DNA of 64,000 nt from Cupriavidus sp. IDO (GTDB lineage Bacteria; Pseudomonadota; Gammaproteobacteria; Burkholderiales; Burkholderiaceae), in assembly GCF_000812465.1 (NCBI RefSeq), contig NZ_JWMA01000104.1, positions 186,001 through 250,000 on the forward strand. The letters are read 5' to 3'. Under the pieces are notes generated by a model. That model searched no databases and was not told where the DNA came from. It saw only the letters and a program-made list of their open reading frames with translations. Each line of letters opens with the position of its first letter. Position 1 is the stretch's first letter. A program made the translations under genes and the position numbers. Shown here in pieces: positions 1-64,000 of the stretch.

Positions 1-423
1 GATCACGAAGATCGAGCCGAGCACCACGCGGGGAATCGAGTTGGCGATCTGGATGTAGATGCTGAACACATCGGCCAGCAACTTGTTGCGTCCCAGCGCG
101 ATGCCGCACAGCACGCCGGCCACCGATCCGATCAGGAAACCGAGGCCGGTTTCTTCGAGCGTGACTGCCACCTGGGTCAGCAGCGGCCCCTGGGACGTGC
201 CGTTGACGAACCAGTCGTAGATCTGCTCCGCGATCAGCGACGGCATGGAAAAGAAGAACGGATCGATCCATTGCAGGCGACCGGCGAGCTCCCACCCGCC
301 CAGAACGGCTACCAGCAGCACCACGCGCAGCGTGACGATGAGCCAGTAGCGGCGGCGTGCGGCGGCCCGTGCCTGGAGTTCGAATGCCTCGTCCTGCGCG
401 GCGTATGCAAGGTCTGCTTCCAT
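1..423 (-). CDS. ABC transporter permease, NitT/TauT type (partial)
   Basis: The reading frame runs off the left edge; the 141 N-terminal codons are visible, starting with ATG at 423. After a charged cytoplasmic segment (MEADLAYAAQDEAF) comes a hydrophobic helix around residues 29-45, then a segment ending WEL and an amphipathic stretch. Further helices follow, with the TLEETGLGFLIGS-type sequence typical of BPD_transp_1 permeases of nitrate/sulfonate/taurine importers. It lies 35 bases after the ATPase gene and is the third gene of a binding protein-ATPase-permease operon. The conserved cytoplasmic EAA loop should lie beyond the edge. The substrate cannot be deduced. Confidence 0.88.
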   Translation of the reverse strand, partial: MEADLAYAAQDEAFELQARAAARRRYWLIVTLRVVLLVAVLGGWELAGRLQWIDPFFFSMPSLIAEQIYDWFVNGTSQGPLLTQVAVTLEETGLGFLIGSVAGVLCGIALGRNKLLADVFSIYIQIANSIPRVVLGSIFVI

Positions 424-458
424 TGTCTTGCTCGTTGGATTGGTTGGCAGGAGTGCCG

Positions 459-1256
459 TCAGTCGATGTGGACTTCTTCGCGCAGGTCGGCCCAGATCTC
501 GCGCGACAGTTCCACGAAGCGCTTGTCATAGCGGATCTCGGAAGTCACGCGCGGGCGCGGCAGGTCGATCTCATAGACCCGCTTGAGCGTGGCCGGCCGC
601 GCGGTCAGGACCAGCACCCGGTCGGCCATGGCGATGGCTTCTTCCAGGTCGTGCGTGACGAACACCACCGAGCCCGCGGTTTGCGACCACAGCTGCAGCA
701 GTTCATCCTGCATCAGCGTGCGGGTCTGCATGTCGAGCGCGCTGAAGGGTTCGTCCATCAGCAGGATCTGGGGGTTGTTGATAAAGGTCTGGGCCAGTGC
801 CACGCGCTTGCGCATGCCGCCCGAGAGCTGGTGCGGGTAGTGGTTGGCAAACTTGTCCAGCCCGACCTTGCGGATCCACTGTTCGGCCAGCGCGTAGGCG
901 GCGTCGCGCGAGCTGCCGCGGAACATCGGGCCTGCCGCGACGTTGTGCAGCACGGTGCGCCACGGGAAAACCGCGTCGGCCTGGAACACGAAGCCGATGC
1001 GCGGATCGATGCCGTCGACCCGCTTGCCCATCAGGCGCACCTCGCCCGCGCTCGGCCGCAGCAGGCCTGTGATCAGGCTGAGCGTGGTCGATTTGCCGCA
1101 GCCGGTCGGCCCGACCAGGGCTACGAACTCGCCCTTGCCGACGGTCATCGAAAAATCGCGCAGGGCTACCGTGGCGGAGCCATCCGGCGAAATGAAGCGG
1201 CAGGATACGCGCTCGAACTCGATGGCGGGCGCGTCCTGCGATGCTGGGGTTGTCAT
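459..1256 (-). CDS. ABC transporter ATP-binding protein, NitT/TauT type
   Basis: A 265-residue nucleotide-binding subunit that energises import by the adjacent permease. Visible motifs are Walker A GPTGCGKST (49-57), the ABC signature LSGGM (from 144), Walker B ILLMDEP (164-170) followed by FSALD, and the switch histidine in VTHDLEEA. Length and motif spacing match SsuB/TauB/NrtD-type ATPases. The start is ATG at 1256 with GAGG upstream. It sits between the binding protein (30-base gap) and the permease (35-base gap), so the three are probably cotranscribed. Specificity for nitrate, sulfonate, taurine or another compound is not readable here. Confidence 0.93.
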   Translation of the reverse strand: MTTPASQDAPAIEFERVSCRFISPDGSATVALRDFSMTVGKGEFVALVGPTGCGKSTTLSLITGLLRPSAGEVRLMGKRVDGIDPRIGFVFQADAVFPWRTVLHNVAAGPMFRGSSRDAAYALAEQWIRKVGLDKFANHYPHQLSGGMRKRVALAQTFINNPQILLMDEPFSALDMQTRTLMQDELLQLWSQTAGSVVFVTHDLEEAIAMADRVLVLTARPATLKRVYEIDLPRPRVTSEIRYDKRFVELSREIWADLREEVHID

Positions 1257-1286
1257 GAAGAATCCTCGGGGCCGGTGCCGGGCGGC

Positions 1287-2291
1287 CTACTTCGCCTGGT
1301 CGACAAAAGCGTTGGTATAGGTACGGGACAGCTCGATATGCCTGCCCTTGACCGTAGGATCAAACGAAGCCAGCACCTTCAGGACGGTTTCCGGGCCACC
1401 GGCCGGCATCCGGCCATCGGCGGTGAACATGGGCAGCGATGCGCCCAGCGCCTTGACGTAGAGCTCGCGGTTGTTGCCGTAGTAGTCCCTGGGCATCTTT
1501 TGCGCAATCTCGTCGGCCGTATGCGTCTTGATGAAGTGCAGTGTCTTGACGAAGGCCCGCGCCAGCTTCTGGACCTGGTCCTTGTGGCTGTCTACCCAGT
1601 TCCGCTGCATGTAGAGGCTGGAAGCGGGGTAGAGACCGCCCAGCGCCTGCGTGGTGCCTTCGGCCGTGCGCATGTCTACCAGCACCTGCGCTTCGCCGGT
1701 CTTGAGCAACTGGGAAATGGTCGGCTCGGTCGTCATGCCGGCATCGATGCGGCCCTGGTGGATCGCGGCGATGAAGCTGTTGTCCGCCCCCACCGGCAGC
1801 ACGGTGTACTGGCTGGGCTGGACGCCGGCGCGGAACGCCAGGTACTGGGTCAGGAAGTTGGTCGATGATCCCAGTCCCGTCACGCCAAGGGTCTTGCCCT
1901 TGACGTCAGCCATGCTCTTGATCTGCCCGGCGGCTTTGGTGGCGACCATCTCGGCCTCGCCCGGCACCTGCCCGAATACCACCACGGCCTGCACTTCCTT
2001 GCCCTTGCTCTGCAGGTCGATGGTGTGGTCATAGAAGCCCACCACACCCTGCACGGCGCCGGCCAGCAGTTCGTTCTCCGCATCGACGCCCGCCGGTTGT
2101 GACTGGATTTCGACGTCCAGTCCCTCGTCCTTGAAGTAGCCAAGCTGTTCGGTCAGCCTGGCTGGCAGATAGATGATCTTGGTCGCACCGCCGACCATGA
2201 TCGTCACCTTGCCATCGGCCGCAAGTGCGGTGCCAGACACCGCGAGCGTTGCCAGCATCGTGGCCAGTGCAACCTTTCGGATTCCTTTCAT
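1287..2291 (-). CDS. ABC transporter periplasmic substrate-binding protein (NMT1/SsuA-like)
   Basis: A 334-residue exported binding protein. Residues 1-24 (MKGIRKVALATMLATLAVSG then TALA) form a Sec signal peptide. The mature part begins with a beta strand and a KIIYLPARLTEQLGYFKDEG segment typical of NMT1/THI5-like binding proteins of NitT/TauT importers. The ATG at 2291 is preferred to an in-frame TTG at 2303, because GGAGA lies 5 bases before the ATG and overlaps the TTG. It is the first gene of the importer operon and is divergent from a two-component system. The ligand is unknown: the family includes aliphatic sulfonates, taurine, nitrate and pyrimidine precursors. Confidence 0.9.
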   Translation of the reverse strand: MKGIRKVALATMLATLAVSGTALAADGKVTIMVGGATKIIYLPARLTEQLGYFKDEGLDVEIQSQPAGVDAENELLAGAVQGVVGFYDHTIDLQSKGKEVQAVVVFGQVPGEAEMVATKAAGQIKSMADVKGKTLGVTGLGSSTNFLTQYLAFRAGVQPSQYTVLPVGADNSFIAAIHQGRIDAGMTTEPTISQLLKTGEAQVLVDMRTAEGTTQALGGLYPASSLYMQRNWVDSHKDQVQKLARAFVKTLHFIKTHTADEIAQKMPRDYYGNNRELYVKALGASLPMFTADGRMPAGGPETVLKVLASFDPTVKGRHIELSRTYTNAFVDQAK

Positions 2292-2386
2292 GCCTGTCTC
2301 CAACCTTTGTGTTTTTGATCTCGGTGTGGATGCGGCGCAGGGTCGCAGCCAAATCTGATTCTAGGCAGCCCAATCCTTCACGCAGC

Positions 2387-2407
2387 TTTCCCCGGTGCTA
2401 GGGGAAA
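2387..2407. promoter_or_regulatory. 7-bp inverted repeat in the divergent importer/TCS promoter region
   Basis: The 198-bp gap between the importer operon and the response regulator holds the inverted repeat TTTCCCC-N7-GGGGAAA. It is about 100 bases before the regulator gene and could be an operator for either direction. No other support is visible. Confidence 0.25.
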
Positions 2408-2489
2408 TCCCGAGGCATCCGAAACCGGCGTGCGGCGTTAAAAGTAAGCCGCGAGCCCGCCCCGACCGCCCCGACCGCCAGAACAGTTC

Positions 2490-3158
2490 ATGAAGGTATT
2501 GCTGATCGAAGATAACGTTTCACTGATCCACTGGCTCGCCAGGCTGCTGAAGGAGGACCGCTTCGTAGTCGATACCGCGCTGGATGGGGAAGTGGCCGAC
2601 CAGTTGCTGCAGATGCAGCACTACGACGTGGTGCTGCTGGACTTGCAGATCCCGCGCCTGAGCGGCAAGAGCGTTTTGCGCCGCCTGCGTGCCCGGCACA
2701 ACAACGTGCCGGTGCTGATGGTGACGGCCAGCGGCTCGGTCGATGAAAAGGTGGAGTGCCTCGGCCTCGGCGCCGACGACTACCTGGTCAAGCCCTTCGA
2801 AGTGCGCGAGCTGGTGGCCCGCATCAAGGCGCTGGCGCGCCGGCAGGCGGGCGAGAAGCAGTCGGATCTGACCTGCGGCGATCTCAGCTACAACAACGAT
2901 ACGCGCCAGTTCCATGTCCGTGGCGAGCCGCTGGCGCTTCGGCTCAAGGAGCACGCGACGCTCGAGATCCTGATCAAGCGCCTGGGCAAGACCGTGTCGA
3001 AGACGACGCTAATGGAGGGTATCTACGCGCTCGAGGAAGACGCCAGCGAGGATGCGGTGGAGATCTATATCCATCGCATCCGCAAGAAGCTGGAGGGTTG
3101 CCAGGCCGCCATCGTGACCTTGCGCGGGCTCGGCTACCTGCTGCAGCAGAAGCAATGA
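2490..3158 (+). CDS. OmpR-family response regulator, TctD-like
   Basis: A 222-residue two-component regulator. The receiver domain (1-115) carries the acidic pair E7/D8, the phosphoacceptor D51 in VVLLDLQIP, T79 and K101 in the VKPF motif. The C-terminal half (about 125-220) is a winged helix ending in HRIRKKLEG and TLRGLGYLL, typical of OmpR/PhoB effectors. It overlaps the sensor kinase gene by four bases (ATGA), so the two are translationally coupled. Relatives include TctD/QseB types, which often regulate carboxylate uptake. Here the neighbour is an ABC importer transcribed the other way, which may be the target (inference). Confidence 0.93.
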   Translation: MKVLLIEDNVSLIHWLARLLKEDRFVVDTALDGEVADQLLQMQHYDVVLLDLQIPRLSGKSVLRRLRARHNNVPVLMVTASGSVDEKVECLGLGADDYLVKPFEVRELVARIKALARRQAGEKQSDLTCGDLSYNNDTRQFHVRGEPLALRLKEHATLEILIKRLGKTVSKTTLMEGIYALEEDASEDAVEIYIHRIRKKLEGCQAAIVTLRGLGYLLQQKQ

Positions 3159-4534
3159 TCCACAGCCTGCGCGCGCGGCTGCTGCTTTGGCTGCTGTTGC
3201 CGATGGCCATCTTTGTGGTGGGCAGCGGCATTGCGTCTTATCTGCGCGGGGTCGATACCGCCAATCGCGTGCAGGACCGCGCGCTTCGGGCATCGGCCGA
3301 AGTCATTGCAGGCCAGGTCCACTGGAGCGACGGCCGCCTGGTGGTGCAGGTGCCACCCGCAGCCCTGTCGCTGTTCGACTCGCCTTTCGGTGACCAGGTC
3401 TTCTACAGCGTGGTGGACGACACCGGGCTGATCCTGGCCGGCAACCCTGTGTTCGCGCAGCCCCCGCTGGCGGGCGCCGCTTCGCCCGTGTTCTATGCCT
3501 CCACCTTCCAGGGCCTGCCGGTACGTGTGGTGCAGATATCGCGCCGGATGTTCAACTCGGGCCGCGCGCACAAGGTCACCATCGCAGTCGGCCAGACCCT
3601 GAGAGAAAACCGGGACCTGGCGCAAACGCTCAGCGTGCCCGCGCTCACGCGCGAGATCGTCCTGCTGATGCTGGCGATTTTCCTGGTGGCGCGTGGCCTG
3701 ACGGTGGAGTTGCGTCCGCTGGTGCGAGTCAGGAATGAAGTGGCGGGACGCGATCCGATGGACCTGCAGCCGATCAGGCCGGGCGACCTGCCGCAGGAGC
3801 TGCGTCCGATCGTCGAGGCCATCAACCAGTGCATCCAGCGGCTGAACGAATACGTGCTGCAGCAAAAGCGTTTTATCGCGGATGCCGCGCATCAGATCCG
3901 CACCCCGCTCGCGGTGCTCGGTGCGCAGTTGCAATACGCCTCGCAGTTGCGCGACGACAGCAAGCTGCGCGAGATCCTCTGTTCGATGGAGGGCAGCACG
4001 CAGGCCATGACCGACCTGGCTAACAAGCTGCTGCTGCTCTCGCAGGCCGAAGCGCAGACCGCCGGGGGGCAGGCCGGCAATGCGTCCGCCGACCTGGTGC
4101 CGGTCGTCACGACGGTGCTGGAGGACCTCGTGATGCTGGCGCAACGCAAGCATATCGATCTCGGTGCGGACCTGGCGGTCAGCGGTGCGCAGGTGCGCGT
4201 CCAGGAATGGCTGCTGGCGTCGATGGTCTCCAACCTGGTCGACAATGCCATCCGCTATACGCCCGACTGCGGGCAGGTCACCGTCGCTCTGTCCACGGCG
4301 GATGGCTATGCCACGCTGTCCGTCAGCGATGACGGGCCTGGCATTCCGGCCGAGGCGCGGCCCAAGGTATTCGATCGCTTTTACCGCAACGCCGAGCCGC
4401 ACCAGCAAGGCAGCGGCCTGGGCCTGGCGATCGTCAAGGAGATCGTGCTGGCGGCGCAGGGTTCGGTCGGCCTCTCACCCGGCATCGGTGGCAAGGGCGT
4501 CACGCTGACGGTCAGCCTGCCGCTGGCCGCCTGA
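3155..4534 (+). CDS. sensor histidine kinase, TctE-like
   Basis: A 459-residue membrane kinase. Membrane helix 1 is at about 8-29; a periplasmic region of roughly 135 residues resembles the 2CSK_N sensor of TctE-type kinases; helix 2 is at about 168-186. The H box is FIADAAHQIRTPLA with phosphoacceptor H246. The C-terminal ATPase domain shows an N box (NLVDNAIRYT), G1 (DDGPGIP) and G2 (GSGLGLAIV). The start codon is the ATG overlapping the regulator stop. TctE kinases respond to tricarboxylates or related acids; the signal here is unknown. Confidence 0.92.
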   Translation: MIHSLRARLLLWLLLPMAIFVVGSGIASYLRGVDTANRVQDRALRASAEVIAGQVHWSDGRLVVQVPPAALSLFDSPFGDQVFYSVVDDTGLILAGNPVFAQPPLAGAASPVFYASTFQGLPVRVVQISRRMFNSGRAHKVTIAVGQTLRENRDLAQTLSVPALTREIVLLMLAIFLVARGLTVELRPLVRVRNEVAGRDPMDLQPIRPGDLPQELRPIVEAINQCIQRLNEYVLQQKRFIADAAHQIRTPLAVLGAQLQYASQLRDDSKLREILCSMEGSTQAMTDLANKLLLLSQAEAQTAGGQAGNASADLVPVVTTVLEDLVMLAQRKHIDLGADLAVSGAQVRVQEWLLASMVSNLVDNAIRYTPDCGQVTVALSTADGYATLSVSDDGPGIPAEARPKVFDRFYRNAEPHQQGSGLGLAIVKEIVLAAQGSVGLSPGIGGKGVTLTVSLPLAA

Positions 4535-4543
4535 CCAGGCCGC

Positions 4544-4873
4544 TTAACCGGGAAGCGCGAAGCAGCTCACCGCCGGTGCGGTATATGGCGTCGGATACGG
4601 CGCGCGCGGACCGGACAGCAGGCGCAGGCGCTGCGTTGCCAGCACTTCGGCTTCCACGCGCTCATCGGCGCTGAGTGGCGGTGTCGGTACGGCCGGCGGT
4701 TGCGGCGGCAGGTTGACCGCACATTGCACGGTCTTGCCGTCGCGCACCTGGACATTGATGGTGTATGCGTAGTCCCGCGCAGCCGCTGTGCCCGGCGCGG
4801 GCGCGATGGCTGCGGCGCCAAGTGCGCTGAGGGCGCAGCAGGCTCGCAAGGCACGCATGGTGCAGGGCTTCAT
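4544..4873 (-). CDS. small secreted hypothetical protein
   Basis: A protein of about 109 residues, unrecognised. The ATG at 4873 gives a plausible signal peptide (MKPCTMRALRACC, a hydrophobic run, then GTAAA) followed by a short mature domain with YAYTINVQVRDG, a proline-rich PPQPPAVPTPP segment and a C-terminal Cys. A GTG at 4924 in the same frame would add 17 residues before the signal sequence and is less likely; ATG at 4858 is another option. No convincing Shine-Dalgarno was seen for any start. It converges with the sensor kinase and ends 10 bases from it. Confidence 0.55.
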   Translation of the reverse strand: MKPCTMRALRACCALSALGAAAIAPAPGTAAARDYAYTINVQVRDGKTVQCAVNLPPQPPAVPTPPLSADERVEAEVLATQRLRLLSGPRAPYPTPYTAPAVSCFALPG

Positions 4874-5008
4874 GGATACTGTGTGCGCCAGGCTTATGCG
4901 CGAATCCCGTGAGATGTACCGCACGGGGAGTCAGGAAGGCCCCCGCCGGGCCTCCCGGCATCCCCATGCGAATTCGAGCATCGTCTTCGTTAGTGAAAAC
5001 GCCGCCAC

Positions 5009-5233
5009 TCAGGCGACTCCGTTTGATTCAGGCTGCCGCTCGCCGCCACAATGCGGGTCGCAGTCCTTTGGCCTGGAAACGGCCAGTTCCACCACGGATG
5101 GCACGCTCACTGACGCTGAGTTGGTGACCGGCTGGCGGTTTGTCGTGGCGTTTGCATTGCCGATGCCTGCGGCGAGTGCTGCCAAAGCAGCAAACACGGC
5201 AACGGCCCACGATCGGGCTTGCAGAGGATCCAT
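5009..5233 (-). CDS. small secreted hypothetical protein
   Basis: A 74-residue unrecognised protein. The ATG at 5233 is chosen because an AGGAGAAC ribosome site lies just upstream. The N-terminus (MDPLQARSWAVAVFAALAAL then AAGIGNANA) is a signal peptide with a likely cleavage after ANA. The mature part is about 45 residues, polar, with two cysteines in DCDPHCGG that could pair or bind a metal. It is on the same strand as the other small secreted gene, 135 bases upstream of it. No function can be assigned. Confidence 0.55.
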   Translation of the reverse strand: MDPLQARSWAVAVFAALAALAAGIGNANATTNRQPVTNSASVSVPSVVELAVSRPKDCDPHCGGERQPESNGVA

Positions 5234-5433
5234 GACGTTCTCCTGATGTCCTGTCAGGCGGTTTCCAGTATAGGGCGCCATTCCACATCAACCATTGGGT
5301 CCACGTGTCCTTCCGCATCGCCAGGCATGCAGAAGTTTCCACAGTGTGGTGCGTAAGAGTCCGTGCGCGGCGGATTGTCATCCGGCCATGCTAATGTGTC
5401 CGGCTTCCTGATTTCCGGCAAGCGAGGTCACGC

Positions 5434-6448
5434 ATGCAATCTGCCACCGTCGAATCCGGCTATGGTTCCGATCCCGTCGGACTGGTTAACGGATTCCGTT
5501 TCAAGGCAGGCCAGCCGGCGCAACCGATTGACTCGCCCGCCGCCGCAACCTGGTTGCAGGGCGGGGATCCCGGCGACGAGTTCCTGTGGCTGCATTTCAA
5601 CCTGTCGCACAGCGCCTGCGAGCGCTGGATGAAGGGCCAGCTCGGGCTGCCGGAGGACTTCTTCGAATCGCTGCGCCAGGGCTCGCATTCCACACGCATC
5701 GAGCGCCAGGATGCGGCGCTGCTGGCGGTGGTCAATGACGTCATCTACAACTTTGGCGTGACGTCCACCGATATCTCCACGCTCTGGGCCTGTGCCGACC
5801 GCCGCTTGCTGGTGACAGCGCGCGCGGCCGCTGCGTTCCGTCGACAAGCTGCGTGCCGCAGTGCGCCAGGGCGAGGGCTTTCGCTCGCCGCTGGACCTGC
5901 TGGTGCATCTCCTGCGCGACCAGGCCGACGTGCTGGTGCAGATCGTGCGCGAGACCGGCATCAACGTCGACCAGATCGAAGACCAGTTGCTGTCGCAACG
6001 GCTGCAAGACAACCGTGCCGACCTTGGCGCCATGCGCCGGGGCCTGGTGCGGCTGCAGCGCCTGCTCGCGCCCGAGCCTGGCGCGCTGTTTCGCCTGCTC
6101 AACCGGCCGCCTGCGTGGATGCGCGACGCTGACCTGCAGGAGCTGCGCGAATCGACCGAAGAGTTCTCGCTGGTGCTGAACGACCTTGCCGCACTGGTCG
6201 AGCGCATCAAGCTGCTGCAGGAAGAGATCGCCGCCAAGCTCGACGAACAGACCAACCGCACCCTGTTCACGCTGACGCTGGTGACGGTGCTGGCATTGCC
6301 GATCAACATCGTGGCCGGCTTCTTCGGCATGAACGTGGGCGGCATTCCGCTGGCGGACCATCCGCACGGCTTCTGGGTGCTGGTGGCGCTGGTTGCCGCC
6401 TTTACCGTGCTCGCCGGGCGCTGGGCCTTTCGCAAGGAGCGCCGGTGA
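5434..6448 (+). pseudogene. ZntB/CorA-like divalent metal transporter, frameshifted
   Basis: Two overlapping frames encode the halves of one CorA-superfamily protein of the ZntB type. Frame 1 from ATG 5434 gives the N-terminal domain (NGFRFKAGQPAQP to CADRRLLVTAR). A second frame continues from about 5822 (PLRSVDKLRAAVRQGEGF) through a long coiled segment to two membrane helices separated by the signature GMN in GFFGMNVGGIP. The frames join at the GC alternation near 5818-5828. Restoring one CG dinucleotide there gives VTARARPLRS and an intact reading frame of about 339 residues. This is either a real 2-bp slippage or a sequence error. The family moves Zn2+ or Mg2+ across the inner membrane. 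Confidence 0.82.
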
Positions 6449-6524
6449 ATTCCGACGCCTTTCACAGGACTGCCACGCAATTGCGCTAGCATCGGGCGGC
6501 AGAAGAGACGCCTGGGAGCGAGCG

Positions 6525-7448
6525 ATGCGATACGAAGACGAGGCGCTGGTCCGCCGCATCCACCGCGAGGTGGCTGACTACTATGACGAAGAGCTCGAAC
6601 TGGAGCTGGAAGACCGCAGCTTCGTGAGAGGGCCGGACGGCAGCATCGGGATCGCGCCGGATGGGCCCGGCGAACATGCCGAACGGCAACAGTATTTCCG
6701 CGAGCTGTTCCGGCTGCAGGGTGAGCTGGTCAAGCTGCAGAGCTGGGTGGTCGCCGCCGGCCACAAGGTGGTGATCCTATTCGAGGGGCGCGACGCGGCC
6801 GGCAAGGGCGGCGTCATCAAGCGCATCACGCAGCGCCTGAATCCGCGCGTCTGCCGCGTTGCGGCCTTGCCGGCGCCCAACGACCGCGAGCGCACGCAGT
6901 GGTATTTCCAGCGCTACGTCTCGCACCTGCCGGCCGCGGGCGAGATCGTGCTGTTCGATCGCAGCTGGTACAACCGCGCGGGGGTCGAGCGCGTGATGGG
7001 CTTCTGCACCGACGAGCAGTACGAAGAATTCTTCCGCTCGGTGCCGGAGTTCGAACGCATGCTGGTGCGTTCCGGCATCCAGGTCATCAAGTACTGGTTC
7101 TCGATCTCGGACGAAGAGCAGCACCTGCGCTTCCTGGGCCGCATCCATGATCCGCTCAAGCAGTGGAAGCTCAGCCCGATGGACCTGGAGTCGCGCCGCC
7201 GCTGGGAGGACTACACGCGCGCCAAGGAAATCATGCTGGAGCGCACGCACATTCCCGAGGCACCGTGGTGGATCGTGCAGGCGGTCGACAAGAAGCGGGC
7301 GCGCCTGAACTGCATCCATCATCTGCTCGGGCAGATGCCCTACGAGGAGGTCGAGCAGCCAGCCATCGAGCTGCCCGAGCGGGAGCGGCGTCCGGACTAC
7401 ACCCGCCAGCCCGTGCCCGGAAACATGATCGTGCCAGAAGTGTTCTGA
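6525..7448 (+). CDS. ppk2: polyphosphate kinase 2 family protein
   Basis: A 307-residue PPK2 that transfers phosphate between polyphosphate and nucleotides. The Walker A-like loop is FEGRDAAGKGG, the Walker B-like segment is LFDRSWYNRAGVERVMGFC, and the lid region is around GIQVIKYWFSISDEEQ. The TRAKEIMLERT and APWWIVQAVDKKRAR motifs near the end are standard. The N-terminal acidic extension (DEELELELEDRSF) is typical of class I PPK2. The ATG at 6525 is chosen by homology; no strong ribosome site is visible. Cupriavidus strains carry several PPK2 paralogues, so ADP or GDP preference cannot be assigned from sequence alone. Confidence 0.92.
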   Translation: MRYEDEALVRRIHREVADYYDEELELELEDRSFVRGPDGSIGIAPDGPGEHAERQQYFRELFRLQGELVKLQSWVVAAGHKVVILFEGRDAAGKGGVIKRITQRLNPRVCRVAALPAPNDRERTQWYFQRYVSHLPAAGEIVLFDRSWYNRAGVERVMGFCTDEQYEEFFRSVPEFERMLVRSGIQVIKYWFSISDEEQHLRFLGRIHDPLKQWKLSPMDLESRRRWEDYTRAKEIMLERTHIPEAPWWIVQAVDKKRARLNCIHHLLGQMPYEEVEQPAIELPERERRPDYTRQPVPGNMIVPEVF

Positions 7449-7449
7449 A

Positions 7450-7465
7450 CTGCACTAAAGTGCAG
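7450..7465. terminator. hairpin after ppk2
   Basis: CTGCAC-TAAA-GTGCAG is a perfect 6-bp stem two bases after the ppk2 stop. It is followed by a second imperfect GC-rich stem enclosing TTTTTT at about 7467-7490. Together they are probable transcription termination signals, although the T tract sits in the loop of the second stem rather than after it. Confidence 0.4.
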
Positions 7466-7645
7466 AGGCTGCGCCTTTTTTGGCGCCTCCGACTCCATAA
7501 TCCGCTCCCGCCACGCTTGCGCAACTGCGCAGCGTGAGGTGCGTCAATCATAAAAAGTGGCTAAAGCGTTGCTTTGCCGCGCCGATATTCATCGGTACGG
7601 CGGCACCATGCGGGTGCCCATTTTTCTGGATTCTGGAGTGTTCTG

Positions 7646-8139
7646 ATGAGCAGTATTGGTAGTCGTTCATACCTGGGCCCCCTTGCCTCGATACTGGCTG
7701 CGGCAGCGCTTGCCGCCTGTGGCGGAGGCGGTGGGGATTCGCCGTCGGCCAGCGCGTCCGGCACGCCGGCCGCAACCGCGCCCACTACGCCTGCCCAGCC
7801 GGACCCGGCCCCGCCGGCGCCTCCCCAGGCCAGCACGCCGCTGGTGATCACGGGCCTCGATCAGGCCTGCACCGGCTGCGGCGCGGCAACGCCGGCCAGC
7901 TATGCGGGCTCAGGTGTCGGAATCTGGACCCGCGCCAACGGCACCGGCGCTGCCGCCGACGTGCAGTTCTCCATCGCGGGCCTGAGCGGCCAATCGGTGT
8001 CGCTGTAGCTGACCAATACCACCGGCCTGCCGCAGATCATGCCAACGGTGACGCCGTCGGTGATCAGCTCCTCGGTGAGCCGCCTGTCGATACAGTCGCT
8101 GGCGGCCAATGAACAACAAACCGATGCTGACCCGGTGCG
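7646..8139 (+). pseudogene. lipoprotein gene broken by a stop codon and an IS insertion
   Basis: From ATG 7646 the frame encodes a lipoprotein signal (ending LAAC) followed by GGGGG, a Pro/Ala/Thr-rich linker and a folded-looking region (LVITGLDQACTGCG...). An in-frame TAG lies at 8006-8008. Coding resumes in the same frame beyond it (LTNTTGLPQIMPTVTPSV and onward) until the left end of an IS200/IS605 element near 8140. No clear continuation is seen on the other side of the element. The gene is therefore doubly disabled. The function of the ancestral surface lipoprotein is not recognisable. Confidence 0.72.
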
Positions 8140-8146
8140 CGGCAAG

Positions 8147-8205
8147 CCCCGTCCTTCAGGAATCCTTCAGGACGGGGAAGGATAGTGCGGACGGCGTAGC
8201 CGTCC
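8147..8205. repeat. left-end subterminal hairpins of the IS element
   Basis: Two perfect stems lie here. CCCCGTCCT (8147-8155) pairs with AGGACGGGG (8169-8177), and GGACGGC-GTA-GCCGTCC spans 8189-8205. Subterminal imperfect palindromes of this kind are what TnpA of the IS200/IS605 family recognises. They lie between the broken lipoprotein gene and the tnpA stop. Confidence 0.7.
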
Positions 8206-8218
8206 TTGCCGTTGGGTT

Positions 8219-8632
8219 TTAGTGTGGAGTTTGCTGCTGCTCGATGTACTGGCGCACGATGGAAATTGGTGCGCCGCCACAGGATGAAGCGAAGTAGGAC
8301 GGCGACCAGAGCGCGCCTTTCCAGTAGCGTTTCTGGATGTCAGGTCTTTCCTTGCGCAGCAGGCGGCTGGACACGCCCTTAAGACTGTTTACCAGATTCG
8401 ATACCGCCACCTTTGGTGGATACTCCACCAGCAGGTGGACGTGATCGTCCTCCCCGTCCATCTCGATCAGGTCGGCCTCGAAGTCGGCGCAGACGTTAGC
8501 AAAGATGGCGCGAAGCCGCTGAATAGCGTCGCCATCGAACACCTTGCGGCGATATTTCGCCACAAAGACCAAATGGACATGCATCTTAAAAATGCAATGT
8601 CTGCCGTGCCTAATGTCATTGCTATCGCTCAT
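8219..8632 (-). CDS. tnpA: IS200/IS605 transposase TnpA (Y1 HUH)
   Basis: A 137-residue single-strand transposase. The HUH metal-binding motif is HVHLLVE with H64 and H66. The catalytic tyrosine is probably Y129 in SIVRQYIEQQ near the C-terminus. The N-terminal HVHLVFVAKYRRKVF segment is characteristic of IS200 transposases. Length is normal for the family and no frameshift is present, so the protein looks intact. It is divergent from tnpB. Family knowledge: it excises and inserts the top strand at hairpin-marked ends. Confidence 0.94.
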   Translation of the reverse strand: MSDSNDIRHGRHCIFKMHVHLVFVAKYRRKVFDGDAIQRLRAIFANVCADFEADLIEMDGEDDHVHLLVEYPPKVAVSNLVNSLKGVSSRLLRKERPDIQKRYWKGALWSPSYFASSCGGAPISIVRQYIEQQQTPH

Positions 8633-8654
8633 AGACCAAGAGTATGATGGGCCG

Positions 8655-9899
8655 ATGCAGCGACTTCAAGCCTTCAAATACGAATTGATGCCGACCGGCG
8701 TGCAGCAGCGCAACATGCGCCGCTTCGCCGGGTCGTGCCGGTTCGTATTCAACAAGGCACTGGCGCTGCAGAAGCAGCGCTACGAGCAAGGGGAGAAGAA
8801 GCTCGGCTACGTCGGGCTCTGTAAGGAACTCACAGCTTGGCGCAACAGCACGGAAACGGCATGGCTGGCCGAGGCCCCCGTTCACCCGCTGCAACAGGCC
8901 TTGAAGGATTTGGAGCGGGCCTACACCAGCTTCTTTGCCAAGCGAGCCGAGTTCCCACGCTTCAAGAAGAAAGGCCAGGCGGACAGCTTCCGGTATCCCG
9001 ACCCGAAACAGATCAAGCTGGATCAGGGAAACAGTCGCTTGTTCCTGCCCAAGCTTGGTTGGCTGCGCTACCGCAACAGCCGGGACGTGCTCGGTGCGGT
9101 GAAGAACATCACCGTCAGCCAGTCGGGCGGCAAGTGGTATGTGAGCATTCAGACTGAGCGGGAAGTGGCGCAGCCTGTCCCGCAGGGTGGTGCGGTCGGT
9201 ATCGATATGGGCGTGGCGCGTTTCGCCACCCTCTCGGACGGCACGTTCTACGCGCCGCTCAACAGTTTCAAGCGGCAGGAGACTGCGCTGCGTAAAGCGC
9301 AGCAGGCCATGAGCCGCAAGGTGAAATTCAGCAACAACTGGAAGAAGGAGAAAGCCCGCGTCCAGCGCATTCACTCCCGTATCGGCGATGCCCGCCGCGA
9401 CTACCTGCACAAGACCTCAACCGCGATCAGCCAAAAACACGCGATGGTGTGTATCGAGGACTTGCAGGTGCGGAACATGTCCAAGTCCGCTAAGGGCAGC
9501 GCCGAACAACCGGGAAAGCAAGTTCGGGCCAAGTCCGGCCTGAACAAATCCATCCTCGATCAGGGCTGGTTCGAGTTCCGCCGCCAACTGGACTACAAGC
9601 TGGCATGGAACGGCGGCTGGCTGGTCGCCGTGCCACCGCAGAACACGAGCCGAACCTGTCCGTGCTGCGGACATGTATCGGCGAGCAACCGGCAGGCGCA
9701 AGCCCGGTTCAAGTGCATGGAATGCGGCTTCGAGGAAAACGCCGATGTAGTCGGCGCGATCAATGTTCTAAGGGCGGGACACGCCCGGTTAGCCTGTGAA
9801 GTGAGTGGTGCAGGAATGCCACCAGCAGCAGGAACCCACCGAAGCGACTCATTCCGGCTCGATGCCGGGATGAGCGCCGTAGGAATCTCCGGTCTTTAG
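8655..9899 (+). CDS. tnpB: TnpB RNA-guided nuclease of the IS605 element
   Basis: A 414-residue TnpB, an ancestor-type relative of Cas12. The RuvC-like catalytic residues appear intact: D184 in GIDMGVARFATL, E268 in CIEDLQVRNM and D364 in NADVVGAINVL. The zinc ribbon CPCCG...CMECG lies between the last two. The N-terminal helix-turn-helix begins MQRLQAFKYELMPTG. The ATG at 8655 is used, as it starts the conserved N-terminus. The C-terminal tail beyond the RuvC domain extends about 45 residues into the right-end hairpin. Family knowledge: TnpB uses a right-end RNA to cut empty target sites. Confidence 0.94.
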   Translation: MQRLQAFKYELMPTGVQQRNMRRFAGSCRFVFNKALALQKQRYEQGEKKLGYVGLCKELTAWRNSTETAWLAEAPVHPLQQALKDLERAYTSFFAKRAEFPRFKKKGQADSFRYPDPKQIKLDQGNSRLFLPKLGWLRYRNSRDVLGAVKNITVSQSGGKWYVSIQTEREVAQPVPQGGAVGIDMGVARFATLSDGTFYAPLNSFKRQETALRKAQQAMSRKVKFSNNWKKEKARVQRIHSRIGDARRDYLHKTSTAISQKHAMVCIEDLQVRNMSKSAKGSAEQPGKQVRAKSGLNKSILDQGWFEFRRQLDYKLAWNGGWLVAVPPQNTSRTCPCCGHVSASNRQAQARFKCMECGFEENADVVGAINVLRAGHARLACEVSGAGMPPAAGTHRSDSFRLDAGMSAVGISGL

Positions 9900-9916
9900 G
9901 CCGGGGAGGAGGTCAA
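9780..9916 (+). ncRNA. probable reRNA (omega RNA) scaffold of TnpB
   Basis: In characterised IS200/IS605 elements the guide RNA of TnpB comes from the 3-prime end of tnpB and the right end, with the guide taken from flanking DNA. Here the last tnpB codons and the CTCCGG...CCGGGGAG hairpin at 9887-9908 form the expected scaffold end. The guide would start just after GTCAA (9916). The 5-prime limit is a guess. Confidence 0.4.
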
Positions 9917-10025
9917 AGACTCGGACAATGCCCGCCGCCCTGCTTGGCAGCCTGCCGGGCTAACATCTGTGCCTGTCCTGCACCTTCGGCGCAGGACTCC
10001 CGTTCTCCACTGCTGCCCCACCTCG

Positions 10026-10355
10026 ATGACCTTTGTTGTGACGGATGCCTGCATCCAGTGCCGCCACACCGATTGCGTCGAAGTCTGCCCGATGTCCTGT
10101 TTCCACGAGGGCCCGAACTTTCTCGCGATCGATCCCGACCAGTGCATCGACTGCTCGATGTGCGTGCCGCTCTGCCCCGTAGGGGCGATCTATTCCGAGC
10201 ACGACCTGCCCGAAGAGCAGCGCCACTTCCTTGCCCTCAACGCCGAGCTGTCGCGCCGCCCGGACTGGCCGCCGCTGCTGAAGGCCAAGGGCCCCGTTGC
10301 CGGCCACGAGGACTGGGCCGATCATCCTGACCGTCTTTCCTTGCTGGTGCGCTAG
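10026..10355 (+). CDS. fdxA: seven-iron ferredoxin
   Basis: A 109-residue ferredoxin with a [3Fe-4S]/[4Fe-4S] pattern. The first cluster motif is CIQCRHTDCVEVCPMSC and the second is CIDCSMCVPLCP. The start MTFVVTDACIQC matches FdxA/Azotobacter FdI-type proteins, fixing the ATG at 10026 rather than the in-frame ATG at 9969. It is a soluble low-potential electron carrier. It ends four bases inside the convergent fdsR gene. Whether it serves formate dehydrogenase is unknown; FDS normally passes electrons to NAD through its own subunits. Confidence 0.93.
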   Translation: MTFVVTDACIQCRHTDCVEVCPMSCFHEGPNFLAIDPDQCIDCSMCVPLCPVGAIYSEHDLPEEQRHFLALNAELSRRPDWPPLLKAKGPVAGHEDWADHPDRLSLLVR

Positions 10356-11452
10356 CCGCGCAGCGCGCTGCTGTATTCCGGAAAGGCTTCCTCCAGCGTG
10401 AGCACGGTCCCGGTGAGCGAGCCATCGTAGCCCGGCAGCGCGTTCACGCGCTGGCGGAAGGCCTCGCTGGTCAGCGCGTCCACCGCGCCGGCCAGCGCAC
10501 TGCTGCGCAGCATCGTCTTCTCGATCGCGAAGAAGTAGCGCTCCTTCAGCACCGGCACGAACTCCAGGCCAAAGCGCCGCGCCGCGGTCTCCACCCCGAA
10601 CCCCACGTCGGCCATGCCGCTGCCGATATACGCCGCCACTGCCGCGTGCGTGAACTCGCCGTTGCTGTAGCCCTCGATGTGGCCCGGATCGATGCCGTGC
10701 GCGGCCAGGATCAGGTCCAGCAGCAGGCGCGTGCCGGAGCCAACCTGGCGATTGACGAAGCGCACTTCGCGCCGCGTCAGGTCCTCAAGCGTGCGGATGC
10801 CGAGCGGGTTGCCCGGCCGCACGAAGAGCCCCTGGCTGCGCACCGCCAGGTGGACCAGGCAATGCGTGTCGGGTTTGAGCCACGTGGTGAAGTGCCACCA
10901 CATGGCGTGCTCGAACTCGCCGACCGGGACATGGAAGCCCGCGATATCGCACGCGCCCTCGGCCAGCGCCGCCACGGCCTCCACGCTGCCGCAGTACTTC
11001 AAGTCGTGCCGCACCTGTTGCTCGTCGAGGAAGTCGCGCAGTGCCGCCACCGCAAAGCCGTGGCTGGCGTGCAGCCGCACGGCCGGATCGGACTGGTCCA
11101 TCAGCTTCTTCAGCTCGATCTCCAGCTCGGAAGCCAGGCTGTCCAGCGTTGGCGACAGCCGCGCGCCAATGCGCTTGCTGGCCCACACCAGCTGCTGCGC
11201 CAGCGGCGTCAGCGCGCTGCCGCGTCCACGTGTCTTGTCGATCAGCGGGCCGCCGAACAGGGCCTCGGCGTCGCGCAGGATGCCCCAGGCGTAGCGGTAC
11301 GACAACGACACCGCCTGCGCCGACTGGCTGATGCTGCCCGAGTCTTCGATATGGCCGAGCAGGGCCACCAGCCGCGATACGTCAAGCGGCTCCCCGCCGG
11401 GGCTGTCATCGTCCCGGATCTGCAGGTGCGGATGGATCGAGATGCGGATCAT
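10352..11452 (-). CDS. fdsR: FdsR, regulator of the formate dehydrogenase operon
   Basis: A 366-residue DNA-binding protein divergent from fdsG. The N-terminal domain (about 20-100) is a ModE/LysR-type winged HTH (SGSISQSAQAVSLSYRYAWG). The C-terminal part (about 120-340) is a periplasmic-binding-protein-like domain (HGFAVAALRDFL, GACDIAGFHVPVGE, FVNRQVGSGTRLLLDLIL), as in regulators that pair a ModE-like HTH with a PBP-like sensor. ATG 11452 is chosen because the domain begins there; upstream codons belong to the promoter. The gene upstream of fds in Cupriavidus is called fdsR, so the name follows context. A formate-related ligand is an inference. Confidence 0.85.
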   Translation of the reverse strand: MIRISIHPHLQIRDDDSPGGEPLDVSRLVALLGHIEDSGSISQSAQAVSLSYRYAWGILRDAEALFGGPLIDKTRGRGSALTPLAQQLVWASKRIGARLSPTLDSLASELEIELKKLMDQSDPAVRLHASHGFAVAALRDFLDEQQVRHDLKYCGSVEAVAALAEGACDIAGFHVPVGEFEHAMWWHFTTWLKPDTHCLVHLAVRSQGLFVRPGNPLGIRTLEDLTRREVRFVNRQVGSGTRLLLDLILAAHGIDPGHIEGYSNGEFTHAAVAAYIGSGMADVGFGVETAARRFGLEFVPVLKERYFFAIEKTMLRSSALAGAVDALTSEAFRQRVNALPGYDGSLTGTVLTLEEAFPEYSSALRG

Positions 11453-11458
11453 ATGTAC

Positions 11459-11557
11459 AAAATAGCTTATTGATGGCCTGCCGACACTCTCATATAGTCG
11501 GTTCCACGGGCAAAACGCCACACCCAGAAGCCCGTAAATAGGAAAAAAATAGCATAT
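11459..11557. promoter_or_regulatory. fdsR-fdsG divergent promoter region with direct repeats
   Basis: The 149-bp gap is AT-rich against its surroundings. It holds the near-identical 12-mers AAAATAGCTTAT (11459-11470) and AAAATAGCATAT (11546-11557), 87 bases apart, and a related TAAATAGG near 11536. They are candidate FdsR sites. CAGGAGACGCC before 11602 is the fdsG ribosome site. Confidence 0.45.
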
Positions 11558-11601
11558 AAAAGGCCGCGCTGCCGGATCGTGCGAGCCCCACAGGAGACGC
11601 C

Positions 11602-12129
11602 ATGCCAGATATCGCCACTCCCGCACCGGCCCAGGCCGACGCCGCGCGCATTGCTGCGATCGTGGCGGCGCGCCAGGACATGCCGGGTGCCTTGCTCCCG
11701 ATCCTGCACGAAATCCAGGACACGCAGGGCTACATCCCGGACGACGCCGTCCCCGTGATCGCTCGCGCGCTGAACCTGTCGCGCGCCGAAGTGCATGGCG
11801 TGATCACCTTCTACCACCACTTCCGCCAGCAGCCCGCTGGCCGCCATGTGGTGCAGGTCTGCCGCGCCGAAGCATGCCAGTCGGTCGGGGCGGAGGCGCT
11901 GGCCGATCACGCACAGCGTGCGCTCGGCTGCGGCTTCCATGAAACCACCGCGGACGGCCAGGTCACGCTGGAGCCGGTCTATTGCCTCGGCCAGTGCGCC
12001 TGCGGCCCGGCCATGATGATCGGCGAGCAGTTGCACGGCTACGTTGACCCCAAGCGTTTCGATGCGCTGATCCGCTCGCTGCGCGACGCGCAGGACCATT
12101 CGGCTGAACAGACGGAGGCCCGGGCATGA
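11602..12129 (+). CDS. fdsG: NAD-dependent formate dehydrogenase gamma subunit
   Basis: A 175-residue NuoE-like subunit of the soluble cytoplasmic FdsGBA complex. It carries a [2Fe-2S] cluster that relays electrons toward FMN. The four cluster cysteines are in CRAEACQSVG and CLGQCACGP. The HTH-like N-terminal helical bundle (LPILHEIQDTQGYIP, ITFYHHF) is typical of the family. A CAGGAG ribosome site precedes the ATG. It overlaps fdsB by four bases and is the first gene of fdsGBACD, under the divergent FdsR. Confidence 0.96.
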   Translation: MPDIATPAPAQADAARIAAIVAARQDMPGALLPILHEIQDTQGYIPDDAVPVIARALNLSRAEVHGVITFYHHFRQQPAGRHVVQVCRAEACQSVGAEALADHAQRALGCGFHETTADGQVTLEPVYCLGQCACGPAMMIGEQLHGYVDPKRFDALIRSLRDAQDHSAEQTEARA

Positions 12130-13691
12130 GCGCCGTGACTACCACCATCTTCGTGCCGCGCGATTCCACCGCGCTGGCCCTCGGTGCAGACGATGTGGCC
12201 CGCACCATTGCGCGCGAAGCCGCCGCACGCGGCGAAAGCGTGCGCGTGGTGCGCAACGGCTCGCGCGGCATGTTCTGGCTGGAGCCGCTGGTCGAGGTGC
12301 AGACCGATGCCGGCCGCGTGGCCTATGGTCCTGTCAGCGCGGCTGACGTGCCCGCGCTGTTCGACGCCGGCCTGCTGCAAGGTGGCTCGCACGCGCTGTC
12401 GCAAGGCCTGACCGAAGAGATCCCGTTCCTGAAGAAGCAGGAGCGCCTGACCTTCGCCCGCGTCGGCGTCACCGATCCGCTGTCGCTCGACGACTACCGC
12501 GCGCACGAAGGCTATGCCGGCCTGGAGCGCGCGCTGGCGATGGAGCCTGCGCAGATCGTGCAGGAAGTCACCGACTCAGGCCTGCGCGGCCGTGGCGGTG
12601 CGGCGTTCCCGACCGGCATCAAGTGGAAGACCGTGCTGGGCGCGAAGTCTGCCGTCAAGTACATCGTCTGCAATGCCGACGAAGGCGACTCGGGCACGTT
12701 CTCCGACCGCATGGTGATGGAAGACGACCCGTTCATGCTGATCGAAGGCATGACCATCGCGGGCCTCGCTGTGGGTGCCGAGCAGGGCTACATCTACTGC
12801 CGCTCCGAATACCCCCATGCGATTGCCGTGCTGGAAAGCGCGATCGGCATCGCCAATGCGGCGGGCTGGCTCGGCGACGATATCCGCGGCAGCGGCAAGC
12901 GCTTCCACCTCGAAGTGCGCAAGGGCGCCGGCGCCTACGTCTGCGGCGAGGAAACCGCGCTGCTCGAGAGCCTGGAAGGCCGGCGCGGCGTGGTGCGCGC
13001 CAAGCCGCCGCTGCCGGCGCTGGAAGGCCTGTTCGGCAAGCCCACCGTGATCAACAACGTGATCTCGCTGGCGACGGTGCCGGTGATCCTGGCGCGCGGC
13101 GCGCAGTTCTACCGCGACTTCGGCATGGGGCGCTCGCGCGGCACGCTGCCGTTCCAGCTGGCGGGCAATATCAAACAGGGTGGCCTGGTGGAGAAGGCGT
13201 TCGGCGTCACGCTGCGCGAACTGCTGATCGACTACGGCCAGGGCACGCGCAGCGGCCGCGCCATCCGCGCGGTGCAGGTTGGCGGCCCGCTGGGCGCGTA
13301 TCTGCCGGAATCGCGCTTCGACGTGCCGCTCGACTACGAAGCCTATGCCGCCTTCGGCGGCGTGGTGGGCCACGGCGGCATCGTGGTGTTCGACGAGACC
13401 GTCGACATGGCGAAGCAGGCCCGTTATGCGATGGAGTTCTGCGCGATCGAGTCTTGCGGCAAGTGCACGCCGTGCCGGATCGGCTCGACGCGCGGCGTGG
13501 AAGTGATGGACCGCATCATCGCCGGCGAGCAGCCGGTGAAACATGTCGCGCTGGTACGCGACTTGTGCGACACCATGCTCAACGGTTCGCTTTGCGCGAT
13601 GGGCGGCATGACGCCGTACCCGGTGCTCTCGGCACTGAACGAATTCCCCGAGGACTTCGGCCTCGCCTCCAACCCCGCCAAGGCCGCCTGA
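12126..13691 (+). CDS. fdsB: NAD-dependent formate dehydrogenase beta subunit (NADH/FMN module)
   Basis: A 521-residue NuoF-like subunit that reduces NAD+ with electrons from formate. It shows the FMN/NAD-binding motifs GLRGRGGAAFPTGIKW and GAGAYVCGEETALLESLEG, and the [4Fe-4S] ligands in SCGKCTPCRIG plus a later cysteine in LNGSLCAMGG. The N-terminal about 120 residues precede the NuoF core, as in other FdsB proteins. Translation is coupled to fdsG by an ATGA overlap. With FdsG it forms the diaphorase half of the complex. Confidence 0.96.
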   Translation: MSAVTTTIFVPRDSTALALGADDVARTIAREAAARGESVRVVRNGSRGMFWLEPLVEVQTDAGRVAYGPVSAADVPALFDAGLLQGGSHALSQGLTEEIPFLKKQERLTFARVGVTDPLSLDDYRAHEGYAGLERALAMEPAQIVQEVTDSGLRGRGGAAFPTGIKWKTVLGAKSAVKYIVCNADEGDSGTFSDRMVMEDDPFMLIEGMTIAGLAVGAEQGYIYCRSEYPHAIAVLESAIGIANAAGWLGDDIRGSGKRFHLEVRKGAGAYVCGEETALLESLEGRRGVVRAKPPLPALEGLFGKPTVINNVISLATVPVILARGAQFYRDFGMGRSRGTLPFQLAGNIKQGGLVEKAFGVTLRELLIDYGQGTRSGRAIRAVQVGGPLGAYLPESRFDVPLDYEAYAAFGGVVGHGGIVVFDETVDMAKQARYAMEFCAIESCGKCTPCRIGSTRGVEVMDRIIAGEQPVKHVALVRDLCDTMLNGSLCAMGGMTPYPVLSALNEFPEDFGLASNPAKAA

Positions 13692-13728
13692 GCGCCGGGT
13701 CCACACAAGAATCGGGAGACAACCAGTC

Positions 13729-16611
13729 ATGAACGCCCGCAACGAAATCGATTTCGGCACCCCCGCCAGTGAAGCCACCGAACTGGTCACCCTTGAGGTC
13801 GATGGCGTCAGCGTCACCGTGCCCGCCGGCACGTCGGTGATGCGCGCCGCGATGGAAGCCCAGATCGCCGTGCCCAAGCTGTGCGCCACCGACAGCCTCA
13901 AGTCATTCGGCTCGTGCCGCCTTTGCCTGGTGGAGATCGAAGGGCGCCGCGGCTATCCCGCCTCCTGCACCACGCCGGTGGAAGCGGGCATGAAGGTGAA
14001 GACCCAGAGCGACAAGCTGGCCGACCTGCGCCGCGGCGTGATGGAGCTCTATATCTCCGATCACCCGCTCGATTGCCTGACCTGCCCGACCAACGGCAAC
14101 TGCGAGTTGCAGGACATGGCCGGCGTGGTGGGGCTGCGCGAAGTGCGCTACAACGACGGCGGCCCGGAAGCCAAGCCGATTGCCACGCACACCGAGATGA
14201 AGAAGGACGAATCCAATCCTTACTTCACCTACGATCCTTCCAAGTGCATCGTCTGCAACCGCTGCGTGCGCGCCTGTGAAGAGACGCAGGGCACGTTCGC
14301 GCTGACCATCAGCGGCCGCGGGTTCGATTCGCGCGTCTCGCCCGGCACCAGCCAGTCGTTCATGGAATCGGATTGCGTCTCGTGCGGCGCCTGCGTGCAG
14401 GCCTGCCCGACCGCCACGCTGACCGAGACCTCGGTCATCAAGCTGGGCCAGGCTTCGCACAGCACCGTGACCACCTGCGCCTACTGCGGCGTGGGCTGCT
14501 CGTTCAAGGCCGAGATGAAGGGCAACGAGGTGGTGCGCATGGTGCCGTACAAGGACGGCAAGGCCAACGAAGGCCACGCATGCGTCAAGGGCCGCTTTGC
14601 CTGGGGCTACGCCACGCACAAGGACCGCATCCTCAAGCCGATGATTCGCGCGAAGATTACCGACCCTTGGCGCGAGGTGTCGTGGGAAGAAGCGATCGAC
14701 TATGCCGCGTCGCAGTTCAAGCGCATCCAGGCCGAGCACGGCAAGGACTCCATCGGCGGCATCGTGTCGTCGCGCTGCACCAATGAAGAGGGCTACCTGG
14801 TCCAGAAGCTGGTGCGCGCCGCCTTCGGCAACAACAACGTCGACACCTGCGCCCGCGTGTGTCATTCGCCGACCGGCTATGGCCTGAAGCAGACGCTGGG
14901 CGAATCGGCCGGCACGCAGACCTTCAAGTCGGTGGAGAAAGCCGACGTTATCATGGTCATCGGCGCCAACCCGACCGACGGCCACCCGGTGTTCGCCTCG
15001 CGCATGAAGAAGCGCCTGCGCGCCGGCGCCAGGCTGATCGTGGTCGACCCGCGCCGCATCGACCTGGTCGATTCCCCGCATATCCGTGCCGACTATCACC
15101 TGCAGCTGCGCCCGGGTACCAACGTGGCGCTGGTGACGTCGCTCGCGCACGTGATCGTGACCGAAGGCCTGCTCAACGAAGCGTTCATTGCCGAGCGCTG
15201 CGAGGATCGCGCCTTCAACCAGTGGCGCGACTTTGTCTCGCTGCCGGAGAATTCGCCGGAGGCGATGGCCGAAGTCACCGGCATTCCGGCCGAACAACTG
15301 CGCGGCGCTGCCCGCCTGTACGCCACCGGTGGCAATGCGGCCATCTACTACGGCCTGGGCGTGACCGAACACGCGCAGGGCTCCACCACCGTGATGGGCA
15401 TCGCCAACCTCGCCATGGCCACCGGCAATATCGGCCGCGAAGGCGTGGGCGTGAATCCGCTGCGCGGGCAGAACAACGTGCAGGGCTCGTGCGATATCGG
15501 CTCGTTCCCGCATGAGCTGCCGGGCTATCGCCACGTGTCGGACTCGACCACGCGCGGCCTGTTCGAAGCCGCGTGGAATGTCGAGATCAGCCCCGAGCCG
15601 GGCCTGCGCATCCCGAACATGTTCGAAGCCGCGCTGGCCGGCAGCTTCAAGGGCCTGTACTGCCAGGGCGAGGACATCGTCCAGTCCGATCCGAACACGC
15701 AGCACGTGTCGGAGGCGCTGTCGTCGATGGAATGCATCGTGGTGCAGGACATCTTCCTGAACGAAACCGCCAAGTACGCCCACGTATTCCTGCCGGGCTC
15801 GTCGTTCCTCGAAAAGGACGGCACCTTCACCAACGCCGAACGCCGTATCTCGCGCGTGCGCAAGGTGATGCCGCCCAAGGCACGCTACGCCGACTGGGAG
15901 GCGACCATCCTGCTGGCCAATGCGCTCGGCTACCCGATGGATTACAAGCATCCTTCGGAAATCATGGACGAGATCGCGCGCCTGACGCCGACCTTCTCGG
16001 GTGTCAGCTACAAGCGCCTGGACGAGCTGGGCAGCATCCAGTGGCCTTGCAACGCCGACGCGCCGGAAGGCACGCCGACCATGCACATCGATGCATTCGT
16101 GCGCGGCAAGGGCAAGTTCATCATCACCAAGTACGTGCCGACCACCGAAAAGATCACGCGCGCCTTCCCGCTGATCCTGACCACCGGCCGCATCCTGTCG
16201 CAATACAACGTGGGCGCGCAGACACGGCGCACCGACAACGTCCACTGGCATGCGGAGGACCGGCTGGAGATCCATCCGCATGATGCGGAGGAGCGCGGCA
16301 TCAAGGACGGAGACTGGGTCGGCGTGCAGAGCCGGGCAGGCGATACCGTGCTGCGCGCCATCGTCAGCGAGCGCATGCAGCCGGGCGTGGTCTACACCAC
16401 CTTCCACTTCCCGGAATCGGGCGCCAACGTGATTACCACCGACAACTCGGACTGGGCCACCAACTGCCCCGAGTACAAGGTGACCGCGGTGCAGGTGATG
16501 CCGGTGGCGCAGCCGTCGGCATGGCAGCGCGAGTATCACGACTTCAATACGGAGCAGCTGCGCCTGCTCGAAGCTGCCAGCGCGGACCCGGCGCAAGCCG
16601 CCGCGGGCTGA
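13729..16611 (+). CDS. fdsA: NAD-dependent formate dehydrogenase alpha (catalytic Mo) subunit
   Basis: A 960-residue catalytic subunit oxidising formate to CO2 at a bis-MGD molybdenum centre. Domains in order: an N-terminal [2Fe-2S] domain (C52, C63, C66, C80); the His-Cys3 cluster motif DHPLDCLTCPTNGNC; two [4Fe-4S] motifs, CIVCNRCVRAC and CVSCGACVQACP; the Mo/W-bis-MGD domain starting CAYCGVGCSF; and a C-terminal MoCo-binding domain. The Mo ligand is C378 followed by H379 in RVCHSPTGYG, the same number as in Cupriavidus necator FdsA. It is a selenium-free (Cys) enzyme. It needs FdsC for sulfuration and molybdate from the mod genes downstream. Confidence 0.97.
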   Translation: MNARNEIDFGTPASEATELVTLEVDGVSVTVPAGTSVMRAAMEAQIAVPKLCATDSLKSFGSCRLCLVEIEGRRGYPASCTTPVEAGMKVKTQSDKLADLRRGVMELYISDHPLDCLTCPTNGNCELQDMAGVVGLREVRYNDGGPEAKPIATHTEMKKDESNPYFTYDPSKCIVCNRCVRACEETQGTFALTISGRGFDSRVSPGTSQSFMESDCVSCGACVQACPTATLTETSVIKLGQASHSTVTTCAYCGVGCSFKAEMKGNEVVRMVPYKDGKANEGHACVKGRFAWGYATHKDRILKPMIRAKITDPWREVSWEEAIDYAASQFKRIQAEHGKDSIGGIVSSRCTNEEGYLVQKLVRAAFGNNNVDTCARVCHSPTGYGLKQTLGESAGTQTFKSVEKADVIMVIGANPTDGHPVFASRMKKRLRAGARLIVVDPRRIDLVDSPHIRADYHLQLRPGTNVALVTSLAHVIVTEGLLNEAFIAERCEDRAFNQWRDFVSLPENSPEAMAEVTGIPAEQLRGAARLYATGGNAAIYYGLGVTEHAQGSTTVMGIANLAMATGNIGREGVGVNPLRGQNNVQGSCDIGSFPHELPGYRHVSDSTTRGLFEAAWNVEISPEPGLRIPNMFEAALAGSFKGLYCQGEDIVQSDPNTQHVSEALSSMECIVVQDIFLNETAKYAHVFLPGSSFLEKDGTFTNAERRISRVRKVMPPKARYADWEATILLANALGYPMDYKHPSEIMDEIARLTPTFSGVSYKRLDELGSIQWPCNADAPEGTPTMHIDAFVRGKGKFIITKYVPTTEKITRAFPLILTTGRILSQYNVGAQTRRTDNVHWHAEDRLEIHPHDAEERGIKDGDWVGVQSRAGDTVLRAIVSERMQPGVVYTTFHFPESGANVITTDNSDWATNCPEYKVTAVQVMPVAQPSAWQREYHDFNTEQLRLLEAASADPAQAAAG

Positions 16612-16626
16612 GCGGAGGAACGTATC

Positions 16627-17493
16627 ATGATGCGCTGCATGCAATCTCCTGAAGTGGAGCCCGCGGTAGTGGATGCCAGTGCGCCGGCCACGCACAGCAC
16701 CTTTGCCGTCAGCCGCTGGCGGCAGGGCGAGATCGTGCTCAGTCCCGATGAAGTGGCCGAGGAAGTGCCCGTTGCGCTGGAATACAACGGCATCTCGCAT
16801 GCGGTGATGCTGGCGACGCCGGCCGACCTGGAAGACTTTGCACTCGGCTTCAGCCTGAGCGAAGGCATCGTGGCCAGTCCGCGCGACGTCTACGACATCG
16901 AGATCGAAACCCGCGAGCATGGCATCGCGGTGCGGCTGGAGATCGCTTCGCGGTCGTTCATGGGCCTGAAGGAGCGCCGCCGCTCGCTGGCTGGGCGAAC
17001 CGGCTGCGGGCTGTGCGGAACTGAATCGCTCGAGCAGGTCATGCGTATGCCGGCGCCGGTGCAGAGCGACGCCAGTTTTCATACCGACGTGATCCAGGCT
17101 GCGTTCGTGCAGCTGCAGCTGCGGCAGGATTTGCAGCGCCACACTGGTGCCACGCACGCCGCCGCCTGGCTGCGGGCCGACGGGCATGTGTCGATGGTGC
17201 GCGAAGACGTGGGCCGCCACAATGCGCTCGACAAGCTCGCCGGAGCACTTGCACGCAGCGGCGAGGATATCGCCACTGGCGCAGTGCTGGTGACCAGCCG
17301 TGCCAGCTATGAAATGGTGCTGAAGACTGCCGCCATCGGCGCGGGACTACTGGCGGCGGTATCGGCGCCTACTGCGCTGGCCGTGCGCCTGGCCGAGCAG
17401 GCCAATATCACGCTCGCCGGTTTTGTCCGCGCAGGCGGCCACGTCGTCTACGCGCATCCCCAACGTCTGCAACACGAAGCGAGTCTGGCATGA
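16627..17493 (+). CDS. fdsC: formate dehydrogenase accessory sulfurtransferase FdsC/FdhD
   Basis: A 288-residue FdhD-family protein that transfers sulfur to the molybdenum cofactor before it is inserted into FdsA. The CxxC motif is C127-G-L-C130 in RTGCGLCGTES. Other family segments are LEDFALGFSLSEGI and VREDVGRHNALDKL. It begins 15 bases after fdsA with GGAGGA in front of ATG 16627 (a second ATG follows immediately). It ends overlapping fdsD by four bases, so it is part of the operon. It is required for an active enzyme but is not part of the final complex. Confidence 0.95.
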   Translation: MMRCMQSPEVEPAVVDASAPATHSTFAVSRWRQGEIVLSPDEVAEEVPVALEYNGISHAVMLATPADLEDFALGFSLSEGIVASPRDVYDIEIETREHGIAVRLEIASRSFMGLKERRRSLAGRTGCGLCGTESLEQVMRMPAPVQSDASFHTDVIQAAFVQLQLRQDLQRHTGATHAAAWLRADGHVSMVREDVGRHNALDKLAGALARSGEDIATGAVLVTSRASYEMVLKTAAIGAGLLAAVSAPTALAVRLAEQANITLAGFVRAGGHVVYAHPQRLQHEASLA

Positions 17494-17714
17494 AGATCGA
17501 CAACCTCATCACCATGGCCAACCAGATTGGCAGCTTTTTCGAGGCGATGCCGGATCGCGAGGAAGCGGTCTCGGATATCGCCGGGCATATCAAGCGGTTC
17601 TGGGAGCCGCGGATGCGGCGGGCCTTGCTTGGACATGTGGATGCTGATGGCGGTGATGGGCTGATGGAGATTGTGAGGGAGGCGGTGGGGAGGTATCGGG
17701 GGGTTTTGGAGTAA
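17490..17714 (+). CDS. fdsD: formate dehydrogenase delta subunit
   Basis: A 74-residue FdsD protein (MKIDNLITMANQIGSFFEAM, then IAGHIKRFWEPRMRRAL). In other bacteria this small protein is needed for formate dehydrogenase assembly or maturation with FdsC. Its start overlaps the fdsC stop. The last codons (GGGRYRGVLE-like, GGG/AGG/TAT-rich DNA) show looser codon use than the rest of the operon. It is the last gene of the operon; a structured repeat element starts within about 20 bases. Confidence 0.93.
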   Translation: MKIDNLITMANQIGSFFEAMPDREEAVSDIAGHIKRFWEPRMRRALLGHVDADGGDGLMEIVREAVGRYRGVLE

Positions 17715-17731
17715 TTGATTGGCTCTGGCTC

Positions 17732-17838
17732 TGGCTTGGCGCTGTCGTAGGTCGACGGTCCCGTTTCGCCCTGCCGGGCGAGTTACTTTCTGACGGCGCC
17801 AGAAAGTAACCAAAAAGCGCCTGCCAAGAACGACCCGC
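17732..17838. repeat. structured intergenic repeat, copy A
   Basis: The segment carries TTGGCGCTGTCG, a GTCGAC and the TTTCGCCCTGCCGGGCGA block shared with copy B at 36.8 kb. Then follows a perfect hairpin GTTACTTTCT (17782-17791) / AGAAAGTAAC (17801-17810) around GACGGCGCC, followed by CAAAAAGCGCC as in copy C at 41.4 kb. It sits directly after fdsD and may also act as the operon terminator. Confidence 0.7.
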
Positions 17839-17853
17839 GACCGTAATGCCCCA

Positions 17854-18549
17854 TCACCTCAACCTCAACGGCTCCAACAACGCACTGGCATACTGACCAC
17901 GCGAAATCTTCCCCAACTCCAGCATCCGATGCAGGATATAAGCCTGCCGCTGCCGCGCCCTCCGCGGATTGACCACCGGGTTGTTCGCCGACGGCGCCTT
18001 GGGCAACCCGGCCAGCATCGCACTCTCCGCCAGCGTCAGCCGGGAAAGCGGCTTGCCGAAGTAGGTCTGCGCCGCATCGGCAAATCCATACGCCCCCTGT
18101 CCAAGGTAGATCTTGTTCATGTACAGCTCAAGGATCTCATCCTTGCTCATCGCATGCTCGATGCGATAGGACAGCAGCACTTCGTACAGCTTGCGGGTAT
18201 AGGTCTTGTCACGTGACAGGAAGAAATTGCGCGCCACCTGCATGGTGATGGTGGATGCGCCCTGCGAGAGTTCGTCAGAGAGATTCGCGACGCCCGCACG
18301 GATGACGCCAACGTAGTCGATGCCGTCATGCAGATAGAAGCGCTCGTCTTCAATGGCCACTACGGCTTCCGTCAGCTCGCGTGGAAACCGGCCGATGGGA
18401 ACGTAGTCAGGCGTGCTGCGGAACGAAGTCAGTGCATCAAGCGATGGCAACTGCCGGTTCGCTGCCAGCACGGCAACGGTGGCAAGCAGCGCGCCGCCGA
18501 CTACCGTCAGCAGCGCCAGCTTGAAAAAGGTGGAAATGAGGCGCTTCAT
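17854..18549 (-). CDS. peptidoglycan glycosyltransferase, GT51 only
   Basis: A 231-residue protein with an N-terminal membrane anchor (about 7-27) and a GT51 transglycosylase domain that polymerises lipid II in the periplasm. Motif 1 is AIEDERFYLHDGID with the catalytic Glu; others are QGASTITMQVARN, LYMNKIYLGQGAYGF and LAGLPKAPSANNP. The sequence resembles the N-terminal part of class A penicillin-binding protein 1A, down to NPRRARQRQAYILHRM, and stops where the PBP1A linker begins. It therefore lacks the transpeptidase. It may be a monofunctional enzyme or a truncated PBP1A copy. ATG 18549 is used; the ribosome site is weak. Confidence 0.8.
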   Translation of the reverse strand: MKRLISTFFKLALLTVVGGALLATVAVLAANRQLPSLDALTSFRSTPDYVPIGRFPRELTEAVVAIEDERFYLHDGIDYVGVIRAGVANLSDELSQGASTITMQVARNFFLSRDKTYTRKLYEVLLSYRIEHAMSKDEILELYMNKIYLGQGAYGFADAAQTYFGKPLSRLTLAESAMLAGLPKAPSANNPVVNPRRARQRQAYILHRMLELGKISRGQYASALLEPLRLR

Positions 18550-18584
18550 GCCGCGTATTGTGCCAGCCCCGCAGGGCACTGGCA

Positions 18585-18761
18585 TCAAGCTTGCGGCAGC
18601 GGCACGGGCACCTTCAGCGATTGCGCGAGCTGCTCGCGATTGCGCCAGATCGCCGGATGATGTCCAGATGCGGCCGACTCTTCCGCGTCACCTGCGGTCT
18701 GGTTGCGCAAGGTGATGCATACGTCGGGGCGATCTGAAATAATTGAGCGGTGAGGAAGGTT
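18585..18761 (-). other. open, coding-like stretch without a clear start
   Basis: Upstream of the GT51 gene on the same strand a frame stays open for 59 codons and ends TGA at 18585. It reads RPDVCITLRNQTAGDAEES and later HPAIWRNREQLAQSLKVP, with GC-rich third positions in its second half. No ATG or GTG start with a ribosome site is present; the frame is closed by TAA at 18762. It may be the 3-prime end of a decayed gene or a small gene with an unusual start (an ATT pair lies at 18743-18748). Unrecognised. Confidence 0.3.
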
Positions 18762-18917
18762 TTAGTTTGTGGCCTGAAAGCGGGCCTGGATGCCGAAACG
18801 CTGCGCAAGGCGTTGGCAGCGCATGCCGACATACGCGATGTGGAAATGGTGCGTTCGGGTGACCCGGAGCGTCCGTGGGCGTGGGCCGGCGTCGCGGCCA
18901 GCGCGATGACCGTGTAG
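18750..18917 (+). pseudogene. RRM-like RNA-binding protein remnant
   Basis: A GTG-initiated frame of 55 codons reads RKVLVCGLKAGLDAETLRKA, then DIRDVEMVRSGDPERPWAW. This looks like the first half of an RNA-recognition-motif fold. A TAG at 18915-18917 interrupts it, but the same frame continues with KLVARLDGRYREET, which fits the second half of such a domain. The gene therefore seems inactivated by one nonsense codon. The remaining codons run into the next gene start. Family assignment is by pattern only and is tentative. Confidence 0.4.
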
Positions 18918-18963
18918 AAGCTGGTGGCGCGCCTGGACGGCCGTTACAGAGAAGAGACAGACA

Positions 18964-19791
18964 ATGATCAGGCAATGGTTCGCATGGACGGGATTCCCGA
19001 TGGGTTCCGGCATGCATGCTCACGCGGTGGTGCCGCAAGCCCCCGCGGCAATTGACGGCGAACTGGGACTCGAGACCATCAGCAACGCGCGCGACCTCGG
19101 CGGACTGGCGGGCGCCGATGGCCGGCGCGTGCGCCGGGGCAGGCTTTATCGCAGCGGCAATCCCGCGCTGGCCAGCAGCGCCGATATCGAGCGCCTGGAT
19201 GCGCTCGGTCTCGACATCGTGGTGGACTTCCGTTCGCCCGGGGAGAAGTCTCCGGACGAAACCGGCTTTGGCGAGCGCTTCAATTGGGTCGCCGTGCCGG
19301 TGCTGGAGGGCAGCATGGCGATGGACGTGCTGATGCCGCGCCTGCGCGACAGCACGCCGGAGCAGGTGGATGCGTTCATGCTGGAGGTCTACCGCGATTT
19401 CCCGGTGCGCTATCGCGATGCGTTCGGCGGCTTCATGCAGACCGCGCAGTCGGGCAAGACCCTGATGTTCCACTGCACGGCGGGCAAGGACCGCACCGGC
19501 TTTGCATCGATGCTGCTGCTGTCGGCCTTGGGCGTGGCACCGGATGACATCCTTGCCAACTATCTCGAATCGAACCGCCGCAACCAGCGCTTCAACCAGG
19601 CCGCGCTGGCCCGCATCGCCGAATTCGGCATCCGGCCCGAGGTCATCATGCCGTTGCTTGAGGTTCGTCCCGATTATCTCGCCGCCTCGGTGCAGACCAT
19701 CGAGCGCACCTACGGCAACATCGATGCCTACCTGTCGCGCGGGCTGGGCATCGATGTCCAGCGCCTGCGCGCGCACTACCTGGAAGACTGA
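18964..19791 (+). CDS. tyrosine/serine protein phosphatase (Y_phosphatase3 family)
   Basis: A 275-residue protein-tyrosine phosphatase. The catalytic P-loop is HCTAGKDRTG with C171. The N-terminal NARDLGGLAGADG and RRGRLYRSGNPAL motifs and the DFRSPGEKSPDE general-acid region are standard for the MptpB-like family. The C-terminal YGNIDAYLSRGLGI segment is also typical. The start could be ATG 18964 or the later ATG 19012; GAAGAG upstream mildly supports the first. It stands alone between remnants. Its substrate is unknown. Confidence 0.85.
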   Translation: MIRQWFAWTGFPMGSGMHAHAVVPQAPAAIDGELGLETISNARDLGGLAGADGRRVRRGRLYRSGNPALASSADIERLDALGLDIVVDFRSPGEKSPDETGFGERFNWVAVPVLEGSMAMDVLMPRLRDSTPEQVDAFMLEVYRDFPVRYRDAFGGFMQTAQSGKTLMFHCTAGKDRTGFASMLLLSALGVAPDDILANYLESNRRNQRFNQAALARIAEFGIRPEVIMPLLEVRPDYLAASVQTIERTYGNIDAYLSRGLGIDVQRLRAHYLED

Positions 19792-19825
19792 GCGGCGGGC
19801 GGCCGGCCGCCTGCTTCCCAGGCCG

Positions 19826-20107
19826 TTACAGCTTGCCGCACTCGCCGATGCCGGCGGTGAAGACCAGGCCGTCGAGCCCCCCCAGCGTGACCGCCAGTTT
19901 GCCGATTTCCTGCGCGGCACGGTATGCGTAGAAATCGATCGCGAGCCGTGTGCACGGTTCTTCGCTTGCCAGCAGCGCACGCATGTCGCTGCTGACCCCC
20001 GAAATCCCTTTCAATCCAGAGTCTTGGTACAGCATCGCCTGGATGTCGCTGGCGGTCATGCCTTGCTGCGCCAGCCACAGCACCGCGCCAGGATCGTTGG
20101 GATTACC
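19826..20107 (-). pseudogene. acetate kinase (ackA) internal fragment
   Basis: About 94 codons on the minus strand read GNPNDPGAVLWLAQQGM, SGLKGISGVSSDMRALL, IDFYAYRAAQEIGKLA and LGGLDGLVFTAGIGE, matching the C-terminal half of acetate kinase. The fragment lacks the N-terminal half and the C-terminal end; after GIGE it diverges to CGKL and a stop. It is wedged between the phosphatase and modE and partly overlaps the modE promoter region. It is a decayed remnant of acetate/phosphotransacetylase metabolism genes, not an active kinase. Confidence 0.82.
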
Positions 20108-20151
20108 ATAGCTGCATTCCGACTCTGGCGCGCTGCCTCGCAGGTAGCGCC

Positions 20152-20952
20152 ATGCTTTCAATGCTCGAACTCGAAGGCGCGATCTGGTTCCGGTCCGGCT
20201 CACGGGATTGGGGCGGCAAGGATCGCATTGCCCTGCTGGCAGCGATTGGCGAACACGGCTCCATCACTGCGGCTGCGCGCGCGGTCGGCATCAGCTACAA
20301 GGCAGCGTGGGATGCCATCGACGCGATGAACAACAGCGCCGGCGAGCCGCTGGTCGTGCGCGCGGCAGGCGGCAAGGGCGGCGGCGGCACGCACCTGACC
20401 GAGCGAGGCCAGCAGCTCATCCGCACCTACCGCGCGCTCGAGGACGAGCACCGGCGCTTCGTGGCCCACCTCGGCCGTCTTGGCGAAGCGGCAGCCGACG
20501 ATCTCCACCTGATAAGGCGATTCATGATCAAGACCAGTGCCCGCAACAAGCTTTTCGGCCACGTCGCCAGTGTGCACGGCGGCGCGGTCAACGATGAAGT
20601 CACGCTGGCCCTGCCGGGCGGCCAGAAGATCGTGGCGACCATCACGCATGAGAGCGTCGAGACGCTGGAACTGAAGCAGGGCGCGGAAGCGTTTGCGCTG
20701 GTAAAGGCATCGTCGGTGCTGATCGGATTGCCTGACCCGGCGGCGCGGCTCTCCGCGCGCAATCAGCTGCCTGGCGTGGTCTCCCGCGTGGTGCCGGGGG
20801 CGGTGAATGCGGAAGTCGTGCTCGACCTGGACGGCGGCGGCACGGTCGCTGCCATCATCACGAACGGCAGTGTGGATGAACTCGGGCTGGCGCCCGGCGT
20901 GCGGGCGCTGGCGATCTTCAAGGCGTCCAGCGTGATATTGGGTGTGAGCTGA
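20152..20952 (+). CDS. modE: molybdate-responsive regulator ModE
   Basis: A 266-residue ModE. The N-terminal winged HTH (about 10-110) contains GSITAAARAVGISYKAAWDA. Two tandem Mop (TOBE) molybdate-binding domains follow (about 125-190 and 197-264), each beginning SARN(K/Q)L and ending in ALVKASSVLIGL or AIFKASSVILGV. When molybdate is bound, ModE represses the uptake operon. It faces modCBA with the CYTH gene between them, and a matching operator is present before modA. An ATG nine bases downstream is an alternative start. Confidence 0.95.
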   Translation: MLSMLELEGAIWFRSGSRDWGGKDRIALLAAIGEHGSITAAARAVGISYKAAWDAIDAMNNSAGEPLVVRAAGGKGGGGTHLTERGQQLIRTYRALEDEHRRFVAHLGRLGEAAADDLHLIRRFMIKTSARNKLFGHVASVHGGAVNDEVTLALPGGQKIVATITHESVETLELKQGAEAFALVKASSVLIGLPDPAARLSARNQLPGVVSRVVPGAVNAEVVLDLDGGGTVAAIITNGSVDELGLAPGVRALAIFKASSVILGVS

Positions 20953-20966
20953 AAGGCCCCGGCATC

Positions 20967-21506
20967 ATGTCAAGAAACGTGGAAATCAAGGCGCGAATCC
21001 CCAGCGTGGAAGCCATCCAGCCACGCGCGGCCGGCATCGCAGATCATGGCCCGGAACTGATCCACCAGGACGATACCTTCTTCCCCTGCACCAACGGACG
21101 ACTGAAATTGCGGGCATTTGGTTCGGGACACGGCGAGCTGATCTTCTACGCACGCGCAGACGAAGCCGGGCCGAAAGAGAGCTTCTACATCCTCTCGCCC
21201 ACGGCAGCGCCCGACACCCTGCGCGCGGCGCTGACCGCCGCGCATGGGCAGGGCGGACGCGTGCGCAAAGTGCGCACGCTGTTCATGGCTGGCCGCACGC
21301 GCGTGCACCTTGACCGCGTGGAAGGGCTTGGCGACTTCCTCGAACTGGAGGTCGTGCTGGCCGACGATGAAAGCGTGGAAGACGGCATTGCCGAGGCCCA
21401 TGTGCTGCTGGGCAAGCTCGGCATCGATGCCGGCAGCCTGATCGAAGGCGCGTACGTGGATCTGCTGCGCGAGGCTCAGGCCACGCGCGCCGACAAGGGC
21501 GCGTAG
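20967..21506 (+). CDS. CYTH-domain protein (class IV adenylate cyclase-like)
   Basis: A 179-residue CYTH-superfamily protein. The N-terminal EIKAR motif (E6, K8 of the ExExK pattern, with one acidic residue missing), the DTFF and GRLKLR strands, and FLELEVVL are characteristic of the triphosphate-tunnel fold. Members hydrolyse tripolyphosphate or thiamine triphosphate, or make cAMP; the activity here cannot be fixed. It starts 14 bases after modE, so cotranscription is likely. Its 3-prime end overlaps the convergent modC by 31 bases. Confidence 0.85.
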   Translation: MSRNVEIKARIPSVEAIQPRAAGIADHGPELIHQDDTFFPCTNGRLKLRAFGSGHGELIFYARADEAGPKESFYILSPTAAPDTLRAALTAAHGQGGRVRKVRTLFMAGRTRVHLDRVEGLGDFLELEVVLADDESVEDGIAEAHVLLGKLGIDAGSLIEGAYVDLLREAQATRADKGA

Positions 21507-22198
21507 ACCGGCGGATGCTGCTTGCTGGTACCGCTGCCGAAGATCCGGCCGTCGCGGATTTCCAGCACGTGGTCGCCCAGCGCTTCCACATCCGCCGGAT
21601 CGTGCGAGATCACCAGCATCGGCACGTCGAGGCTGGCCTGCAGCGCGCGCAGCTCGGCGCGCATGCGGCTGCGCAGGGCAGGGTCCAGCGCGGAGAACGG
21701 CTCGTCCAGCAGCACGATGTCGGGCCGCGCCACCAGCGCGCGCGCCAGCGCCACGCGCTGCTTCTGCCCGCCCGAGATTTCCGCGGGATAGTTGCCGACG
21801 ATCTCGCGCAGGCCGAAGGCGTCGATCCAGCGCACGGCCTCCGGATGCGTGCCGTTGCGGCGCGGATTGCGCCATCCTTTCGAGAGCCCGAACGCGATGT
21901 TCTGCCCCACGGTCAGGTGCGGGAACAGCGCATATTCCTGGAACAGGTAGGCCACTCGGCGCTCTTGGGGACGCACGTTGATGCCGGCGTCGGCATCGAA
22001 CAGGGTGCGGTCGTTAAGGACGATGCGGCCGCTGTCCGGCATCAGCAGCCCGGCAATCGCGCGCAGTGTCAGGCTCTTGCCCGCGCCCGAAGGGCCGAAC
22101 AACGCAATGCGGCGGCTGTCGGAGTCGAAGGCGATATCGAGCGAGAACTGGCGGTCGGCCGAGGTCATGCGCTTGCGGATGCTGACTTGCATGCTCAT
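21476..22198 (-). CDS. modC: molybdate ABC transporter ATP-binding protein
   Basis: A 240-residue ATPase of the molybdate importer. Walker A is GPSGAGKS (35-42), the signature ISGGQKQRV, Walker B IVLLDEP followed by FSALD, and the switch region SHDPADVEALGD. It is about 110 residues shorter than E. coli ModC and lacks the C-terminal Mop regulatory domain; such short forms are known in other bacteria. It follows modB by seven bases. The last 31 bases overlap the CYTH gene on the other strand. Confidence 0.93.
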   Translation of the reverse strand: MSMQVSIRKRMTSADRQFSLDIAFDSDSRRIALFGPSGAGKSLTLRAIAGLLMPDSGRIVLNDRTLFDADAGINVRPQERRVAYLFQEYALFPHLTVGQNIAFGLSKGWRNPRRNGTHPEAVRWIDAFGLREIVGNYPAEISGGQKQRVALARALVARPDIVLLDEPFSALDPALRSRMRAELRALQASLDVPMLVISHDPADVEALGDHVLEIRDGRIFGSGTSKQHPPVYAPLSARVA

Positions 22199-22205
22199 GG
22201 GCGGC

Positions 22206-22922
22206 TCACTGTGACGCGCGGGAACGGCGCAGGCGGCCGCGCTCGTAGATTTCGGCCGGATTGCGCGCGGCAGCGGGCACCAGCCTGCCAGCTACCACCA
22301 GCAGCAGCACGCAGGTGACTGACGTGACCAGCACCAGCAGGTTGGCGGTGTTGTCGTCGCCAGCCTGCACGGCTTCGTAGATGGCGACCGACAGCGTCTG
22401 GGTGCGCCCGGGCAGGTTGCCGGCGACCATCAGCGTGGCGCCGAACTCGCCCAGCGCGCGGGCAAAGGCCAGCAGCACGCCGGCAACGATGCCGCGCGCG
22501 GCCAGCGGCAGCGTGACGCGGAAGAAGATGCCGGCCTCGGGCACGCCCAGCACGCGGGCGGCGTTCTCCAGCTGATGGTCCACGCCTTCAAACGCGGCCC
22601 GCGCAGATTTCAGCACCAGCGGAAACGCCACGATGGTCGAGGCCAGCACCGCGCCTTGCCAGGTGAAGACCAGTTCGATGCCCAGCTTGTCCAGCCACTC
22701 GCCGAACACGCCGCGGCGCCCGACCAGCACCAGCAGGTAGTAGCCAAGGACGGTAGGCGGCAGCACCAGCGGCAGCGTCAGCACGGCATCGACCACGTCG
22801 CGCGCGGGCGAACGCCAGCGTGCCAGCGCGTAGGCGGTGGCGACGCCCAGCACGGTGTTCAGCGCGGTGGCCCAGCCTGCCACCTTGAGCGACAGCAGCA
22901 GCGGTACCCAGACGGCGTCCAT
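22206..22922 (-). CDS. modB: molybdate ABC transporter permease
   Basis: A 238-residue inner-membrane permease with five to six hydrophobic helices. The ATP-binding-protein contact loop is around NAARVLGVPEAGIFFRVTLP, containing the EAA-type pattern, and LAFARALGEFGATLMVAGNLPG is the ModB hallmark. It lies between modA (19-base gap) and modC (seven-base gap), completing modABC. The C-terminal RRSRASQ is basic and cytoplasmic. Confidence 0.95.
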   Translation of the reverse strand: MDAVWVPLLLSLKVAGWATALNTVLGVATAYALARWRSPARDVVDAVLTLPLVLPPTVLGYYLLVLVGRRGVFGEWLDKLGIELVFTWQGAVLASTIVAFPLVLKSARAAFEGVDHQLENAARVLGVPEAGIFFRVTLPLAARGIVAGVLLAFARALGEFGATLMVAGNLPGRTQTLSVAIYEAVQAGDDNTANLLVLVTSVTCVLLLVVAGRLVPAAARNPAEIYERGRLRRSRASQ

Positions 22923-22941
22923 GGTATGGCGATCGTCCCAG

Positions 22942-23742
22942 TCAGGGCTTCTGGAAGCCGTAGCGCGCCAGGATGGCCTGGCCTTCCGGCGACATGACGT
23001 AGCTGACGAAGCTCGCGGCCGGCGCAGCCTGCTTCGTCTGGCTCGTGACGGCGATCGGATAGGTCACCGGCGTGCGGCTCGGCACGCGCACGGCGACCTT
23101 CACCTTGTCCGGCATGACGGCCGCATCGGTGGCGAAGACAAAGCCTGCCTCGACCTCGCCGCGCGCCACGTAGTCCAGGCTCTGGCGCACGTTCTGCGCC
23201 GGCACGCCCTTGGCGGACACGGCGTCCCACAGGCCGGCGGCTTCCAGCGCCCCCTTGGTATAGCGGCCCACCGGCACGGATGCCGGATTGCCGTAGGCCA
23301 CGCGCTTCACCTCGGGCCGGGCCAGGTCCTGCAGAGCGCTGATATTGAGCTTGCTGTCGGCTGGCACGATCAGCACCACCTGGTTGGCGGCAAAGTCGTG
23401 CCGGGTGGCGTGATTAACCACTTTCTCGGCCTCGGCCTTGTTCATGGCCTCCTGGTCGGCCGAAGCAAAGACATCGGCCGGCGCGCCCTTGACGATCTGC
23501 TGCATCAGCACGTCCGACGCCCCGAAGTTCAGCACGACCTTGGTGCCGGGGTGGCCCCGCTCGTACGATTCGGCCAGCGACTTGAATGCGTTGGTCAGGC
23601 TCGCGGCGGCGGAGACGACCAGGTCGGCGCCGAAGGCGGGCGGCGCAGCCAGCGCGAGCGCGGCAATGGCGGCGCTGGCCAGGTGGGCGGCGCGGCGCGC
23701 GAAAGCAGGGCGGTCGGAGCGGGCGAGACGTCGGCTGAACAT
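22942..23742 (-). CDS. modA: molybdate-binding periplasmic protein
   Basis: A 266-residue ModA. The ATG at 23742 has AGGAAT upstream and gives a signal peptide (MFSRRLARSD, hydrophobic AAIAALALAAPPAFGA). The mature protein has the ligand-binding motifs VVSAAASLTNAF, NFGASDVLMQQI and GAPADVFASADQ that coordinate the oxyanion in ModA. Codons upstream of 23742 overlap the ModE operator and are not coding. First gene of modABC. It supplies Mo for FdsA and probably IorB. Confidence 0.95.
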   Translation of the reverse strand: MFSRRLARSDRPAFARRAAHLASAAIAALALAAPPAFGADLVVSAAASLTNAFKSLAESYERGHPGTKVVLNFGASDVLMQQIVKGAPADVFASADQEAMNKAEAEKVVNHATRHDFAANQVVLIVPADSKLNISALQDLARPEVKRVAYGNPASVPVGRYTKGALEAAGLWDAVSAKGVPAQNVRQSLDYVARGEVEAGFVFATDAAVMPDKVKVAVRVPSRTPVTYPIAVTSQTKQAAPAASFVSYVMSPEGQAILARYGFQKP

Positions 23743-23814
23743 TGGGCGATTCCTGGGGTTAAGGAGGGCGGGCAAGGGAATATGCCGCCGCGAGGCCTGA
23801 TATGTACTGTCAGG

Positions 23815-23838
23815 CGCAATATAAGTCTGTATATAGCG
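23815..23838 (-). promoter_or_regulatory. ModE operator upstream of modA
   Basis: Read on the minus strand the site is CGCTATATA-N6-TATATTGCG, an almost perfect dyad. It matches the E. coli ModE consensus of two TATATA-type half sites flanked by CG and separated by six bases. It lies 73 bases before the modA start, where it would overlap the promoter. Mo-bound ModE, encoded 3 kb away, is the expected ligand. Confidence 0.85.
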
Positions 23839-23995
23839 GGGCGTCAATGATGCGCCATGACGCGTGACCTGGGTATTCCGGAACTCGGAAGTGGCGTATC
23901 AGCGGCGCCGCATACCGGGCGGCCGTTGTGCCGGCTGGCAGCGGGAAACGGAAGCGGATTTCGGCGCGCCGCCTTTCCGGCGCGCCGACCCGGGT

Positions 23996-24190
23996 TCAGG
24001 CCGGCGGGGAGCCGTCCTTGAACAAGGTTTTCAACTGGGCGCGCAGCTCAGGGGTGTCCTGATGCTGGTGCACCGCCACGGCATGCTGGACCGCGGCTTC
24101 GAGCAGTTCGCCTTCACTGTCGGCGCTCAGCGCCACGGTGCAGTTGTTCTCGCTCGGGTAGTCGCGGCAATCGATGTACTTGCGTCCCAT
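23996..24190 (-). CDS. DUF1059-type small protein
   Basis: A 64-residue protein (MGRKYIDCRDYPSENNCTVA, then LSADSEGELLEAAVQHAVAVH). The CRDYPSENNCT start and VQHAVAVHQHQD helix are characteristic of the DUF1059 family of small cytoplasmic proteins of unknown function. The ATG at 24190 is preceded by CAGGAGG at ideal distance. It is monocistronic, 62 bases before the next gene on that strand begins to end. The two cysteines may bind a metal. Confidence 0.8.
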   Translation of the reverse strand: MGRKYIDCRDYPSENNCTVALSADSEGELLEAAVQHAVAVHQHQDTPELRAQLKTLFKDGSPPA

Positions 24191-24251
24191 ATTGCCTCCT
24201 GACACCGGCCCGGCGGCCGGCGTCTTGAAGTATAGGGCGCGGGGCGGGGCT

Positions 24252-25193
24252 TCAGATGACTGGCGTGACCACCTTGCCGGTAGCGAGGAATGCCTCAAGG
24301 TTCCGCAGCGTCAGCGCCGTCATGGCGGCACGGGTTTCGTGCGTGCCGCTGGCCATATGCGGCGCCAGCACGATATTGTCGAGCGCCAGCAGCGCGGGCG
24401 GGACATTGGGCTCGTCGCGGAACACGTCGAGCCCGGCGCCGCCAAGGCGCTTCCCGGCCAGTGCTTCGACCATGGCCGCCTCGTCGATCACGCTGCCGCG
24501 CGAGACATTGACTAGGATGCCCTTCGGCCCGAGCGCATCGATGATCTCGCGCGACACCAGCCCGGCGGTTTCAGGCCCGCCGACACAGGTCACCACAAGG
24601 AAGTCCGACCACGTGGCGAGCGCCTTCAGGTCCGGCTCGTGCCGCCACGGCGCGCCGTCGCGCGGGCGGCGGTTGTGGTACGCAATTTCCATGTCGAAGC
24701 CGCTCGCGCGCCGCGCCACGATCTTGCCGATGCGGCCCAGGCCGAGGATGCCGAGCCTCTTGCCGGAAACGCGCGTGGTGAGCGGGAAGCCGCCTTGCGG
24801 CCAGCGCTGCGCGCGCACGAAGCGGTCGCCAAAGGCAATGCCGCGCGCGGCGTCGATCAGCAGGCCGAAGGCGAGGTCGGCCACGCAGTCATTGAGCACG
24901 TCGGGCGTATTGCTGACCTGGATGCCGCGTGCGCGGGCCGCGTCCAGCGCGATGGAGTCGTAGCCGACGCCAAAGCTGACGATGGCTTCGAGCTTCGGCA
25001 GCGCGGCGATCAGTGCCGCGCTGCAGCCGTGGCGGGCCGACGTCACCACCACGCGCACCTGCCGGCCATGCTCGCGCGCCCATGCCAGCGGCTCGGCCTG
25101 CTGCCACAGCGCTGCCGCGCCGTGCTGTTCCTGCAGCGTATGGTTGGTCTGCGGCGCCAGCGGGCCGACCTGGAGAATCTGGGGAGCGGACAT
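24252..25193 (-). CDS. 2-hydroxyacid dehydrogenase (GhrB/hydroxypyruvate reductase-like)
   Basis: A 313-residue NAD(P)H-dependent D-2-hydroxyacid dehydrogenase. The Rossmann motif is LGILGLGRIGKIVARRASGF. The catalytic triad is suggested by the Arg in NVSRGSVID, the Glu in FRDEPNVPPAL and the His in LAPHMASGTHETR. It probably reduces glyoxylate or hydroxypyruvate, but substrate range is broad in this family. The ATG at 25193 begins the conserved fold (MSAPQILQVGPL); the frame stays open upstream without homology. Confidence 0.9.
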   Translation of the reverse strand: MSAPQILQVGPLAPQTNHTLQEQHGAAALWQQAEPLAWAREHGRQVRVVVTSARHGCSAALIAALPKLEAIVSFGVGYDSIALDAARARGIQVSNTPDVLNDCVADLAFGLLIDAARGIAFGDRFVRAQRWPQGGFPLTTRVSGKRLGILGLGRIGKIVARRASGFDMEIAYHNRRPRDGAPWRHEPDLKALATWSDFLVVTCVGGPETAGLVSREIIDALGPKGILVNVSRGSVIDEAAMVEALAGKRLGGAGLDVFRDEPNVPPALLALDNIVLAPHMASGTHETRAAMTALTLRNLEAFLATGKVVTPVI

Positions 25194-25386
25194 GGGTATG
25201 AAGAAAGCCAGGGGAGGGGATGAGGGCTGGAATCCGGCCGGCAAATGGTAGCGCAAGACCGCAGGCCATGCTGGCGGGCTGCCGTGACCGCGTCACTTAG
25301 AGCGGTATGCCACGGTTTTGCGGGCGCCCGCCGGGTTATGCTCCCTGCCATTCCTTCAATTCGCCGGCGTGTTCCGCAGCTTCGTC

Positions 25387-25950
25387 ATGAAAACCATCTA
25401 CCTCGCAGGTTTCGATGTCTTCCGCAAAGATGCGCTTGCCCACGGCGAGCAGCTCAAGGCGCTGTGCGCGGCGTATGACTTCGAAGGCCTCTATCCGCTC
25501 GACAAGGCAGCGCCCGCCGGCATGCCGGGCCCCGAAACCGCGCGCTGGATCTACGACGCCAACCTGGCCCTGATCCGCCGCGCCGACATGGTCATGGCCA
25601 ACCTGGACGATTTCCGCGGCCCGGGCGAGCCCGATTCCGGCACGGCGTTCGAAGTCGGATTTGCGGTGGCCCTGCAAAAGCCCGTATGGGCCTACAGCGC
25701 CGACGCCGGCACGCTGCTGGACCGCGTTGCGGTGAGCAAGGACGCTGACGGTATGGCGCTCGACGCGCGCGGTTTCGTGGTGGAAGACTTCGGCCTGGCC
25801 AAGAACCTGATGCTGGCCTGCTCGGTGCGGCTGGTGGCGGGAGGTGCGAAGGAGTGCCTGGAGGCGATCGCGGAAAGGGCGCGGCGGCGGGCAGCAGAGG
25901 CCGCCGCCCGGCGCGAACGCGATGGATCGAACTGGGACGCGAACGACTGA
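25387..25950 (+). CDS. nucleoside 2-deoxyribosyltransferase-like protein
   Basis: A 187-residue protein of the nucleoside 2-deoxyribosyltransferase family. The start MKTIYLAGFDVF gives the nucleotide-binding first strand. MVMANLDDFRGPGEPDSGTA and FEVGFAVALQKPVWAY carry the expected catalytic Glu, E89. ATG 25387 fits the fold. The C-terminal 25 residues are rich in Arg and Ala and are probably helical or disordered. The family exchanges bases on deoxyribonucleosides; a role in salvage is inferred. It is divergent from the dehydrogenase gene. Confidence 0.82.
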   Translation: MKTIYLAGFDVFRKDALAHGEQLKALCAAYDFEGLYPLDKAAPAGMPGPETARWIYDANLALIRRADMVMANLDDFRGPGEPDSGTAFEVGFAVALQKPVWAYSADAGTLLDRVAVSKDADGMALDARGFVVEDFGLAKNLMLACSVRLVAGGAKECLEAIAERARRRAAEAAARRERDGSNWDAND

Positions 25951-25985
25951 TCGCGCGGCCTGGCGCCCCCCCTTATCGACGCCGC

Positions 25986-26603
25986 CTATTGCCGCAGCGA
26001 CCGCAGCCCCGACGCGATCTCGTTCGCGGCGCCCGACACGATTTCCCGGTACGCCGCCACCACGCCATCGACCGAGCCCGGCGCCGGCAGCTCGGCCTGC
26101 GTGCGGCCGGCCACCACCTTGCCGTCCGGCAGGCGGCGCACCGTCCAGTTGATGCTGGCGCCAGCGCGCTGGCCGAGGTCGGCATCCAGCCGGGTCACTT
26201 CCGTGGTAATGCGATAGACCGGCGTGACGTCCGCCAGGCCCTGCTGGTAGGTGTCGACCGCGCCCAGGTTTGCCTGCAGCCGCTGCGACAGCGCGTCGCG
26301 CAGCTCGTCAGGCAGGGGCGATGACCAGCGTGCCAGGTCCAGCAACCGCAGCGTGGCATCGTCGCCACCGTTGGCGTCGCGCACGACCAGTTGCGGCCGG
26401 TTAAGGCGTTCGGGCACGCGCACCGGCGCGACTTCGATCCAGATCGGGTTGTCGGTCGGGATCGCGGCGCCGGCAGCGGCGGCGGCCGGGCCCTGCGCCA
26501 GCGTGTAGTAGCGCGGCTCGGGCGAGGCGCAGCCGCCCAGCAGGGCAAGCGCCAGCGCAGCGAGCAGGACGGGCCGGCGTGCGGCGTGGATGCGAGTCAT
26601 CAT
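25986..26603 (-). CDS. pqiC: PqiC-like outer-membrane lipoprotein
   Basis: A 205-residue lipoprotein with the lipobox LLGGC after an N-terminal RR-containing signal, and the ABC-type transport auxiliary fold (RYYTLAQGP, PIWIEVAPVRVPERLNRPQL, LQANLGAVDTYQ). PqiC partners the periplasm-spanning PqiB to move lipids between membranes. It is the last gene of a pqiA-pqiA-pqiB-pqiC operon and starts two bases after the pqiB stop. Confidence 0.88.
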   Translation of the reverse strand: MMTRIHAARRPVLLAALALALLGGCASPEPRYYTLAQGPAAAAAGAAIPTDNPIWIEVAPVRVPERLNRPQLVVRDANGGDDATLRLLDLARWSSPLPDELRDALSQRLQANLGAVDTYQQGLADVTPVYRITTEVTRLDADLGQRAGASINWTVRRLPDGKVVAGRTQAELPAPGSVDGVVAAYREIVSGAANEIASGLRSLRQ

Positions 26604-26605
26604 TC

Positions 26606-28243
26606 TTACTCCGTCTTGCCGCGCAGCAGCGCTTCGGGATGGCGTTCGAGGTAGTCGGTCAGCGTGCGCAGCGAGGTCGCGGTGCGGGTCAGCTCCTGCA
26701 GCATGCGGCGTGTGTCCTGCTGCAGCGGCGCGTCGGAGGCCAGCGTGCCGTTGGCCGAGTTCAGCGTCTTGCGCGCGTCCTGCAACGCGGCCAGCACTTG
26801 CGGCGCAACATCGCCGTGGAGCTGCTGCACGAGCTTGTCGGCGCTGGCCAGCATGGCGTTGGTGCTGGCAACCGCGGTGCGCAGGTCCTCGCCGATCTTG
26901 TCGAACGGCACCTTGTCGATCCGGTTGACGATGTCGCCCACCTGGGCCTGCAGCTGGTCGAAGGTGCCCGGCGTGGTGGCCAGTTCCGGAATCGGCGCGT
27001 CAAGGTTGACGGTGGCCGGGGGGGCCTTCGGGAAGAAATCGAGCGCCACGTAGAGCTGGCCGGTCAGCAGGTTGCCGGTGCGCAGCTGTGCGCGCATGCC
27101 GCGCTTGAGCAGGCCCTCCAGGATGGCGCGCCGCTGGTTCTGGTCCTGCACGTCGCGCTGGCGGAAGCCCATGCGGGACGGATAGAACTCCACCACCACC
27201 GGCATGCGGAAGGCCTTCTTGTCACGCTGGTATTCGATGCCGATCGAGCGGACCTGGCCTACCACCACGCCGCGGAAGTCCAGCGGCGCACCGGGGGACA
27301 GGCCGCGCACGGACTGGTCGAAGTTGAGCACGGCCAGCGTCGGGGCCAGTTCCTCGGGCTCCTTCATCGCATCGCTCTGGTCGCTCGCCAGCAGGAACTG
27401 CGTGTTCTCCGCCGCCGCGTCGGTGGTCGGCGAATTGTCCGGCGCCTGGAAGGCGACGCCGCCCAGCAGCACGGTCACCAGCGACTGCGTGGACAGCTTG
27501 AGGCCGCCGGCGTCGAGCTTGAGATCGACGCCGCTGGCGTGCCAGAAGCGGGTATCGGCCGTCACCAGCTTGTCATAGGGCTTGTTGACGAACACGCGCA
27601 GCGTAATGTCGCGCCCGTTCGGATCGAGCTGGTAGGCCACCACCTGTCCGACCTGCACCCGGCGGTAGTACACCGGCGAGCCGATATCGAGCGAGCCCAG
27701 GTCCGAGGCGCGCAGCACGAACTGCTTGCCGGACGAATCCGTGGTGACCACCGGCGGCACTTCCAGGCCCTTGAAGTCGCGCCTGCGTTCCGCCGACTTG
27801 CCCGCGTCCACGCCGATATAGGCGCCCGAAAGCAGCGTCTCCAGCCCCGACACGCCGCTGGCCGCAAAGCGCGGGCGCACCACCCAGAAGCGCGAATCGG
27901 CCACGGCGAAGCTCTCAGCATCCTTGGTCAGCTCGATCATCGCCACCACGTGCGAGCGGTCAGGGGCGAGACGCACGGACTTCACCAGTCCGATATCCAC
28001 GTCCTTGTAGCGCACCGCGGTCTTGCCCGGTGTCAGCCCCTCGGCGGAGCGGAAGGTGACCGTGATCTCGGGCCCGCGCGACGCCAGCGTATGCACCAGC
28101 AGCGAGATGCCGACCACGGCGGCAACGATCGGGATCAGCCAGACCAGCGAAGGCAGCCAGCGCGCGCGGCGGCGGTGTTCGGGCCGGGGCAGCCCCGGCG
28201 GCGGCGCCGAGGGCGAGGGTGTCGGGATTTCAGTGTCGGGCAT
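26606..28243 (-). CDS. pqiB: PqiB, MCE-domain intermembrane transport protein
   Basis: A 545-residue protein with an N-terminal membrane anchor (about 28-50) and three MCE/MlaD domains. The first is near ITVTFRSAEGLTPGKTAVRY, the second near FVLRASDLGSLDIGSPVYYR and the third near VRGLSPGAPLDFRGVVVGQV. A C-terminal helical region (about 420-545) would form the tube end. The length matches E. coli PqiB. It forms a periplasmic needle for lipid transport with PqiA and PqiC. Its start overlaps the second pqiA gene by 14 bases. Confidence 0.93.
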   Translation of the reverse strand: MPDTEIPTPSPSAPPPGLPRPEHRRRARWLPSLVWLIPIVAAVVGISLLVHTLASRGPEITVTFRSAEGLTPGKTAVRYKDVDIGLVKSVRLAPDRSHVVAMIELTKDAESFAVADSRFWVVRPRFAASGVSGLETLLSGAYIGVDAGKSAERRRDFKGLEVPPVVTTDSSGKQFVLRASDLGSLDIGSPVYYRRVQVGQVVAYQLDPNGRDITLRVFVNKPYDKLVTADTRFWHASGVDLKLDAGGLKLSTQSLVTVLLGGVAFQAPDNSPTTDAAAENTQFLLASDQSDAMKEPEELAPTLAVLNFDQSVRGLSPGAPLDFRGVVVGQVRSIGIEYQRDKKAFRMPVVVEFYPSRMGFRQRDVQDQNQRRAILEGLLKRGMRAQLRTGNLLTGQLYVALDFFPKAPPATVNLDAPIPELATTPGTFDQLQAQVGDIVNRIDKVPFDKIGEDLRTAVASTNAMLASADKLVQQLHGDVAPQVLAALQDARKTLNSANGTLASDAPLQQDTRRMLQELTRTATSLRTLTDYLERHPEALLRGKTE

Positions 28244-28988
28244 CTTTTTGTTCCAGCGAATCCCACAACAGGCGCGGATCGAAGCTCAGCGAGGCCAGCA
28301 TGGTCAGCACCACGACCGATGCAAAGGCCAGCGCGCCGCCTCCGGGGATGATGGTGGCGAGTGCGCCGGCCCGCACCAGCGAGGCCAGCAGCGCCACCAC
28401 GAAAATGTCGAGCATGGACCAGCGCCCGATGACTTCGACCAGCCCGTAGAGCTTGGTCTGTTGCCGGATGCGCCAGGTCGAGCGGAAATGGACGGACAGC
28501 AGCAGCAGCGTCAGGATCAGCATCTTCAGCAGCGGCACGATGATGCTGGCGATCAGCACCACGCCCGCGAGCAGGTGCGATCCCGACAGCCACAGGTAGA
28601 GCACGCCAGACAGGATGGTGTCCTTCTGCGTGCCAAGGATGGACTGGGTCACCATCACCGGCAGCAGGTTGGCCGGAATATAGAGGATATAGGCCGACAG
28701 CAGGAAGGCCCAGGTGCGCGCCACGCTGTTCGGCTTGCGGTGGTGCAGGGTCGCGCCGCAGCGCGGGCACGGCTCGCCTTCGAGCGTGCGCGGGCTGACC
28801 AGGTCGCAGGCGTGGCAGGACAGCAGGCCCAGCGTGGTGGCGGTGGGCACCTGCGCAATCGGCGTGCGTTCGTCGTCATCGGTGAGCTCCGCCACCACGC
28901 CGGCGGCGAGGCGGCGCGAGCGCTCCAGGCGCTCGCGCGCGGTGAGGCGTGGCCCGGAAGGGCGGGACGGTTCTGGCGTATGGCTCAT
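28230..28988 (-). CDS. pqiA: PqiA-family membrane protein (second half)
   Basis: A 252-residue inner-membrane protein with a zinc-ribbon pair (SCHACDLVSP and CPRCGATLHH) followed by four membrane helices (about 95-240) and the end motif LSFDPRLLWDSLE. It equals one half of E. coli PqiA, which has two such units in one chain. The ATG at 28988 overlaps the stop of the preceding pqiA-like gene by four bases. It carries an N-terminal extension of about 50 residues rich in Arg and Asp/Glu. It probably pairs with the neighbouring half to form a full PqiA. Confidence 0.9.
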   Translation of the reverse strand: MSHTPEPSRPSGPRLTARERLERSRRLAAGVVAELTDDDERTPIAQVPTATTLGLLSCHACDLVSPRTLEGEPCPRCGATLHHRKPNSVARTWAFLLSAYILYIPANLLPVMVTQSILGTQKDTILSGVLYLWLSGSHLLAGVVLIASIIVPLLKMLILTLLLLSVHFRSTWRIRQQTKLYGLVEVIGRWSMLDIFVVALLASLVRAGALATIIPGGGALAFASVVVLTMLASLSFDPRLLWDSLEQKDARH

Positions 28989-29671
28989 GGGGATGGCTCG
29001 TCTCGCGCTTGCGCGGCGCTGGCCTCGGGCGCTTCGAGGTAGTCCCACAGATCGCGCGGGTCGAACGACAGCATCGCGGCCAGCACCACCACCAGCGCGC
29101 CGAACGACCACAGGGCAACGCCCGGCAGCACCTGCGCCATGGTCGACAGCTTCACCAGCGTGACCAGCACGCCGATCATGAACACCTCGATCATGCCCCA
29201 CGGGCGCGTCTGGCGGATGCCGCGCACGATGCGGTCGAAGCCGGCCGGCATGCGGTGCCCGGCCATCGGCACCAGCAGGTAGGCCATCATCAGCATCTCC
29301 GACAGCGGAACGAAGATCGTGGTGGCAAAGACCAGCACGGCCACCAGCCCCATCTGGTCGGCGTAGAGCGCCTGCACGGCGCCCAGCAGCGTGGTCTCGG
29401 TGCGCACGCCCTTCAGGTCCATCGCGACGATCGGGAAGGCGTTGGAGATCACGAACAGGATCAGCGCCGTCAGTACCAGCGGCAGCAGCCGGCGATAGGC
29501 CTGGCTGCTCTCGCGATACAGCTGCCCGCCGCAGCGCAGGCACAGTGCGCGTTCACCCGGGGCGACAACCGTGCGCTCATAGACCGCGTCGCAGTATTCG
29601 CAGGCCACCAGCCCGTGCAGCGCGGCGGGCGACGAGAGATCGGCGGGCGCGGGCGTTTCGTGGTCTTGCAT
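28985..29671 (-). CDS. pqiA: PqiA-family membrane protein (first half)
   Basis: A 228-residue protein with the zinc ribbon CEYCDAVYERT...CLRCGGQLYR and four membrane helices (about 62-210). It has the conserved VISNAFPIVAMDLKG and MIEVFMIGVLVTLVKL segments and ends LSFDPRDLWDYLE. It is the first gene of the pqi operon, 12 bases after the AI-2E transporter start is reached on the other side. Together with the overlapping second gene it replaces the fused PqiA of enterobacteria. Confidence 0.9.
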   Translation of the reverse strand: MQDHETPAPADLSSPAALHGLVACEYCDAVYERTVVAPGERALCLRCGGQLYRESSQAYRRLLPLVLTALILFVISNAFPIVAMDLKGVRTETTLLGAVQALYADQMGLVAVLVFATTIFVPLSEMLMMAYLLVPMAGHRMPAGFDRIVRGIRQTRPWGMIEVFMIGVLVTLVKLSTMAQVLPGVALWSFGALVVVLAAMLSFDPRDLWDYLEAPEASAAQARDEPSP

Positions 29672-29683
29672 GCGTGAGGCGGC

Positions 29684-30835
29684 TCAGCCCGTATGCTTGC
29701 CCGGGGCCACGGCGGGCACGTCGGGGTTGTCGGTGGTGGCGGGCAGGGTCTCAGCGGGCGCAACCGGTGACGGTTCACCCATCGCTACACCGCTGTAGGA
29801 GCCGACGGTCCAGTCGCGCAGCAGCGCATAGGCCACCGCCAGCAGGGTCGGGCCGATGAACACGCCGAGGAAGCCGAACGCCAGCGCGCCGCCGAGCACG
29901 CCCATCATGATCCATATCAGCGGCATCCCGGTGCCCTTGCTGATTAGCAGCGGCTTGACGATGTTATCCGCCATGCTCACCACTGCCACGCCCCATATCA
30001 CCAGGAAGATGGCCCAGCCGGTGGCCCCGGTGTGGTACAGCCACAGCGCGGCCGGCAGCCAGACCAGGGGCGGCCCGACCGGGATCACCGACAGGAAGAA
30101 CGTGACAAAGCCGAGGATGGCCGCGCCCGGCACGCCCGCAATCCAGAAGCCGATGCCGGCAAGCACAGCCTGGATGAAGGCCGTGCCGAGCACGCCGTAG
30201 ACCACGCCCTTGACAGTGCTGCCGGCCAGCGACAGCAGGTGGTCGGCGCGTTCGCCGGCGATGCGGCGCATGCCCGCGCGCAGCCAGGCCACGGCGAATT
30301 CACCGCCGGTATAGAAGAAGAACGCCAGGATGATCGACAGCGCCAGCTGGCCCAGCCCGGCGCCGATCGAGAGGCCGGCGCCCAGCAGCACATGGCCGAC
30401 GGGCGCGATCAGCTTGCGCAGGTTGGCCACCATCTCGGAATCGGCGTGGCCCAGCTGGCTCCAGGAAGACTGCAGGTACGAGCCGACATAGGGCAGGCTG
30501 CTCAGCCAGTCCGGCAACTGGGGGATGCCTTGCTCGACATAGCGGTCGACCAGGGCCGAGAGCTCGTCGATATGCGCCGAAAAGCTGGCGCCGGCATAGA
30601 CGAACGGGCCCAGCACGACCACGGACGCGAGCAGCACGCAGATCAGCGCGGCCAGGCTGCGCCGGTTGCCAAGCCAGCGCGACAGGACCGAATAAGGATG
30701 CCAGGAACTGAAGGCCAGGATCGCGCCCCACAGCAAAGCGGTGGTGAATGGCGCCAGCACCAGCAGCGAGCCGCCGATCAGGATGATCAGCGCAAAGACC
30801 GCGGCGATCTTTTCAATTAGTTGGCCTGAACTCAT
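29684..30835 (-). CDS. AI-2E family transporter (PerM/TqsA-like)
   Basis: A 383-residue membrane protein of the AI-2E/UPF0118 family with seven to eight helices and a large soluble loop around 100-150 (VDRYVEQGIPQLPDWLSSLP). The ATG at 30835 has AGGAGGTG eight bases upstream; the in-frame GTG three codons earlier lies inside that ribosome site. The C-terminal tail (about 350-383) is Pro/Thr-rich and likely cytoplasmic. Family members export autoinducer-2 or move small ions; function here is unknown. It lies 13 bases before the pqi operon and may lead it. Confidence 0.85.
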   Translation of the reverse strand: MSSGQLIEKIAAVFALIILIGGSLLVLAPFTTALLWGAILAFSSWHPYSVLSRWLGNRRSLAALICVLLASVVVLGPFVYAGASFSAHIDELSALVDRYVEQGIPQLPDWLSSLPYVGSYLQSSWSQLGHADSEMVANLRKLIAPVGHVLLGAGLSIGAGLGQLALSIILAFFFYTGGEFAVAWLRAGMRRIAGERADHLLSLAGSTVKGVVYGVLGTAFIQAVLAGIGFWIAGVPGAAILGFVTFFLSVIPVGPPLVWLPAALWLYHTGATGWAIFLVIWGVAVVSMADNIVKPLLISKGTGMPLIWIMMGVLGGALAFGFLGVFIGPTLLAVAYALLRDWTVGSYSGVAMGEPSPVAPAETLPATTDNPDVPAVAPGKHTG

Positions 30836-31132
30836 TGGGGGCACCTCCTCAGGCAGCCGGTGTGACGGAAACGCCGTAAATATAGCCTAGGTCGGTCGCG
30901 CGCCAGCCAGTGTCTTGTTACAAGTTCGCAAGTGCAGCAGACGCCATGGGCGGTTCTGTTGCGCCGCACCGACGCAACTTACAGTGCCATAGCCGGGTGA
31001 CATTGAACAGCGCCTTGCGGCAATTGGCTGCGCGCCGCGGACGGGCGTGCCGGGGGAGGGAGGGGCGAGGGCCGGACGCGGGCAACCGGCCTGCGTCCGT
31101 GGGGGATCGGGAAGCCCAGGTGGGGCGGCGGA
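30836..31132. other. intergenic region, no gene seen
   Basis: This stretch of 297 bases lies between the AI-2E transporter and the HPP-CBS gene. It contains the strong ribosome site of the former and a short GGGGGAGGGAGG purine tract. Open frames across it lack codon bias and start signals. No repeat or terminator was found. Confidence 0.5.
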
Positions 31133-32272
31133 TCAGTCCGCCGCCGCCATCGCGCCGTCCTTGAGCAGCGCTGCAACCAGGTCCGATTGCGTGACCATGC
31201 CTACCACGTGGCGATGCTCGTCGATGACCGGTGCATGGTGCAGCCCGCCGTCGGAGAACGCCTGGGCCAGTTCGACCATGGGCTGGTCGGCGCGGGCCGT
31301 TACCACGGCACGCGTCATCAGTTGGCGCACGGTGCCGGCCAGCCGGCGCGCGCCGGTGTCGCGCTGCGCGGCAAAGAAATCGCTCTGGGTGATGATGCCT
31401 TCGAGCCTGCGGTGCTCGTCCACCACCGGCAGCGCCTTGATGCGGTGCCGCGCGAGCAGGTGCGAGGCTTCGCTGGCGGGTTGCTCGGGGCGTACGGTGA
31501 CGATATCGCGCGACATGATGTCGGCACAGAGCACGTTGCCGAAACGGCGCCGGTAGGCGCGCAACTGCGCCGCTACCAGGATGGCCTCGAGATCATCTTC
31601 TTCGATATCGAGGAACTCGCCGCGCGCCTGCAACGCCGCATCCAGGTCGGCGCGGGTGAAGCCCACGCGCTGGGTGGGCGGCACGTCGCGGGTGTGATGC
31701 TGCACCGCGGGCTCGGGCGGACGGTGCGGGTAGCGGCGCCGCGACAGATTGTTGAAGGCCAGCGCCATCAGCAATAGCAGCATCGAGTTGAACAGGACGG
31801 GCACCACCACAAAGCCGAAGCCGAGCGCATGGACCGCCGGGCCGCCAAACACCGCCGTGATGGCGACCGCACCGCTGGGCGGGTGCACGCAGCGGAACTG
31901 GAACATCAGCGCAATCGCCAGGGCGACCGCCGTGGCGGCCGCCAGTCCCGGGTCCGAAATCCAGCGCGCGCAGGCCACGCCAATCAGCGCCGCAACCAGG
32001 TTGCCGCCGATGATCGACCAGGGCTGCGCCAGCGGGCTCGACGGCACCGCGAACAGCAGCACGGCCGAAGCCCCCATCGGCGCGACGAACCACGGGTTGA
32101 ATCCGCCCAGAGTCTGGCGGCTGATCCATTCGGTAAGGAAGAGTCCCAGCAGCGCGCCGATGCAACTCTTGATGCGCTCGCGGCGGCTCGCAGAGATCGG
32201 AAGGGGTACGAATGTGCGCAGCCAGGCACGGGCAGTCTGCGCAAAGTTGGAGGTAAAGGGGGCGCTGGGCAT
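31133..32272 (-). CDS. HPP-family membrane protein with C-terminal CBS pair
   Basis: A 379-residue protein. Residues about 35-185 are four or five helices of the HPP family, with the signature CVHPPSGAVAITAVFGG. Two CBS domains follow (about 245-310 and 315-375; DIMSRDIVTVRPEQPASEAS, LMTRAVVTARADQPM) that could bind adenosine nucleotides. HPP proteins have been linked to nitrite transport in plastids and cyanobacteria. It is divergent from the ClC-CBS gene, and a 23-bp palindrome lies between them. Confidence 0.88.
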   Translation of the reverse strand: MPSAPFTSNFAQTARAWLRTFVPLPISASRRERIKSCIGALLGLFLTEWISRQTLGGFNPWFVAPMGASAVLLFAVPSSPLAQPWSIIGGNLVAALIGVACARWISDPGLAAATAVALAIALMFQFRCVHPPSGAVAITAVFGGPAVHALGFGFVVVPVLFNSMLLLLMALAFNNLSRRRYPHRPPEPAVQHHTRDVPPTQRVGFTRADLDAALQARGEFLDIEEDDLEAILVAAQLRAYRRRFGNVLCADIMSRDIVTVRPEQPASEASHLLARHRIKALPVVDEHRRLEGIITQSDFFAAQRDTGARRLAGTVRQLMTRAVVTARADQPMVELAQAFSDGGLHHAPVIDEHRHVVGMVTQSDLVAALLKDGAMAAAD

Positions 32273-32305
32273 TCGGGAACGGGGGCGCGTTGGAATGGTT
32301 CGCGC

Positions 32306-32328
32306 AATATATCACGTGGTGATATATT
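32306..32328. promoter_or_regulatory. perfect 10-bp inverted repeat between divergent CBS genes
   Basis: AATATATCAC-GTG-GTGATATATT is a perfect dyad in an AT-rich island, 34 bases before the HPP gene and 70 bases before the ClC ribosome-binding start. It is a good operator candidate for joint control of the two membrane proteins. The regulator is unknown. Confidence 0.55.
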
Positions 32329-32397
32329 TGGCCGCCTCAGGCGGCGGCCGGTTTTGCTGCTATGCCGCAAAATAAGGAAGCCAGGAGTTCGCCCCCA

Positions 32398-34143
32398 ATG
32401 CATTTCGAGAAACGCGATTACACCGTCAACCGGCGCTTGCTGATGCTGTCAGCCATTGCCTTGCTGATCGGGGCGATCAGCACCGTGGCCGCGGACGTTC
32501 TGCTGAACCTGATCCGGTTCTTCACCAACCTGTTCTTCTACCAGTCCCTGTCGCTGGCCGATCGCTCGCCGGCACACCATGCGCTGGGCGCATGGGTGAT
32601 TGCGGTGCCGGCCATCGGCGGGCTGGTGGTCGGGCTGATGGCCCGCTACGGCAGCGACAAGATCCGCGGCCACGGCATTCCCGAGGCCATCGAAGCGGTG
32701 CTGTTCGGCAAGAGCAAGATGTCGCCGCGCGTGGCCGTGCTCAAGCCGCTGTCTTCCGGCATCGTGATCGGCAGCGGCGGACCGTTTGGCGCGGAAGGGC
32801 CGATCATCATGACGGGCGGCTCGCTGGCCTCGCTGCTGGCGCAATACCTGCACCTCACGGCCGGCGAGCGCAAGTCGCTGCTGGTGGCGGGCGCCTGCGC
32901 GGGCATGACGGCTATCTTCGGCACGCCTGTGGCGGCAGTGCTGCTGGCGATCGAACTGCTGCTGTTCGAACTGCGCCCGCGCAGCCTGCTGCCGGTGGCG
33001 CTGGCTTGCGCGGTGGCAGGCTTCCTGCGTCCGTTCTTCTTTGAGTCCGGCCCGCTGTTCCCGCTGCAGACCGCGCCCGCCAGCACCATCGCGCTTGGCT
33101 CCTGCGTGGTGGCCGGCTTGTTGTGCGGTGCACTGGGCGCCGCGCTGACGCTGACCCTGTACCGGACGGAAGATGCCTTCGGGCGCCTGCCCCTGCACTG
33201 GATGTGGTGGCCGGCCATCGGCGGCCTGCTGGTCGGGATCGGCGGCTACTTCGAGCCGCGCGCCCTGGGCGTGGGTTACGACGTGATTGGCGACCTGCTC
33301 AACAACCACATCGCCGTTGGCGTGGCCGTGGCGCTGCTGACGGTCAAGGCGCTGATCTGGATCGCGGCACTGGGCTCAGGCACCTCGGGCGGGGTGCTGG
33401 CGCCGCTGCTGATGCTCGGCGCAGGGCTGGGCGTGGTCCTGGCGCCGTGGCTGCCGGGCGGCTCGCCGCAGATGTGGGCGCTGGTCTGCATGGCAGGCGT
33501 GCTGGGCAGCGTGCTCGGCGCGCCGCTGACCGCGATCGTGTTCGCCTTCGGGCTGACGCACGACACCGAGGCCTTGCTGCCGCTGCTGCTGACCACGGCC
33601 GTGGCCTACGGTTTCTCGGTGCTCACCATGAAGCGCTCGATCATGACCGAAAAGATTGCACGGCGCGGCCTGCATATCTACAGGGAGTACGGCGTCGATC
33701 CGCTCGAGCGCGCCCATGTGGCCGAACTGATGACGCGCGACGTGGTGTCGATTGACGCCGACCTGCCGGTGGCCGAGGCCATCGCCCGCTACTTCGGCGA
33801 GCATGCCGCGCACCGGGCTTACCCGGTGGTGTCCGGCGCGCGCGTGCTGGGCATGCTTGATCGCGCCGCTATCCGCGGGGTAGCCGCCGGCGAGGTCCCG
33901 GCCGGGCTGCGCTGCCGCGATCTGCTGACCGCCGCGGCGCAGGTGCTGGTGCCGGCACAGACCGCGCGCGTGGCAGCGGGCAGCATGGCCGAACTCAGCG
34001 TCGCGCGGCTGCCCGTGGTGGAAAGCCACGAAACCATGAAGCTGGTCGGCATCGTCTCCTTGCGCGACCTGCTGCGGCCAAGCGGCCATGTCTTCCATGA
34101 GGAGTCCAGGCGCGAGCGCCTGCGCGGCGCGGCAGCCGCCTGA
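32398..34143 (+). CDS. ClC-family chloride channel/transporter with CBS domains
   Basis: A 581-residue ClC protein. Selectivity-filter motifs are GSGGPFGAEGP (with the gating Glu) and GSGTSGGVLAPLLML. The C-terminal 150 residues form two CBS domains (AELMTRDVVSIDADLPVAEA; second around LPVVESHETMKLVG). The usual E. coli E203 proton-site region FNAPLAGILFIIEEM reads FGTPVAAVLLAIELL here, so the second Glu is Leu. The ATG at 32398 is chosen for AGGAG upstream; an ATG at 32362 lacks a ribosome site. Whether it is a channel or an exchanger is not certain. Confidence 0.88.
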   Translation: MHFEKRDYTVNRRLLMLSAIALLIGAISTVAADVLLNLIRFFTNLFFYQSLSLADRSPAHHALGAWVIAVPAIGGLVVGLMARYGSDKIRGHGIPEAIEAVLFGKSKMSPRVAVLKPLSSGIVIGSGGPFGAEGPIIMTGGSLASLLAQYLHLTAGERKSLLVAGACAGMTAIFGTPVAAVLLAIELLLFELRPRSLLPVALACAVAGFLRPFFFESGPLFPLQTAPASTIALGSCVVAGLLCGALGAALTLTLYRTEDAFGRLPLHWMWWPAIGGLLVGIGGYFEPRALGVGYDVIGDLLNNHIAVGVAVALLTVKALIWIAALGSGTSGGVLAPLLMLGAGLGVVLAPWLPGGSPQMWALVCMAGVLGSVLGAPLTAIVFAFGLTHDTEALLPLLLTTAVAYGFSVLTMKRSIMTEKIARRGLHIYREYGVDPLERAHVAELMTRDVVSIDADLPVAEAIARYFGEHAAHRAYPVVSGARVLGMLDRAAIRGVAAGEVPAGLRCRDLLTAAAQVLVPAQTARVAAGSMAELSVARLPVVESHETMKLVGIVSLRDLLRPSGHVFHEESRRERLRGAAAA

Positions 34144-34154
34144 CAGCTGCTTAG

Positions 34155-34577
34155 CTATAGCTTGTAGGTCGACAACAGGATGCTGGTCTCGGTGGCGCTG
34201 ATGCCATCGATCAGCCGGATCCGGTCCAGCGTGCGGTCGAACGCCTCCAGCGTATCGGCCCGCAGCTCGGCAATGATGTCCCACCGTCCGTTGGTGGTGT
34301 GCAGCGCCTGCACGTTGGGCTCGCCGCGCAGTGCCTGCAGCACGGTGCGCGCCTTGTTCCCTTCCACCGCCACCGTCATCCATGCGCGAATCCGGTGCGC
34401 CTCGGCCTCCGGCCGCAGGCGCACGGTGTAGCCGACGATCACGCCTTCCTGTTCCAGCTTGTCGATCCGGTTCTGGACCGTGGCGCGCGACACGCGCAGG
34501 GCCTGGGCCAGCGCCGTGACGGGCGTGCGCGCGTTGTCGCGCAGCAGGGCGAGCAGTTGTTGATCGGTGGCATCCAT
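34155..34577 (-). CDS. Lrp/AsnC-family regulator
   Basis: A 140-residue regulator. The N-terminal HTH (MDATDQQLLALLRDNARTPV, then LAQALRVSRATVQNRIDKLEQEGVI) is followed by a RAM ligand domain (about 65-140; PNVQALHTTNGRWDIIAELR, DGISATETSILLS). Such proteins usually sense amino acids and form octamers. It is divergent from the arginine hydrolase and cyclodeaminase genes, so arginine, ornithine or proline is a likely effector (inference). Confidence 0.9.
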   Translation of the reverse strand: MDATDQQLLALLRDNARTPVTALAQALRVSRATVQNRIDKLEQEGVIVGYTVRLRPEAEAHRIRAWMTVAVEGNKARTVLQALRGEPNVQALHTTNGRWDIIAELRADTLEAFDRTLDRIRLIDGISATETSILLSTYKL

Positions 34578-34607
34578 TCGGGGCGTTTTCTCGGGTTATC
34601 GATGCGT

Positions 34608-34667
34608 ATCTTGCAAAGCGCTGAATTGTGCTGGCGATTTGCAAGATGCTGCGCGCATTTTGCGCAA
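34608..34667. promoter_or_regulatory. TTGCAA-type repeats in the Lrp/arginine promoter region
   Basis: ATCTTGCAAA (34608-34617) and TTTGCAAGAT (34638-34647) form a perfect 10-bp inverted repeat with 20 bases between. TTGCGCAA at 34660-34667 is a third related dyad. They lie in the divergent gap and are candidate Lrp-family binding sites. A tandem repeat CAACCGAAGCG follows at about 34709-34731. Confidence 0.6.
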
Positions 34668-34773
34668 GTTGCTGGCTATTAGTTAACCCGACCTTGCACG
34701 AGAATTCAAGCAACCGAAGCGCAACCGAAGCGCGATTAAGCCCCGCAACCCATCACCTTCAAAAGGAGCCGCC

Positions 34774-35661
34774 GTGATCACTACCCCCACGATCCTGCTT
34801 GTCGAACCGACTTTCTATGACGTGTCCTACAGCATCAATCCGTGGATGGATCCGGCCAGTTGGGCGCGCGATCCGCGCGGCATGCACCGCAATGCCACGC
34901 GTGCCTTCGAATCGCTGCACGCTGCGCTGCAGCAAGCCGGATTCACGGTCGAGGCCGCGCCGGGCGCCCCCGGGCTGCCCGACATGGTGTTCCCGGCCAA
35001 CGCCGCCGTGGTGCTGGACGGCCGGGCCGTGCTCGCACGGTTCCGTTATCCGCAGCGGCGCGGCGAGGAAGTACCGTTCGAACAGATCTTCGAGAACCTC
35101 CGCCAGCGCGGCCTGCTGGACGAGGTGACGACGCTGCCTGAAGGCTGTTACCAGGAAGGCGCCGGCGACTGCATCTGGGATGCCGGCCGCGGGCATTTCT
35201 GGGCGGGATTCGGCCCGCGATCCTCGCGTGTCGCGGCGGACGCGATGTCCGCGCATTTCGACCGCGAGGTGGTCGCGCTGGAGCTGGCCACGGAGCAAAG
35301 CTATCACCTGGACGTGTGCTTCTGCCCGCTGTCGGGCGGCGAGGTTCTGTACTACCCGCCTGCCTTTACCGAAGCGTCGCTGCGCGACCTGCGCGCACGC
35401 GTGCCGGCCCACCTGCGCATCGAGGCCACCGAGGACGACCTGCGCCATTTCAGCGTGAACGCCGTCAACCTGCACGACCAGGTCGTGATGACCCGCACCA
35501 CGCCGCACCTGCGTGCGGAGCTGGGCGGGCGCGGCTACCACCTGCGCGAAGTCGACCTGTCGCCGTTCATGCTGTCGGGCGGGGGCGCCTACTGCATGAC
35601 GCTGCGCCTGGATCGCAGCAGCGGCGTGACGGCCGCGGCCGGCGCGGCCGCCGCCGCCTGA
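34774..35661 (+). CDS. ArgZ/DDAH-like arginine guanidine-modifying hydrolase
   Basis: A 295-residue pentein-fold enzyme. Catalytic candidates are H178 in SYHLDVCFCP and C274 in GGGAYCMTLRLD. The N-terminal VEPTFYDVSYSINPWMDP and LPDMVFPANAAV (N76) segments resemble cyanobacterial arginine dihydrolase ArgZ/AgrE more than classical DDAH. It would turn arginine (or a methylated form) into ornithine plus ammonia and CO2, or into citrulline. The start is GTG with AAAAGGAGC upstream. It is followed after 44 bases by ornithine cyclodeaminase. Substrate is inferred from motif and context. Confidence 0.78.
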   Translation: MITTPTILLVEPTFYDVSYSINPWMDPASWARDPRGMHRNATRAFESLHAALQQAGFTVEAAPGAPGLPDMVFPANAAVVLDGRAVLARFRYPQRRGEEVPFEQIFENLRQRGLLDEVTTLPEGCYQEGAGDCIWDAGRGHFWAGFGPRSSRVAADAMSAHFDREVVALELATEQSYHLDVCFCPLSGGEVLYYPPAFTEASLRDLRARVPAHLRIEATEDDLRHFSVNAVNLHDQVVMTRTTPHLRAELGGRGYHLREVDLSPFMLSGGGAYCMTLRLDRSSGVTAAAGAAAAA

Positions 35662-35705
35662 CATTGGCATGAACGAGCGAGGAATGAATTAGCGAGGAAA
35701 CCATC

Positions 35706-36782
35706 ATGAAAGAAACCGCCATGACGCGCTTCCTGGACGCCACCGACGTCGCCCGCCTGGTGGGCGGCATCGGTGTGCAGGCCGCCATCGTGCAACTGGC
35801 CGACCACATCCGGCAGGACTTCCTGCGCTGGGAGTCATTCGAAAAGTCCGCGCGGCTCGCGAGCCATTCGCCGCTCGGCGTGATCGAGCTGATGCCAGTC
35901 ACCGACGGCGTCCAGTACGCCTTCAAGTATGTCAACGGGCATCCGCGCAATGCACAGCACGCCATGCCGACCGTGATGGCCTGCGGCATGCTGGCCGAGG
36001 TGGAGACCGGCTTTCCGCTGATGCTGGCCGACCTGACGCTGGCCACTGCCTTGCGCACGGCAGCCACCTCGGCGCTGGCCGCCCGCGCCATGACGCGGCA
36101 CGGCGCCGCCACCATGGCGCTGATCGGCAACGGCGCACAGGCGGAATTCCAGTCGCTGGCGTTCCATGCCTTGCTGGGCGTGAGCGAGATCCGCGCCTAC
36201 GACATCGATCCCCATGCCACCGCAAAGCTGGTCCGCAACATGGCCGGTGTGCCCGGCCTGACGATCGTGCCGGTGAAGTCGGTGCGCGCGGCGCTGGCGG
36301 GCGCCGATATCGTGTCGACCGTCACCGCCGACAAGACCCGCGCGACCATCCTGACGCCGGACATGGTGCAGCCAGGCGTACACCTGAATGCGATTGGCGG
36401 CGATTGCCCGGGCAAGACCGAGCTGCATCCGGCCATCCTGGAGGGCGCACGGATCGTGGTGGAGTACGCACCGCAGACGCGGCTCGAAGGCGAAATCCAG
36501 CAACTGCCGGCTGACGCGCCCGTGACCGAGCTGTGGCAGGTGCTTGCCGGCCACGCGCCCGGACGCGCGGCGGCGGACGAGGTGACGATATTCGATTCGG
36601 TGGGGTTTGCGCTGGAAGATTATTCGGCGCTGCGGTGGCTGTATGCGGCATCCCATGCGCACCATGCCGGCCAGCATATCGAACTGGTGGCGATGCCGCC
36701 GGATCCGCGTAATCTTTATGGCTGGATGACTGAGGCGCAGGCTGGCGGCGAGGTTGGGGTGAGGGAGGTGGCGGTGGCTTGA
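35706..36782 (+). CDS. ornithine cyclodeaminase
   Basis: A 358-residue member of the ornithine cyclodeaminase/mu-crystallin family that makes proline from ornithine with release of ammonia. Features are the substrate lysine in AFKYVNGHP, the Rossmann segment MALIGNGAQAEFQ (GxGxxA type) and the catalytic Asp in AIGGDCPGKTEL. GAGGAAACC precedes ATG 35706. It is cotranscribed with the upstream hydrolase. The end of the gene is richer in G/T codons, as at the end of fdsD, and a repeat element follows at once. Confidence 0.9.
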   Translation: MKETAMTRFLDATDVARLVGGIGVQAAIVQLADHIRQDFLRWESFEKSARLASHSPLGVIELMPVTDGVQYAFKYVNGHPRNAQHAMPTVMACGMLAEVETGFPLMLADLTLATALRTAATSALAARAMTRHGAATMALIGNGAQAEFQSLAFHALLGVSEIRAYDIDPHATAKLVRNMAGVPGLTIVPVKSVRAALAGADIVSTVTADKTRATILTPDMVQPGVHLNAIGGDCPGKTELHPAILEGARIVVEYAPQTRLEGEIQQLPADAPVTELWQVLAGHAPGRAAADEVTIFDSVGFALEDYSALRWLYAASHAHHAGQHIELVAMPPDPRNLYGWMTEAQAGGEVGVREVAVA

Positions 36783-36797
36783 GGGTTTGCGGCTGGG

Positions 36798-36903
36798 GTT
36801 GGTGGCTGCGGTTTGGCGCTGTCGATGGTCGACCGCCCCGTTTCGCCCTGCCGGGCGAAACGGGGCCTTAGAGCAACGACAGGGCCAAACCGCAGCCACC
36901 AAC
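36798..36903. repeat. structured intergenic repeat, copy B
   Basis: Outer arms of 27 bases (36798-36824 and 36877-36903) are inverted repeats with one mismatch. Inside them a perfect 13-bp stem, CCCCGTTTCGCCC / GGGCGAAACGGGG, encloses TGCC (36836-36865). The element lacks the GACGGCGCC hairpin of copies A and C. It sits between ornithine cyclodeaminase and the convergent HTH gene and would be a strong bidirectional structure in RNA. Confidence 0.75.
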
Positions 36904-36942
36904 CTCAAATCGGCCTTCTCGAGCAAGTCGCCACCACCTCAA

Positions 36943-37539
36943 TCACCCAGCCCGCCCCATCATCAACTGCGCACGCAGAAATCCCTTCACTTCCTCCAGC
37001 GACGGCGTCTTCAGAAACACCATAATGCCCCAATGCTGCAGCGCGTCCGCCACGCCTTCATAAGCCTGCCGGTTGGTGATGACGGCAAAGATCACATGCT
37101 GGCTGGCAAAGAAGTTCTGAAGCTTTTCGATGGTCGCGGATTCCGCGTCGTTCAGTTCGTCCACGTAGTAGAGCACTACGCGCGGATGCGAACTGACCGA
37201 GGTGATGACCGTGTCGAGCACGTCGTCCACCACCACGCTCTTGAGCGGCAGGCCCCACTTGGCCAGCTGGCTGTGGATACGCTGTGCTTCCTGGTGGTTT
37301 GGATGGAATACCACGAGGTCGAGCCCGTGTGGGGATGGTGTCTCCTGCCCGATGCGGGTCGCCAGCAGGCGATGCACGGTCTCCTTGTGAATGCGGCGGT
37401 GGCCGCCATTGGTCTTCCAGGCGCCAAGCTCGCCGCGTTCGACCATCTTCTGAACGGTGCCCAACGACACATTGAGCAGTTTCGCCGCTGTACGCGTGCT
37501 GTAGTAAGGCTTTTCGGCCAGTGCCGGATCCAGTTTCAT
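36943..37539 (-). CDS. excisionase-type HTH protein with receiver-like C-terminal domain
   Basis: A 198-residue protein. The N-terminal part (about 10-60; YYSTRTAAKLLNVSLGTVQK, then NGGHRRIHKE) is a MerR/excisionase-type HTH. The C-terminal 115 residues (LDLVVFHPNHQEAQRI, HPRVVLYYVDELNDAE, GIMVFLKTPSLEEVKGFL) have the beta/alpha pattern and the final Lys-Thr-Pro of a response-regulator receiver. The usual Asp at the end of strand 3 appears to be replaced in VVLYYVD. It may be an orphan pseudo-receiver regulator. ATG 37539 fits the domain; the ribosome site is weak. Confidence 0.75.
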   Translation of the reverse strand: MKLDPALAEKPYYSTRTAAKLLNVSLGTVQKMVERGELGAWKTNGGHRRIHKETVHRLLATRIGQETPSPHGLDLVVFHPNHQEAQRIHSQLAKWGLPLKSVVVDDVLDTVITSVSSHPRVVLYYVDELNDAESATIEKLQNFFASQHVIFAVITNRQAYEGVADALQHWGIMVFLKTPSLEEVKGFLRAQLMMGRAG

Positions 37540-37960
37540 CCAATCACCCGTAGTCCTGATGGCAGCCGCGCCCGCGGACGCCGGCCGACGCGTTGTGCGC
37601 CAGGCGGTTGCGCCGCGTTCGATATGCCGGCTGCCAATGGTTTCGTGACCCTGTGTGCCGATCCGCTCCCCTGCCGATCGGGCTGCAGTTGCTGATTGCT
37701 GCTTATCTGCCGTTTTTGTTATTCCGCGGATGCCTGTGATCTTTGTCACTTTTGTGCGCCCGGGGACTCCGGTTTTACGGAAGCCAATAATATGCCTTAG
37801 TGCACATAATATAAGTGAGAAGAAACAACATTTGACTCACATTTTTGTACTTTGGCGCACATTGGTGTAAGTCGAATATCGGTCACACCTTGCGCGCGGA
37901 GATTGGCGTTCCTGTATGGAGACAGGCCTGCCCGAGCGTGGTTCCCGTACACGGCAGAGA
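37540..37960. other. AT-rich regulatory region upstream of the HTH gene
   Basis: The 421-bp region holds no gene. It is notably AT-rich between 37730 and 37880. GCACATAATATAAGT (37802) and GCACATTGGTGTAAGT (37857) form a direct repeat 55 bases apart, and GTGCGCC at 37754 is the inverse of GGCGCAC at 37854. They are possible binding sites for the HTH protein or another factor. Confidence 0.4.
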
Positions 37961-39280
37961 TCAGAGGCCGTGCTTGCGTACCTTGTCGAACAGCGTGGTC
38001 TTGGCCACCCCAAGCGCCTCGCTGGCGCGGCTGAGGTTGCCGTCGTGGCGGCGCATGGCGTCGGCGATCAGGGCCCGCTCGAACTGTTCGACGGCCTGCG
38101 CCAGCGGCAGCGCGGCGGGCGTGTCGGTCCCATGTCCGGGGTTGCAGCCAAGGCCAAGCACATGGCGCTCGGCCAGGTTGCGCAGTTCGCGCACGTTCCC
38201 CGGCCACGGATAAGCGACCAGCGCGGCCAGCTCGGCCGGGCTGGCCGGCACGGCTTCGCGCTCGAAGCGCAGCGCGGCCTGTGCGACGAAGTGTTCGAAC
38301 AATAGCGGCACGTCTTCGCGTCGCTCCCGCAGCGGCGGCAATTCCAGCGTGATCACGTTCAGGCGGTAGTACAGGTCCGAACGGAACTGGCCGGCATCGG
38401 ACAGGGTCCTCAGGTCGGCCTTGGTGGCTGCCACCACACGGGCGTCGACCGGCACCGGCTGGTTGGAGCCCAGCCGCTCCACCACGCGCTCCTGCAGCAC
38501 CCGCAGCAGCTTGATCTGCAGCGGCATCGGCATGCTTTCGATTTCGTCGAGGAACAGGGTGCCGCCCTCGGCGTGCTCGATCTTGCCGATGCGCTTGCGC
38601 GCGGCGCCGGTGAACGACCCGGCCTCGTGGCCGAAGATCTCGCTCTCGAACAACTGCTCCGGCAGGCCGCCGCAATTGATGGCGACGAAGTGGCGTTTGT
38701 GGCGCTGGCTGGCCTCATGCAGGCAGCGCGCCACCAGTTCCTTGCCGGTGCCGGTCTCGCCGTGGATCAGCACGTTGGCGGAGGTGCCGGCCAGGTCGGC
38801 GATCAGCCGGCGCAGGCGTTCGGTGGCGGGGGAGTGCCCGATCAGGCGGGCTTCCAGTTTCTCGCGGCCGGCGAGGCGCTCGCGCAACTCGGCTACCTCC
38901 AGCGCCAGCTTGCGCTGCTCCAGCGCGCGGCGCGCGGCATCGACCAGCTGCTCGGGCGAGAACGGCTTTTCCAGGAAGTCATAGGCGCCTTGCTTCATCG
39001 CCTGCACCGCCAGCGCCACGTCTCCATGGCCGGTGATCATGATGACCGGCAGCGACGGATCGCGTTCTCGCAATTGCGAGAGCAGCGCCATGCCGTCGAT
39101 GCCGGGCAGGCGGATATCGCTGACCACGATGCCGCAAAAGCCGGCGCCAACTTCGCGCAATGCGGCTTCGGCGCTGCCCACGCCACGCGTGGCGATGCCT
39201 TCGAGCCGCAGCGCCTGCTCGCAGCCGAGCCGGACGTCGGCGTCATCCTCGACGATCAGAACGGTAAGTTCAGCCGGCAT
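37961..39280 (-). CDS. dctD: C4-dicarboxylate response regulator DctD (sigma-54 activator)
   Basis: A 439-residue NtrC-type activator. The receiver (1-120) has D10/D11 acidic residues, the phosphoacceptor Asp in IVVSDIRLPG and Lys in EKPF. The AAA+ domain (about 148-380) has Walker A GETGTGKE, the sigma-54 contact loop GSFTGA (usually GAFTGA) and Walker B GGTLFLDEIE. The FIS-type HTH is at the C-terminus (HDGNLSRASEALGVAKTTLF). It overlaps dctB by 11 bases. Phosphorylated DctD should activate dctA, whose upstream region has a sigma-54 promoter and palindromes. Confidence 0.93.
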   Translation of the reverse strand: MPAELTVLIVEDDADVRLGCEQALRLEGIATRGVGSAEAALREVGAGFCGIVVSDIRLPGIDGMALLSQLRERDPSLPVIMITGHGDVALAVQAMKQGAYDFLEKPFSPEQLVDAARRALEQRKLALEVAELRERLAGREKLEARLIGHSPATERLRRLIADLAGTSANVLIHGETGTGKELVARCLHEASQRHKRHFVAINCGGLPEQLFESEIFGHEAGSFTGAARKRIGKIEHAEGGTLFLDEIESMPMPLQIKLLRVLQERVVERLGSNQPVPVDARVVAATKADLRTLSDAGQFRSDLYYRLNVITLELPPLRERREDVPLLFEHFVAQAALRFEREAVPASPAELAALVAYPWPGNVRELRNLAERHVLGLGCNPGHGTDTPAALPLAQAVEQFERALIADAMRRHDGNLSRASEALGVAKTTLFDKVRKHGL

Positions 39281-41168
39281 GCGTCACATCCTGGCGGGCC
39301 AGCGGGAGCACCAGCGTAAAGCAAGCACCGCCGTCCGGATGGTTGGTGGCGGACAGGCTGCCGCCATTCTCGTTGAGGATGCCGGCCGAAAGCGTCAGGC
39401 CCAGCCCCAGTCCCTCTCCGGCCGGCTTGGTCGTGAAGAACGGCTCGAACAGGCGCGAGAAGGCTTCTTCGGACAGGCCCTGGCCGTTATCGCGCACGGT
39501 CAGGTGGACCATGTCGCCAGTCACGCTGGTATGCAGCGAAATCACCGGCGCCGCGCGCCCGGCCACGGCGTCCAGCGCGTTGCCGATCAGGTTGACCAGA
39601 ACCTGCTCCAGCCGGTTGGGGTCGCACGCCACCGCCAGCGACGGGTCGATGTCGCGCTGCAGGTCCGGATGCGCGGCTTCGACACGGGTATCGAGCAGGA
39701 ACAGCGCATTGTCGACGGCCTCGGCCAGCACCGCGCTGCGCTTGCCGTTGCCCCCCTTGCGCGCGAACGACTTGAGCGCGCCGGTGATGCGGCCCATCCG
39801 CTCGACCAGGCCGATGATGGTGTCGAGGTTGGCCCGGACGGTGGCGTAGTCGCCACGATCCATGAACTTGCAGGTATTGCCGGAGATCGTGCGCAGCGCC
39901 GCCAGCGGCTGGTTCAGCTCGTGCGCAATGCCGGTCGACATCTGGCCCACCGCGGCAAGCTTGCCGGCCTGCAGCAGACCGTCCTGCGCCTGGCGCAGCA
40001 CGGCTTCGGTGCGGATGCGCTCGGCCACCTCGGCCTGCAGCCGCTGGTTGGCGGAGGACAGGTCGGCGGTGCGTTCGGCCACCTTGCGTTCGAGTTCGCT
40101 GTTGGCGGCTTCCAGCGCGGCGCGCGCGGCCAGCCGTTCGCCGACGATGCGGCGCCGAACGTTCCAGGCGGCCGCGAGCAGCAGCACGAACGCCGTGAGC
40201 ACGCCGGCGAGCGCGGCGCTGTTGAGGGCGGCAACGCGCGCCTGCGAGGTGTTAGAGAGCAGTGTCAGCTGCCAGTCGGTGCCGGGTAGCGCGGCATTCT
40301 GCGCCAGCATCGGCGGGCCCTGGCGCAGGCGCACCAGCGCATCGCTGCCGTTGCCGAGCACCCGCACGGTCGCCAGCGGCAGTTGCGGCAGCGGCGCCCG
40401 GTTGTACTGCAGGCTGCGCGCCAGACGGTCGCGGGTCTCGGGCGCAATGGTGCGCAGCGCCGCCAGCTTCCAGGAGGGGTCGGAGGCCAGGATCACCACG
40501 CCGTTCTCGTCGGCGAGCAGCATCTGGCTGTCGGCGCCCTGCCAGCGGTTTTCCAGTGGCTCCAGCCCGATCTTGACCACGGCCACGCCGGCCGGCTTGT
40601 CGCGGTTGCCCAGCGGCGCGGACAGGTAGTAGCCCGACTCGCTGCGCGTGGTGCCCACGCCGTAGAAGCGGCCAAGCTGGCCGTCGATGGCGGACTGGAA
40701 GTAGGGGCGGAAGCTCAGGTCCTCGCCCAGGTAGCTGTCCGGGCGCTGCCAGTTGCTGGTGGCCAGCACCTTGCCGTGCGCATCCAGCACGTACACCACG
40801 CGCGTGCCGGCGCGGGTGTTCAGGGCAGACAGGTATTCGTTGGCCTTCGCCACGCGGGCCGGATCGCCCGGGCGCGCCAGCAGTGCGCTGATGTTCTGGT
40901 CCAGCGTCAGCAGGCTCGGCACGTAGTCGTAGTGCGCCAGCTCGCTTTCCAGCGCCTGCGCATACAGGCGCAGTTGCACCTGTCCGCGCTCGGCCTGCCG
41001 TGCCAGCGCGGTGTCGTAGCTGAGGCGGTAGCCAAGCCAGCCCGCCACGCCGACGATGGCCGCCAGCGCCAGCAGGGCGAGAAGCGGCGCCGCGCCGCGC
41101 AGCGCATGAGGCAGGCGGAAAGAGGGTGGGCGGTTCTGGTCGCTGGCGGAATCGAGCGGGCCGGTCAT
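39270..41168 (-). CDS. dctB: C4-dicarboxylate sensor kinase DctB
   Basis: A 632-residue kinase. One membrane helix at about 28-48, a periplasmic double-PAS-like sensor (about 50-310; RVVYVLDAHGKVLATSNWQR, YLGEDLSFRPYF, RFYGVGTTRSESGYYLS) and a second helix near 325 are followed by a coiled-coil (LEAANSELERKVAERTADLS). The H box is GQMSTGIAHELNQPLAALRT, and the ATPase domain has NLIGNALDAV and DNGQGLSEEA. The sensor resembles DctB proteins that bind succinate, fumarate or malate. The ATG at 41168 starts the known N-terminus. Confidence 0.92.
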   Translation of the reverse strand: MTGPLDSASDQNRPPSFRLPHALRGAAPLLALLALAAIVGVAGWLGYRLSYDTALARQAERGQVQLRLYAQALESELAHYDYVPSLLTLDQNISALLARPGDPARVAKANEYLSALNTRAGTRVVYVLDAHGKVLATSNWQRPDSYLGEDLSFRPYFQSAIDGQLGRFYGVGTTRSESGYYLSAPLGNRDKPAGVAVVKIGLEPLENRWQGADSQMLLADENGVVILASDPSWKLAALRTIAPETRDRLARSLQYNRAPLPQLPLATVRVLGNGSDALVRLRQGPPMLAQNAALPGTDWQLTLLSNTSQARVAALNSAALAGVLTAFVLLLAAAWNVRRRIVGERLAARAALEAANSELERKVAERTADLSSANQRLQAEVAERIRTEAVLRQAQDGLLQAGKLAAVGQMSTGIAHELNQPLAALRTISGNTCKFMDRGDYATVRANLDTIIGLVERMGRITGALKSFARKGGNGKRSAVLAEAVDNALFLLDTRVEAAHPDLQRDIDPSLAVACDPNRLEQVLVNLIGNALDAVAGRAAPVISLHTSVTGDMVHLTVRDNGQGLSEEAFSRLFEPFFTTKPAGEGLGLGLTLSAGILNENGGSLSATNHPDGGACFTLVLPLARQDVTHAG

Positions 41169-41349
41169 GAAGTGTTTGGTAAGGCAGATGGCAAGGCGGC
41201 CCGGCGCGGAAGGATGCGAGGCGGTTCGATGGCGGCTTCCGGTGCCGAGGCTGCGTACTTTTACCACACCCGGGAGGCGGGACCGGACTACCGGTAGCTC
41301 GGCCATGGAAAAAGGTTCTTCGCCGGATATCGGGATTGGGTTCTTGGAA

Positions 41350-41520
41350 GCGCTGCTGTTTCGCCGGAGTAGCCGGCGACCTCCTTTTTGACGGCGCCAA
41401 AAAGGAGGCAAAAAGCGCCTTACTGTCCTCGGCAGACGGCCAGTCTTATCGTAGTGAGCCCCTTCAGGGGCGAGACCTGAGGCCGTCGACTCTCGACAGC
41501 GGCCAGCCGCAGCCACCAAC
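41350..41520. repeat. structured intergenic repeat, copy C
   Basis: It contains the hairpin CCTCCTTTTT (41380-41389) / AAAAAGGAGG (41399-41408) around the same GACGGCGCC loop as copy A, again followed by CAAAAAGCGCC. The right end (41494-41520) matches the right outer arm of copy B. The 474-bp gap between dctB and dctA therefore consists mostly of this element and the dctA terminator. Confidence 0.72.
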
Positions 41521-41581
41521 CTCAGGCGCACCAGCAGCGGCCCCTTCAAGACCCCAGCCCCACAAATCGGCGAAGAACTAG

Positions 41582-41616
41582 AAAAAAGGCCCGGCTACCT
41601 GATCGGCAGCCGGGCC
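41582..41616 (-). terminator. rho-independent terminator of dctA
   Basis: On the minus strand GGCCCGGCT and AGCCGGGCC form a nine-bp stem with an 11-base loop, followed directly by TTTTTT. It is 26 bases after the dctA stop. Confidence 0.9.
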
Positions 41617-41642
41617 CTGGCACGCTGGCGGAGCAGACTGGC

Positions 41643-42953
41643 TTACTTGCTCGCCACAACCTGAGCGGGTGCCAGGCCGGTGGTGGTGTCCGCGACGGGT
41701 TCATCCTCGTCGGACAGTACCGGCGCGCCGATGGCGCCTTCGCTTTTGGCGACGACGGTGGTGGCAATTGCATTGCCAAGCACATTGGTCACGGTGCGAC
41801 CCATGTCCAGGATGTGGTCGATACCCAGCACCAGCAGGATGCCGGCCTCCGGCAGGCCGAACATCGGCAGCACGGCGGCGACCACTACCAGCGAGGCGCG
41901 CGGCACGCCGGCGATGCCCTTGCTGGTGACAAGCAGGACCAGCAGCATGGTGATCTGCTGGCTGAGCGACAGCTGGATGCCGTACACCTGGGCCACGAAC
42001 AGCGCCGCGAACGAGGTGTACATGATCGAGCCGTCCAGGTTGAACGAGTAGCCCAGCGGCAGCACGAAGCCCGTGATGCGCTCTTTCACGCCGAAGCGGG
42101 TCAGCTGCTCGATCACCTTCGGGTAGGCCGATTCGCTGCTGGCCGTGGCGAAGCCGATCATCAGCGGCGCGCGCATCATGCGCAGCAGGCGGAAGATGTC
42201 GCGGCCCAGGAAGAAGTAGCCGCCGGCGATCAGCGCGATCCACAGCAGCGCCAGCGCCAGGTACAGGCTGCCCAGCAGCTTGGCGTAGACGGTCAGCACG
42301 CCCAGGCCCTGCGCGGTGATAACCGCGGAGATGGCGCCGAACACGCCCACCGGCGCGAACGCCATCACATAGTTGGTGACCTTCAGCATCACGTGGCCGA
42401 GGCCTTCGATGCCTTGCAGTACGGGCTTGCCCACGCCGTCCTTGACGGTGCCGAGCGCAAAGCCGAAGAACAGCGAAAACACCACGATCTGCAGGATCTC
42501 GTTGGTGGCCATCGCTTCGACGAAGCTCTTGGGGAACATGTGCGCGATGAATTCGCGCAGGTTCAGCGCGCCGGTCTTCAGGTTCGAAGCGGCATCGGCG
42601 GCGGGCAGCGGCAGGTTCATGCCATGGCCGGGATGGAGCAGGTTGGCCATCACCAGGCCCAGCAGCAGCGAGGTGATCGAGGCGGCGATGAACCAGGCCA
42701 TCGCCTTCAGGCCGATGCGGCCGACGGCGCGGCCGTCGCCCATGCCGGCGATGCCGGCGACCAGCGTGGCAAATACCAGCGGCCCGATGATCATCTTGAT
42801 CATCCGCAGGAACACGTCGGTGAGGATGGACAGATGGTCCGCGATGGATTTCGCGGTGGCGGCATCCGGCGCCATATTGTGCGCGGCGGTGCCGACCAGC
42901 ACGCCAAGCAACATCGCAATGAAGATCAGGGTGGGCAGTCGATTCAGTTTCAT
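41643..42953 (-). CDS. dctA: C4-dicarboxylate:cation symporter DctA
   Basis: A 436-residue inner-membrane dicarboxylate/amino acid:cation symporter with eight or more helices. It has the family motifs SLLLGLVMANLLHPG, FATASSESAYPKVI, GYSFNLDGSIMY and LVVTSKGIAGVPRASLVV, where the serine-rich hairpin and NLDGS bind ions and substrate. It imports succinate, fumarate and malate. ATG 42953 has no clear Shine-Dalgarno, in contrast to a small leader ORF 113 bases upstream. A sigma-54 promoter and two palindromes lie further upstream; DctB/DctD are encoded next door. Confidence 0.95.
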   Translation of the reverse strand: MKLNRLPTLIFIAMLLGVLVGTAAHNMAPDAATAKSIADHLSILTDVFLRMIKMIIGPLVFATLVAGIAGMGDGRAVGRIGLKAMAWFIAASITSLLLGLVMANLLHPGHGMNLPLPAADAASNLKTGALNLREFIAHMFPKSFVEAMATNEILQIVVFSLFFGFALGTVKDGVGKPVLQGIEGLGHVMLKVTNYVMAFAPVGVFGAISAVITAQGLGVLTVYAKLLGSLYLALALLWIALIAGGYFFLGRDIFRLLRMMRAPLMIGFATASSESAYPKVIEQLTRFGVKERITGFVLPLGYSFNLDGSIMYTSFAALFVAQVYGIQLSLSQQITMLLVLLVTSKGIAGVPRASLVVVAAVLPMFGLPEAGILLVLGIDHILDMGRTVTNVLGNAIATTVVAKSEGAIGAPVLSDEDEPVADTTTGLAPAQVVASK

Positions 42954-43065
42954 CGTGGGTCAGGCCTTGCGCCCGGTCCCCGGAAAGGGCCGGACAGCTG
43001 TATTGCTAGGAAGGCTGGCGGCATTGGCGGCCGCGAGCGGCGAGGGGCCGGTTCAGCCAGCGGAG

Positions 43066-43146
43066 TCAGCGGGGCAACAGGTGCCAGGGGTTCGCCCGTG
43101 CGGCGAACGGGTGGGACGCGCGGTGAGGCAAGGCGGGGTCAGACAT
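43066..43146 (-). CDS. 26-residue leader peptide candidate upstream of dctA
   Basis: A small ORF, MSDPALPHRASHPFAARANP then WHLLPR, begins 5-6 bases after an AAAGGAGG ribosome site that is stronger than that of dctA. It lies about 75-80 bases downstream of the predicted sigma-54 transcription start and ends 113 bases before dctA. It is rich in Pro, His, Ala and Arg and shows no membrane or signal segment. It could be a regulatory leader or a small protein. No match is recognised. Confidence 0.5.
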   Translation of the reverse strand: MSDPALPHRASHPFAARANPWHLLPR

Positions 43147-43235
43147 GTGTTTCCTCCTTTGTTTTTTGGCATGGGCCGGCGTGACGGGGAATCGCGCCGG
43201 CCGACCTGTTGTCGCTGTAAGCGGCGGCCTATATC

Positions 43236-43251
43236 GCACGAGCCGTGCCAG
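43236..43251 (-). promoter_or_regulatory. sigma-54 promoter of dctA
   Basis: The minus strand reads CTGGCACGGCTCGTGC. This matches the -24/-12 consensus TGGCACG-N4-TTGC at every position except the first T of the -12 element, with the correct GG-to-GC spacing. Transcription would start near 43224 and run through the leader ORF into dctA. Confidence 0.75.
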
Positions 43252-43305
43252 CTGCAGGGCCGCCGGGCGGCTCTGCAACTCGCTGAAAACAAAGGGGAAT
43301 CCAAT

Positions 43306-43320
43306 GTGCGTCCGACGCAC
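43306..43320. promoter_or_regulatory. DctD upstream activating site candidate 1
   Basis: GTGCGTC-C-GACGCAC is a perfect dyad, centred 70 bases upstream of the -24/-12 element. GTGCG-N5-CGCAC resembles half sites bound by rhizobial DctD. Confidence 0.55.
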
Positions 43321-43352
43321 TGTCCGTAAATCCGTACGGCGGCGGGCGGATC

Positions 43353-43372
43353 GCGTTCGGGAATCCGAACGC
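43353..43372. promoter_or_regulatory. DctD upstream activating site candidate 2
   Basis: GCGTTCGG-GAAT-CCGAACGC is a perfect eight-bp inverted repeat, about 49 bases further upstream than the first site. A pair of tandem palindromes at this distance is the usual layout for DctD/NtrC activators. Confidence 0.5.
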
Positions 43373-43411
43373 ATGGCTAGGTGTTAACCCTTGCTTTTTG
43401 GGGCGAAAATG

Positions 43412-43451
43412 ACCTGGCCCGGACGCTTGTCAGTGTCACGCGCCGGGCCAG
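43412..43451 (-). terminator. terminator-like hairpin after the GGDEF-EAL gene
   Basis: CTGGCCCGG (43414-43422) pairs with CCGGGCCAG (43443-43451) around a 20-base loop, 23 bases after the stop. On the minus strand it is followed by TCATTTTCG, a weak T-rich tail. Confidence 0.55.
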
Positions 43452-43473
43452 AAAACAAGGTTCCGGACGCGCC

Positions 43474-46400
43474 TCAGGCCGCGCTGCGGGTGCCGTTGCT
43501 GCAACTTTCGAGGAACGCATCCAGCGGCACCGGCCGCCCGATCGCGTAGCCCTGCGCATAGTCCACGCCGATCGCGCGCAGCACGTTCAGGGTGCGCTCG
43601 TCCTCGACCCACTCGGCCACGGTGCGCACGCCCAGCCGGTGGCCGATGTCGTTGATCGAGCTGACGATTTCGCGGTCGACCATATTGTCGGCAAGCTGGC
43701 GGATAAAGCTGCCGTCGATCTTCAGGAAGTCGACCGGGAACTGCTTCAGGTAGGCAAACGAGGACAGCCCGGAACCGAAATCGTCCAGCGCCACCGTACA
43801 GCCGGTGCTGCGCATTTCCGACACCACGCGGGTCGCCGCGGCCATATTGTTGATCAGGGCGGTTTCGGTGATTTCAAGCCGGATGCGGTGCGCCGGCAAT
43901 GCCGACGCCTGCAGCTCTGCATGCAGGAAGGGCAGCAGGAAGGGCTCGTCCAGCGAGTTCGCCGACAGGTTGATCGACACCGACAGCCCCGGCACAGCCC
44001 GCAGCCGCTCGCCATAGCCACCCAGCACATTGCGGATGACCCAGCGGTCGATATGGCCCATCAGGTCGTAGCGCTCGGCGGCCGGAATGAAGGCGCCCGG
44101 CAGGATCATCTCGCCGTCCTCGTCCACCATCCGGACCAGGATCTCCACGTGCTGCTTGTCGGTATCGCAGCGCTGCAGCGCCCGGATCTCCTGCGCGAAC
44201 AGGCGGAAGCGGTTGCCTTCCAGCGCCGAGTGGATGCCGGCCGCAACCTCCAGTTCCCGGTGATGGCGGCGGGCATCGCTCTCGTCGCGGCGATAGACCG
44301 ACACGCGGCTGCGCCCGGCCGCCTTGGCGGCGTAGCAGGCCACGTCGGCGCGGCTCATCAGCTCGCTGACGGGCGGCACTTCGTGGTCGATGGCGGCAAT
44401 GCCGATGCTGGCGCCCACGTCGTAGACGCGGCCGTCCCACGGGAAACGCCGGCTGCGGATGGCGTCGATGACGTCGTGGCAGACCTGCTCGGCCTGGTCC
44501 ACGGTGCAATCCTTGAGCAGCAGGGCGAATTCGTCGCCGCCGAGGCGCGCCAGCAGGTCGTCCGGGCGCACGCGGTTGCGGATCACATAGCTCAGCTCGC
44601 GCAGCAGCACGTCGCCGGCACCGTGGCCGGCGGTGTCGTTGACGATCTTGAAGCGGTCCAGGTCGATAAAGCACAACGCGCCGTGATGCCCCTGCAGGCG
44701 CGCGGCTTCGCAGGCCTCGCGCAGGCGTTTTTCGAACCAGGTGCGGTTGGGCAGGCCGGTCAGCGCGTCGTGCATGGCCGAATGCGCCAGCTCGCGCTGC
44801 AGCGCGCGGGCGGTGGTGATGTCCTGGAACACCAGCACCGCGCCCAGCACGCCGCCGTTGCTGGTCAGCACCGGCGCGGCCGAGTCCTGCACGTCGTGGC
44901 GTTCGCCGGTCAGGCTCTGCAGCACCGCGCCTTCCTGCAGGTAGGCCGGGGCCAGCGTCTGCAGGCAGGCTTCGACCGGGCTGGGGATAGGCAGGCCCGT
45001 CTCTTCGTCGACAATGCGGAAGACCTGCTCCAGCGGCAGGCCCGACGCGCTTGCCATGGTCCAGCCGGTGAGCTGCTCGGCGATCGGGTTCATGAACGAC
45101 ACGCGCATGCCGGCATCGGTGCAGATCACCGCGTCGCCGATCGAGCGCAGCGTGATCTGCAGCCGCTCCTTTTCCTCGAACAGCGCGGCGGTCAGGTGCC
45201 GCTGCTCGGTAATGTCCCAGTTGGTGCCCACCAGCGCATGGGCGCTGCCGTCCTCATGCCGCGTGACCATGGCCATGGCGCGCACATGCCGGATTTCGCC
45301 TCCGGGACGCACGATGCGGTACTCCGTATCGAACGGCTGCTGGCCGCGAATGGCCTGGCGCATCTCGCCGCTGACGCGGCTGACGTCTTCCGTGTGCAGC
45401 ATCGCAATCCACTGCGCCAGCACCGGCGCGCCGCGCGCCGGGTCGGTCCCGTGCAGGGCGTGCATGCGCGCATCCCACGTAATGCCGGCGCTGGTGAAAT
45501 CCCATTCCCAGATGCCGACGCCGCCGGCTTCCACCGCCAGCTGGATGCGCCGCGACAACTGCTCGAGCTGTTCCTGCGCCAGCTTGCGGGTGTGGATGTC
45601 TTCCACCTGCGCGATGAAATGCAGCGGGCGGCCGCTGTGCTCGTCGCGCACCAGCGATACCGCCAGCAGCGCCCAGCGGTAGTTGCCGTCCTTGTGCCGG
45701 AAGCGCTTTTCCATGCGGTAGGACTCGATCTCGCCGGCCAGCAGCCGGTCATGCTGGCGCAGGTCGGCGGACAGGTCGTCCGGATGCGTGATCTGCTGGA
45801 AAGTCATCGCGCGCAATTCCGAACTGCTGTAGCCCAGCAGCTCGGACATGGCCCGGTTGACCGTCTCCCAGTGCCCGTCCAGCCCGGTGAGCGCCATGCC
45901 GATGGCCGAGTGCTCCATGGCCTGGCGGAAGCGGCGCTCGCTGCTGCGCAGGCTGGCGCGCCCGTGCCGGTTCTGTTCAGTCAGGAAGGCGATGCAGATC
46001 GGGAACACCATGATCAGCGCCGCCGACAGCGGCACTGACCGGTGCGCATCGTTCAGCACGGACAGCGCTTCCACCGACAGCGTTGCCAGCAGGGACAGCA
46101 GCGCCGTGGCAAACGGATTGCCCATCAGTGCCACCAGCACCAGCGGCAGCGACATCGCGACAAAGGGATCATGGCCCTGCCACAGCGCCACCACGCCGGT
46201 TGCTAGGCTCAGCGCCAGCAGGCCGGCCAGCGGCGCCCGCATCGGGCGGGCAAAGGTGGCGCGCACTCGCACGTAGCTGACGGCAAGCACCAGCGGCAGC
46301 AGCACGACCATGCCCAGCGCGCCGGCCTGCCACCAGGTCCACCACACGGTCGCGAAGCTGCTGCCATAGGCATAGGAAACCGCGGTCGCGCCGACGAAGG

Positions 46401-46827
46401 CGCCCAGGGCCGGGCCGACCATGCCCGCCACCCCCAGCGTCACGGCAAAGCTGGCAAGCGGGCCGGCGCGCACGATCGTGACATGCGCGGCGACAAGGCG
46501 CAGCAGGCGGGCGGAGCAGGCGATCTCGATCAGGTTGGCCGCGGCCAGCATCAGCGCCACGGCGAGGCTGTCATGCGCCAGGCCGTTTGCCAGCAGGTTC
46601 GCGGCCAGCATGGCGCCCAGCAGCCACGGTGCTTCGGAGCGCGGACGGTGCAGCAGCACGCCCAGTCCGAACGCGTTCGGCAGCCACAGCGCGGCGACGT
46701 TGCCCGGCAGGCGCGCCAGCCAGATACCGGCGGCGGCCAGGACAAAGTAGCCGAGCCCGGTCAGCAGTAACGGCTGCCAGCGGCGCGGCGGGGCGGAAAG
46801 GGAGGGGGCTGCCGTGTCGGGCGTCAT
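43474..46827 (-). CDS. MASE1-PAS-GGDEF-EAL cyclic-di-GMP protein
   Basis: An 1117-residue signalling protein. A MASE1-type membrane sensor of eight or more helices (about 15-300) is followed by three PAS/PAC repeats (around EHSAIGMALTGLDGHWETVN, VEAGGVGIWEWDFTSAGITW and SIGDAVICTDAGMRVSFMNP). A GGDEF domain with RLGGDEFALLL and an EAL domain follow. The EAL signature is varied (EILVRM), but other EAL motifs (NLSANSLDEP, ALDDFGSGLSSFAYLKQFP, DFLKIDGSFI) are intact. It may make or degrade c-di-GMP. ATG 46827 is preferred to a TTG two codons upstream. Confidence 0.92.
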   Translation of the reverse strand: MTPDTAAPSLSAPPRRWQPLLLTGLGYFVLAAAGIWLARLPGNVAALWLPNAFGLGVLLHRPRSEAPWLLGAMLAANLLANGLAHDSLAVALMLAAANLIEIACSARLLRLVAAHVTIVRAGPLASFAVTLGVAGMVGPALGAFVGATAVSYAYGSSFATVWWTWWQAGALGMVVLLPLVLAVSYVRVRATFARPMRAPLAGLLALSLATGVVALWQGHDPFVAMSLPLVLVALMGNPFATALLSLLATLSVEALSVLNDAHRSVPLSAALIMVFPICIAFLTEQNRHGRASLRSSERRFRQAMEHSAIGMALTGLDGHWETVNRAMSELLGYSSSELRAMTFQQITHPDDLSADLRQHDRLLAGEIESYRMEKRFRHKDGNYRWALLAVSLVRDEHSGRPLHFIAQVEDIHTRKLAQEQLEQLSRRIQLAVEAGGVGIWEWDFTSAGITWDARMHALHGTDPARGAPVLAQWIAMLHTEDVSRVSGEMRQAIRGQQPFDTEYRIVRPGGEIRHVRAMAMVTRHEDGSAHALVGTNWDITEQRHLTAALFEEKERLQITLRSIGDAVICTDAGMRVSFMNPIAEQLTGWTMASASGLPLEQVFRIVDEETGLPIPSPVEACLQTLAPAYLQEGAVLQSLTGERHDVQDSAAPVLTSNGGVLGAVLVFQDITTARALQRELAHSAMHDALTGLPNRTWFEKRLREACEAARLQGHHGALCFIDLDRFKIVNDTAGHGAGDVLLRELSYVIRNRVRPDDLLARLGGDEFALLLKDCTVDQAEQVCHDVIDAIRSRRFPWDGRVYDVGASIGIAAIDHEVPPVSELMSRADVACYAAKAAGRSRVSVYRRDESDARRHHRELEVAAGIHSALEGNRFRLFAQEIRALQRCDTDKQHVEILVRMVDEDGEMILPGAFIPAAERYDLMGHIDRWVIRNVLGGYGERLRAVPGLSVSINLSANSLDEPFLLPFLHAELQASALPAHRIRLEITETALINNMAAATRVVSEMRSTGCTVALDDFGSGLSSFAYLKQFPVDFLKIDGSFIRQLADNMVDREIVSSINDIGHRLGVRTVAEWVEDERTLNVLRAIGVDYAQGYAIGRPVPLDAFLESCSNGTRSAA

Positions 46828-47152
46828 GGACAAAGGCTTTACTCTGGCTGTGCGGATCGGGTTGAGATGCCGGAACTGGCGAGGCGGGGCGCGCGACCGG
46901 GTGGCGGGCGCACGCGGACGGACCCCTGGCCAGCGTAGTCACCACTGTAGCGGCGCGGCCATGCCGGCCAGGCGAAAGACAGGGGGCAGGTGGGGGCCCT
47001 GTTACCACTGGTGCTGACCGCGATTTTTTGGTAGGGGCGGCCGCCATGCAGGCAGCCGGCACGATGACCTCACGGGTAATCGCGCCGCCGCACGGCGGCG
47101 CCCATCATGCAGTCATTCCTGCTGTTCACCCGCCATCCTCAAGGAGAACGCC
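46828..47152. other. intergenic region with a GC-rich hairpin
   Basis: These 325 bases lie between the divergent GGDEF-EAL and SnoaL-like genes. GCGCCGCC-GCAC-GGCGGCGC (47082-47101) is a perfect hairpin shortly before the SnoaL gene, and a TTTTTT run sits near 47025. Short frames here lack coding bias. No operator is recognised. Confidence 0.4.
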
Positions 47153-47542
47153 ATGTCTGCCAACCTCGCCGCCACCGACCTGACCGCCCTGGCCGACCGC
47201 TACCTCGCGGCCTGGAACGAGACCGACGCCGCGCGCCGCCGCGAACTGATCGGGCATACCTGGACCGAATCGGCCAGCTACGTCGATCCGCTGATGCGCG
47301 GCGACGGGCATGCCGGCATCGACGCGATGATTGCTGCGGTGCAATCGCGCTTTCCTGGCTTCCGCTTTACCCGCGTGACGCCGGTCGACGCGCATGGCGG
47401 CCACCTGCGCTTCACCTGGGAACTCGGCCCGGCCGGCGAAGCTGCATTGGTAGTGGGAACCGACTTCGCTACCGTGTCCGCGGACGGGAGGCTGCAGGCC
47501 ATGACTGGCTTTATCGACCGCGCCCCGGCCGGACTGGCCTGA
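47153..47542 (+). CDS. SnoaL/NTF2-like fold protein
   Basis: A 129-residue protein of the NTF2-like superfamily: helix LTALADRYLAAWNETDAARR, WTESASYVDPLMRGDGHAGI, then beta strands FRFTRVTPVDAHGGHLRFTW and LQAMTGFIDR. Members bind or convert small molecules, or act as dimeric scaffolds. AAGGAGAA precedes the ATG. It is on the same strand as the cytochrome c gene 121 bases later. Exact function is unknown. Confidence 0.8.
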   Translation: MSANLAATDLTALADRYLAAWNETDAARRRELIGHTWTESASYVDPLMRGDGHAGIDAMIAAVQSRFPGFRFTRVTPVDAHGGHLRFTWELGPAGEAALVVGTDFATVSADGRLQAMTGFIDRAPAGLA

Positions 47543-47663
47543 GCGGCGGCCGGCCAGACCGGTGTGCCGCGCCCCTATGTGTACTGCCCAACAGACAGAC
47601 ATGCGCCCATTGGCTGCAATCGGCGCATCCGTGCCACGTGCGCGGCATGTGGGGGGAAGAGGC

Positions 47664-48551
47664 ATGGCACGAGTTCTGCGCATGGCAGCGTTGGGGCTGG
47701 TCGGCGTCGGCATCATTGTGGCCGCGGCGATCTATGGTGCCGTGCTGGTCGGCGAGCGCAAGGCCAGCCGCACCGTGGAAGTCGACGTAGCGCCGGTGGC
47801 CTTTCGGGATGACGCCGCGAGCATTGCCCAAGGCAAGTACCTGTACGAGTCGCGCGGCTGCATGGAATGCCACGGCGCCGGCGCCGGCGGGCGCCAGGTC
47901 TTCGACGATCCCGGCGGCCTGACGGTACGCGCGCCGGACCTGACCAGCGGCAATCCGGAGATGGCGCGCTACCAGCCTGTCGACTGGGTACGCAGCATTC
48001 GCCACGGCGTGGCGCCTACCGGCCGCCCGCTGCTGATCATGCCGAGCGAGGACTATAACCGCCTGAGCGACGACGACCTCGCCGCGCTGGTGGCTTACGT
48101 GCGCAGCCTGCCGCCCGGCATGGGGGCGCCGGCCGATATCCGGCTGCCGTGGTTTGTGCGCGCGCTGTATGGCGTGGGGGTGATCAACGATGCTGCCGCA
48201 AAGATCGACCACAGCCTGCCGGCCTCGCCGCCGATGGCGCAGGCCGCCACCGCGCAGTACGGCGGCTATGTCGCCAATGCCTGCCTGGGCTGCCACGGCC
48301 CCGAATTGCGCGGCGGCAAGATCGCGGGCGCGCCGCCGGACTGGCCGCCCGCAGCGGACCTGCGCCCGGTCTCGGGAGGCGCCATGGCGCGCTATGGCCA
48401 TGCCTCGGCGTTTATCGCCATGATGCGCAGCGGCAAACGGCCCGACGGCAGCGAAGTGAGCCGCGTCATGCCGTTCGATTCCTTCGGCCGCATGAATGAC
48501 ACCGAACTGACTGCCGTCTACCTGTACCTGAGTGGCCTGCCGTCGCGCTGA
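47664..48551 (+). CDS. membrane-anchored diheme cytochrome c
   Basis: A 295-residue c-type cytochrome. The N-terminal segment MARVLRMAALGLVGVGIIVA anchors it in the membrane. Heme sites are CMECH (C66-C69-H70) and CLGCH (C207-C210-H211), and distal methionines are available in LIMPSEDY and RVMPFDSF. GGGGGGAAGAGG precedes ATG 47664. Such cytochromes often accept electrons from periplasmic molybdenum oxidoreductases of the IorB/aldehyde-dehydrogenase type. The iorA/iorB genes lie 1.3 kb downstream, beyond an opposing acyltransferase gene. Confidence 0.9.
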   Translation: MARVLRMAALGLVGVGIIVAAAIYGAVLVGERKASRTVEVDVAPVAFRDDAASIAQGKYLYESRGCMECHGAGAGGRQVFDDPGGLTVRAPDLTSGNPEMARYQPVDWVRSIRHGVAPTGRPLLIMPSEDYNRLSDDDLAALVAYVRSLPPGMGAPADIRLPWFVRALYGVGVINDAAAKIDHSLPASPPMAQAATAQYGGYVANACLGCHGPELRGGKIAGAPPDWPPAADLRPVSGGAMARYGHASAFIAMMRSGKRPDGSEVSRVMPFDSFGRMNDTELTAVYLYLSGLPSR

Positions 48552-48568
48552 TGCGGTGCTGCCGGCGA

Positions 48569-49666
48569 TCAGTTCCCGCGCCGCGCCCAGCGCCGCCCGG
48601 CTGCAATGCCCGGCAGTTCGACCCAGCGGTGCAGCAGCCAGGCCAGCCCGAGCGCCGGGCCGGCATCGAGCGCGAAGCGGGCCAGCTGCATGCCGTACTG
48701 GTCCGGCGCGAGCTCGGGCGTCAGACGCTTGACGGCCTCGATCACGGTGGGGTGGGTCAGGTAGAGCGCGTACGACAGCTCGCCCAGCCACACCAGCGAG
48801 CGTGGCACGCGCAGCATGCCGGTGTGTTCGGCCGCCACCAGGCCGGCCAGCATTGCCCCGGCGGGCAGGCCGCGGCCGGACAGGCTGAAGTCCGGCCCCA
48901 CCATGACCAGAGACGCCAGGAACCACGCGAGGCCGGCCGCCAGCATGACCAGCGCCAGGCCAGGCCGCAGCCGGTGGCGCCAGCGCGAATATGCCCACGC
49001 CAGCATGCAGCCCAGCAGGAACTCGAGCACCAGCGGATTGCTCGCCATTGCCATCCATGGCGACGCAAACGGGTAGCCCTGCGCCGGATCGGCCACCAGC
49101 CCGCCAAATCGCCAACATGGCAGCAGCAGCGTCGTGACCGCGAACACCGCCAGCACGACCAGCAGCGCACGCCTGCCCGCGAGCCAGAGGCCAAGCGCGA
49201 ACGCGCCATAGAATGCCATCTCGTAGTTGAGCGACCAGCCCACGTACAGCGCGGGATAGCCATAGTAGGGCGCGTGAGCGGCGTCGGTCGGGATAAAGGC
49301 CAGCGACGCGGCAAACACCGCCGGCGTCACCGGATTGAGCAGCAGCGCGTGCAGCGCGGACATCGTCCAGTACGGCGGCGCCAGCCGGCAGGCGCGGCGG
49401 ATGACAAAGCTCAGCGCCGACTCCGGCCGCGGCCGGGCCAGCACGGCCACCCAGGCGATGATGAAGCCGCTGATGACAAAGAAGACATCCACGCCGACAT
49501 GCCCGCGCTTGATGAAGTTGGCCGTGATCCACGCCAGCACCGGGGCATCCGGCCCGCCCAGCGTCAGGCCGGAGTGGTAGACCACGACATAGGCCGCGGC
49601 AAGCCCGCGCAGCGCCTGGATGCTGTCGAGCGTCGAAATCGATCGATCTGGAATAGTGAGGGACAC
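48569..49666 (-). CDS. acyltransferase 3 (OafA/NodX-like)
   Basis: A 365-residue membrane acyltransferase with about ten helices. It has the catalytic His region YVVVYHSGLTLG, the motif VDVFFVISGFIIAW, RRACRLAPPYW and the final LSYALYLTHPTVIEA. It probably O-acetylates a cell-surface polysaccharide or lipid. The first codon of the conserved protein is a GTG at 49666 (VSLTIPDRSIST); no ATG is available before the domain without overlapping the divergent gene. It is convergent with the cytochrome c gene and divergent from iorA. Confidence 0.85.
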   Translation of the reverse strand: MSLTIPDRSISTLDSIQALRGLAAAYVVVYHSGLTLGGPDAPVLAWITANFIKRGHVGVDVFFVISGFIIAWVAVLARPRPESALSFVIRRACRLAPPYWTMSALHALLLNPVTPAVFAASLAFIPTDAAHAPYYGYPALYVGWSLNYEMAFYGAFALGLWLAGRRALLVVLAVFAVTTLLLPCWRFGGLVADPAQGYPFASPWMAMASNPLVLEFLLGCMLAWAYSRWRHRLRPGLALVMLAAGLAWFLASLVMVGPDFSLSGRGLPAGAMLAGLVAAEHTGMLRVPRSLVWLGELSYALYLTHPTVIEAVKRLTPELAPDQYGMQLARFALDAGPALGLAWLLHRWVELPGIAAGRRWARRGN

Positions 49667-49861
49667 TGTTTCGGCAGCGGAAATCGGAAAGACCTGACTC
49701 CCAGACTGACAACGGCCGTTCGCACAAAGTTCGTGCAAGCCGGGCGGCGCGAGGCAAGGTGACCGGAATTGCACTATCCTCACTGCTCCACCGCTTCCCG
49801 CCCTGGCGCGGATTGCAAGTGGCGAACGACCAGCGGGCAACGCACCCAAGGAGTGTCCCCC

Positions 49862-50320
49862 ATGACTACCCTCAATATCAACGGCAAGTCGCAGGAAGTC
49901 GACGTTGATCCCTCCACGCCGCTCCTGTGGGCGCTGCGCGACAACCTTGACATGACCGGCACCAAGTTCGGCTGCGGCATGGCCGCCTGCGGCGCCTGCA
50001 CCGTGCATATCAACGGACAGGCCACGCGCAGCTGCGTTACGCCGGTCTCCGCGGCAGCCGGCGCGCGCATCACGACCATCGAAGGTGTAAGCACCGATAA
50101 AGTCGGCCGCGCCGTGCTCGATGCCTGGCTCAGGCATGACGTGGCCCAGTGCGGCTACTGCCAGAACGGCCAGGTGATGAGCGCCGTCGGCCTGCTGCGT
50201 GCCAAGCCGCGGCCGACCGATGCCGACATCGACCAGGCCATGGCGGGCAACCTGTGCCGCTGCGGCACCTACCAGCGGATCCGCGCGGCGATCAAGGATG
50301 CCGCCCGGGCGCTGGGCTGA
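49862..50320 (+). CDS. iorA: isoquinoline 1-oxidoreductase-type iron-sulfur subunit
   Basis: A 152-residue [2Fe-2S] subunit of a molybdenum hydroxylase. The plant-type cluster motif is [15 protein letters not shown]...C and the second cluster motif is CGYCQNGQ...CRCGTYQ. AAGGAG stands before ATG 49862. It feeds electrons from the IorB molybdenum site. It is 17 bases before iorB. Family members oxidise N-heterocycles or aldehydes; the substrate cannot be told. The symbol is by family. Confidence 0.9.
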
Positions 50321-50337
50321 GCACGGAGGAACCAGTC

Positions 50338-52593
50338 ATGCGTATTCGTGGAATCGAAGCCCTGGCCGGTGGCCAAGGCGGCAGTGCCGGCCCTGTGCCC
50401 GGCGAGGGTGCGGCCATGCTCGACCGCCGCGGCTTTCTCAAGCTGACCGGCCTGGCGGGCGGCGGGTTTGCGCTGGGCCTGGTGCCGGCCCTGGCATCGG
50501 CACAGGAAGCCGCGCCCAAGGCGCCGGCCTCGCCGCCCCAGGCGTTTCTCGTCATCTCGCCGGACAACACGGTCACCATCGCGGTGAACCGCCTCGAATT
50601 CGGCCAGGGTGTGCATACCGCGCTGCCGATGGCGCTGGCCGACGAACTGGATGCCGACTGGGGCAACGTGCGCGGCGCGCTCGCGCCCGCAGGCGATGCT
50701 TACAAGGATCCGGCCTTTGGCCTGCAGATGACCGGCGGCTCGACCGCGCTCAATCACTCCTTCCAGCAATACCGCGAACTGGGCGCCCGCGCCCGCGCGA
50801 TGCTGGTGGCGGCAGCCGCACAGCAGTGGAAGGTGGACCCGTCCAGCTGCAAGGTGGAGCAGGGCGTGATCACGTCCGGCAGCCACCGCGCCACCTTCGG
50901 CGAACTGGCGCAGGCTGCGATGGCGCTGCCGGTGCCGCAGCAGGTCACGCTCAAGGACCCGTCGCAGTTCCGGCTGATCGGCAAGCCCACGCCGCGGCTG
51001 GATTCGCGCGGCAAGCTGGAGGGCACCACCGCGTTCGGCATCGACACGCGCCTGAAGGACATGATGGTCGCGGTGGTGGCGCGTCCGCCGCGCTTTGGCG
51101 GCAAGGTCAAATCATTCAATGCCGACAAGGCGCGCGCCATCAAGGGCGTGAGCGACGTGATGCTGGTGCCGGTGGATCGCGGCGGTACCGGCGTGGCGGT
51201 GGTGGCCGATGGCTACTGGCCGGCCAAGCAGGGGCGCGATGCGTTGCAGATCGAATGGGAAGACACGGGCTCGAAGGTTTCGTCGCAGGCCTTGTTCGAC
51301 GAATACGCGAAGCTTGCCGGCCAGCCCGGCACAGTGGCGCGTGCCGGCGAGGGCGACATCGGCGCCGCCGTCAACGGTGCGGCGCGCAAGATCGAGGCCG
51401 ACTACCGCTTCCCGTATCTCGCGCACGCCCCGATGGAACCGCTGAACTGCACCATGCAGGCGGAGATCACGGGCAAGAAGGCGCAGAGCGTCAAGGTGTG
51501 GGTGGGCTCGCAGTTCCAGACCGTGGACCAGGCCGCCATTGCACGCGTGCTGGAGCTGAGCCCGGACAAGGTCACGCTCAACACCATGATGGCGGGCGGC
51601 GGCTTTGGCCGGCGCGCGGTGCCGACGTCCGACTACGTCGTCGAAGCCGCCAACGTGCTGCGCGCATGGATCGCCAGCGGCCACACCGAGCCGCTCAAGG
51701 TGATGTGGAGCCGCGAAGACGATATCCGCGGCGGCTACTACCGTCCGCTGCACGTGCACCGCGCGCGCATCGGCCTGGATGCGCAGGGCAAGGTGCTGGG
51801 CTGGCAGCACACCATCGTCGGGCAGTCGATCCTGAAGGGCACGCCGTTCGAGTCCTTCATGGTCAAGAACGGCGTGGACGCGACCATGACCGAAGGCATC
51901 GTGGAGAACGACTACAACCTGCCGCTGCAGCTCTCCGTCCACCATCCTCAGGTCGACGTGCCGGTGCTGTGGTGGCGCTCGGTCGGCAATACCCACACGG
52001 CCTTCGTCAAGGAGACGCTGGCGGACGAGCTGGCCGCCGCCGCCAAACAGGATCCGGTGGCCTACCGCCTGGCGCGGCTGGATGAAGCGAAGCACGCGCG
52101 TCATCGCGCCGCGCTGCAGCTGGCGGTGCTGAAGTCTGGCTACGGCAAGCGCAAGCTGCCCAAGGGCCATGCCTGGGGCGTGGCCCTGCATGAGTCGTTC
52201 GATACGGCGGTGGCCTACGTGGTCGAGGTGTCGGTAGTGAAGGGAGAGCCGCGCGTGCATCGTGTCACGGCTGGCGTGCATGCCAATCGGGTGGTCAACC
52301 CGATGTCGGCAGAGGCGCAGATCCAGGGCGCTTGCGTGTTCGGGCTGGCGATGATCAAGCCCGGGTTTGCCCTCGACATCGAGAACGGCGCGGTGAAGAA
52401 CAGCAACTTCCCGGACTATCCGCCGCCGCGCATTACCGATGCGCCGGTGGTGGAGGTGTTCTTCGTGCCTTCGCAGGACAACCCGACCGGCCTTGGCGAG
52501 CCGGGCGTGCCGCCGATTGCCCCCGCCGTGGCCAACGCGCTGTTCACGCTGACCGGCAAGCGCCAGCGGCAGTTGCCGTTTGTGATGGCGTAA
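50338..52593 (+). CDS. iorB: isoquinoline 1-oxidoreductase-type molybdenum subunit, Tat-exported
   Basis: A 751-residue molybdenum-binding subunit of the CO dehydrogenase/aldehyde oxidase family. The N-terminus carries a Tat signal (DRRGFLKLTGLAGGGFALGL at about 29-48). MoCo motifs include AHAPMEPLNCTM and MAGGGFGRRAV, and near the C-terminus GLGEPGVPPIAPAVANAL with the catalytic Glu. GGAGGAACC precedes ATG 50338. Tat export and lack of an FAD subunit indicate a periplasmic enzyme passing electrons to a cytochrome c, perhaps the one upstream. It needs molybdate from ModABC. Confidence 0.9.
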   Translation: MRIRGIEALAGGQGGSAGPVPGEGAAMLDRRGFLKLTGLAGGGFALGLVPALASAQEAAPKAPASPPQAFLVISPDNTVTIAVNRLEFGQGVHTALPMALADELDADWGNVRGALAPAGDAYKDPAFGLQMTGGSTALNHSFQQYRELGARARAMLVAAAAQQWKVDPSSCKVEQGVITSGSHRATFGELAQAAMALPVPQQVTLKDPSQFRLIGKPTPRLDSRGKLEGTTAFGIDTRLKDMMVAVVARPPRFGGKVKSFNADKARAIKGVSDVMLVPVDRGGTGVAVVADGYWPAKQGRDALQIEWEDTGSKVSSQALFDEYAKLAGQPGTVARAGEGDIGAAVNGAARKIEADYRFPYLAHAPMEPLNCTMQAEITGKKAQSVKVWVGSQFQTVDQAAIARVLELSPDKVTLNTMMAGGGFGRRAVPTSDYVVEAANVLRAWIASGHTEPLKVMWSREDDIRGGYYRPLHVHRARIGLDAQGKVLGWQHTIVGQSILKGTPFESFMVKNGVDATMTEGIVENDYNLPLQLSVHHPQVDVPVLWWRSVGNTHTAFVKETLADELAAAAKQDPVAYRLARLDEAKHARHRAALQLAVLKSGYGKRKLPKGHAWGVALHESFDTAVAYVVEVSVVKGEPRVHRVTAGVHANRVVNPMSAEAQIQGACVFGLAMIKPGFALDIENGAVKNSNFPDYPPPRITDAPVVEVFFVPSQDNPTGLGEPGVPPIAPAVANALFTLTGKRQRQLPFVMA

Positions 52594-52626
52594 GCGTTTC
52601 GCCTGCCGTGGCTGGCGGCGCGCTTT

Positions 52627-52650
52627 AGAACCCATTATGAAATGGGTTCT
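52627..52650. terminator. bidirectional hairpin between iorB and the anti-sigma gene
   Basis: AGAACCCATT-ATGA-AATGGGTTCT is a perfect 10-bp stem between two converging genes. The right arm touches the anti-sigma stop codon. T tracts are short on both sides, so termination strength is uncertain. Confidence 0.65.
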
Positions 52651-53450
52651 TATTGCGCGCCGTCGGCCATGCGCCACGCCTTGCCGAAGCGGCGCAGGTC
52701 GGCCGCCGAGGCATCGGTCACCGCCCAGTAGTCCATGCCCCCCGCCTGCCAGCGCTCGATCTGATATCCCTGCCGGGCCAGCGCGCCTTCGATATCGGCA
52801 TCCGGTTTCCCCTTGCCCGCACCGGGCAGCACGAAGACATCGATCGGATGCTGGTTGCGCCGGTAGACCAGCACCGCCACCCGTTGCCCGTGGATGTAGT
52901 CGAGCCGCCCGCCGGCGAGCGGAAAGCCCTCGGCCGCCAGGTCATGGACCGGCGGCGCGTAGTCAAGCCGGCCGTTGAACCACGGCTTGACTGTATGGCG
53001 ATCGGTGGAGACGACGTCGATGGCGTGGTCGGCGATCAACGCGCGCACGTGGCTGCTGACGAGTTCGCGGGCCAAGGCGTCCTGTGGCGATTCCTGCTGC
53101 ATGAACAGCGTCAGCCCGAACGCCAGCGATGCCACCGTCACCGCCGCCATGCTGGCATTGAATGCCGGGCGCCAGGCGAACCAGTCGAGCCAGCGCGGGC
53201 GCTTCGCCTGGTCGGTGGGCGTCGTGGCGGGTGCCGGCAGTGCCGCGGCGAGCCGGGCGCGCAGCGCGGGGCTCGCATGGTGATAGGTGGCGCCTTGACG
53301 CACAGCCGCGCTTAGCGCGCGCAGGCGGCTGAGTTCCGCCGCACATGCGGCACATTTCGCCAGGTGCTGCTCCAGGCGCAGGCTATCCGCCGCACCGAGT
53401 TCGTTATCGGCGCAGGCGGGAAGCAGTTCGCAAACGTCATTGCAGTCCAT
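52650..53450 (-). CDS. ZAS-type anti-sigma factor
   Basis: A 266-residue membrane anti-sigma factor. The N-terminal zinc-binding motif is H29-x3-C33-x2-C36 in EQHLAKCAACAAEL. A single membrane helix lies at about 97-117 (AAVTVASLAFGLTLFM). The periplasmic domain has VVSTDRHTVKPWFNGRLDYA and FPLAGGRLDYIHGQRVAVLV, a pattern of anti-sigma proteins found with ECF factors. GGGGAGA precedes ATG 53450. It overlaps the sigma gene by 14 bases. It would hold the sigma factor inactive until a periplasmic signal arrives. Confidence 0.88.
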   Translation of the reverse strand: MDCNDVCELLPACADNELGAADSLRLEQHLAKCAACAAELSRLRALSAAVRQGATYHHASPALRARLAAALPAPATTPTDQAKRPRWLDWFAWRPAFNASMAAVTVASLAFGLTLFMQQESPQDALARELVSSHVRALIADHAIDVVSTDRHTVKPWFNGRLDYAPPVHDLAAEGFPLAGGRLDYIHGQRVAVLVYRRNQHPIDVFVLPGAGKGKPDADIEGALARQGYQIERWQAGGMDYWAVTDASAADLRRFGKAWRMADGAQ

Positions 53451-54069
53451 GGCCTGTCTCCCCGGCGGGGCGCTGTGCCGGCGCCAGCGCGCCGGATGGT
53501 GCGTGGGCACGTGACGGCGCTTGTGTAGTTCCCTCATGCCGCAGCGCGGTGACTGCCGCCGCCAGCATCCGCCGCCCGCGCGCCAGCCGCGACATCACCG
53601 TGCCGATGGCGATATCCGCCACGCGCGCGATATCGCGGTAGGGCAGTTCCTCCAGTTCGCGCAGGACCAGTACTTCGCGGAATGCCACGGGCAACTGCTC
53701 CAGCGCGCGGTGTACCAGCCTCACGTCTTCCTGCCGCAGCAGCCATTGCTCGGGGCTGTCCTGGCCATCGTGCCAGGCCGGGAGGGGCTGGTTCTCGTGC
53801 AGGTCGTCATAGGCGCACACCTCGCCGCCCGCCTTGCGTTTCTGGCAGGCGGTGAACCAGGTATTGCGCACGATCGCCAGCAGCCATGGCCGTGGCTGGT
53901 CGCCGTGGAAACTGCCAAACAGCCGGTATGCGCGCAAAAAGGCCTCCTGGACCACGTCGTCGGCATCGCTGGCGCTGCCCGACAACCAGCGGGCGAGGTT
54001 GTAGGCGGCATCCAGGTGGGGGAGCACCAGTTCGTCGAAGCGGTGGCGTTCGTCGGATGCGGGATGCAT
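53437..54069 (-). CDS. ECF-type RNA polymerase sigma factor
   Basis: A 210-residue ECF sigma factor. Region 2 (about 10-75; DELVLPHLDAAYNLARWLSG, SDADDVVQEAFLRAYRLFGS) and region 4 (about 120-175; LVHRALEQLPVAFREVLVLR, PYRDIARVADIAIGTVMSRL) are clear. A Pro/Ala-rich tail of about 25 residues follows. The gene is first in an operon with its anti-sigma factor. A GGAATAAA-N16-TATACC promoter precedes it, the same as before the divergent operon, suggesting autoregulation. Confidence 0.93.
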   Translation of the reverse strand: MHPASDERHRFDELVLPHLDAAYNLARWLSGSASDADDVVQEAFLRAYRLFGSFHGDQPRPWLLAIVRNTWFTACQKRKAGGEVCAYDDLHENQPLPAWHDGQDSPEQWLLRQEDVRLVHRALEQLPVAFREVLVLRELEELPYRDIARVADIAIGTVMSRLARGRRMLAAAVTALRHEGTTQAPSRAHAPSGALAPAQRPAGETGHGLQ

Positions 54070-54115
54070 GCGTGCCTTGGTCGGTTTGGGCGCCGGTCCC
54101 GGTGGCGCATCTACC

Positions 54116-54145
54116 GGTATACCGACGCTTCGGTCAGTTTATTCC
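54116..54145 (-). promoter_or_regulatory. ECF promoter of the sigma/anti-sigma operon
   Basis: On the minus strand GGAATAAA is followed after 16 bases by TATACC, 47 bases before the sigma gene. The same motif and spacing occur on the plus strand 35 bases away. Confidence 0.72.
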
Positions 54146-54180
54146 CGTTGCAGCCTATTTTTAGCGAATCGCTGTCATCG

Positions 54181-54210
54181 GGAATAAATTCCGGTGCGCG
54201 CCGGTATGAC
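54181..54210 (+). promoter_or_regulatory. ECF promoter of the phosphoesterase/cupredoxin operon
   Basis: GGAATAAA, a 16-base spacer and TATGAC precede the metallophosphoesterase gene by 35 bases. The -35 elements of this and the sigma-gene promoter form a perfect inverted repeat, CGGGAATAAA (54179-54188) and TTTATTCCCG (54138-54147). Confidence 0.72.
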
Positions 54211-54244
54211 AGGTAATGCGAAAAAACTGTGCGACGGAGGCATC

Positions 54245-55123
54245 ATGAACACACTGAAGCGACGCGATTTCCTGAGGCTGGCCGGCGCTGCCGGCGGTGC
54301 GGTATTCGCCTCGGGACTGCCCGGCTGGGCCTACGGGCGAGATGAGGATTTCTACTTTGTCCAGCTGTCGGACGCGCACTGGGGCTTCCAGGGGCCGCCC
54401 AATCCCGACGCGCGGGGCACATTGCCCAAGGCGGTTGCCGCCGTCAATGCGCTGCCGCAGCCGCCGGATTTCATCATGTTCACCGGCGATCTCACGCACA
54501 CCACCGACGACCCGCAGGAACGACGCCGCCGCATGCGCGAATTCCAGTCGATCATTGCCGGCCTGAAGGTCAAGCCGGTCCATCTGATGCCGGGCGAGCA
54601 CGACGCCAGCCTCGATGCGGGCGCCGCCTACCAGGAGCTGTTCGGGCCCACGCACTACACCTTCGATCACAAGGGCGTGCATTTCATCGTGCTGGACAAC
54701 GTGTCCGATCCGGCCGGGCGGGTCGGGGATGCGCAGCGCGCGTGGCTGGCCGCCGACCTGGCGCACCAGCCAAAGGGCGCGCGCATCGTGGTCTTCACGC
54801 ACCGACCGCTGTTCGACCTGTATCCGCAATGGGACTGGGCCACGCGCGATGGCGCGCAGGTGATCGACACGCTGATGCCATATCCGAACGTGACCGTGTT
54901 CTACGGCCATATCCATCAGGAGCATCACCACATGACCGGCCACATTGCGCATCACGCCGCACGCTCGCTGATGTTCCCGCTGCCACCCCCGGGTTCGCAG
55001 CCGCAGCGCCTGCCGGTCCCCTGGGACGCGGCGCAGCCGTATCGCGGGCTGGGCTGGCGCGAGATCGAAGCGAAAGCGGCGCCGGGCTCGTTCGCGCTGG
55101 CCGAGCAACCGATCGCAACCTGA
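54245..55123 (+). CDS. Tat-exported metallophosphoesterase
   Basis: A 292-residue calcineurin-like phosphoesterase. The Tat signal is KRRDFLRLAGAAGGAVFASG. Metal-binding motifs are QLSDAHWGF (D and H), MFTGDLTHT, MPGEHDAS (GExH replacing the usual GNHD), VVFTHRPLF and FYGHIHQEHHH. GGAGG precedes ATG 54245. It lies 13 bases before the cupredoxin gene and under an ECF-type promoter. A periplasmic phosphatase or phosphodiesterase is likely; its substrate is not known. Confidence 0.9.
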   Translation: MNTLKRRDFLRLAGAAGGAVFASGLPGWAYGRDEDFYFVQLSDAHWGFQGPPNPDARGTLPKAVAAVNALPQPPDFIMFTGDLTHTTDDPQERRRRMREFQSIIAGLKVKPVHLMPGEHDASLDAGAAYQELFGPTHYTFDHKGVHFIVLDNVSDPAGRVGDAQRAWLAADLAHQPKGARIVVFTHRPLFDLYPQWDWATRDGAQVIDTLMPYPNVTVFYGHIHQEHHHMTGHIAHHAARSLMFPLPPPGSQPQRLPVPWDAAQPYRGLGWREIEAKAAPGSFALAEQPIAT

Positions 55124-55136
55124 ACCGGAGCCCACC

Positions 55137-55508
55137 ATGATTTCATCGATTGTCGGACGGCGCGCGGCGCTGGGCTGGATGCTCGGTCTCGGGGCGGCAT
55201 TGCTGGCCGGCTCCGGCCGGGGCGATGCGGCCGCGCCGCGCGTCATCCGCGTGCATGCGCGCAAATTCATCTTCACCCCGGATCACATCCCGCTGCGGGC
55301 CGGCGAGTCTGTCGTGTTCGAGCTGACGGCGCAGGACGTGATCATGGGCTTCAGCGTGCCGGACTTCGGCGTGCGGGCCGACGTGCCGCCGGGCATGACC
55401 GTGCGCCTGCCGGCCACGGCGCGTGCCGCCGGCAAATACGAGTTCCTCTGCGACATCTTCTGCGGATCGGGGCACGAGACGATGAACGGCGTTATCGAGG
55501 TTACCTAG
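55137..55508 (+). CDS. CuA-like cupredoxin-domain protein
   Basis: A 123-residue exported cupredoxin. The N-terminus MISSIVGRRAALGWMLGLGA is a signal or anchor with RR. The fold ends in CDIFCGSGHETM, giving the C105-x3-C109-x3-H113-x2-M116 arrangement of the CuA site in cytochrome oxidase subunit 2. The upstream histidine of CuA proteins is replaced by M70 in DVIMGFSVPDF, so the site is not standard. It is cotranscribed with the metallophosphoesterase. It may carry copper or electrons in an ECF-controlled periplasmic response. Confidence 0.85.
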   Translation: MISSIVGRRAALGWMLGLGAALLAGSGRGDAAAPRVIRVHARKFIFTPDHIPLRAGESVVFELTAQDVIMGFSVPDFGVRADVPPGMTVRLPATARAAGKYEFLCDIFCGSGHETMNGVIEVT

Positions 55509-55516
55509 GAGATCTT

Positions 55517-58500
55517 TCACGCGGGGCTGCCGCCCTTGCGCGCCTGCCGCGCCGCCTTGCGGCGCGTGTACCAGTAGTGCGCACGATCGAGGTAGAGATA
55601 GACCACCGGCGTGCTGAACAGCGTGAGCGCCTGGGACAGCACCAGGCCGCCCACCATTGCGTAGCCGAGCGGGCGCCGCAGCTCCGAACCGGCCCCGTGG
55701 CCCAGCATCAGCGGCAGCCCGGCCAGCAGCGCGCACATGGTGGTCATCATGATCGGGCGGAAGCGCAACAGGCAGGCCTGGTAGATGGCGTCGCGCGGCG
55801 ACAGGCCCTGTTCGCGCTCGGCGGTCAGCGCGAAGTCCACCATCATGATGCCGTTCTTCTTGACGATGCCGATCAGCAGGATGATGCCGATCAGCGCGAT
55901 CACGGTGAAATCGTAGCCGCCGATCAGCAGCACCAGCAGGGCGCCCACGCCCGCCGACGGCAGCGTCGACAGGATGGTGAGCGGATGGATATAGCTCTCG
56001 TACAGCAGGCCGAGCACGATATACACGGCGATCAGCGCGGCGGCGATCAGGTATGGCTGTGACGCCAGCGAAGCACCGAAGGCCTGTGCCGTACCCTGGA
56101 AGTTGCCGGTCAGCGCCTGCGGGCGGCCCATGCCGGCCAGTGCGCCGTTGATGGCCTTGACCGCATCGCCAAGCGCGGTGCCCGGCGCAAGGTTGAAGGA
56201 GATCGTCACCGCCGGAAACTGCCCCTGGTGGCTGATCGAGAGATAAGCGGTGCGGTTGGTGTCGACCGAGACGAACGACGACAACGGAACCTGCTCGCCG
56301 GTGATTGGCGAGGTCAGGTAGAGCCGGTGAAACAGCCGCGGGTCTTCCTGCAGGCGCGGCATGGCTTCCAGGATGACGTGGTAGCTGTTGATCTGCGTGA
56401 AGTACTGCGCCACCTGGCGCTGGCCGATGGCATCGTAGAGCGTGGCGTCGATCATTGCCGGCGTGATGCCGAAGCTCGAGGCGCGCGCGCGGTCGATGGT
56501 CAGCACGGCGGCGGCCGCGGCATTCTGCTGGTCGGATGCGACGTCGGTCAGTTGCGGCAGGGCGCGGAAGCGCTCCAGGATGCGGGGTGCCCACAGGTTG
56601 AGCTCGTCCAGGTTGGCGTCGGTCAGCGTGTACTGGTACTGCGTGCGCGACAGGCGGCCGCCCACATTGATATCCTGCCCGGCCTGCAGGAACAGGTTGG
56701 CGCCTTCCACCCTGGCCAGCTGCGGGCGCAGCCGGGCGATCACCTGGTCGGCCGTGACGGTGCGTCCTTCGTCCCTGGGGCGCAGGCTGATGAAGAAGTT
56801 GCCGGTGTTGATGGTGTTCTGGCCGGCGCTCATGCCGACCGCGGCCACGTCGGGGTCGGCGCGCACGATATCGGCAAGCTCGACCATGCGTGCGTTCATC
56901 GAGCGGAACGACGCATCCTGCGCCGACTCGGCAACGCCGAACATGAACCCGGTGTCCTGCTGCGGGAAGAAGCCCTTGGGGATGTAGACAAAGAGCCCGA
57001 CCGTGATGGCCACCGTCACCAGGAACACGCACAGCGTGGCGAACTGGTGGCGCAGCACGCGGTCCAGGCCGCGCTGGTAGGCGGACAGCATCAGGTCGAA
57101 GGCATGCTCGAACCACTGGTAAAGGCGCCCGTGCGGCTTGCCGGCCGCGGCTTCATGCGGGCGCAGGAAGCGCGAGCACAGCATTGGCGTCAGGGTCAGC
57201 GACACCACCACCGATAACGCGATGGTCAGCGTCACCGTCATCGCGAACTCGCGAAACAGGCGTCCGACAATGCCGCCCATCAGCAGCAGCGGGATAAACA
57301 CGGCCACCAGCGATACCGAGATCGAGACGATGGTGAAGCTGATCTCCGCCGCGCCCTGCAGCGCCGCGTCCATCGGCGACATGCCGGCCTCGACGTGCCG
57401 GTAGATATTCTCCAGCATCACAATGGCGTCATCGACCACAAAGCCCACCGCGATGGTCAGCGCCATCAGCGACAGGTTGTCGCGGCTGTAGCCCAGCAGG
57501 TACATGCCGCCCGCTGTGCCGAGCAGCGCCAGCGGCACGGTCACGCTCGGGATCAGCGTGGCGGGCACATTGCGCAGGAACACGAAGATGATCATCACCA
57601 CCAGCGCCACGGTCAGCAACAAAGTGAATTCCACGTCGGCTTCCGAGGCGCGGATGGTCTGGGTGCGGTCGGCCAGCGTATTGACCACGACCGACGGCGG
57701 GATCGACGCCTGCAGCCGCGGCAGGGCGGCGCGGATGCGGTCCACCGTGGCGATCACGTTGGCGCCGGGCTGCTTGGTGACGGCCAGGATGATGGCACGC
57801 CCGTTCTGGAAGGCGCTGTCTGCCGGCGCCGCAGCGCCACCGAAGCCCCAGGCGCCGAGCTTCGCGTTCTCGGGGCCGTCCACCGCCACCCCCACGTCGC
57901 GCACGCGCACCGGCGCGCCGTTGCGGTAGGCCAGCAGCATGTCGTTCCACGGGGCGGCGCGCGTGAGCTGGTCATTGGTGTACACGCTGAAGGCCTTGCT
58001 CGCGCCCTCGGTGCTGCCGGTGGGCTGGTTCACGGTGGTCGCCGCAATCACGCCGCGAATGTCCTCCAGGCTCAGGCCCAGCGCAGCCAGCTTCTCGGGG
58101 TCGACCTGGATGCGCACGGCCGGCTTCTGCTGCCCGCCGATATTGACCAGCCCCACGCCGGGGATCTGCGAGATCTGCTGCGCAAGGATATTGTCGGCAA
58201 AGTCATTGATCACGGTCAGCGGCAGCGCTTCCGACTGCACGGCAAGCACCAGGATGGGCGAATCGGCCGGATTGATCTTGCGGAAGGTGGGCGGGCTCGG
58301 CAGGTTGCTGGGCAGCTGTCCGCCGGCGGCGTTGATGGCCGCCTGGACGTCGACCGCGGCGGCGTCGATGCTGCGGTTGAGGTCGAACTGCAGGGTGATC
58401 TGCGTATTGCCCTGCGCGCTGGTCGAGGTCATCTGCGTGAGCCCGGCAATCAGCGAGAACTGCCGCTCGAGCGGCTGCGCCACGTTGGATGCGATGGTCT

Positions 58501-58669
58501 CGGGGCTGGCCCCGGGCAGCGTGGCGGATACCTGGATGGTGGGGAAGTCCACCTGCGGCAGCGGCGCGATCGGCAGTAGCGGCCACGCCGCAACGCCCAC
58601 CAGCAGCAGCGCCAGCGCAAGCAGCGAAGTGCCGATGGGCCGGCGGATGAAGTTGGCCGAAACACTCAT
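55517..58669 (-). CDS. RND efflux transporter, MdtC/HAE1-like
   Basis: A 1050-residue inner-membrane pump with 12 helices in the RND pattern. Motifs include FIRRPIGTSLLALALLLVG at the N-terminus, ALTIAVGFVVDDAIVMLENI in helix 4 with the proton-relay aspartates, and VFIPLLLMGGIVGRLFREFA. Two large periplasmic loops carry porter domains. It resembles MdtC/MuxC of the heterotrimeric MdtABC family, but no second RND gene is seen. It overlaps the adaptor gene by four bases. Drug range is unknown. The outer-membrane factor is not in the window. Confidence 0.92.
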   Translation of the reverse strand: MSVSANFIRRPIGTSLLALALLLVGVAAWPLLPIAPLPQVDFPTIQVSATLPGASPETIASNVAQPLERQFSLIAGLTQMTSTSAQGNTQITLQFDLNRSIDAAAVDVQAAINAAGGQLPSNLPSPPTFRKINPADSPILVLAVQSEALPLTVINDFADNILAQQISQIPGVGLVNIGGQQKPAVRIQVDPEKLAALGLSLEDIRGVIAATTVNQPTGSTEGASKAFSVYTNDQLTRAAPWNDMLLAYRNGAPVRVRDVGVAVDGPENAKLGAWGFGGAAAPADSAFQNGRAIILAVTKQPGANVIATVDRIRAALPRLQASIPPSVVVNTLADRTQTIRASEADVEFTLLLTVALVVMIIFVFLRNVPATLIPSVTVPLALLGTAGGMYLLGYSRDNLSLMALTIAVGFVVDDAIVMLENIYRHVEAGMSPMDAALQGAAEISFTIVSISVSLVAVFIPLLLMGGIVGRLFREFAMTVTLTIALSVVVSLTLTPMLCSRFLRPHEAAAGKPHGRLYQWFEHAFDLMLSAYQRGLDRVLRHQFATLCVFLVTVAITVGLFVYIPKGFFPQQDTGFMFGVAESAQDASFRSMNARMVELADIVRADPDVAAVGMSAGQNTINTGNFFISLRPRDEGRTVTADQVIARLRPQLARVEGANLFLQAGQDINVGGRLSRTQYQYTLTDANLDELNLWAPRILERFRALPQLTDVASDQQNAAAAAVLTIDRARASSFGITPAMIDATLYDAIGQRQVAQYFTQINSYHVILEAMPRLQEDPRLFHRLYLTSPITGEQVPLSSFVSVDTNRTAYLSISHQGQFPAVTISFNLAPGTALGDAVKAINGALAGMGRPQALTGNFQGTAQAFGASLASQPYLIAAALIAVYIVLGLLYESYIHPLTILSTLPSAGVGALLVLLIGGYDFTVIALIGIILLIGIVKKNGIMMVDFALTAEREQGLSPRDAIYQACLLRFRPIMMTTMCALLAGLPLMLGHGAGSELRRPLGYAMVGGLVLSQALTLFSTPVVYLYLDRAHYWYTRRKAARQARKGGSPA

Positions 58670-59853
58670 GGACGTGCTGCCGCGCCCTGGGGAGCGCTAC
58701 CGGCGTTCGCCCGCGCTTCCGTGATGCGCGCGCCCGGCTTGAGCTTGTACTGGCCGTCCGCCACCACGCGCTCGCCGGCCTTGAGCCCCCTGGACACGAC
58801 GGCCAGCCCGCCCTGCAGCTCGGCCACCTCGATCGGCTGTATGCGCACGGTCTGGTCCGGCTGGACCGCGTAGACATACGGCCCCGCCTCGCGGCGCTGC
58901 ACCGCCGCCGCGGGGATCGTCACCGAGCGCTCGAGCTCTCCCAGCACCAGCCGCGCATTGACGTACTGGCCCGGCCACAGCGCATGCGACGGATTGGGGA
59001 AGCGCGCCTTGAGCTGGATGGTGCCGCTGGTGGTGTCGATGGTGTTGTTCACCAGGATCAGGCCGCCCTGGCCGAGCTGCTCGTCGCTGCTGCGCTCGTA
59101 GGCATAGACCGGAAGCGGCGTCTTGCTTTCCAGCACGGCGCGGTTGATGCGGCGCAGCGTGTCGTCGGGCAGCGTGAACACCACGTCGATCGGGTCGATC
59201 TGGCGGATCACCACGAGTCCGGTCGTATCCGCTGCGTGGACGATATTGCCGGGATCGACCAGCCGCGCGCCCACCCGGCCAGAAATCGGCGCGGTAATGG
59301 TGGTGTAGTCGAGCTGCACGCGGGCCAGGCTGACCTGCGCTTCATCCGTTTTCACGGCCGCGGCAAGCTGGGCCACCAGCGCACGCTGGGTATCGACGGT
59401 CTGCCTGGTGGTGGAGTCCACCCGGATCAGTTCTTCATAGCGCTGCAGGTCCAGCCGCGCGTTGGCCAGCTGCGCCTCGTCGCGCGCCTTCTGCGCCTGC
59501 GCCTGCTGGAGCTGTGCCTGGAAGGTGCGCGGGTCGATCTGCGCCAGCACCTGTCCGGCCTTCACGTCCTGGCCCTCGACAAAGCCCACGCGCTCCAGCT
59601 CGCCGTCCACGCGCGGCTTGACCGTGACGGTCGCCATGGCCTGGACCGTGCCCACGCCGGCCAAGCTGAGCGGTACGGTTTCTTCGCGCACCGGCGCCGT
59701 CGTAACGGCGATTGCCGGCGGGGCGGGCGCGGCCGCGCGCGGAGCCCGCATGCGTGCCAGCGCGATTGCGGCGAGCCAGCACGCCGCCAGGAACGCTATG
59801 CCGGCGGCGGCAATCAGGATGCGCTTGCGATGCTGGAAGGGGACTGGCGGCAT
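58666..59853 (-). CDS. RND efflux membrane-fusion protein, MdtA-like
   Basis: A 395-residue periplasmic adaptor. A membrane/lipid anchor lies at about 12-32, a barrel-sandwich hybrid domain has VKPRVDGELERVGFVEGQDV and LDYTTITAPISGRVGARLVD, an alpha-hairpin lies between them (AQLQQAQAQKARDEAQLANA), and a C-terminal beta domain follows. It links the RND pump to an outer-membrane channel. The ATG at 59853 is taken; a GTG at 59862 is also possible. It is first of a two-gene operon. Confidence 0.9.
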   Translation of the reverse strand: MPPVPFQHRKRILIAAAGIAFLAACWLAAIALARMRAPRAAAPAPPAIAVTTAPVREETVPLSLAGVGTVQAMATVTVKPRVDGELERVGFVEGQDVKAGQVLAQIDPRTFQAQLQQAQAQKARDEAQLANARLDLQRYEELIRVDSTTRQTVDTQRALVAQLAAAVKTDEAQVSLARVQLDYTTITAPISGRVGARLVDPGNIVHAADTTGLVVIRQIDPIDVVFTLPDDTLRRINRAVLESKTPLPVYAYERSSDEQLGQGGLILVNNTIDTTSGTIQLKARFPNPSHALWPGQYVNARLVLGELERSVTIPAAAVQRREAGPYVYAVQPDQTVRIQPIEVAELQGGLAVVSRGLKAGERVVADGQYKLKPGARITEARANAGSAPQGAAARP

Positions 59854-59977
59854 GCTTTTCACTCACATAAGCATAGTTCGCCACTGCAGCAGGCGGTACG
59901 GCGGCGTATTACGGATTATTTCCGCCGGCGCCGCGCGAGTGACGATACCGATACTGCGCCGGCGCTATCATGGAGGC

Positions 59978-60703
59978 ATGACTGAGAACGCCACGCTCCA
60001 CTATATCTACGACCCCCTTTGCGGCTGGTGCTACGCCGCTGCCCCGCTGGTCGAGGCGGCACAGGCCGTGTCCGGGCTTTCCATCGCGCTGCACGCCGGC
60101 GGCATGATGGTGGGCGCCCAGCGCCAGCCGGTGACGCCGGCCCTGCGCAACTACGTGATGCCGCACGACCGGCGCATCCATGCCCTGACCGGGCAGCCAT
60201 TCGGCGACGCCTATTTCGATGGCCTGCTGCGCGACACCACCGCCGTATTCGATTCGGAACCGCCGATCACGGCGATTCTCGCCGCCGGTGCGGTCCAGGC
60301 TGCGCCGGGCACGCAGGAAGGCCTGGCGCTGGCGATGCTAAAGCGCATCCAGCGCGCGCACTACGTCGAGGGTCGCCGCATTGCCCAGCGGCCGGTGCTC
60401 GAAGCGCTGGCCGCCGAACTCGGCATTGCGCCGGACGCCTTCAGCGCCGCCTATGAGGCTTGCGCTGGTGCCGTGACCGCGCGCCATATCGAAGACAGCC
60501 GCCGCCTGCTCGGCAGCCTTGGCGGCCGCGGGTTCCCCACGTTTGCGCTGGAAGATGGCGGACGCTTCACCATGCTCGACTTCGGCCAGTACCTGGGGCA
60601 GCCCGCCGCGTGGCAGGCCATGCTGTCGCAGCGCTTGCCCGTGAGCGACGCAGCCGGGGCCGCGGATTCGCCCGTGTGCGGGCCGGACGGCTGCGTGTTG
60701 TAA
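59978..60703 (+). CDS. DsbA-family thioredoxin-fold protein
   Basis: A 241-residue cytoplasmic DsbA-like protein with an N-terminal redox motif C15-G-W-C18 in YIYDPLCGWCYAAAPLVEAA, the FrnE/2-hydroxychromene isomerase-like layout. The cis-proline region is LGGRGFPTFAL. It has no signal peptide. GGAGG directly before ATG 59978 is unusually close. The last residues VCGPDGCVL add two extra cysteines. It could be a disulfide isomerase or glutathione-linked oxidoreductase; substrate unknown. Confidence 0.85.
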   Translation: MTENATLHYIYDPLCGWCYAAAPLVEAAQAVSGLSIALHAGGMMVGAQRQPVTPALRNYVMPHDRRIHALTGQPFGDAYFDGLLRDTTAVFDSEPPITAILAAGAVQAAPGTQEGLALAMLKRIQRAHYVEGRRIAQRPVLEALAAELGIAPDAFSAAYEACAGAVTARHIEDSRRLLGSLGGRGFPTFALEDGGRFTMLDFGQYLGQPAAWQAMLSQRLPVSDAAGAADSPVCGPDGCVL

Positions 60704-60838
60704 TCGCGCAGCCCGTAGGTGGCCCTATTGCCTTTGCCCTGCGAGCCGCGTAGAACGTTGGAAAACGGCGCCTGCAGAGGCCCGGCAGCCGCCCGCCACG
60801 GGCGGCAGAGCACAACGCCAGAGGATCGAGGTGTGGCC

Positions 60839-61129
60839 ATGGAGACCCAAGAGAGCGCGCTGACGCTTGCCCTGATGACCGAGCCCGCACGGGCCACGAT
60901 CTGCCGCGCGCTGCTGGAAGCCGGCGAGGAGGGGCTGCCCGCCGCCATCCTGGCGCAACTGGCCGGACTGAGCCTGCCGCGTGCTGCCCACCTGTTCCAG
61001 GAACTGGCGCAGGCCGAAGTGGTGACGCTGGCCATCCGCGAGCGCCAGGTCTGCTACGTCATCAAGGCCCGGCGCGCGGTACGCGAGGCGCTCGACTATA
61101 TCGACAGCAGCGGGCTGGCCGACGGATGA
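60839..61129 (+). CDS. ArsR-type winged-helix regulator
   Basis: A 96-residue HTH protein (LTLALMTEPARATICRALLE, LAQLAGLSLPRAAHLFQELA, VVTLAIRERQVCYVIKAR) with the size and fold of ArsR/SmtB-type regulators. Only one cysteine, in the beta wing, is present, so no metal site of the classic kind is visible. GAGGTG precedes ATG 60839; a GTG two codons upstream is possible. It lies 135 bases after the DsbA-like gene. Confidence 0.75.
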   Translation: METQESALTLALMTEPARATICRALLEAGEEGLPAAILAQLAGLSLPRAAHLFQELAQAEVVTLAIRERQVCYVIKARRAVREALDYIDSSGLADG

Positions 61130-61154
61130 ACAGACCCTGGGGCCGACCGGGCAG

Positions 61155-62696
61155 CTATTGCTGGACCTGCTTGATTGCCCGCTCACGCGCCGCCTGCATT
61201 TCCTGCATGAGCCGGTACGCCGCGTAGTACTTGAATATATTCCGCACGTAGGTGGTGGTTTCGATTCCGATCTTTTCCGCCACGACGATCTCGACATTGT
61301 TGAACCACTTGTCGGGATCCAGTCCGCGCGCCGCCGCCTCCTTGCGCATCTTGGCGATATTGCCCGGCCCGGCGTTGTAGCTGGCGAAGGCGAACAGCGG
61401 CCGGGCGGATTCCGAGAAATGCGCGTCGGGGAAGTACTTCGTCATCAGCTGGTCCAGGTACTTGGCGCCGGCATGGATGTTGGACTCCGCTATCTGGATA
61501 TTGCCCACATTGAGCTGCTTGCCGGTGGCCGGCATGATCTGCATGATGCCGACGGCGCCCACGCGGCTGCGTGCTTTCTGATTGAGCTGCGATTCCTGGA
61601 AGCCCTGCGCGGCCAGCATCAGCGGGTCGAAGCGATAGTCCTTGCCGTACTTCTCGAAGAAGCCAAGGGTCTGCTGGAAGCGCTTGTACTCGGCGTCGTC
61701 AGTATTGTTCTTGATCTGCTTGATCCGGCGCATGGACTGCTTGAGCAGGTAGTCCGCCACGCCGTGCTTCTTGACGTGGTTGACATAGAAATCGTCGATC
61801 GCCTGCCGCAACTGCGGGCTGTTCTTGCGGAAAGCCCAGCCGACATAGCCGCCTTCCCTCACCGCCAGGTCCTTGCGCACCTTGATGTCAGGCAGGATCT
61901 GCGCCCACATCTCCGCCTTCCAGTCATCGACCACGACGATCTGCAGCAAGCCTGCGTTGACCATCTCGAGCACGTCTTCGTCTTCGAGGGCGTCGGGCAG
62001 CAGTACCAGCTTCATCGGCGCCTTGCCGGCGCGGCGCAGGCTGTCGTTCAGGGCCGTCAGGCTTTCGTAGTAGCTGCTGGCGCGGCGGACATGCACGGTC
62101 TTGCCGGCCAGGTCGTCAAGGCTTTTCAGCGCCGGTGCCTTCGGTCCGGTCACGATCAGTTCGCGCACCGGCTTGCGGTCACGCGGCGCGGCGAAGTCGA
62201 CCTGCTTCAGGCGCGCTTCGGTCTCGGTCAGGTTGCCGGCAGCGATGTCGCCCAGGCCCGCCGCCAGGTCGGGCAGCAGGCGGTCGCGGGTGGTGGGAAT
62301 GATGATGACGGTGAGCGGGCGCTTGCCCAGGCGCTCGGCGTAGGTCTTGTTCAGGTATCGCTCGAAGTCCCGCACCAGCTGTGCAGTCAGTCCGCGCTCG
62401 TGGCCTTTGTCGCTGAAGTAGAGGGTGCGGCTGTATGGCACCAGCACGCGGATGACGCGGCTGTTGACCATCGCGTCGAAGTCGCCCGTCCGGGGCTTGT
62501 TGGCAAGGTTCATGCCGCGCGGCGTGGCGGAGCTTGCCTTGCTGGCAGGCGCGTTCGCAGCAGGCGTTGCTGCGGGGGCGGAAGCAGGAGCCGCCTTCTG
62601 CTGCGCTACGGCATCGGAGCCACACAGGCTGAGCGCAGCCATCAGGCCGGACAGGAGGAGGCCTCTCAACCAATGGTGCGGGCGGAAAGCGGGCAT
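61155..62696 (-). CDS. MltF-like membrane-bound lytic transglycosylase
   Basis: A 513-residue periplasmic enzyme. The N-terminal signal peptide ends near DAVA and is followed by an Ala/Pro/Ser linker. An SBP_bac_3 domain (about 78-315; INSRVIRVLVPYSRT-type start, GDIAAGNLTETEARLKQVDF) and an SLT lysozyme-like domain (about 355-490) follow. The catalytic Glu is in AAQGFQESQLNQKARS, then GAVGIMQIMPATG and FASYNAGPGNI. It cleaves peptidoglycan glycan strands. MltF-type fusions may sense muropeptides. It is convergent with the ArsR-type gene. Confidence 0.9.
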   Translation of the reverse strand: MPAFRPHHWLRGLLLSGLMAALSLCGSDAVAQQKAAPASAPAATPAANAPASKASSATPRGMNLANKPRTGDFDAMVNSRVIRVLVPYSRTLYFSDKGHERGLTAQLVRDFERYLNKTYAERLGKRPLTVIIIPTTRDRLLPDLAAGLGDIAAGNLTETEARLKQVDFAAPRDRKPVRELIVTGPKAPALKSLDDLAGKTVHVRRASSYYESLTALNDSLRRAGKAPMKLVLLPDALEDEDVLEMVNAGLLQIVVVDDWKAEMWAQILPDIKVRKDLAVREGGYVGWAFRKNSPQLRQAIDDFYVNHVKKHGVADYLLKQSMRRIKQIKNNTDDAEYKRFQQTLGFFEKYGKDYRFDPLMLAAQGFQESQLNQKARSRVGAVGIMQIMPATGKQLNVGNIQIAESNIHAGAKYLDQLMTKYFPDAHFSESARPLFAFASYNAGPGNIAKMRKEAAARGLDPDKWFNNVEIVVAEKIGIETTTYVRNIFKYYAAYRLMQEMQAARERAIKQVQQ

Positions 62697-62832
62697 GGCG
62701 GGAAATGCAAGTCGTGCAGCAAGACGCGCGACTCGCTCTTTTCGAGTCTAGGCGCGATCCCGGCTCTTGCAAGCGGGAGGAGCCCGGGAGCCGCAAAGGG
62801 GAAGGAGGGATAGCGGAGGAGGGTGCAACGGT

Positions 62833-62856
62833 GGTGGCCGGCGTATGCCGGCCACC
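62833..62856. terminator. hairpin downstream of the small secreted gene
   Basis: GGTGGCCGGC-GTAT-GCCGGCCACC is a perfect 10-bp stem 20 bases after the stop at 62876. No T tract follows on either strand, so its role is uncertain. Confidence 0.35.
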
Positions 62857-62875
62857 GGTGACATCGAGACGGGCG

Positions 62876-63223
62876 CTATTGCTTAGGCGCAGCCATTTCC
62901 TGCTTGGCTGCCGCATCGGCTGCCTTGTCTTCAGCCTTGCGTTCCTGCTTGGCGGCGCCGACGTCCTGCTTGTACTCGCCCTTGGCGGCATTCTTCTTGG
63001 CCTTGTACTCGTCCGAGGCTTGCTTGCGCGCTTCGCGGCGTTCCACCAGCGGGTCCTTGGGTGGCTGGATCTGGGTCATGCCGGGAGGCACGCCCTGGGC
63101 GCCGGCCGGTGCGGCCGGCGCTGCCGGCGTCTGGGCAAAGGCGCTGGCGCAGGCAAGGCCTGCCAGTCCTGCTGCCAGGGCACCAAGAACGGGGGTAAGG
63201 CGAACGGACTGTTTCGGTTGCAT
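62876..63223 (-). CDS. small secreted Lys/Ala-rich protein
   Basis: A 115-residue protein. The signal peptide is MQPKQSVRLTPVLGALAAGL through ASAFA, then an Ala/Pro spacer and a highly charged helical C-terminus (RREARKQASDEYKAKKNAAK, KQERKAEDKAADAAAKQEM). ATG 63223 has GAGG upstream. Such low-complexity exported proteins are common in Burkholderiaceae and have no known function. A coiled or disordered structure is likely. Confidence 0.75.
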   Translation of the reverse strand: MQPKQSVRLTPVLGALAAGLAGLACASAFAQTPAAPAAPAGAQGVPPGMTQIQPPKDPLVERREARKQASDEYKAKKNAAKGEYKQDVGAAKQERKAEDKAADAAAKQEMAAPKQ

Positions 63224-63462
63224 AGAGAACCTCGCAGAGTGATTGTCGGATCGCACCCGGAGGGAATTCACAGGTGCGGCGGATATCGCACAAAGCCGGG
63301 CTGGCCGTGCGATGACAAGGCCAGTCTAGGAGCGCAGGCAGCGTTGTGATGTCAGCCTTGTTCCGAACCGGCGTGCGGCTTTGTCTGACATGACCGGGAC
63401 GAAATCTGGCGGCGGGCCGCCCGCGTCACAAATCGCGGACCATGCTGGGTCAACGGGTGCCG

Positions 63463-64000
63463 TCATTGATCGCCCTGGCTGGTGGCGCAGTGGGAAAACA
63501 TCGACATGTGCCGCGTTATGTGCTCCAGCAGTTCGAGCGCTGCCGCCGGCAGTGGCCTGCCGGCTTTCACAAGCAACCTTGCCTGGGTGCCCATGAACAA
63601 CGGATGGTCGATCGGCACGACCGCGAGGCTGCCGGCCGCAATCTCGCGATACGCGGCGAATTCACCGATCAGCGTCATGAAATTCTCGTACGCGACGAAT
63701 TGCTTCAGCGCCGTCAGTGAGTTGCTGACAAGCGTCGCGCGGATCGTGATGTTCTCGGCGAACTCGACCATCTTTGCCGCATGCCCGATCCCGAACGACG
63801 CCGGCATCATCGCCAGCGGGTAGGACAGCAGGTCGCGGACGCTGGCCGCACCGCCGCGCAGCGCCAGCGGGTGATCCGGCCGGACCAGCAGTACCACGGG
63901 CTGCGGTGAACTCGCACGGTACTCGACGCGCGGATGCGGCGGCGGATTGTAGGCAAGGCCGATATGCGCGCGGCTTTCCGCAACTTCCTCCAGCACGCCG
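63463..64000 (-). CDS. LysR-family regulator, C-terminal part (cut by window edge)
   Basis: At least 178 codons of the effector-binding domain are visible. The segments ESRAHIGLAYNPPPH, VVLLVRPDHPLALRGGAASV, YPLAMMPASFGIGHAAKMVE and ENFMTLIGEFAAYREI are typical of the LysR PBP2 fold. The N-terminal HTH lies beyond the right edge. The ligand and target are unknown. Confidence 0.82.
   Translation of the reverse strand, partial: GVLEEVAESRAHIGLAYNPPPHPRVEYRASSPQPVVLLVRPDHPLALRGGAASVRDLLSYPLAMMPASFGIGHAAKMVEFAENITIRATLVSNSLTALKQFVAYENFMTLIGEFAAYREIAAGSLAVVPIDHPLFMGTQARLLVKAGRPLPAAALELLEHITRHMSMFSHCATSQGDQ

Follow-up and report, generated by a model that had tools for sequence, protein, structure and literature searches.

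The window, by which we mean the whole stretch of 64,000 nt analysed from Cupriavidus sp. IDO (NZ_JWMA01000104.1, positions 186,001-250,000), contains two divergent gene pairs, one for an ECF sigma factor and an anti-sigma factor and the other for a metallophosphoesterase (MPE) and a small cupredoxin. All coordinates below are window positions, and the features are as follows:

52650..53450, minus strand: anti-sigma factor; zf-HC2 domain above the Pfam cut-off, Hx3Cx2C motif, one probable membrane helix
53437..54069, minus strand: ECF sigma factor, 210 aa (NF009185/PRK12533), ECF26-like by promoter
54119..54146, minus strand: promoter-like site GGGAATA-N15-CGGTAT, expected to drive the sigma and anti-sigma genes
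54138..54188 (arms 54138-54147 and 54179-54188), no strand: 10-bp inverted repeat formed by the two -35 elements
54180..54207, plus strand: promoter-like site GGGAATA-N15-CGGTAT, expected to drive the MPE and cupredoxin genes
54245..55123, plus strand: Tat-signal calcineurin-like MPE, 292 aa, GEHD family; structure model closest to GpdQ and Rv0805
55137..55508, plus strand: small exported CuA-like cupredoxin, 123 aa; Met70-Cys105-Cys109-His113-Met116

The sigma factor matches NF009185 (PRK12533) with 306.3 bits over residues 4-209 (cut-off 248), and is about 38% identical over residues 24-194 to a Sinorhizobium meliloti sigma factor encoded divergently from an S8 serine peptidase, an arrangement that has been described for S. 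meliloti RpoE6. Both window sites carry the -35 GGAATA and -10 GT elements of ECF26 promoters, as given in PMC6180224, and it is by this fit to the published consensus that the factor appears ECF26-like. The anti-sigma factor has the N-terminal Hx3Cx2C zinc finger of ZAS proteins, its zf-HC2 match lying above the Pfam cut-off, and a conserved periplasmic domain (SHVR..DRHTVKPWFNGRLDYAPPV); the helix and the Hx3Cx2C motif were read from the translation. The zinc finger of the preliminary description is present in the window protein, but it is not universal: of 75 anti-sigma matches, with protein starts guessed by script, 49 have Hx3Cx2C.

The gap between the sigma and MPE genes was earlier described as carrying divergent GGAATAAA-N16-TAT elements on both strands, and two such outward-facing copies are present, one on the minus strand (GGAATAAA-N16-TATACC, 54145 to 54116) and one on the plus strand (GGAATAAA-N16-TATGAC, 54181-54210). 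Their -35 parts, TTTATTCCCG and CGGGAATAAA, when read by eye, form the perfect 10-bp inverted repeat that had been claimed for them. With up to one mismatch allowed in GGAATAAA-N16-TAT, the window has two matches against a mean of 0.02 in shuffled sequence, and at least two matches were seen in 0/100 shuffles. When sigma loci from across the genus were compared, the pattern could be sharpened to GGGAATA-N15-CGGTAT.

The genome-wide search for GGAATAAA-N16-TAT that the preliminary description had proposed as a check returned four exact matches in the 7.93-Mb assembly and none for the reversed pattern. The match on contig C65, about 330 bp before a likely exported-protein gene, has no CGGTAT and was taken as chance. 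The sharpened pattern is matched exactly at three places in the assembly, the two window sites and one on contig C198, and the reversed control again at none. Allowing one mismatch at the right spacing added four sites genome-wide against two control matches; none of them therefore stands out, and a wider regulon in this genome was rejected. GGGAATA with an N16 spacer, which serves as a control, gave seven one-mismatch sites and three reversed-pattern matches, with none at the locus.

The C198 site adjoins a lipoprotein-like gene whose 84%-identical counterpart in another genome of the genus (G030) lies immediately upstream of a sigma paralogue. Contigs C198 and C202 both begin with sequence that matches neighbouring parts of the G030 region. 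Because of this synteny, the C198 site probably also belongs to the surroundings and family of a sigma paralogue, namely the one on C202 (L042:515-1826), which is 63% identical to the window factor and is accompanied by an anti-sigma factor with no zinc finger. The C198 site itself (L044:174-201) points away, toward the 3' end of the lipoprotein gene, and no MPE match was found near the paralogue or the site within the 6-kb stretch read.

Across 60 genomes of the genus, the sharpened pattern has 48 exact matches in 30 genomes, compared with one for the reversed control. When coordinates were compared by hand, 44 of these sites had a sigma orthologue or paralogue no more than 200 bp away; G037:C1, G022:C8, G005:C8 and the C198 site make up the remainder. 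Sigma orthologues or paralogues at E < 1e-40, the threshold by which a genome was counted as sigma-bearing, occur in 34 of the 60 genomes. The site is present in 29 of these (28 adjacent, the G005 site being elsewhere) versus 1 of the 26 others, a difference whose Fisher p of 1.2e-10 overstates the evidence because the genomes are related. The spacing is likewise constant: with spacers of 10 to 20 bp allowed, GGAATA-CGGTA pairs have a 15-bp spacer in 56/56 cases at the 30 genus loci and in 63/64 at the best 80 loci of the named-genome scan described below, some species being in both sets. The window shuffles, the reversed-pattern control in the genus, the association with the sigma factor and the constancy of the spacer together rule out a chance origin of the motif.

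All four genes of the module were matched in 28 of 30 genus sigma loci (the window's own included), and the two exceptions, L028 and L033, have the sigma factor and an anti-sigma match that starts after the zinc finger. The promoter pattern occurs in 27 of the 30 loci and on both sides in 13; conservation of the paired motifs in orthologous regions, set earlier as a check, was thereby found across Cupriavidus relatives. Every one of the 30 genus genomes that carry a full-length close MPE also has a sigma match at E < 1e-56; in G024 and G053 this match lies in two pieces beside the MPE gene. In G046 an MPE relative (C22:99184-99971) is split over two frames and the best sigma match of the genome reaches only E 1.1e-16, which suggests decay of the module.

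A wider scan of named genomes with the MPE alignment gave 577 confirmed matches, of which the best 80 were kept and partners sought within 3 kb of the MPE gene. Among these 80 loci, where some contigs end nearby, a cupredoxin was matched in 78, the sigma factor in 77, the anti-sigma factor in 75 and all four genes in 73; in L174 the sigma match does not adjoin the anti-sigma gene. These best loci come mainly from Betaproteobacteria, with draft genomes assigned to Acidobacteria, Cyanobacteria/Melainabacteria, Bacteriovoracaceae, Magnetospirillum and Gammaproteobacteria also represented. Once frames over the four genes were excluded, the most frequent neighbour family was a LysR-like one, seen at 14/80 loci. 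In the window, a 2Fe-2S/molybdopterin oxidoreductase pair (49769-52593, read from ORFs) adjoins the anti-sigma gene; since just 6 of the 80 best loci share a frame covering it, the pair is not regarded as part of the module. An RND efflux pump and membrane-fusion protein (55517-59862, minus strand, also read from ORFs) are convergent with the cupredoxin gene.

The position of the promoter was compared with the gene order in these 80 loci. A strict site, defined as GGAATA, 13-17 bases and CGGTA, lies upstream of the MPE gene in 20 and of the sigma gene in 25 of the 61 divergent loci, being absent from 41 and 36, respectively; a looser form raises the counts to 40 and 42 (absent from 21 and 19), with some of these sites implausibly far upstream. 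In the 16 same-strand loci, the strict site precedes the MPE gene in nine and the sigma gene in none (loose form, 10 and 4), and in two of them, L169 and L170, the sigma and anti-sigma genes come first. Loci that resemble a single operon thus tend to keep the site at the front, as expected of the module's own promoter. The strict site was absent from the three loci with no sigma match (loose form, one) and from upstream of all 78 cupredoxin genes, and with 20 shuffles per upstream region strict hits numbered 0/1600 for the MPE, 2/1540 for sigma and 0/1560 for the cupredoxin. Against this, many of the 80 loci, some Oxalobacteraceae among them, lack a recognisable site on both sides, which means that other lineages have a drifted promoter or a different one.

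The MPE has a PF00149 match of 46.9 bits (cut-off 21.5). Its description as a Tat-exported protein holds by the NCBIfam Tat model (19.0, cut-off 16.7) but not by the Pfam model (16.3, cut-off 22.7). The structure model has a mean pLDDT of 70.6 and a weak C-terminal part; Foldseek places it in the metallophosphoesterase fold, closest to GpdQ (3d03, E 1.6e-10) and Rv0805. The family profile aligns GEHD with the GNHD of both proteins, in agreement with the substitution noted earlier, and Glu118 of this motif is Glu in 81/81 rows (reference included), so that no row has GNHD. The other dinuclear-site residues, Asp43, His45, Asp82, His119, His186, His222 and His224, are likewise kept in 81/81 rows. 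Of nine PF00149 matches in the own genome, six have a readable motif, which is GNHD or GNHE in five and GEHD in the window MPE. Contig C2 of the own genome carries a second GEHD MPE (39%; L210, 34336-35253), which is immediately followed by a gene for a plastocyanin-type cupredoxin; this locus has no sigma match. A defence-system reading of the MPE was set aside, there being one weak PADLOC match (E 0.016).

The cupredoxin was called by its Cupredoxin_1/COX2 domain. Aligned with Thermus CuA, it keeps Cys105, Cys109, His113 and Met116, and Met70 replaces the first His. The CuA ligand motif is Hx34Cx3Cx3Hx2M (PMC6189053); where it begins with His, the window protein and 28/28 genus rows have Met70, in line with the modified CuA site that had been proposed. 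Over 79 rows (window included), Cys105, Cys109 and His113 are invariant, Met116 is once Leu, and position 70 is occupied by Met 47 times and by His 32 times. Mapped on a quick MPE tree, the His/Met label requires about six changes by parsimony (about 25 when shuffled), and well-supported branches force at least two. A CuA-like family with an alternating His/Met first ligand offers a natural series for copper-site chemistry.

The preliminary description had found no known joint role for the MPE and the cupredoxin, a statement that can be sharpened because distant GEHD MPEs adjoin different electron carriers. In a search of 398 genomes of the phylum, 20 MPE loci were found besides the window's own, four of which had also turned up in another search, and GEHD is present in all 20 (19 by pattern, L209 by reading). 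The partner is a plastocyanin-type cupredoxin in 15, a CuA-like protein in two, a CxxCH protein (cytochrome c) in two and none recognised in one; a sigma match lies inside the locus in 14, and none was found within the 1.5-kb flanks in the other six. GEHD is also present in MPE proteins of Mycobacterium abscessus and S. meliloti. On an M. abscessus plasmid the order is sigma, Rieske-domain protein, plastocyanin-family cupredoxin and MPE. The gene after this ECF sigma (L185:2574-3278) encodes a Rieske [2Fe-2S] domain that is preceded by an N-terminal stretch with a probable helix; it sits where an anti-sigma gene would be expected, and its product is possibly a redox-sensing anti-sigma factor. 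On S. meliloti pSymA (L184:3797-5417) the GEHD MPE is followed by a SoxA/TsdA-type cytochrome c protein, annotated as hypothetical, with SoxYZ, an SCO protein and an FAD oxidoreductase nearby, and the region may be an unusual Sox-like cluster. A cupredoxin gene directly precedes the MPE gene on a Streptomyces plasmid. The MPE matches on Burkholderia vietnamiensis and Methylocystis plasmids have no annotated carrier gene as immediate neighbour, which speaks against the link, and a further record carries no annotation at its match. Since the carriers have three or four unrelated folds, this neighbourhood evidence suggests that electron transfer explains the association better than one copper-specific role.

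The two sites, their conservation at a fixed spacing, their nearly exclusive placement beside this sigma family in the genus and the co-inheritance of the four genes are all legible in the DNA itself. The earlier proposal that the sigma factor controls itself and the two exported proteins gains support from the conservation, the fixed spacer, the genome-wide rarity of the site and the changes in gene order, and the ECF sigma factor very probably turns on its own gene together with those of the MPE and the cupredoxin. In the mechanism that we infer, the sigma factor would be bound and held at the membrane by the co-transcribed anti-sigma factor, a signal in the envelope would free it, and the freed factor would read the twin GGGAATA-N15-CGGTAT sites and transcribe its own operon and the divergent MPE-cupredoxin operon. 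The MPE-fold protein might then work with the cupredoxin as electron carrier, answering redox or sulfur stress in the envelope. Taken as a whole, we hold with good confidence that the locus is a self-contained ECF sigma module, the most likely role of its exported pair being a periplasmic redox-linked function. Considered separately, the assignment of one such function to the pair, drawn from gene neighbourhood, is tentative and falls somewhat short of an even chance, and the closest solved relatives of the MPE, GpdQ and Rv0805, are hydrolases, which speaks against it.

Three other readings bear on how the sites and the exported pair are to be understood. The paired sites could be one operator, with a dimeric regulator binding the inverted repeat between two sigma-70 promoters, and the repeat is indeed perfect in the window and a gap of 36 bp recurs often in relatives. 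However, both sites are present in 46 of 110 loci (30 genus and 80 named-genome loci, some species being in both sets), and the distance separating their -35 elements ranges from 8 to 246 bp over 22 different values, most often 36 bp, whereas the spacer from -35 to -10 stays at 15, and same-strand loci have single sites. The variable gap therefore rules out an operator of fixed geometry, and the operator reading as a whole is very improbable; to judge from this variation, the inverted repeat is a by-product of back-to-back promoters, the consequence of two identical -35 elements that face each other. The sites might also be read by another ECF sigma factor, such as the C202 paralogue, with cross-talk that would leave the regulon not self-contained. 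That paralogue resides in the same genome, paralogues of this kind have exact sites next to them in G042, G013 and G053, and S. meliloti ECF26 factors overlap in their targets according to PMC3511301, but G029, G031, G035 and G036 carry the locus and its sites with only one high-scoring sigma match, and we regard cross-talk as unlikely.

A further reading accepts the regulon as real and takes the MPE for an ordinary periplasmic phosphodiesterase and the cupredoxin for a copper chaperone or buffer, the whole being a copper- or phosphate-linked stress response with no redox catalysis. It agrees with the retention of the remaining GpdQ/Rv0805-class dinuclear-site residues in every row, and ECF factors of Cupriavidus are discussed as regulators of metal handling in PMC7019866. 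Against it, MPEs of the same family adjoin cytochrome c and, in one locus where a cupredoxin is also present, a Rieske protein beside that cupredoxin; neither cytochrome c nor a Rieske protein is a copper chaperone, and the poverty of recurrent neighbours around the 80 best loci does not favour a copper or phosphate response; this reading is a real possibility that we nevertheless consider doubtful. The redox-linked reading can also be extended to the family: GEHD MPEs may be widespread but unrecognised periplasmic redox enzymes, often induced by ECF26-like factors, in which a carboxylate-altered dinuclear centre exchanges electrons with an interchangeable carrier (CuA-like or plastocyanin-type cupredoxin, SoxA/TsdA-type cytochrome c, possibly a Rieske protein), a generalisation that is speculative and rather unlikely as it stands.

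The ordinary part of the locus is thus a self-regulated ECF pair with a divergent target, and the less ordinary part is a GEHD family tied to electron carriers. An MPE family with GEHD in place of GNHD beside varied electron carriers is the new element, and it suggests a redox-linked enzyme; the replacement of one carrier by another beside a variant phosphoesterase is a testable clue to the function of the exported pair. As regulation, the locus is in addition a small ECF regulon of unusual clarity that is readily tested and might serve as an orthogonal promoter. The literature searched yielded neither the four-gene module nor a published function for the MPE-cupredoxin pair; in it, metallophosphoesterase and cupredoxin appear together only in the context of plant GPI-anchored proteins.

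Among known systems, GpdQ and Rv0805, both labelled class III phosphodiesterases, share with the window MPE the fold and the DxH...GD...H...GHxH ligands, at 16-21% identity in the structural matches; the window protein differs in having Glu for the Asn of GNHD, a Tat signal and an adjoining cupredoxin gene. SoxB is an MPE-fold enzyme that works with the SoxA cytochrome, and the S. meliloti GEHD MPE, which adjoins a SoxA/TsdA-type cytochrome near SoxYZ, offers a possible parallel; no Sox genes were recognised among the window genes adjoining the module. The cupredoxin resembles the CuA domain of cytochrome c oxidase subunit II and nitrous-oxide reductase in its Cx3Cx3Hx2M motif and domain similarity, with the canonical His in 32 of 79 rows. 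Unlike these CuA domains it is a stand-alone exported protein with Met for the first His, and no conserved oxidase gene was found around the module in the 80 best loci. PmoD of methane oxidisers is likewise a periplasmic cupredoxin with an unusual CuA ligand set, but its site lies at a homodimer interface and has another motif (PMC6189053).

The nearest regulatory parallel is found in the S. meliloti ECF26 factors RpoE4 and RpoE1 (PMC6180224, PMC6527743). The window sites differ in their -10 element, CGGTAT, from the sulfite-response promoters of S. meliloti, which have GGAAT and CGTC (PMC6527743), and the window targets are an MPE and a CuA-like cupredoxin rather than a sulfite dehydrogenase. 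On the other hand, the -35 GGAATA and the -10 GT are those of the ECF26 consensus, the GGAAT-N18-GT geometry is that of the rpoE4 promoter (PMC6180224), and in both cases the sigma gene is followed by an anti-sigma gene. The RpoE4/RpoE1 targets, moreover, pair an enzyme with electron carriers, the sorT-sorU-azu2 genes comprising those of a sulfite dehydrogenase with cytochrome c and pseudoazurin (PMC6180224, PMC6527743).
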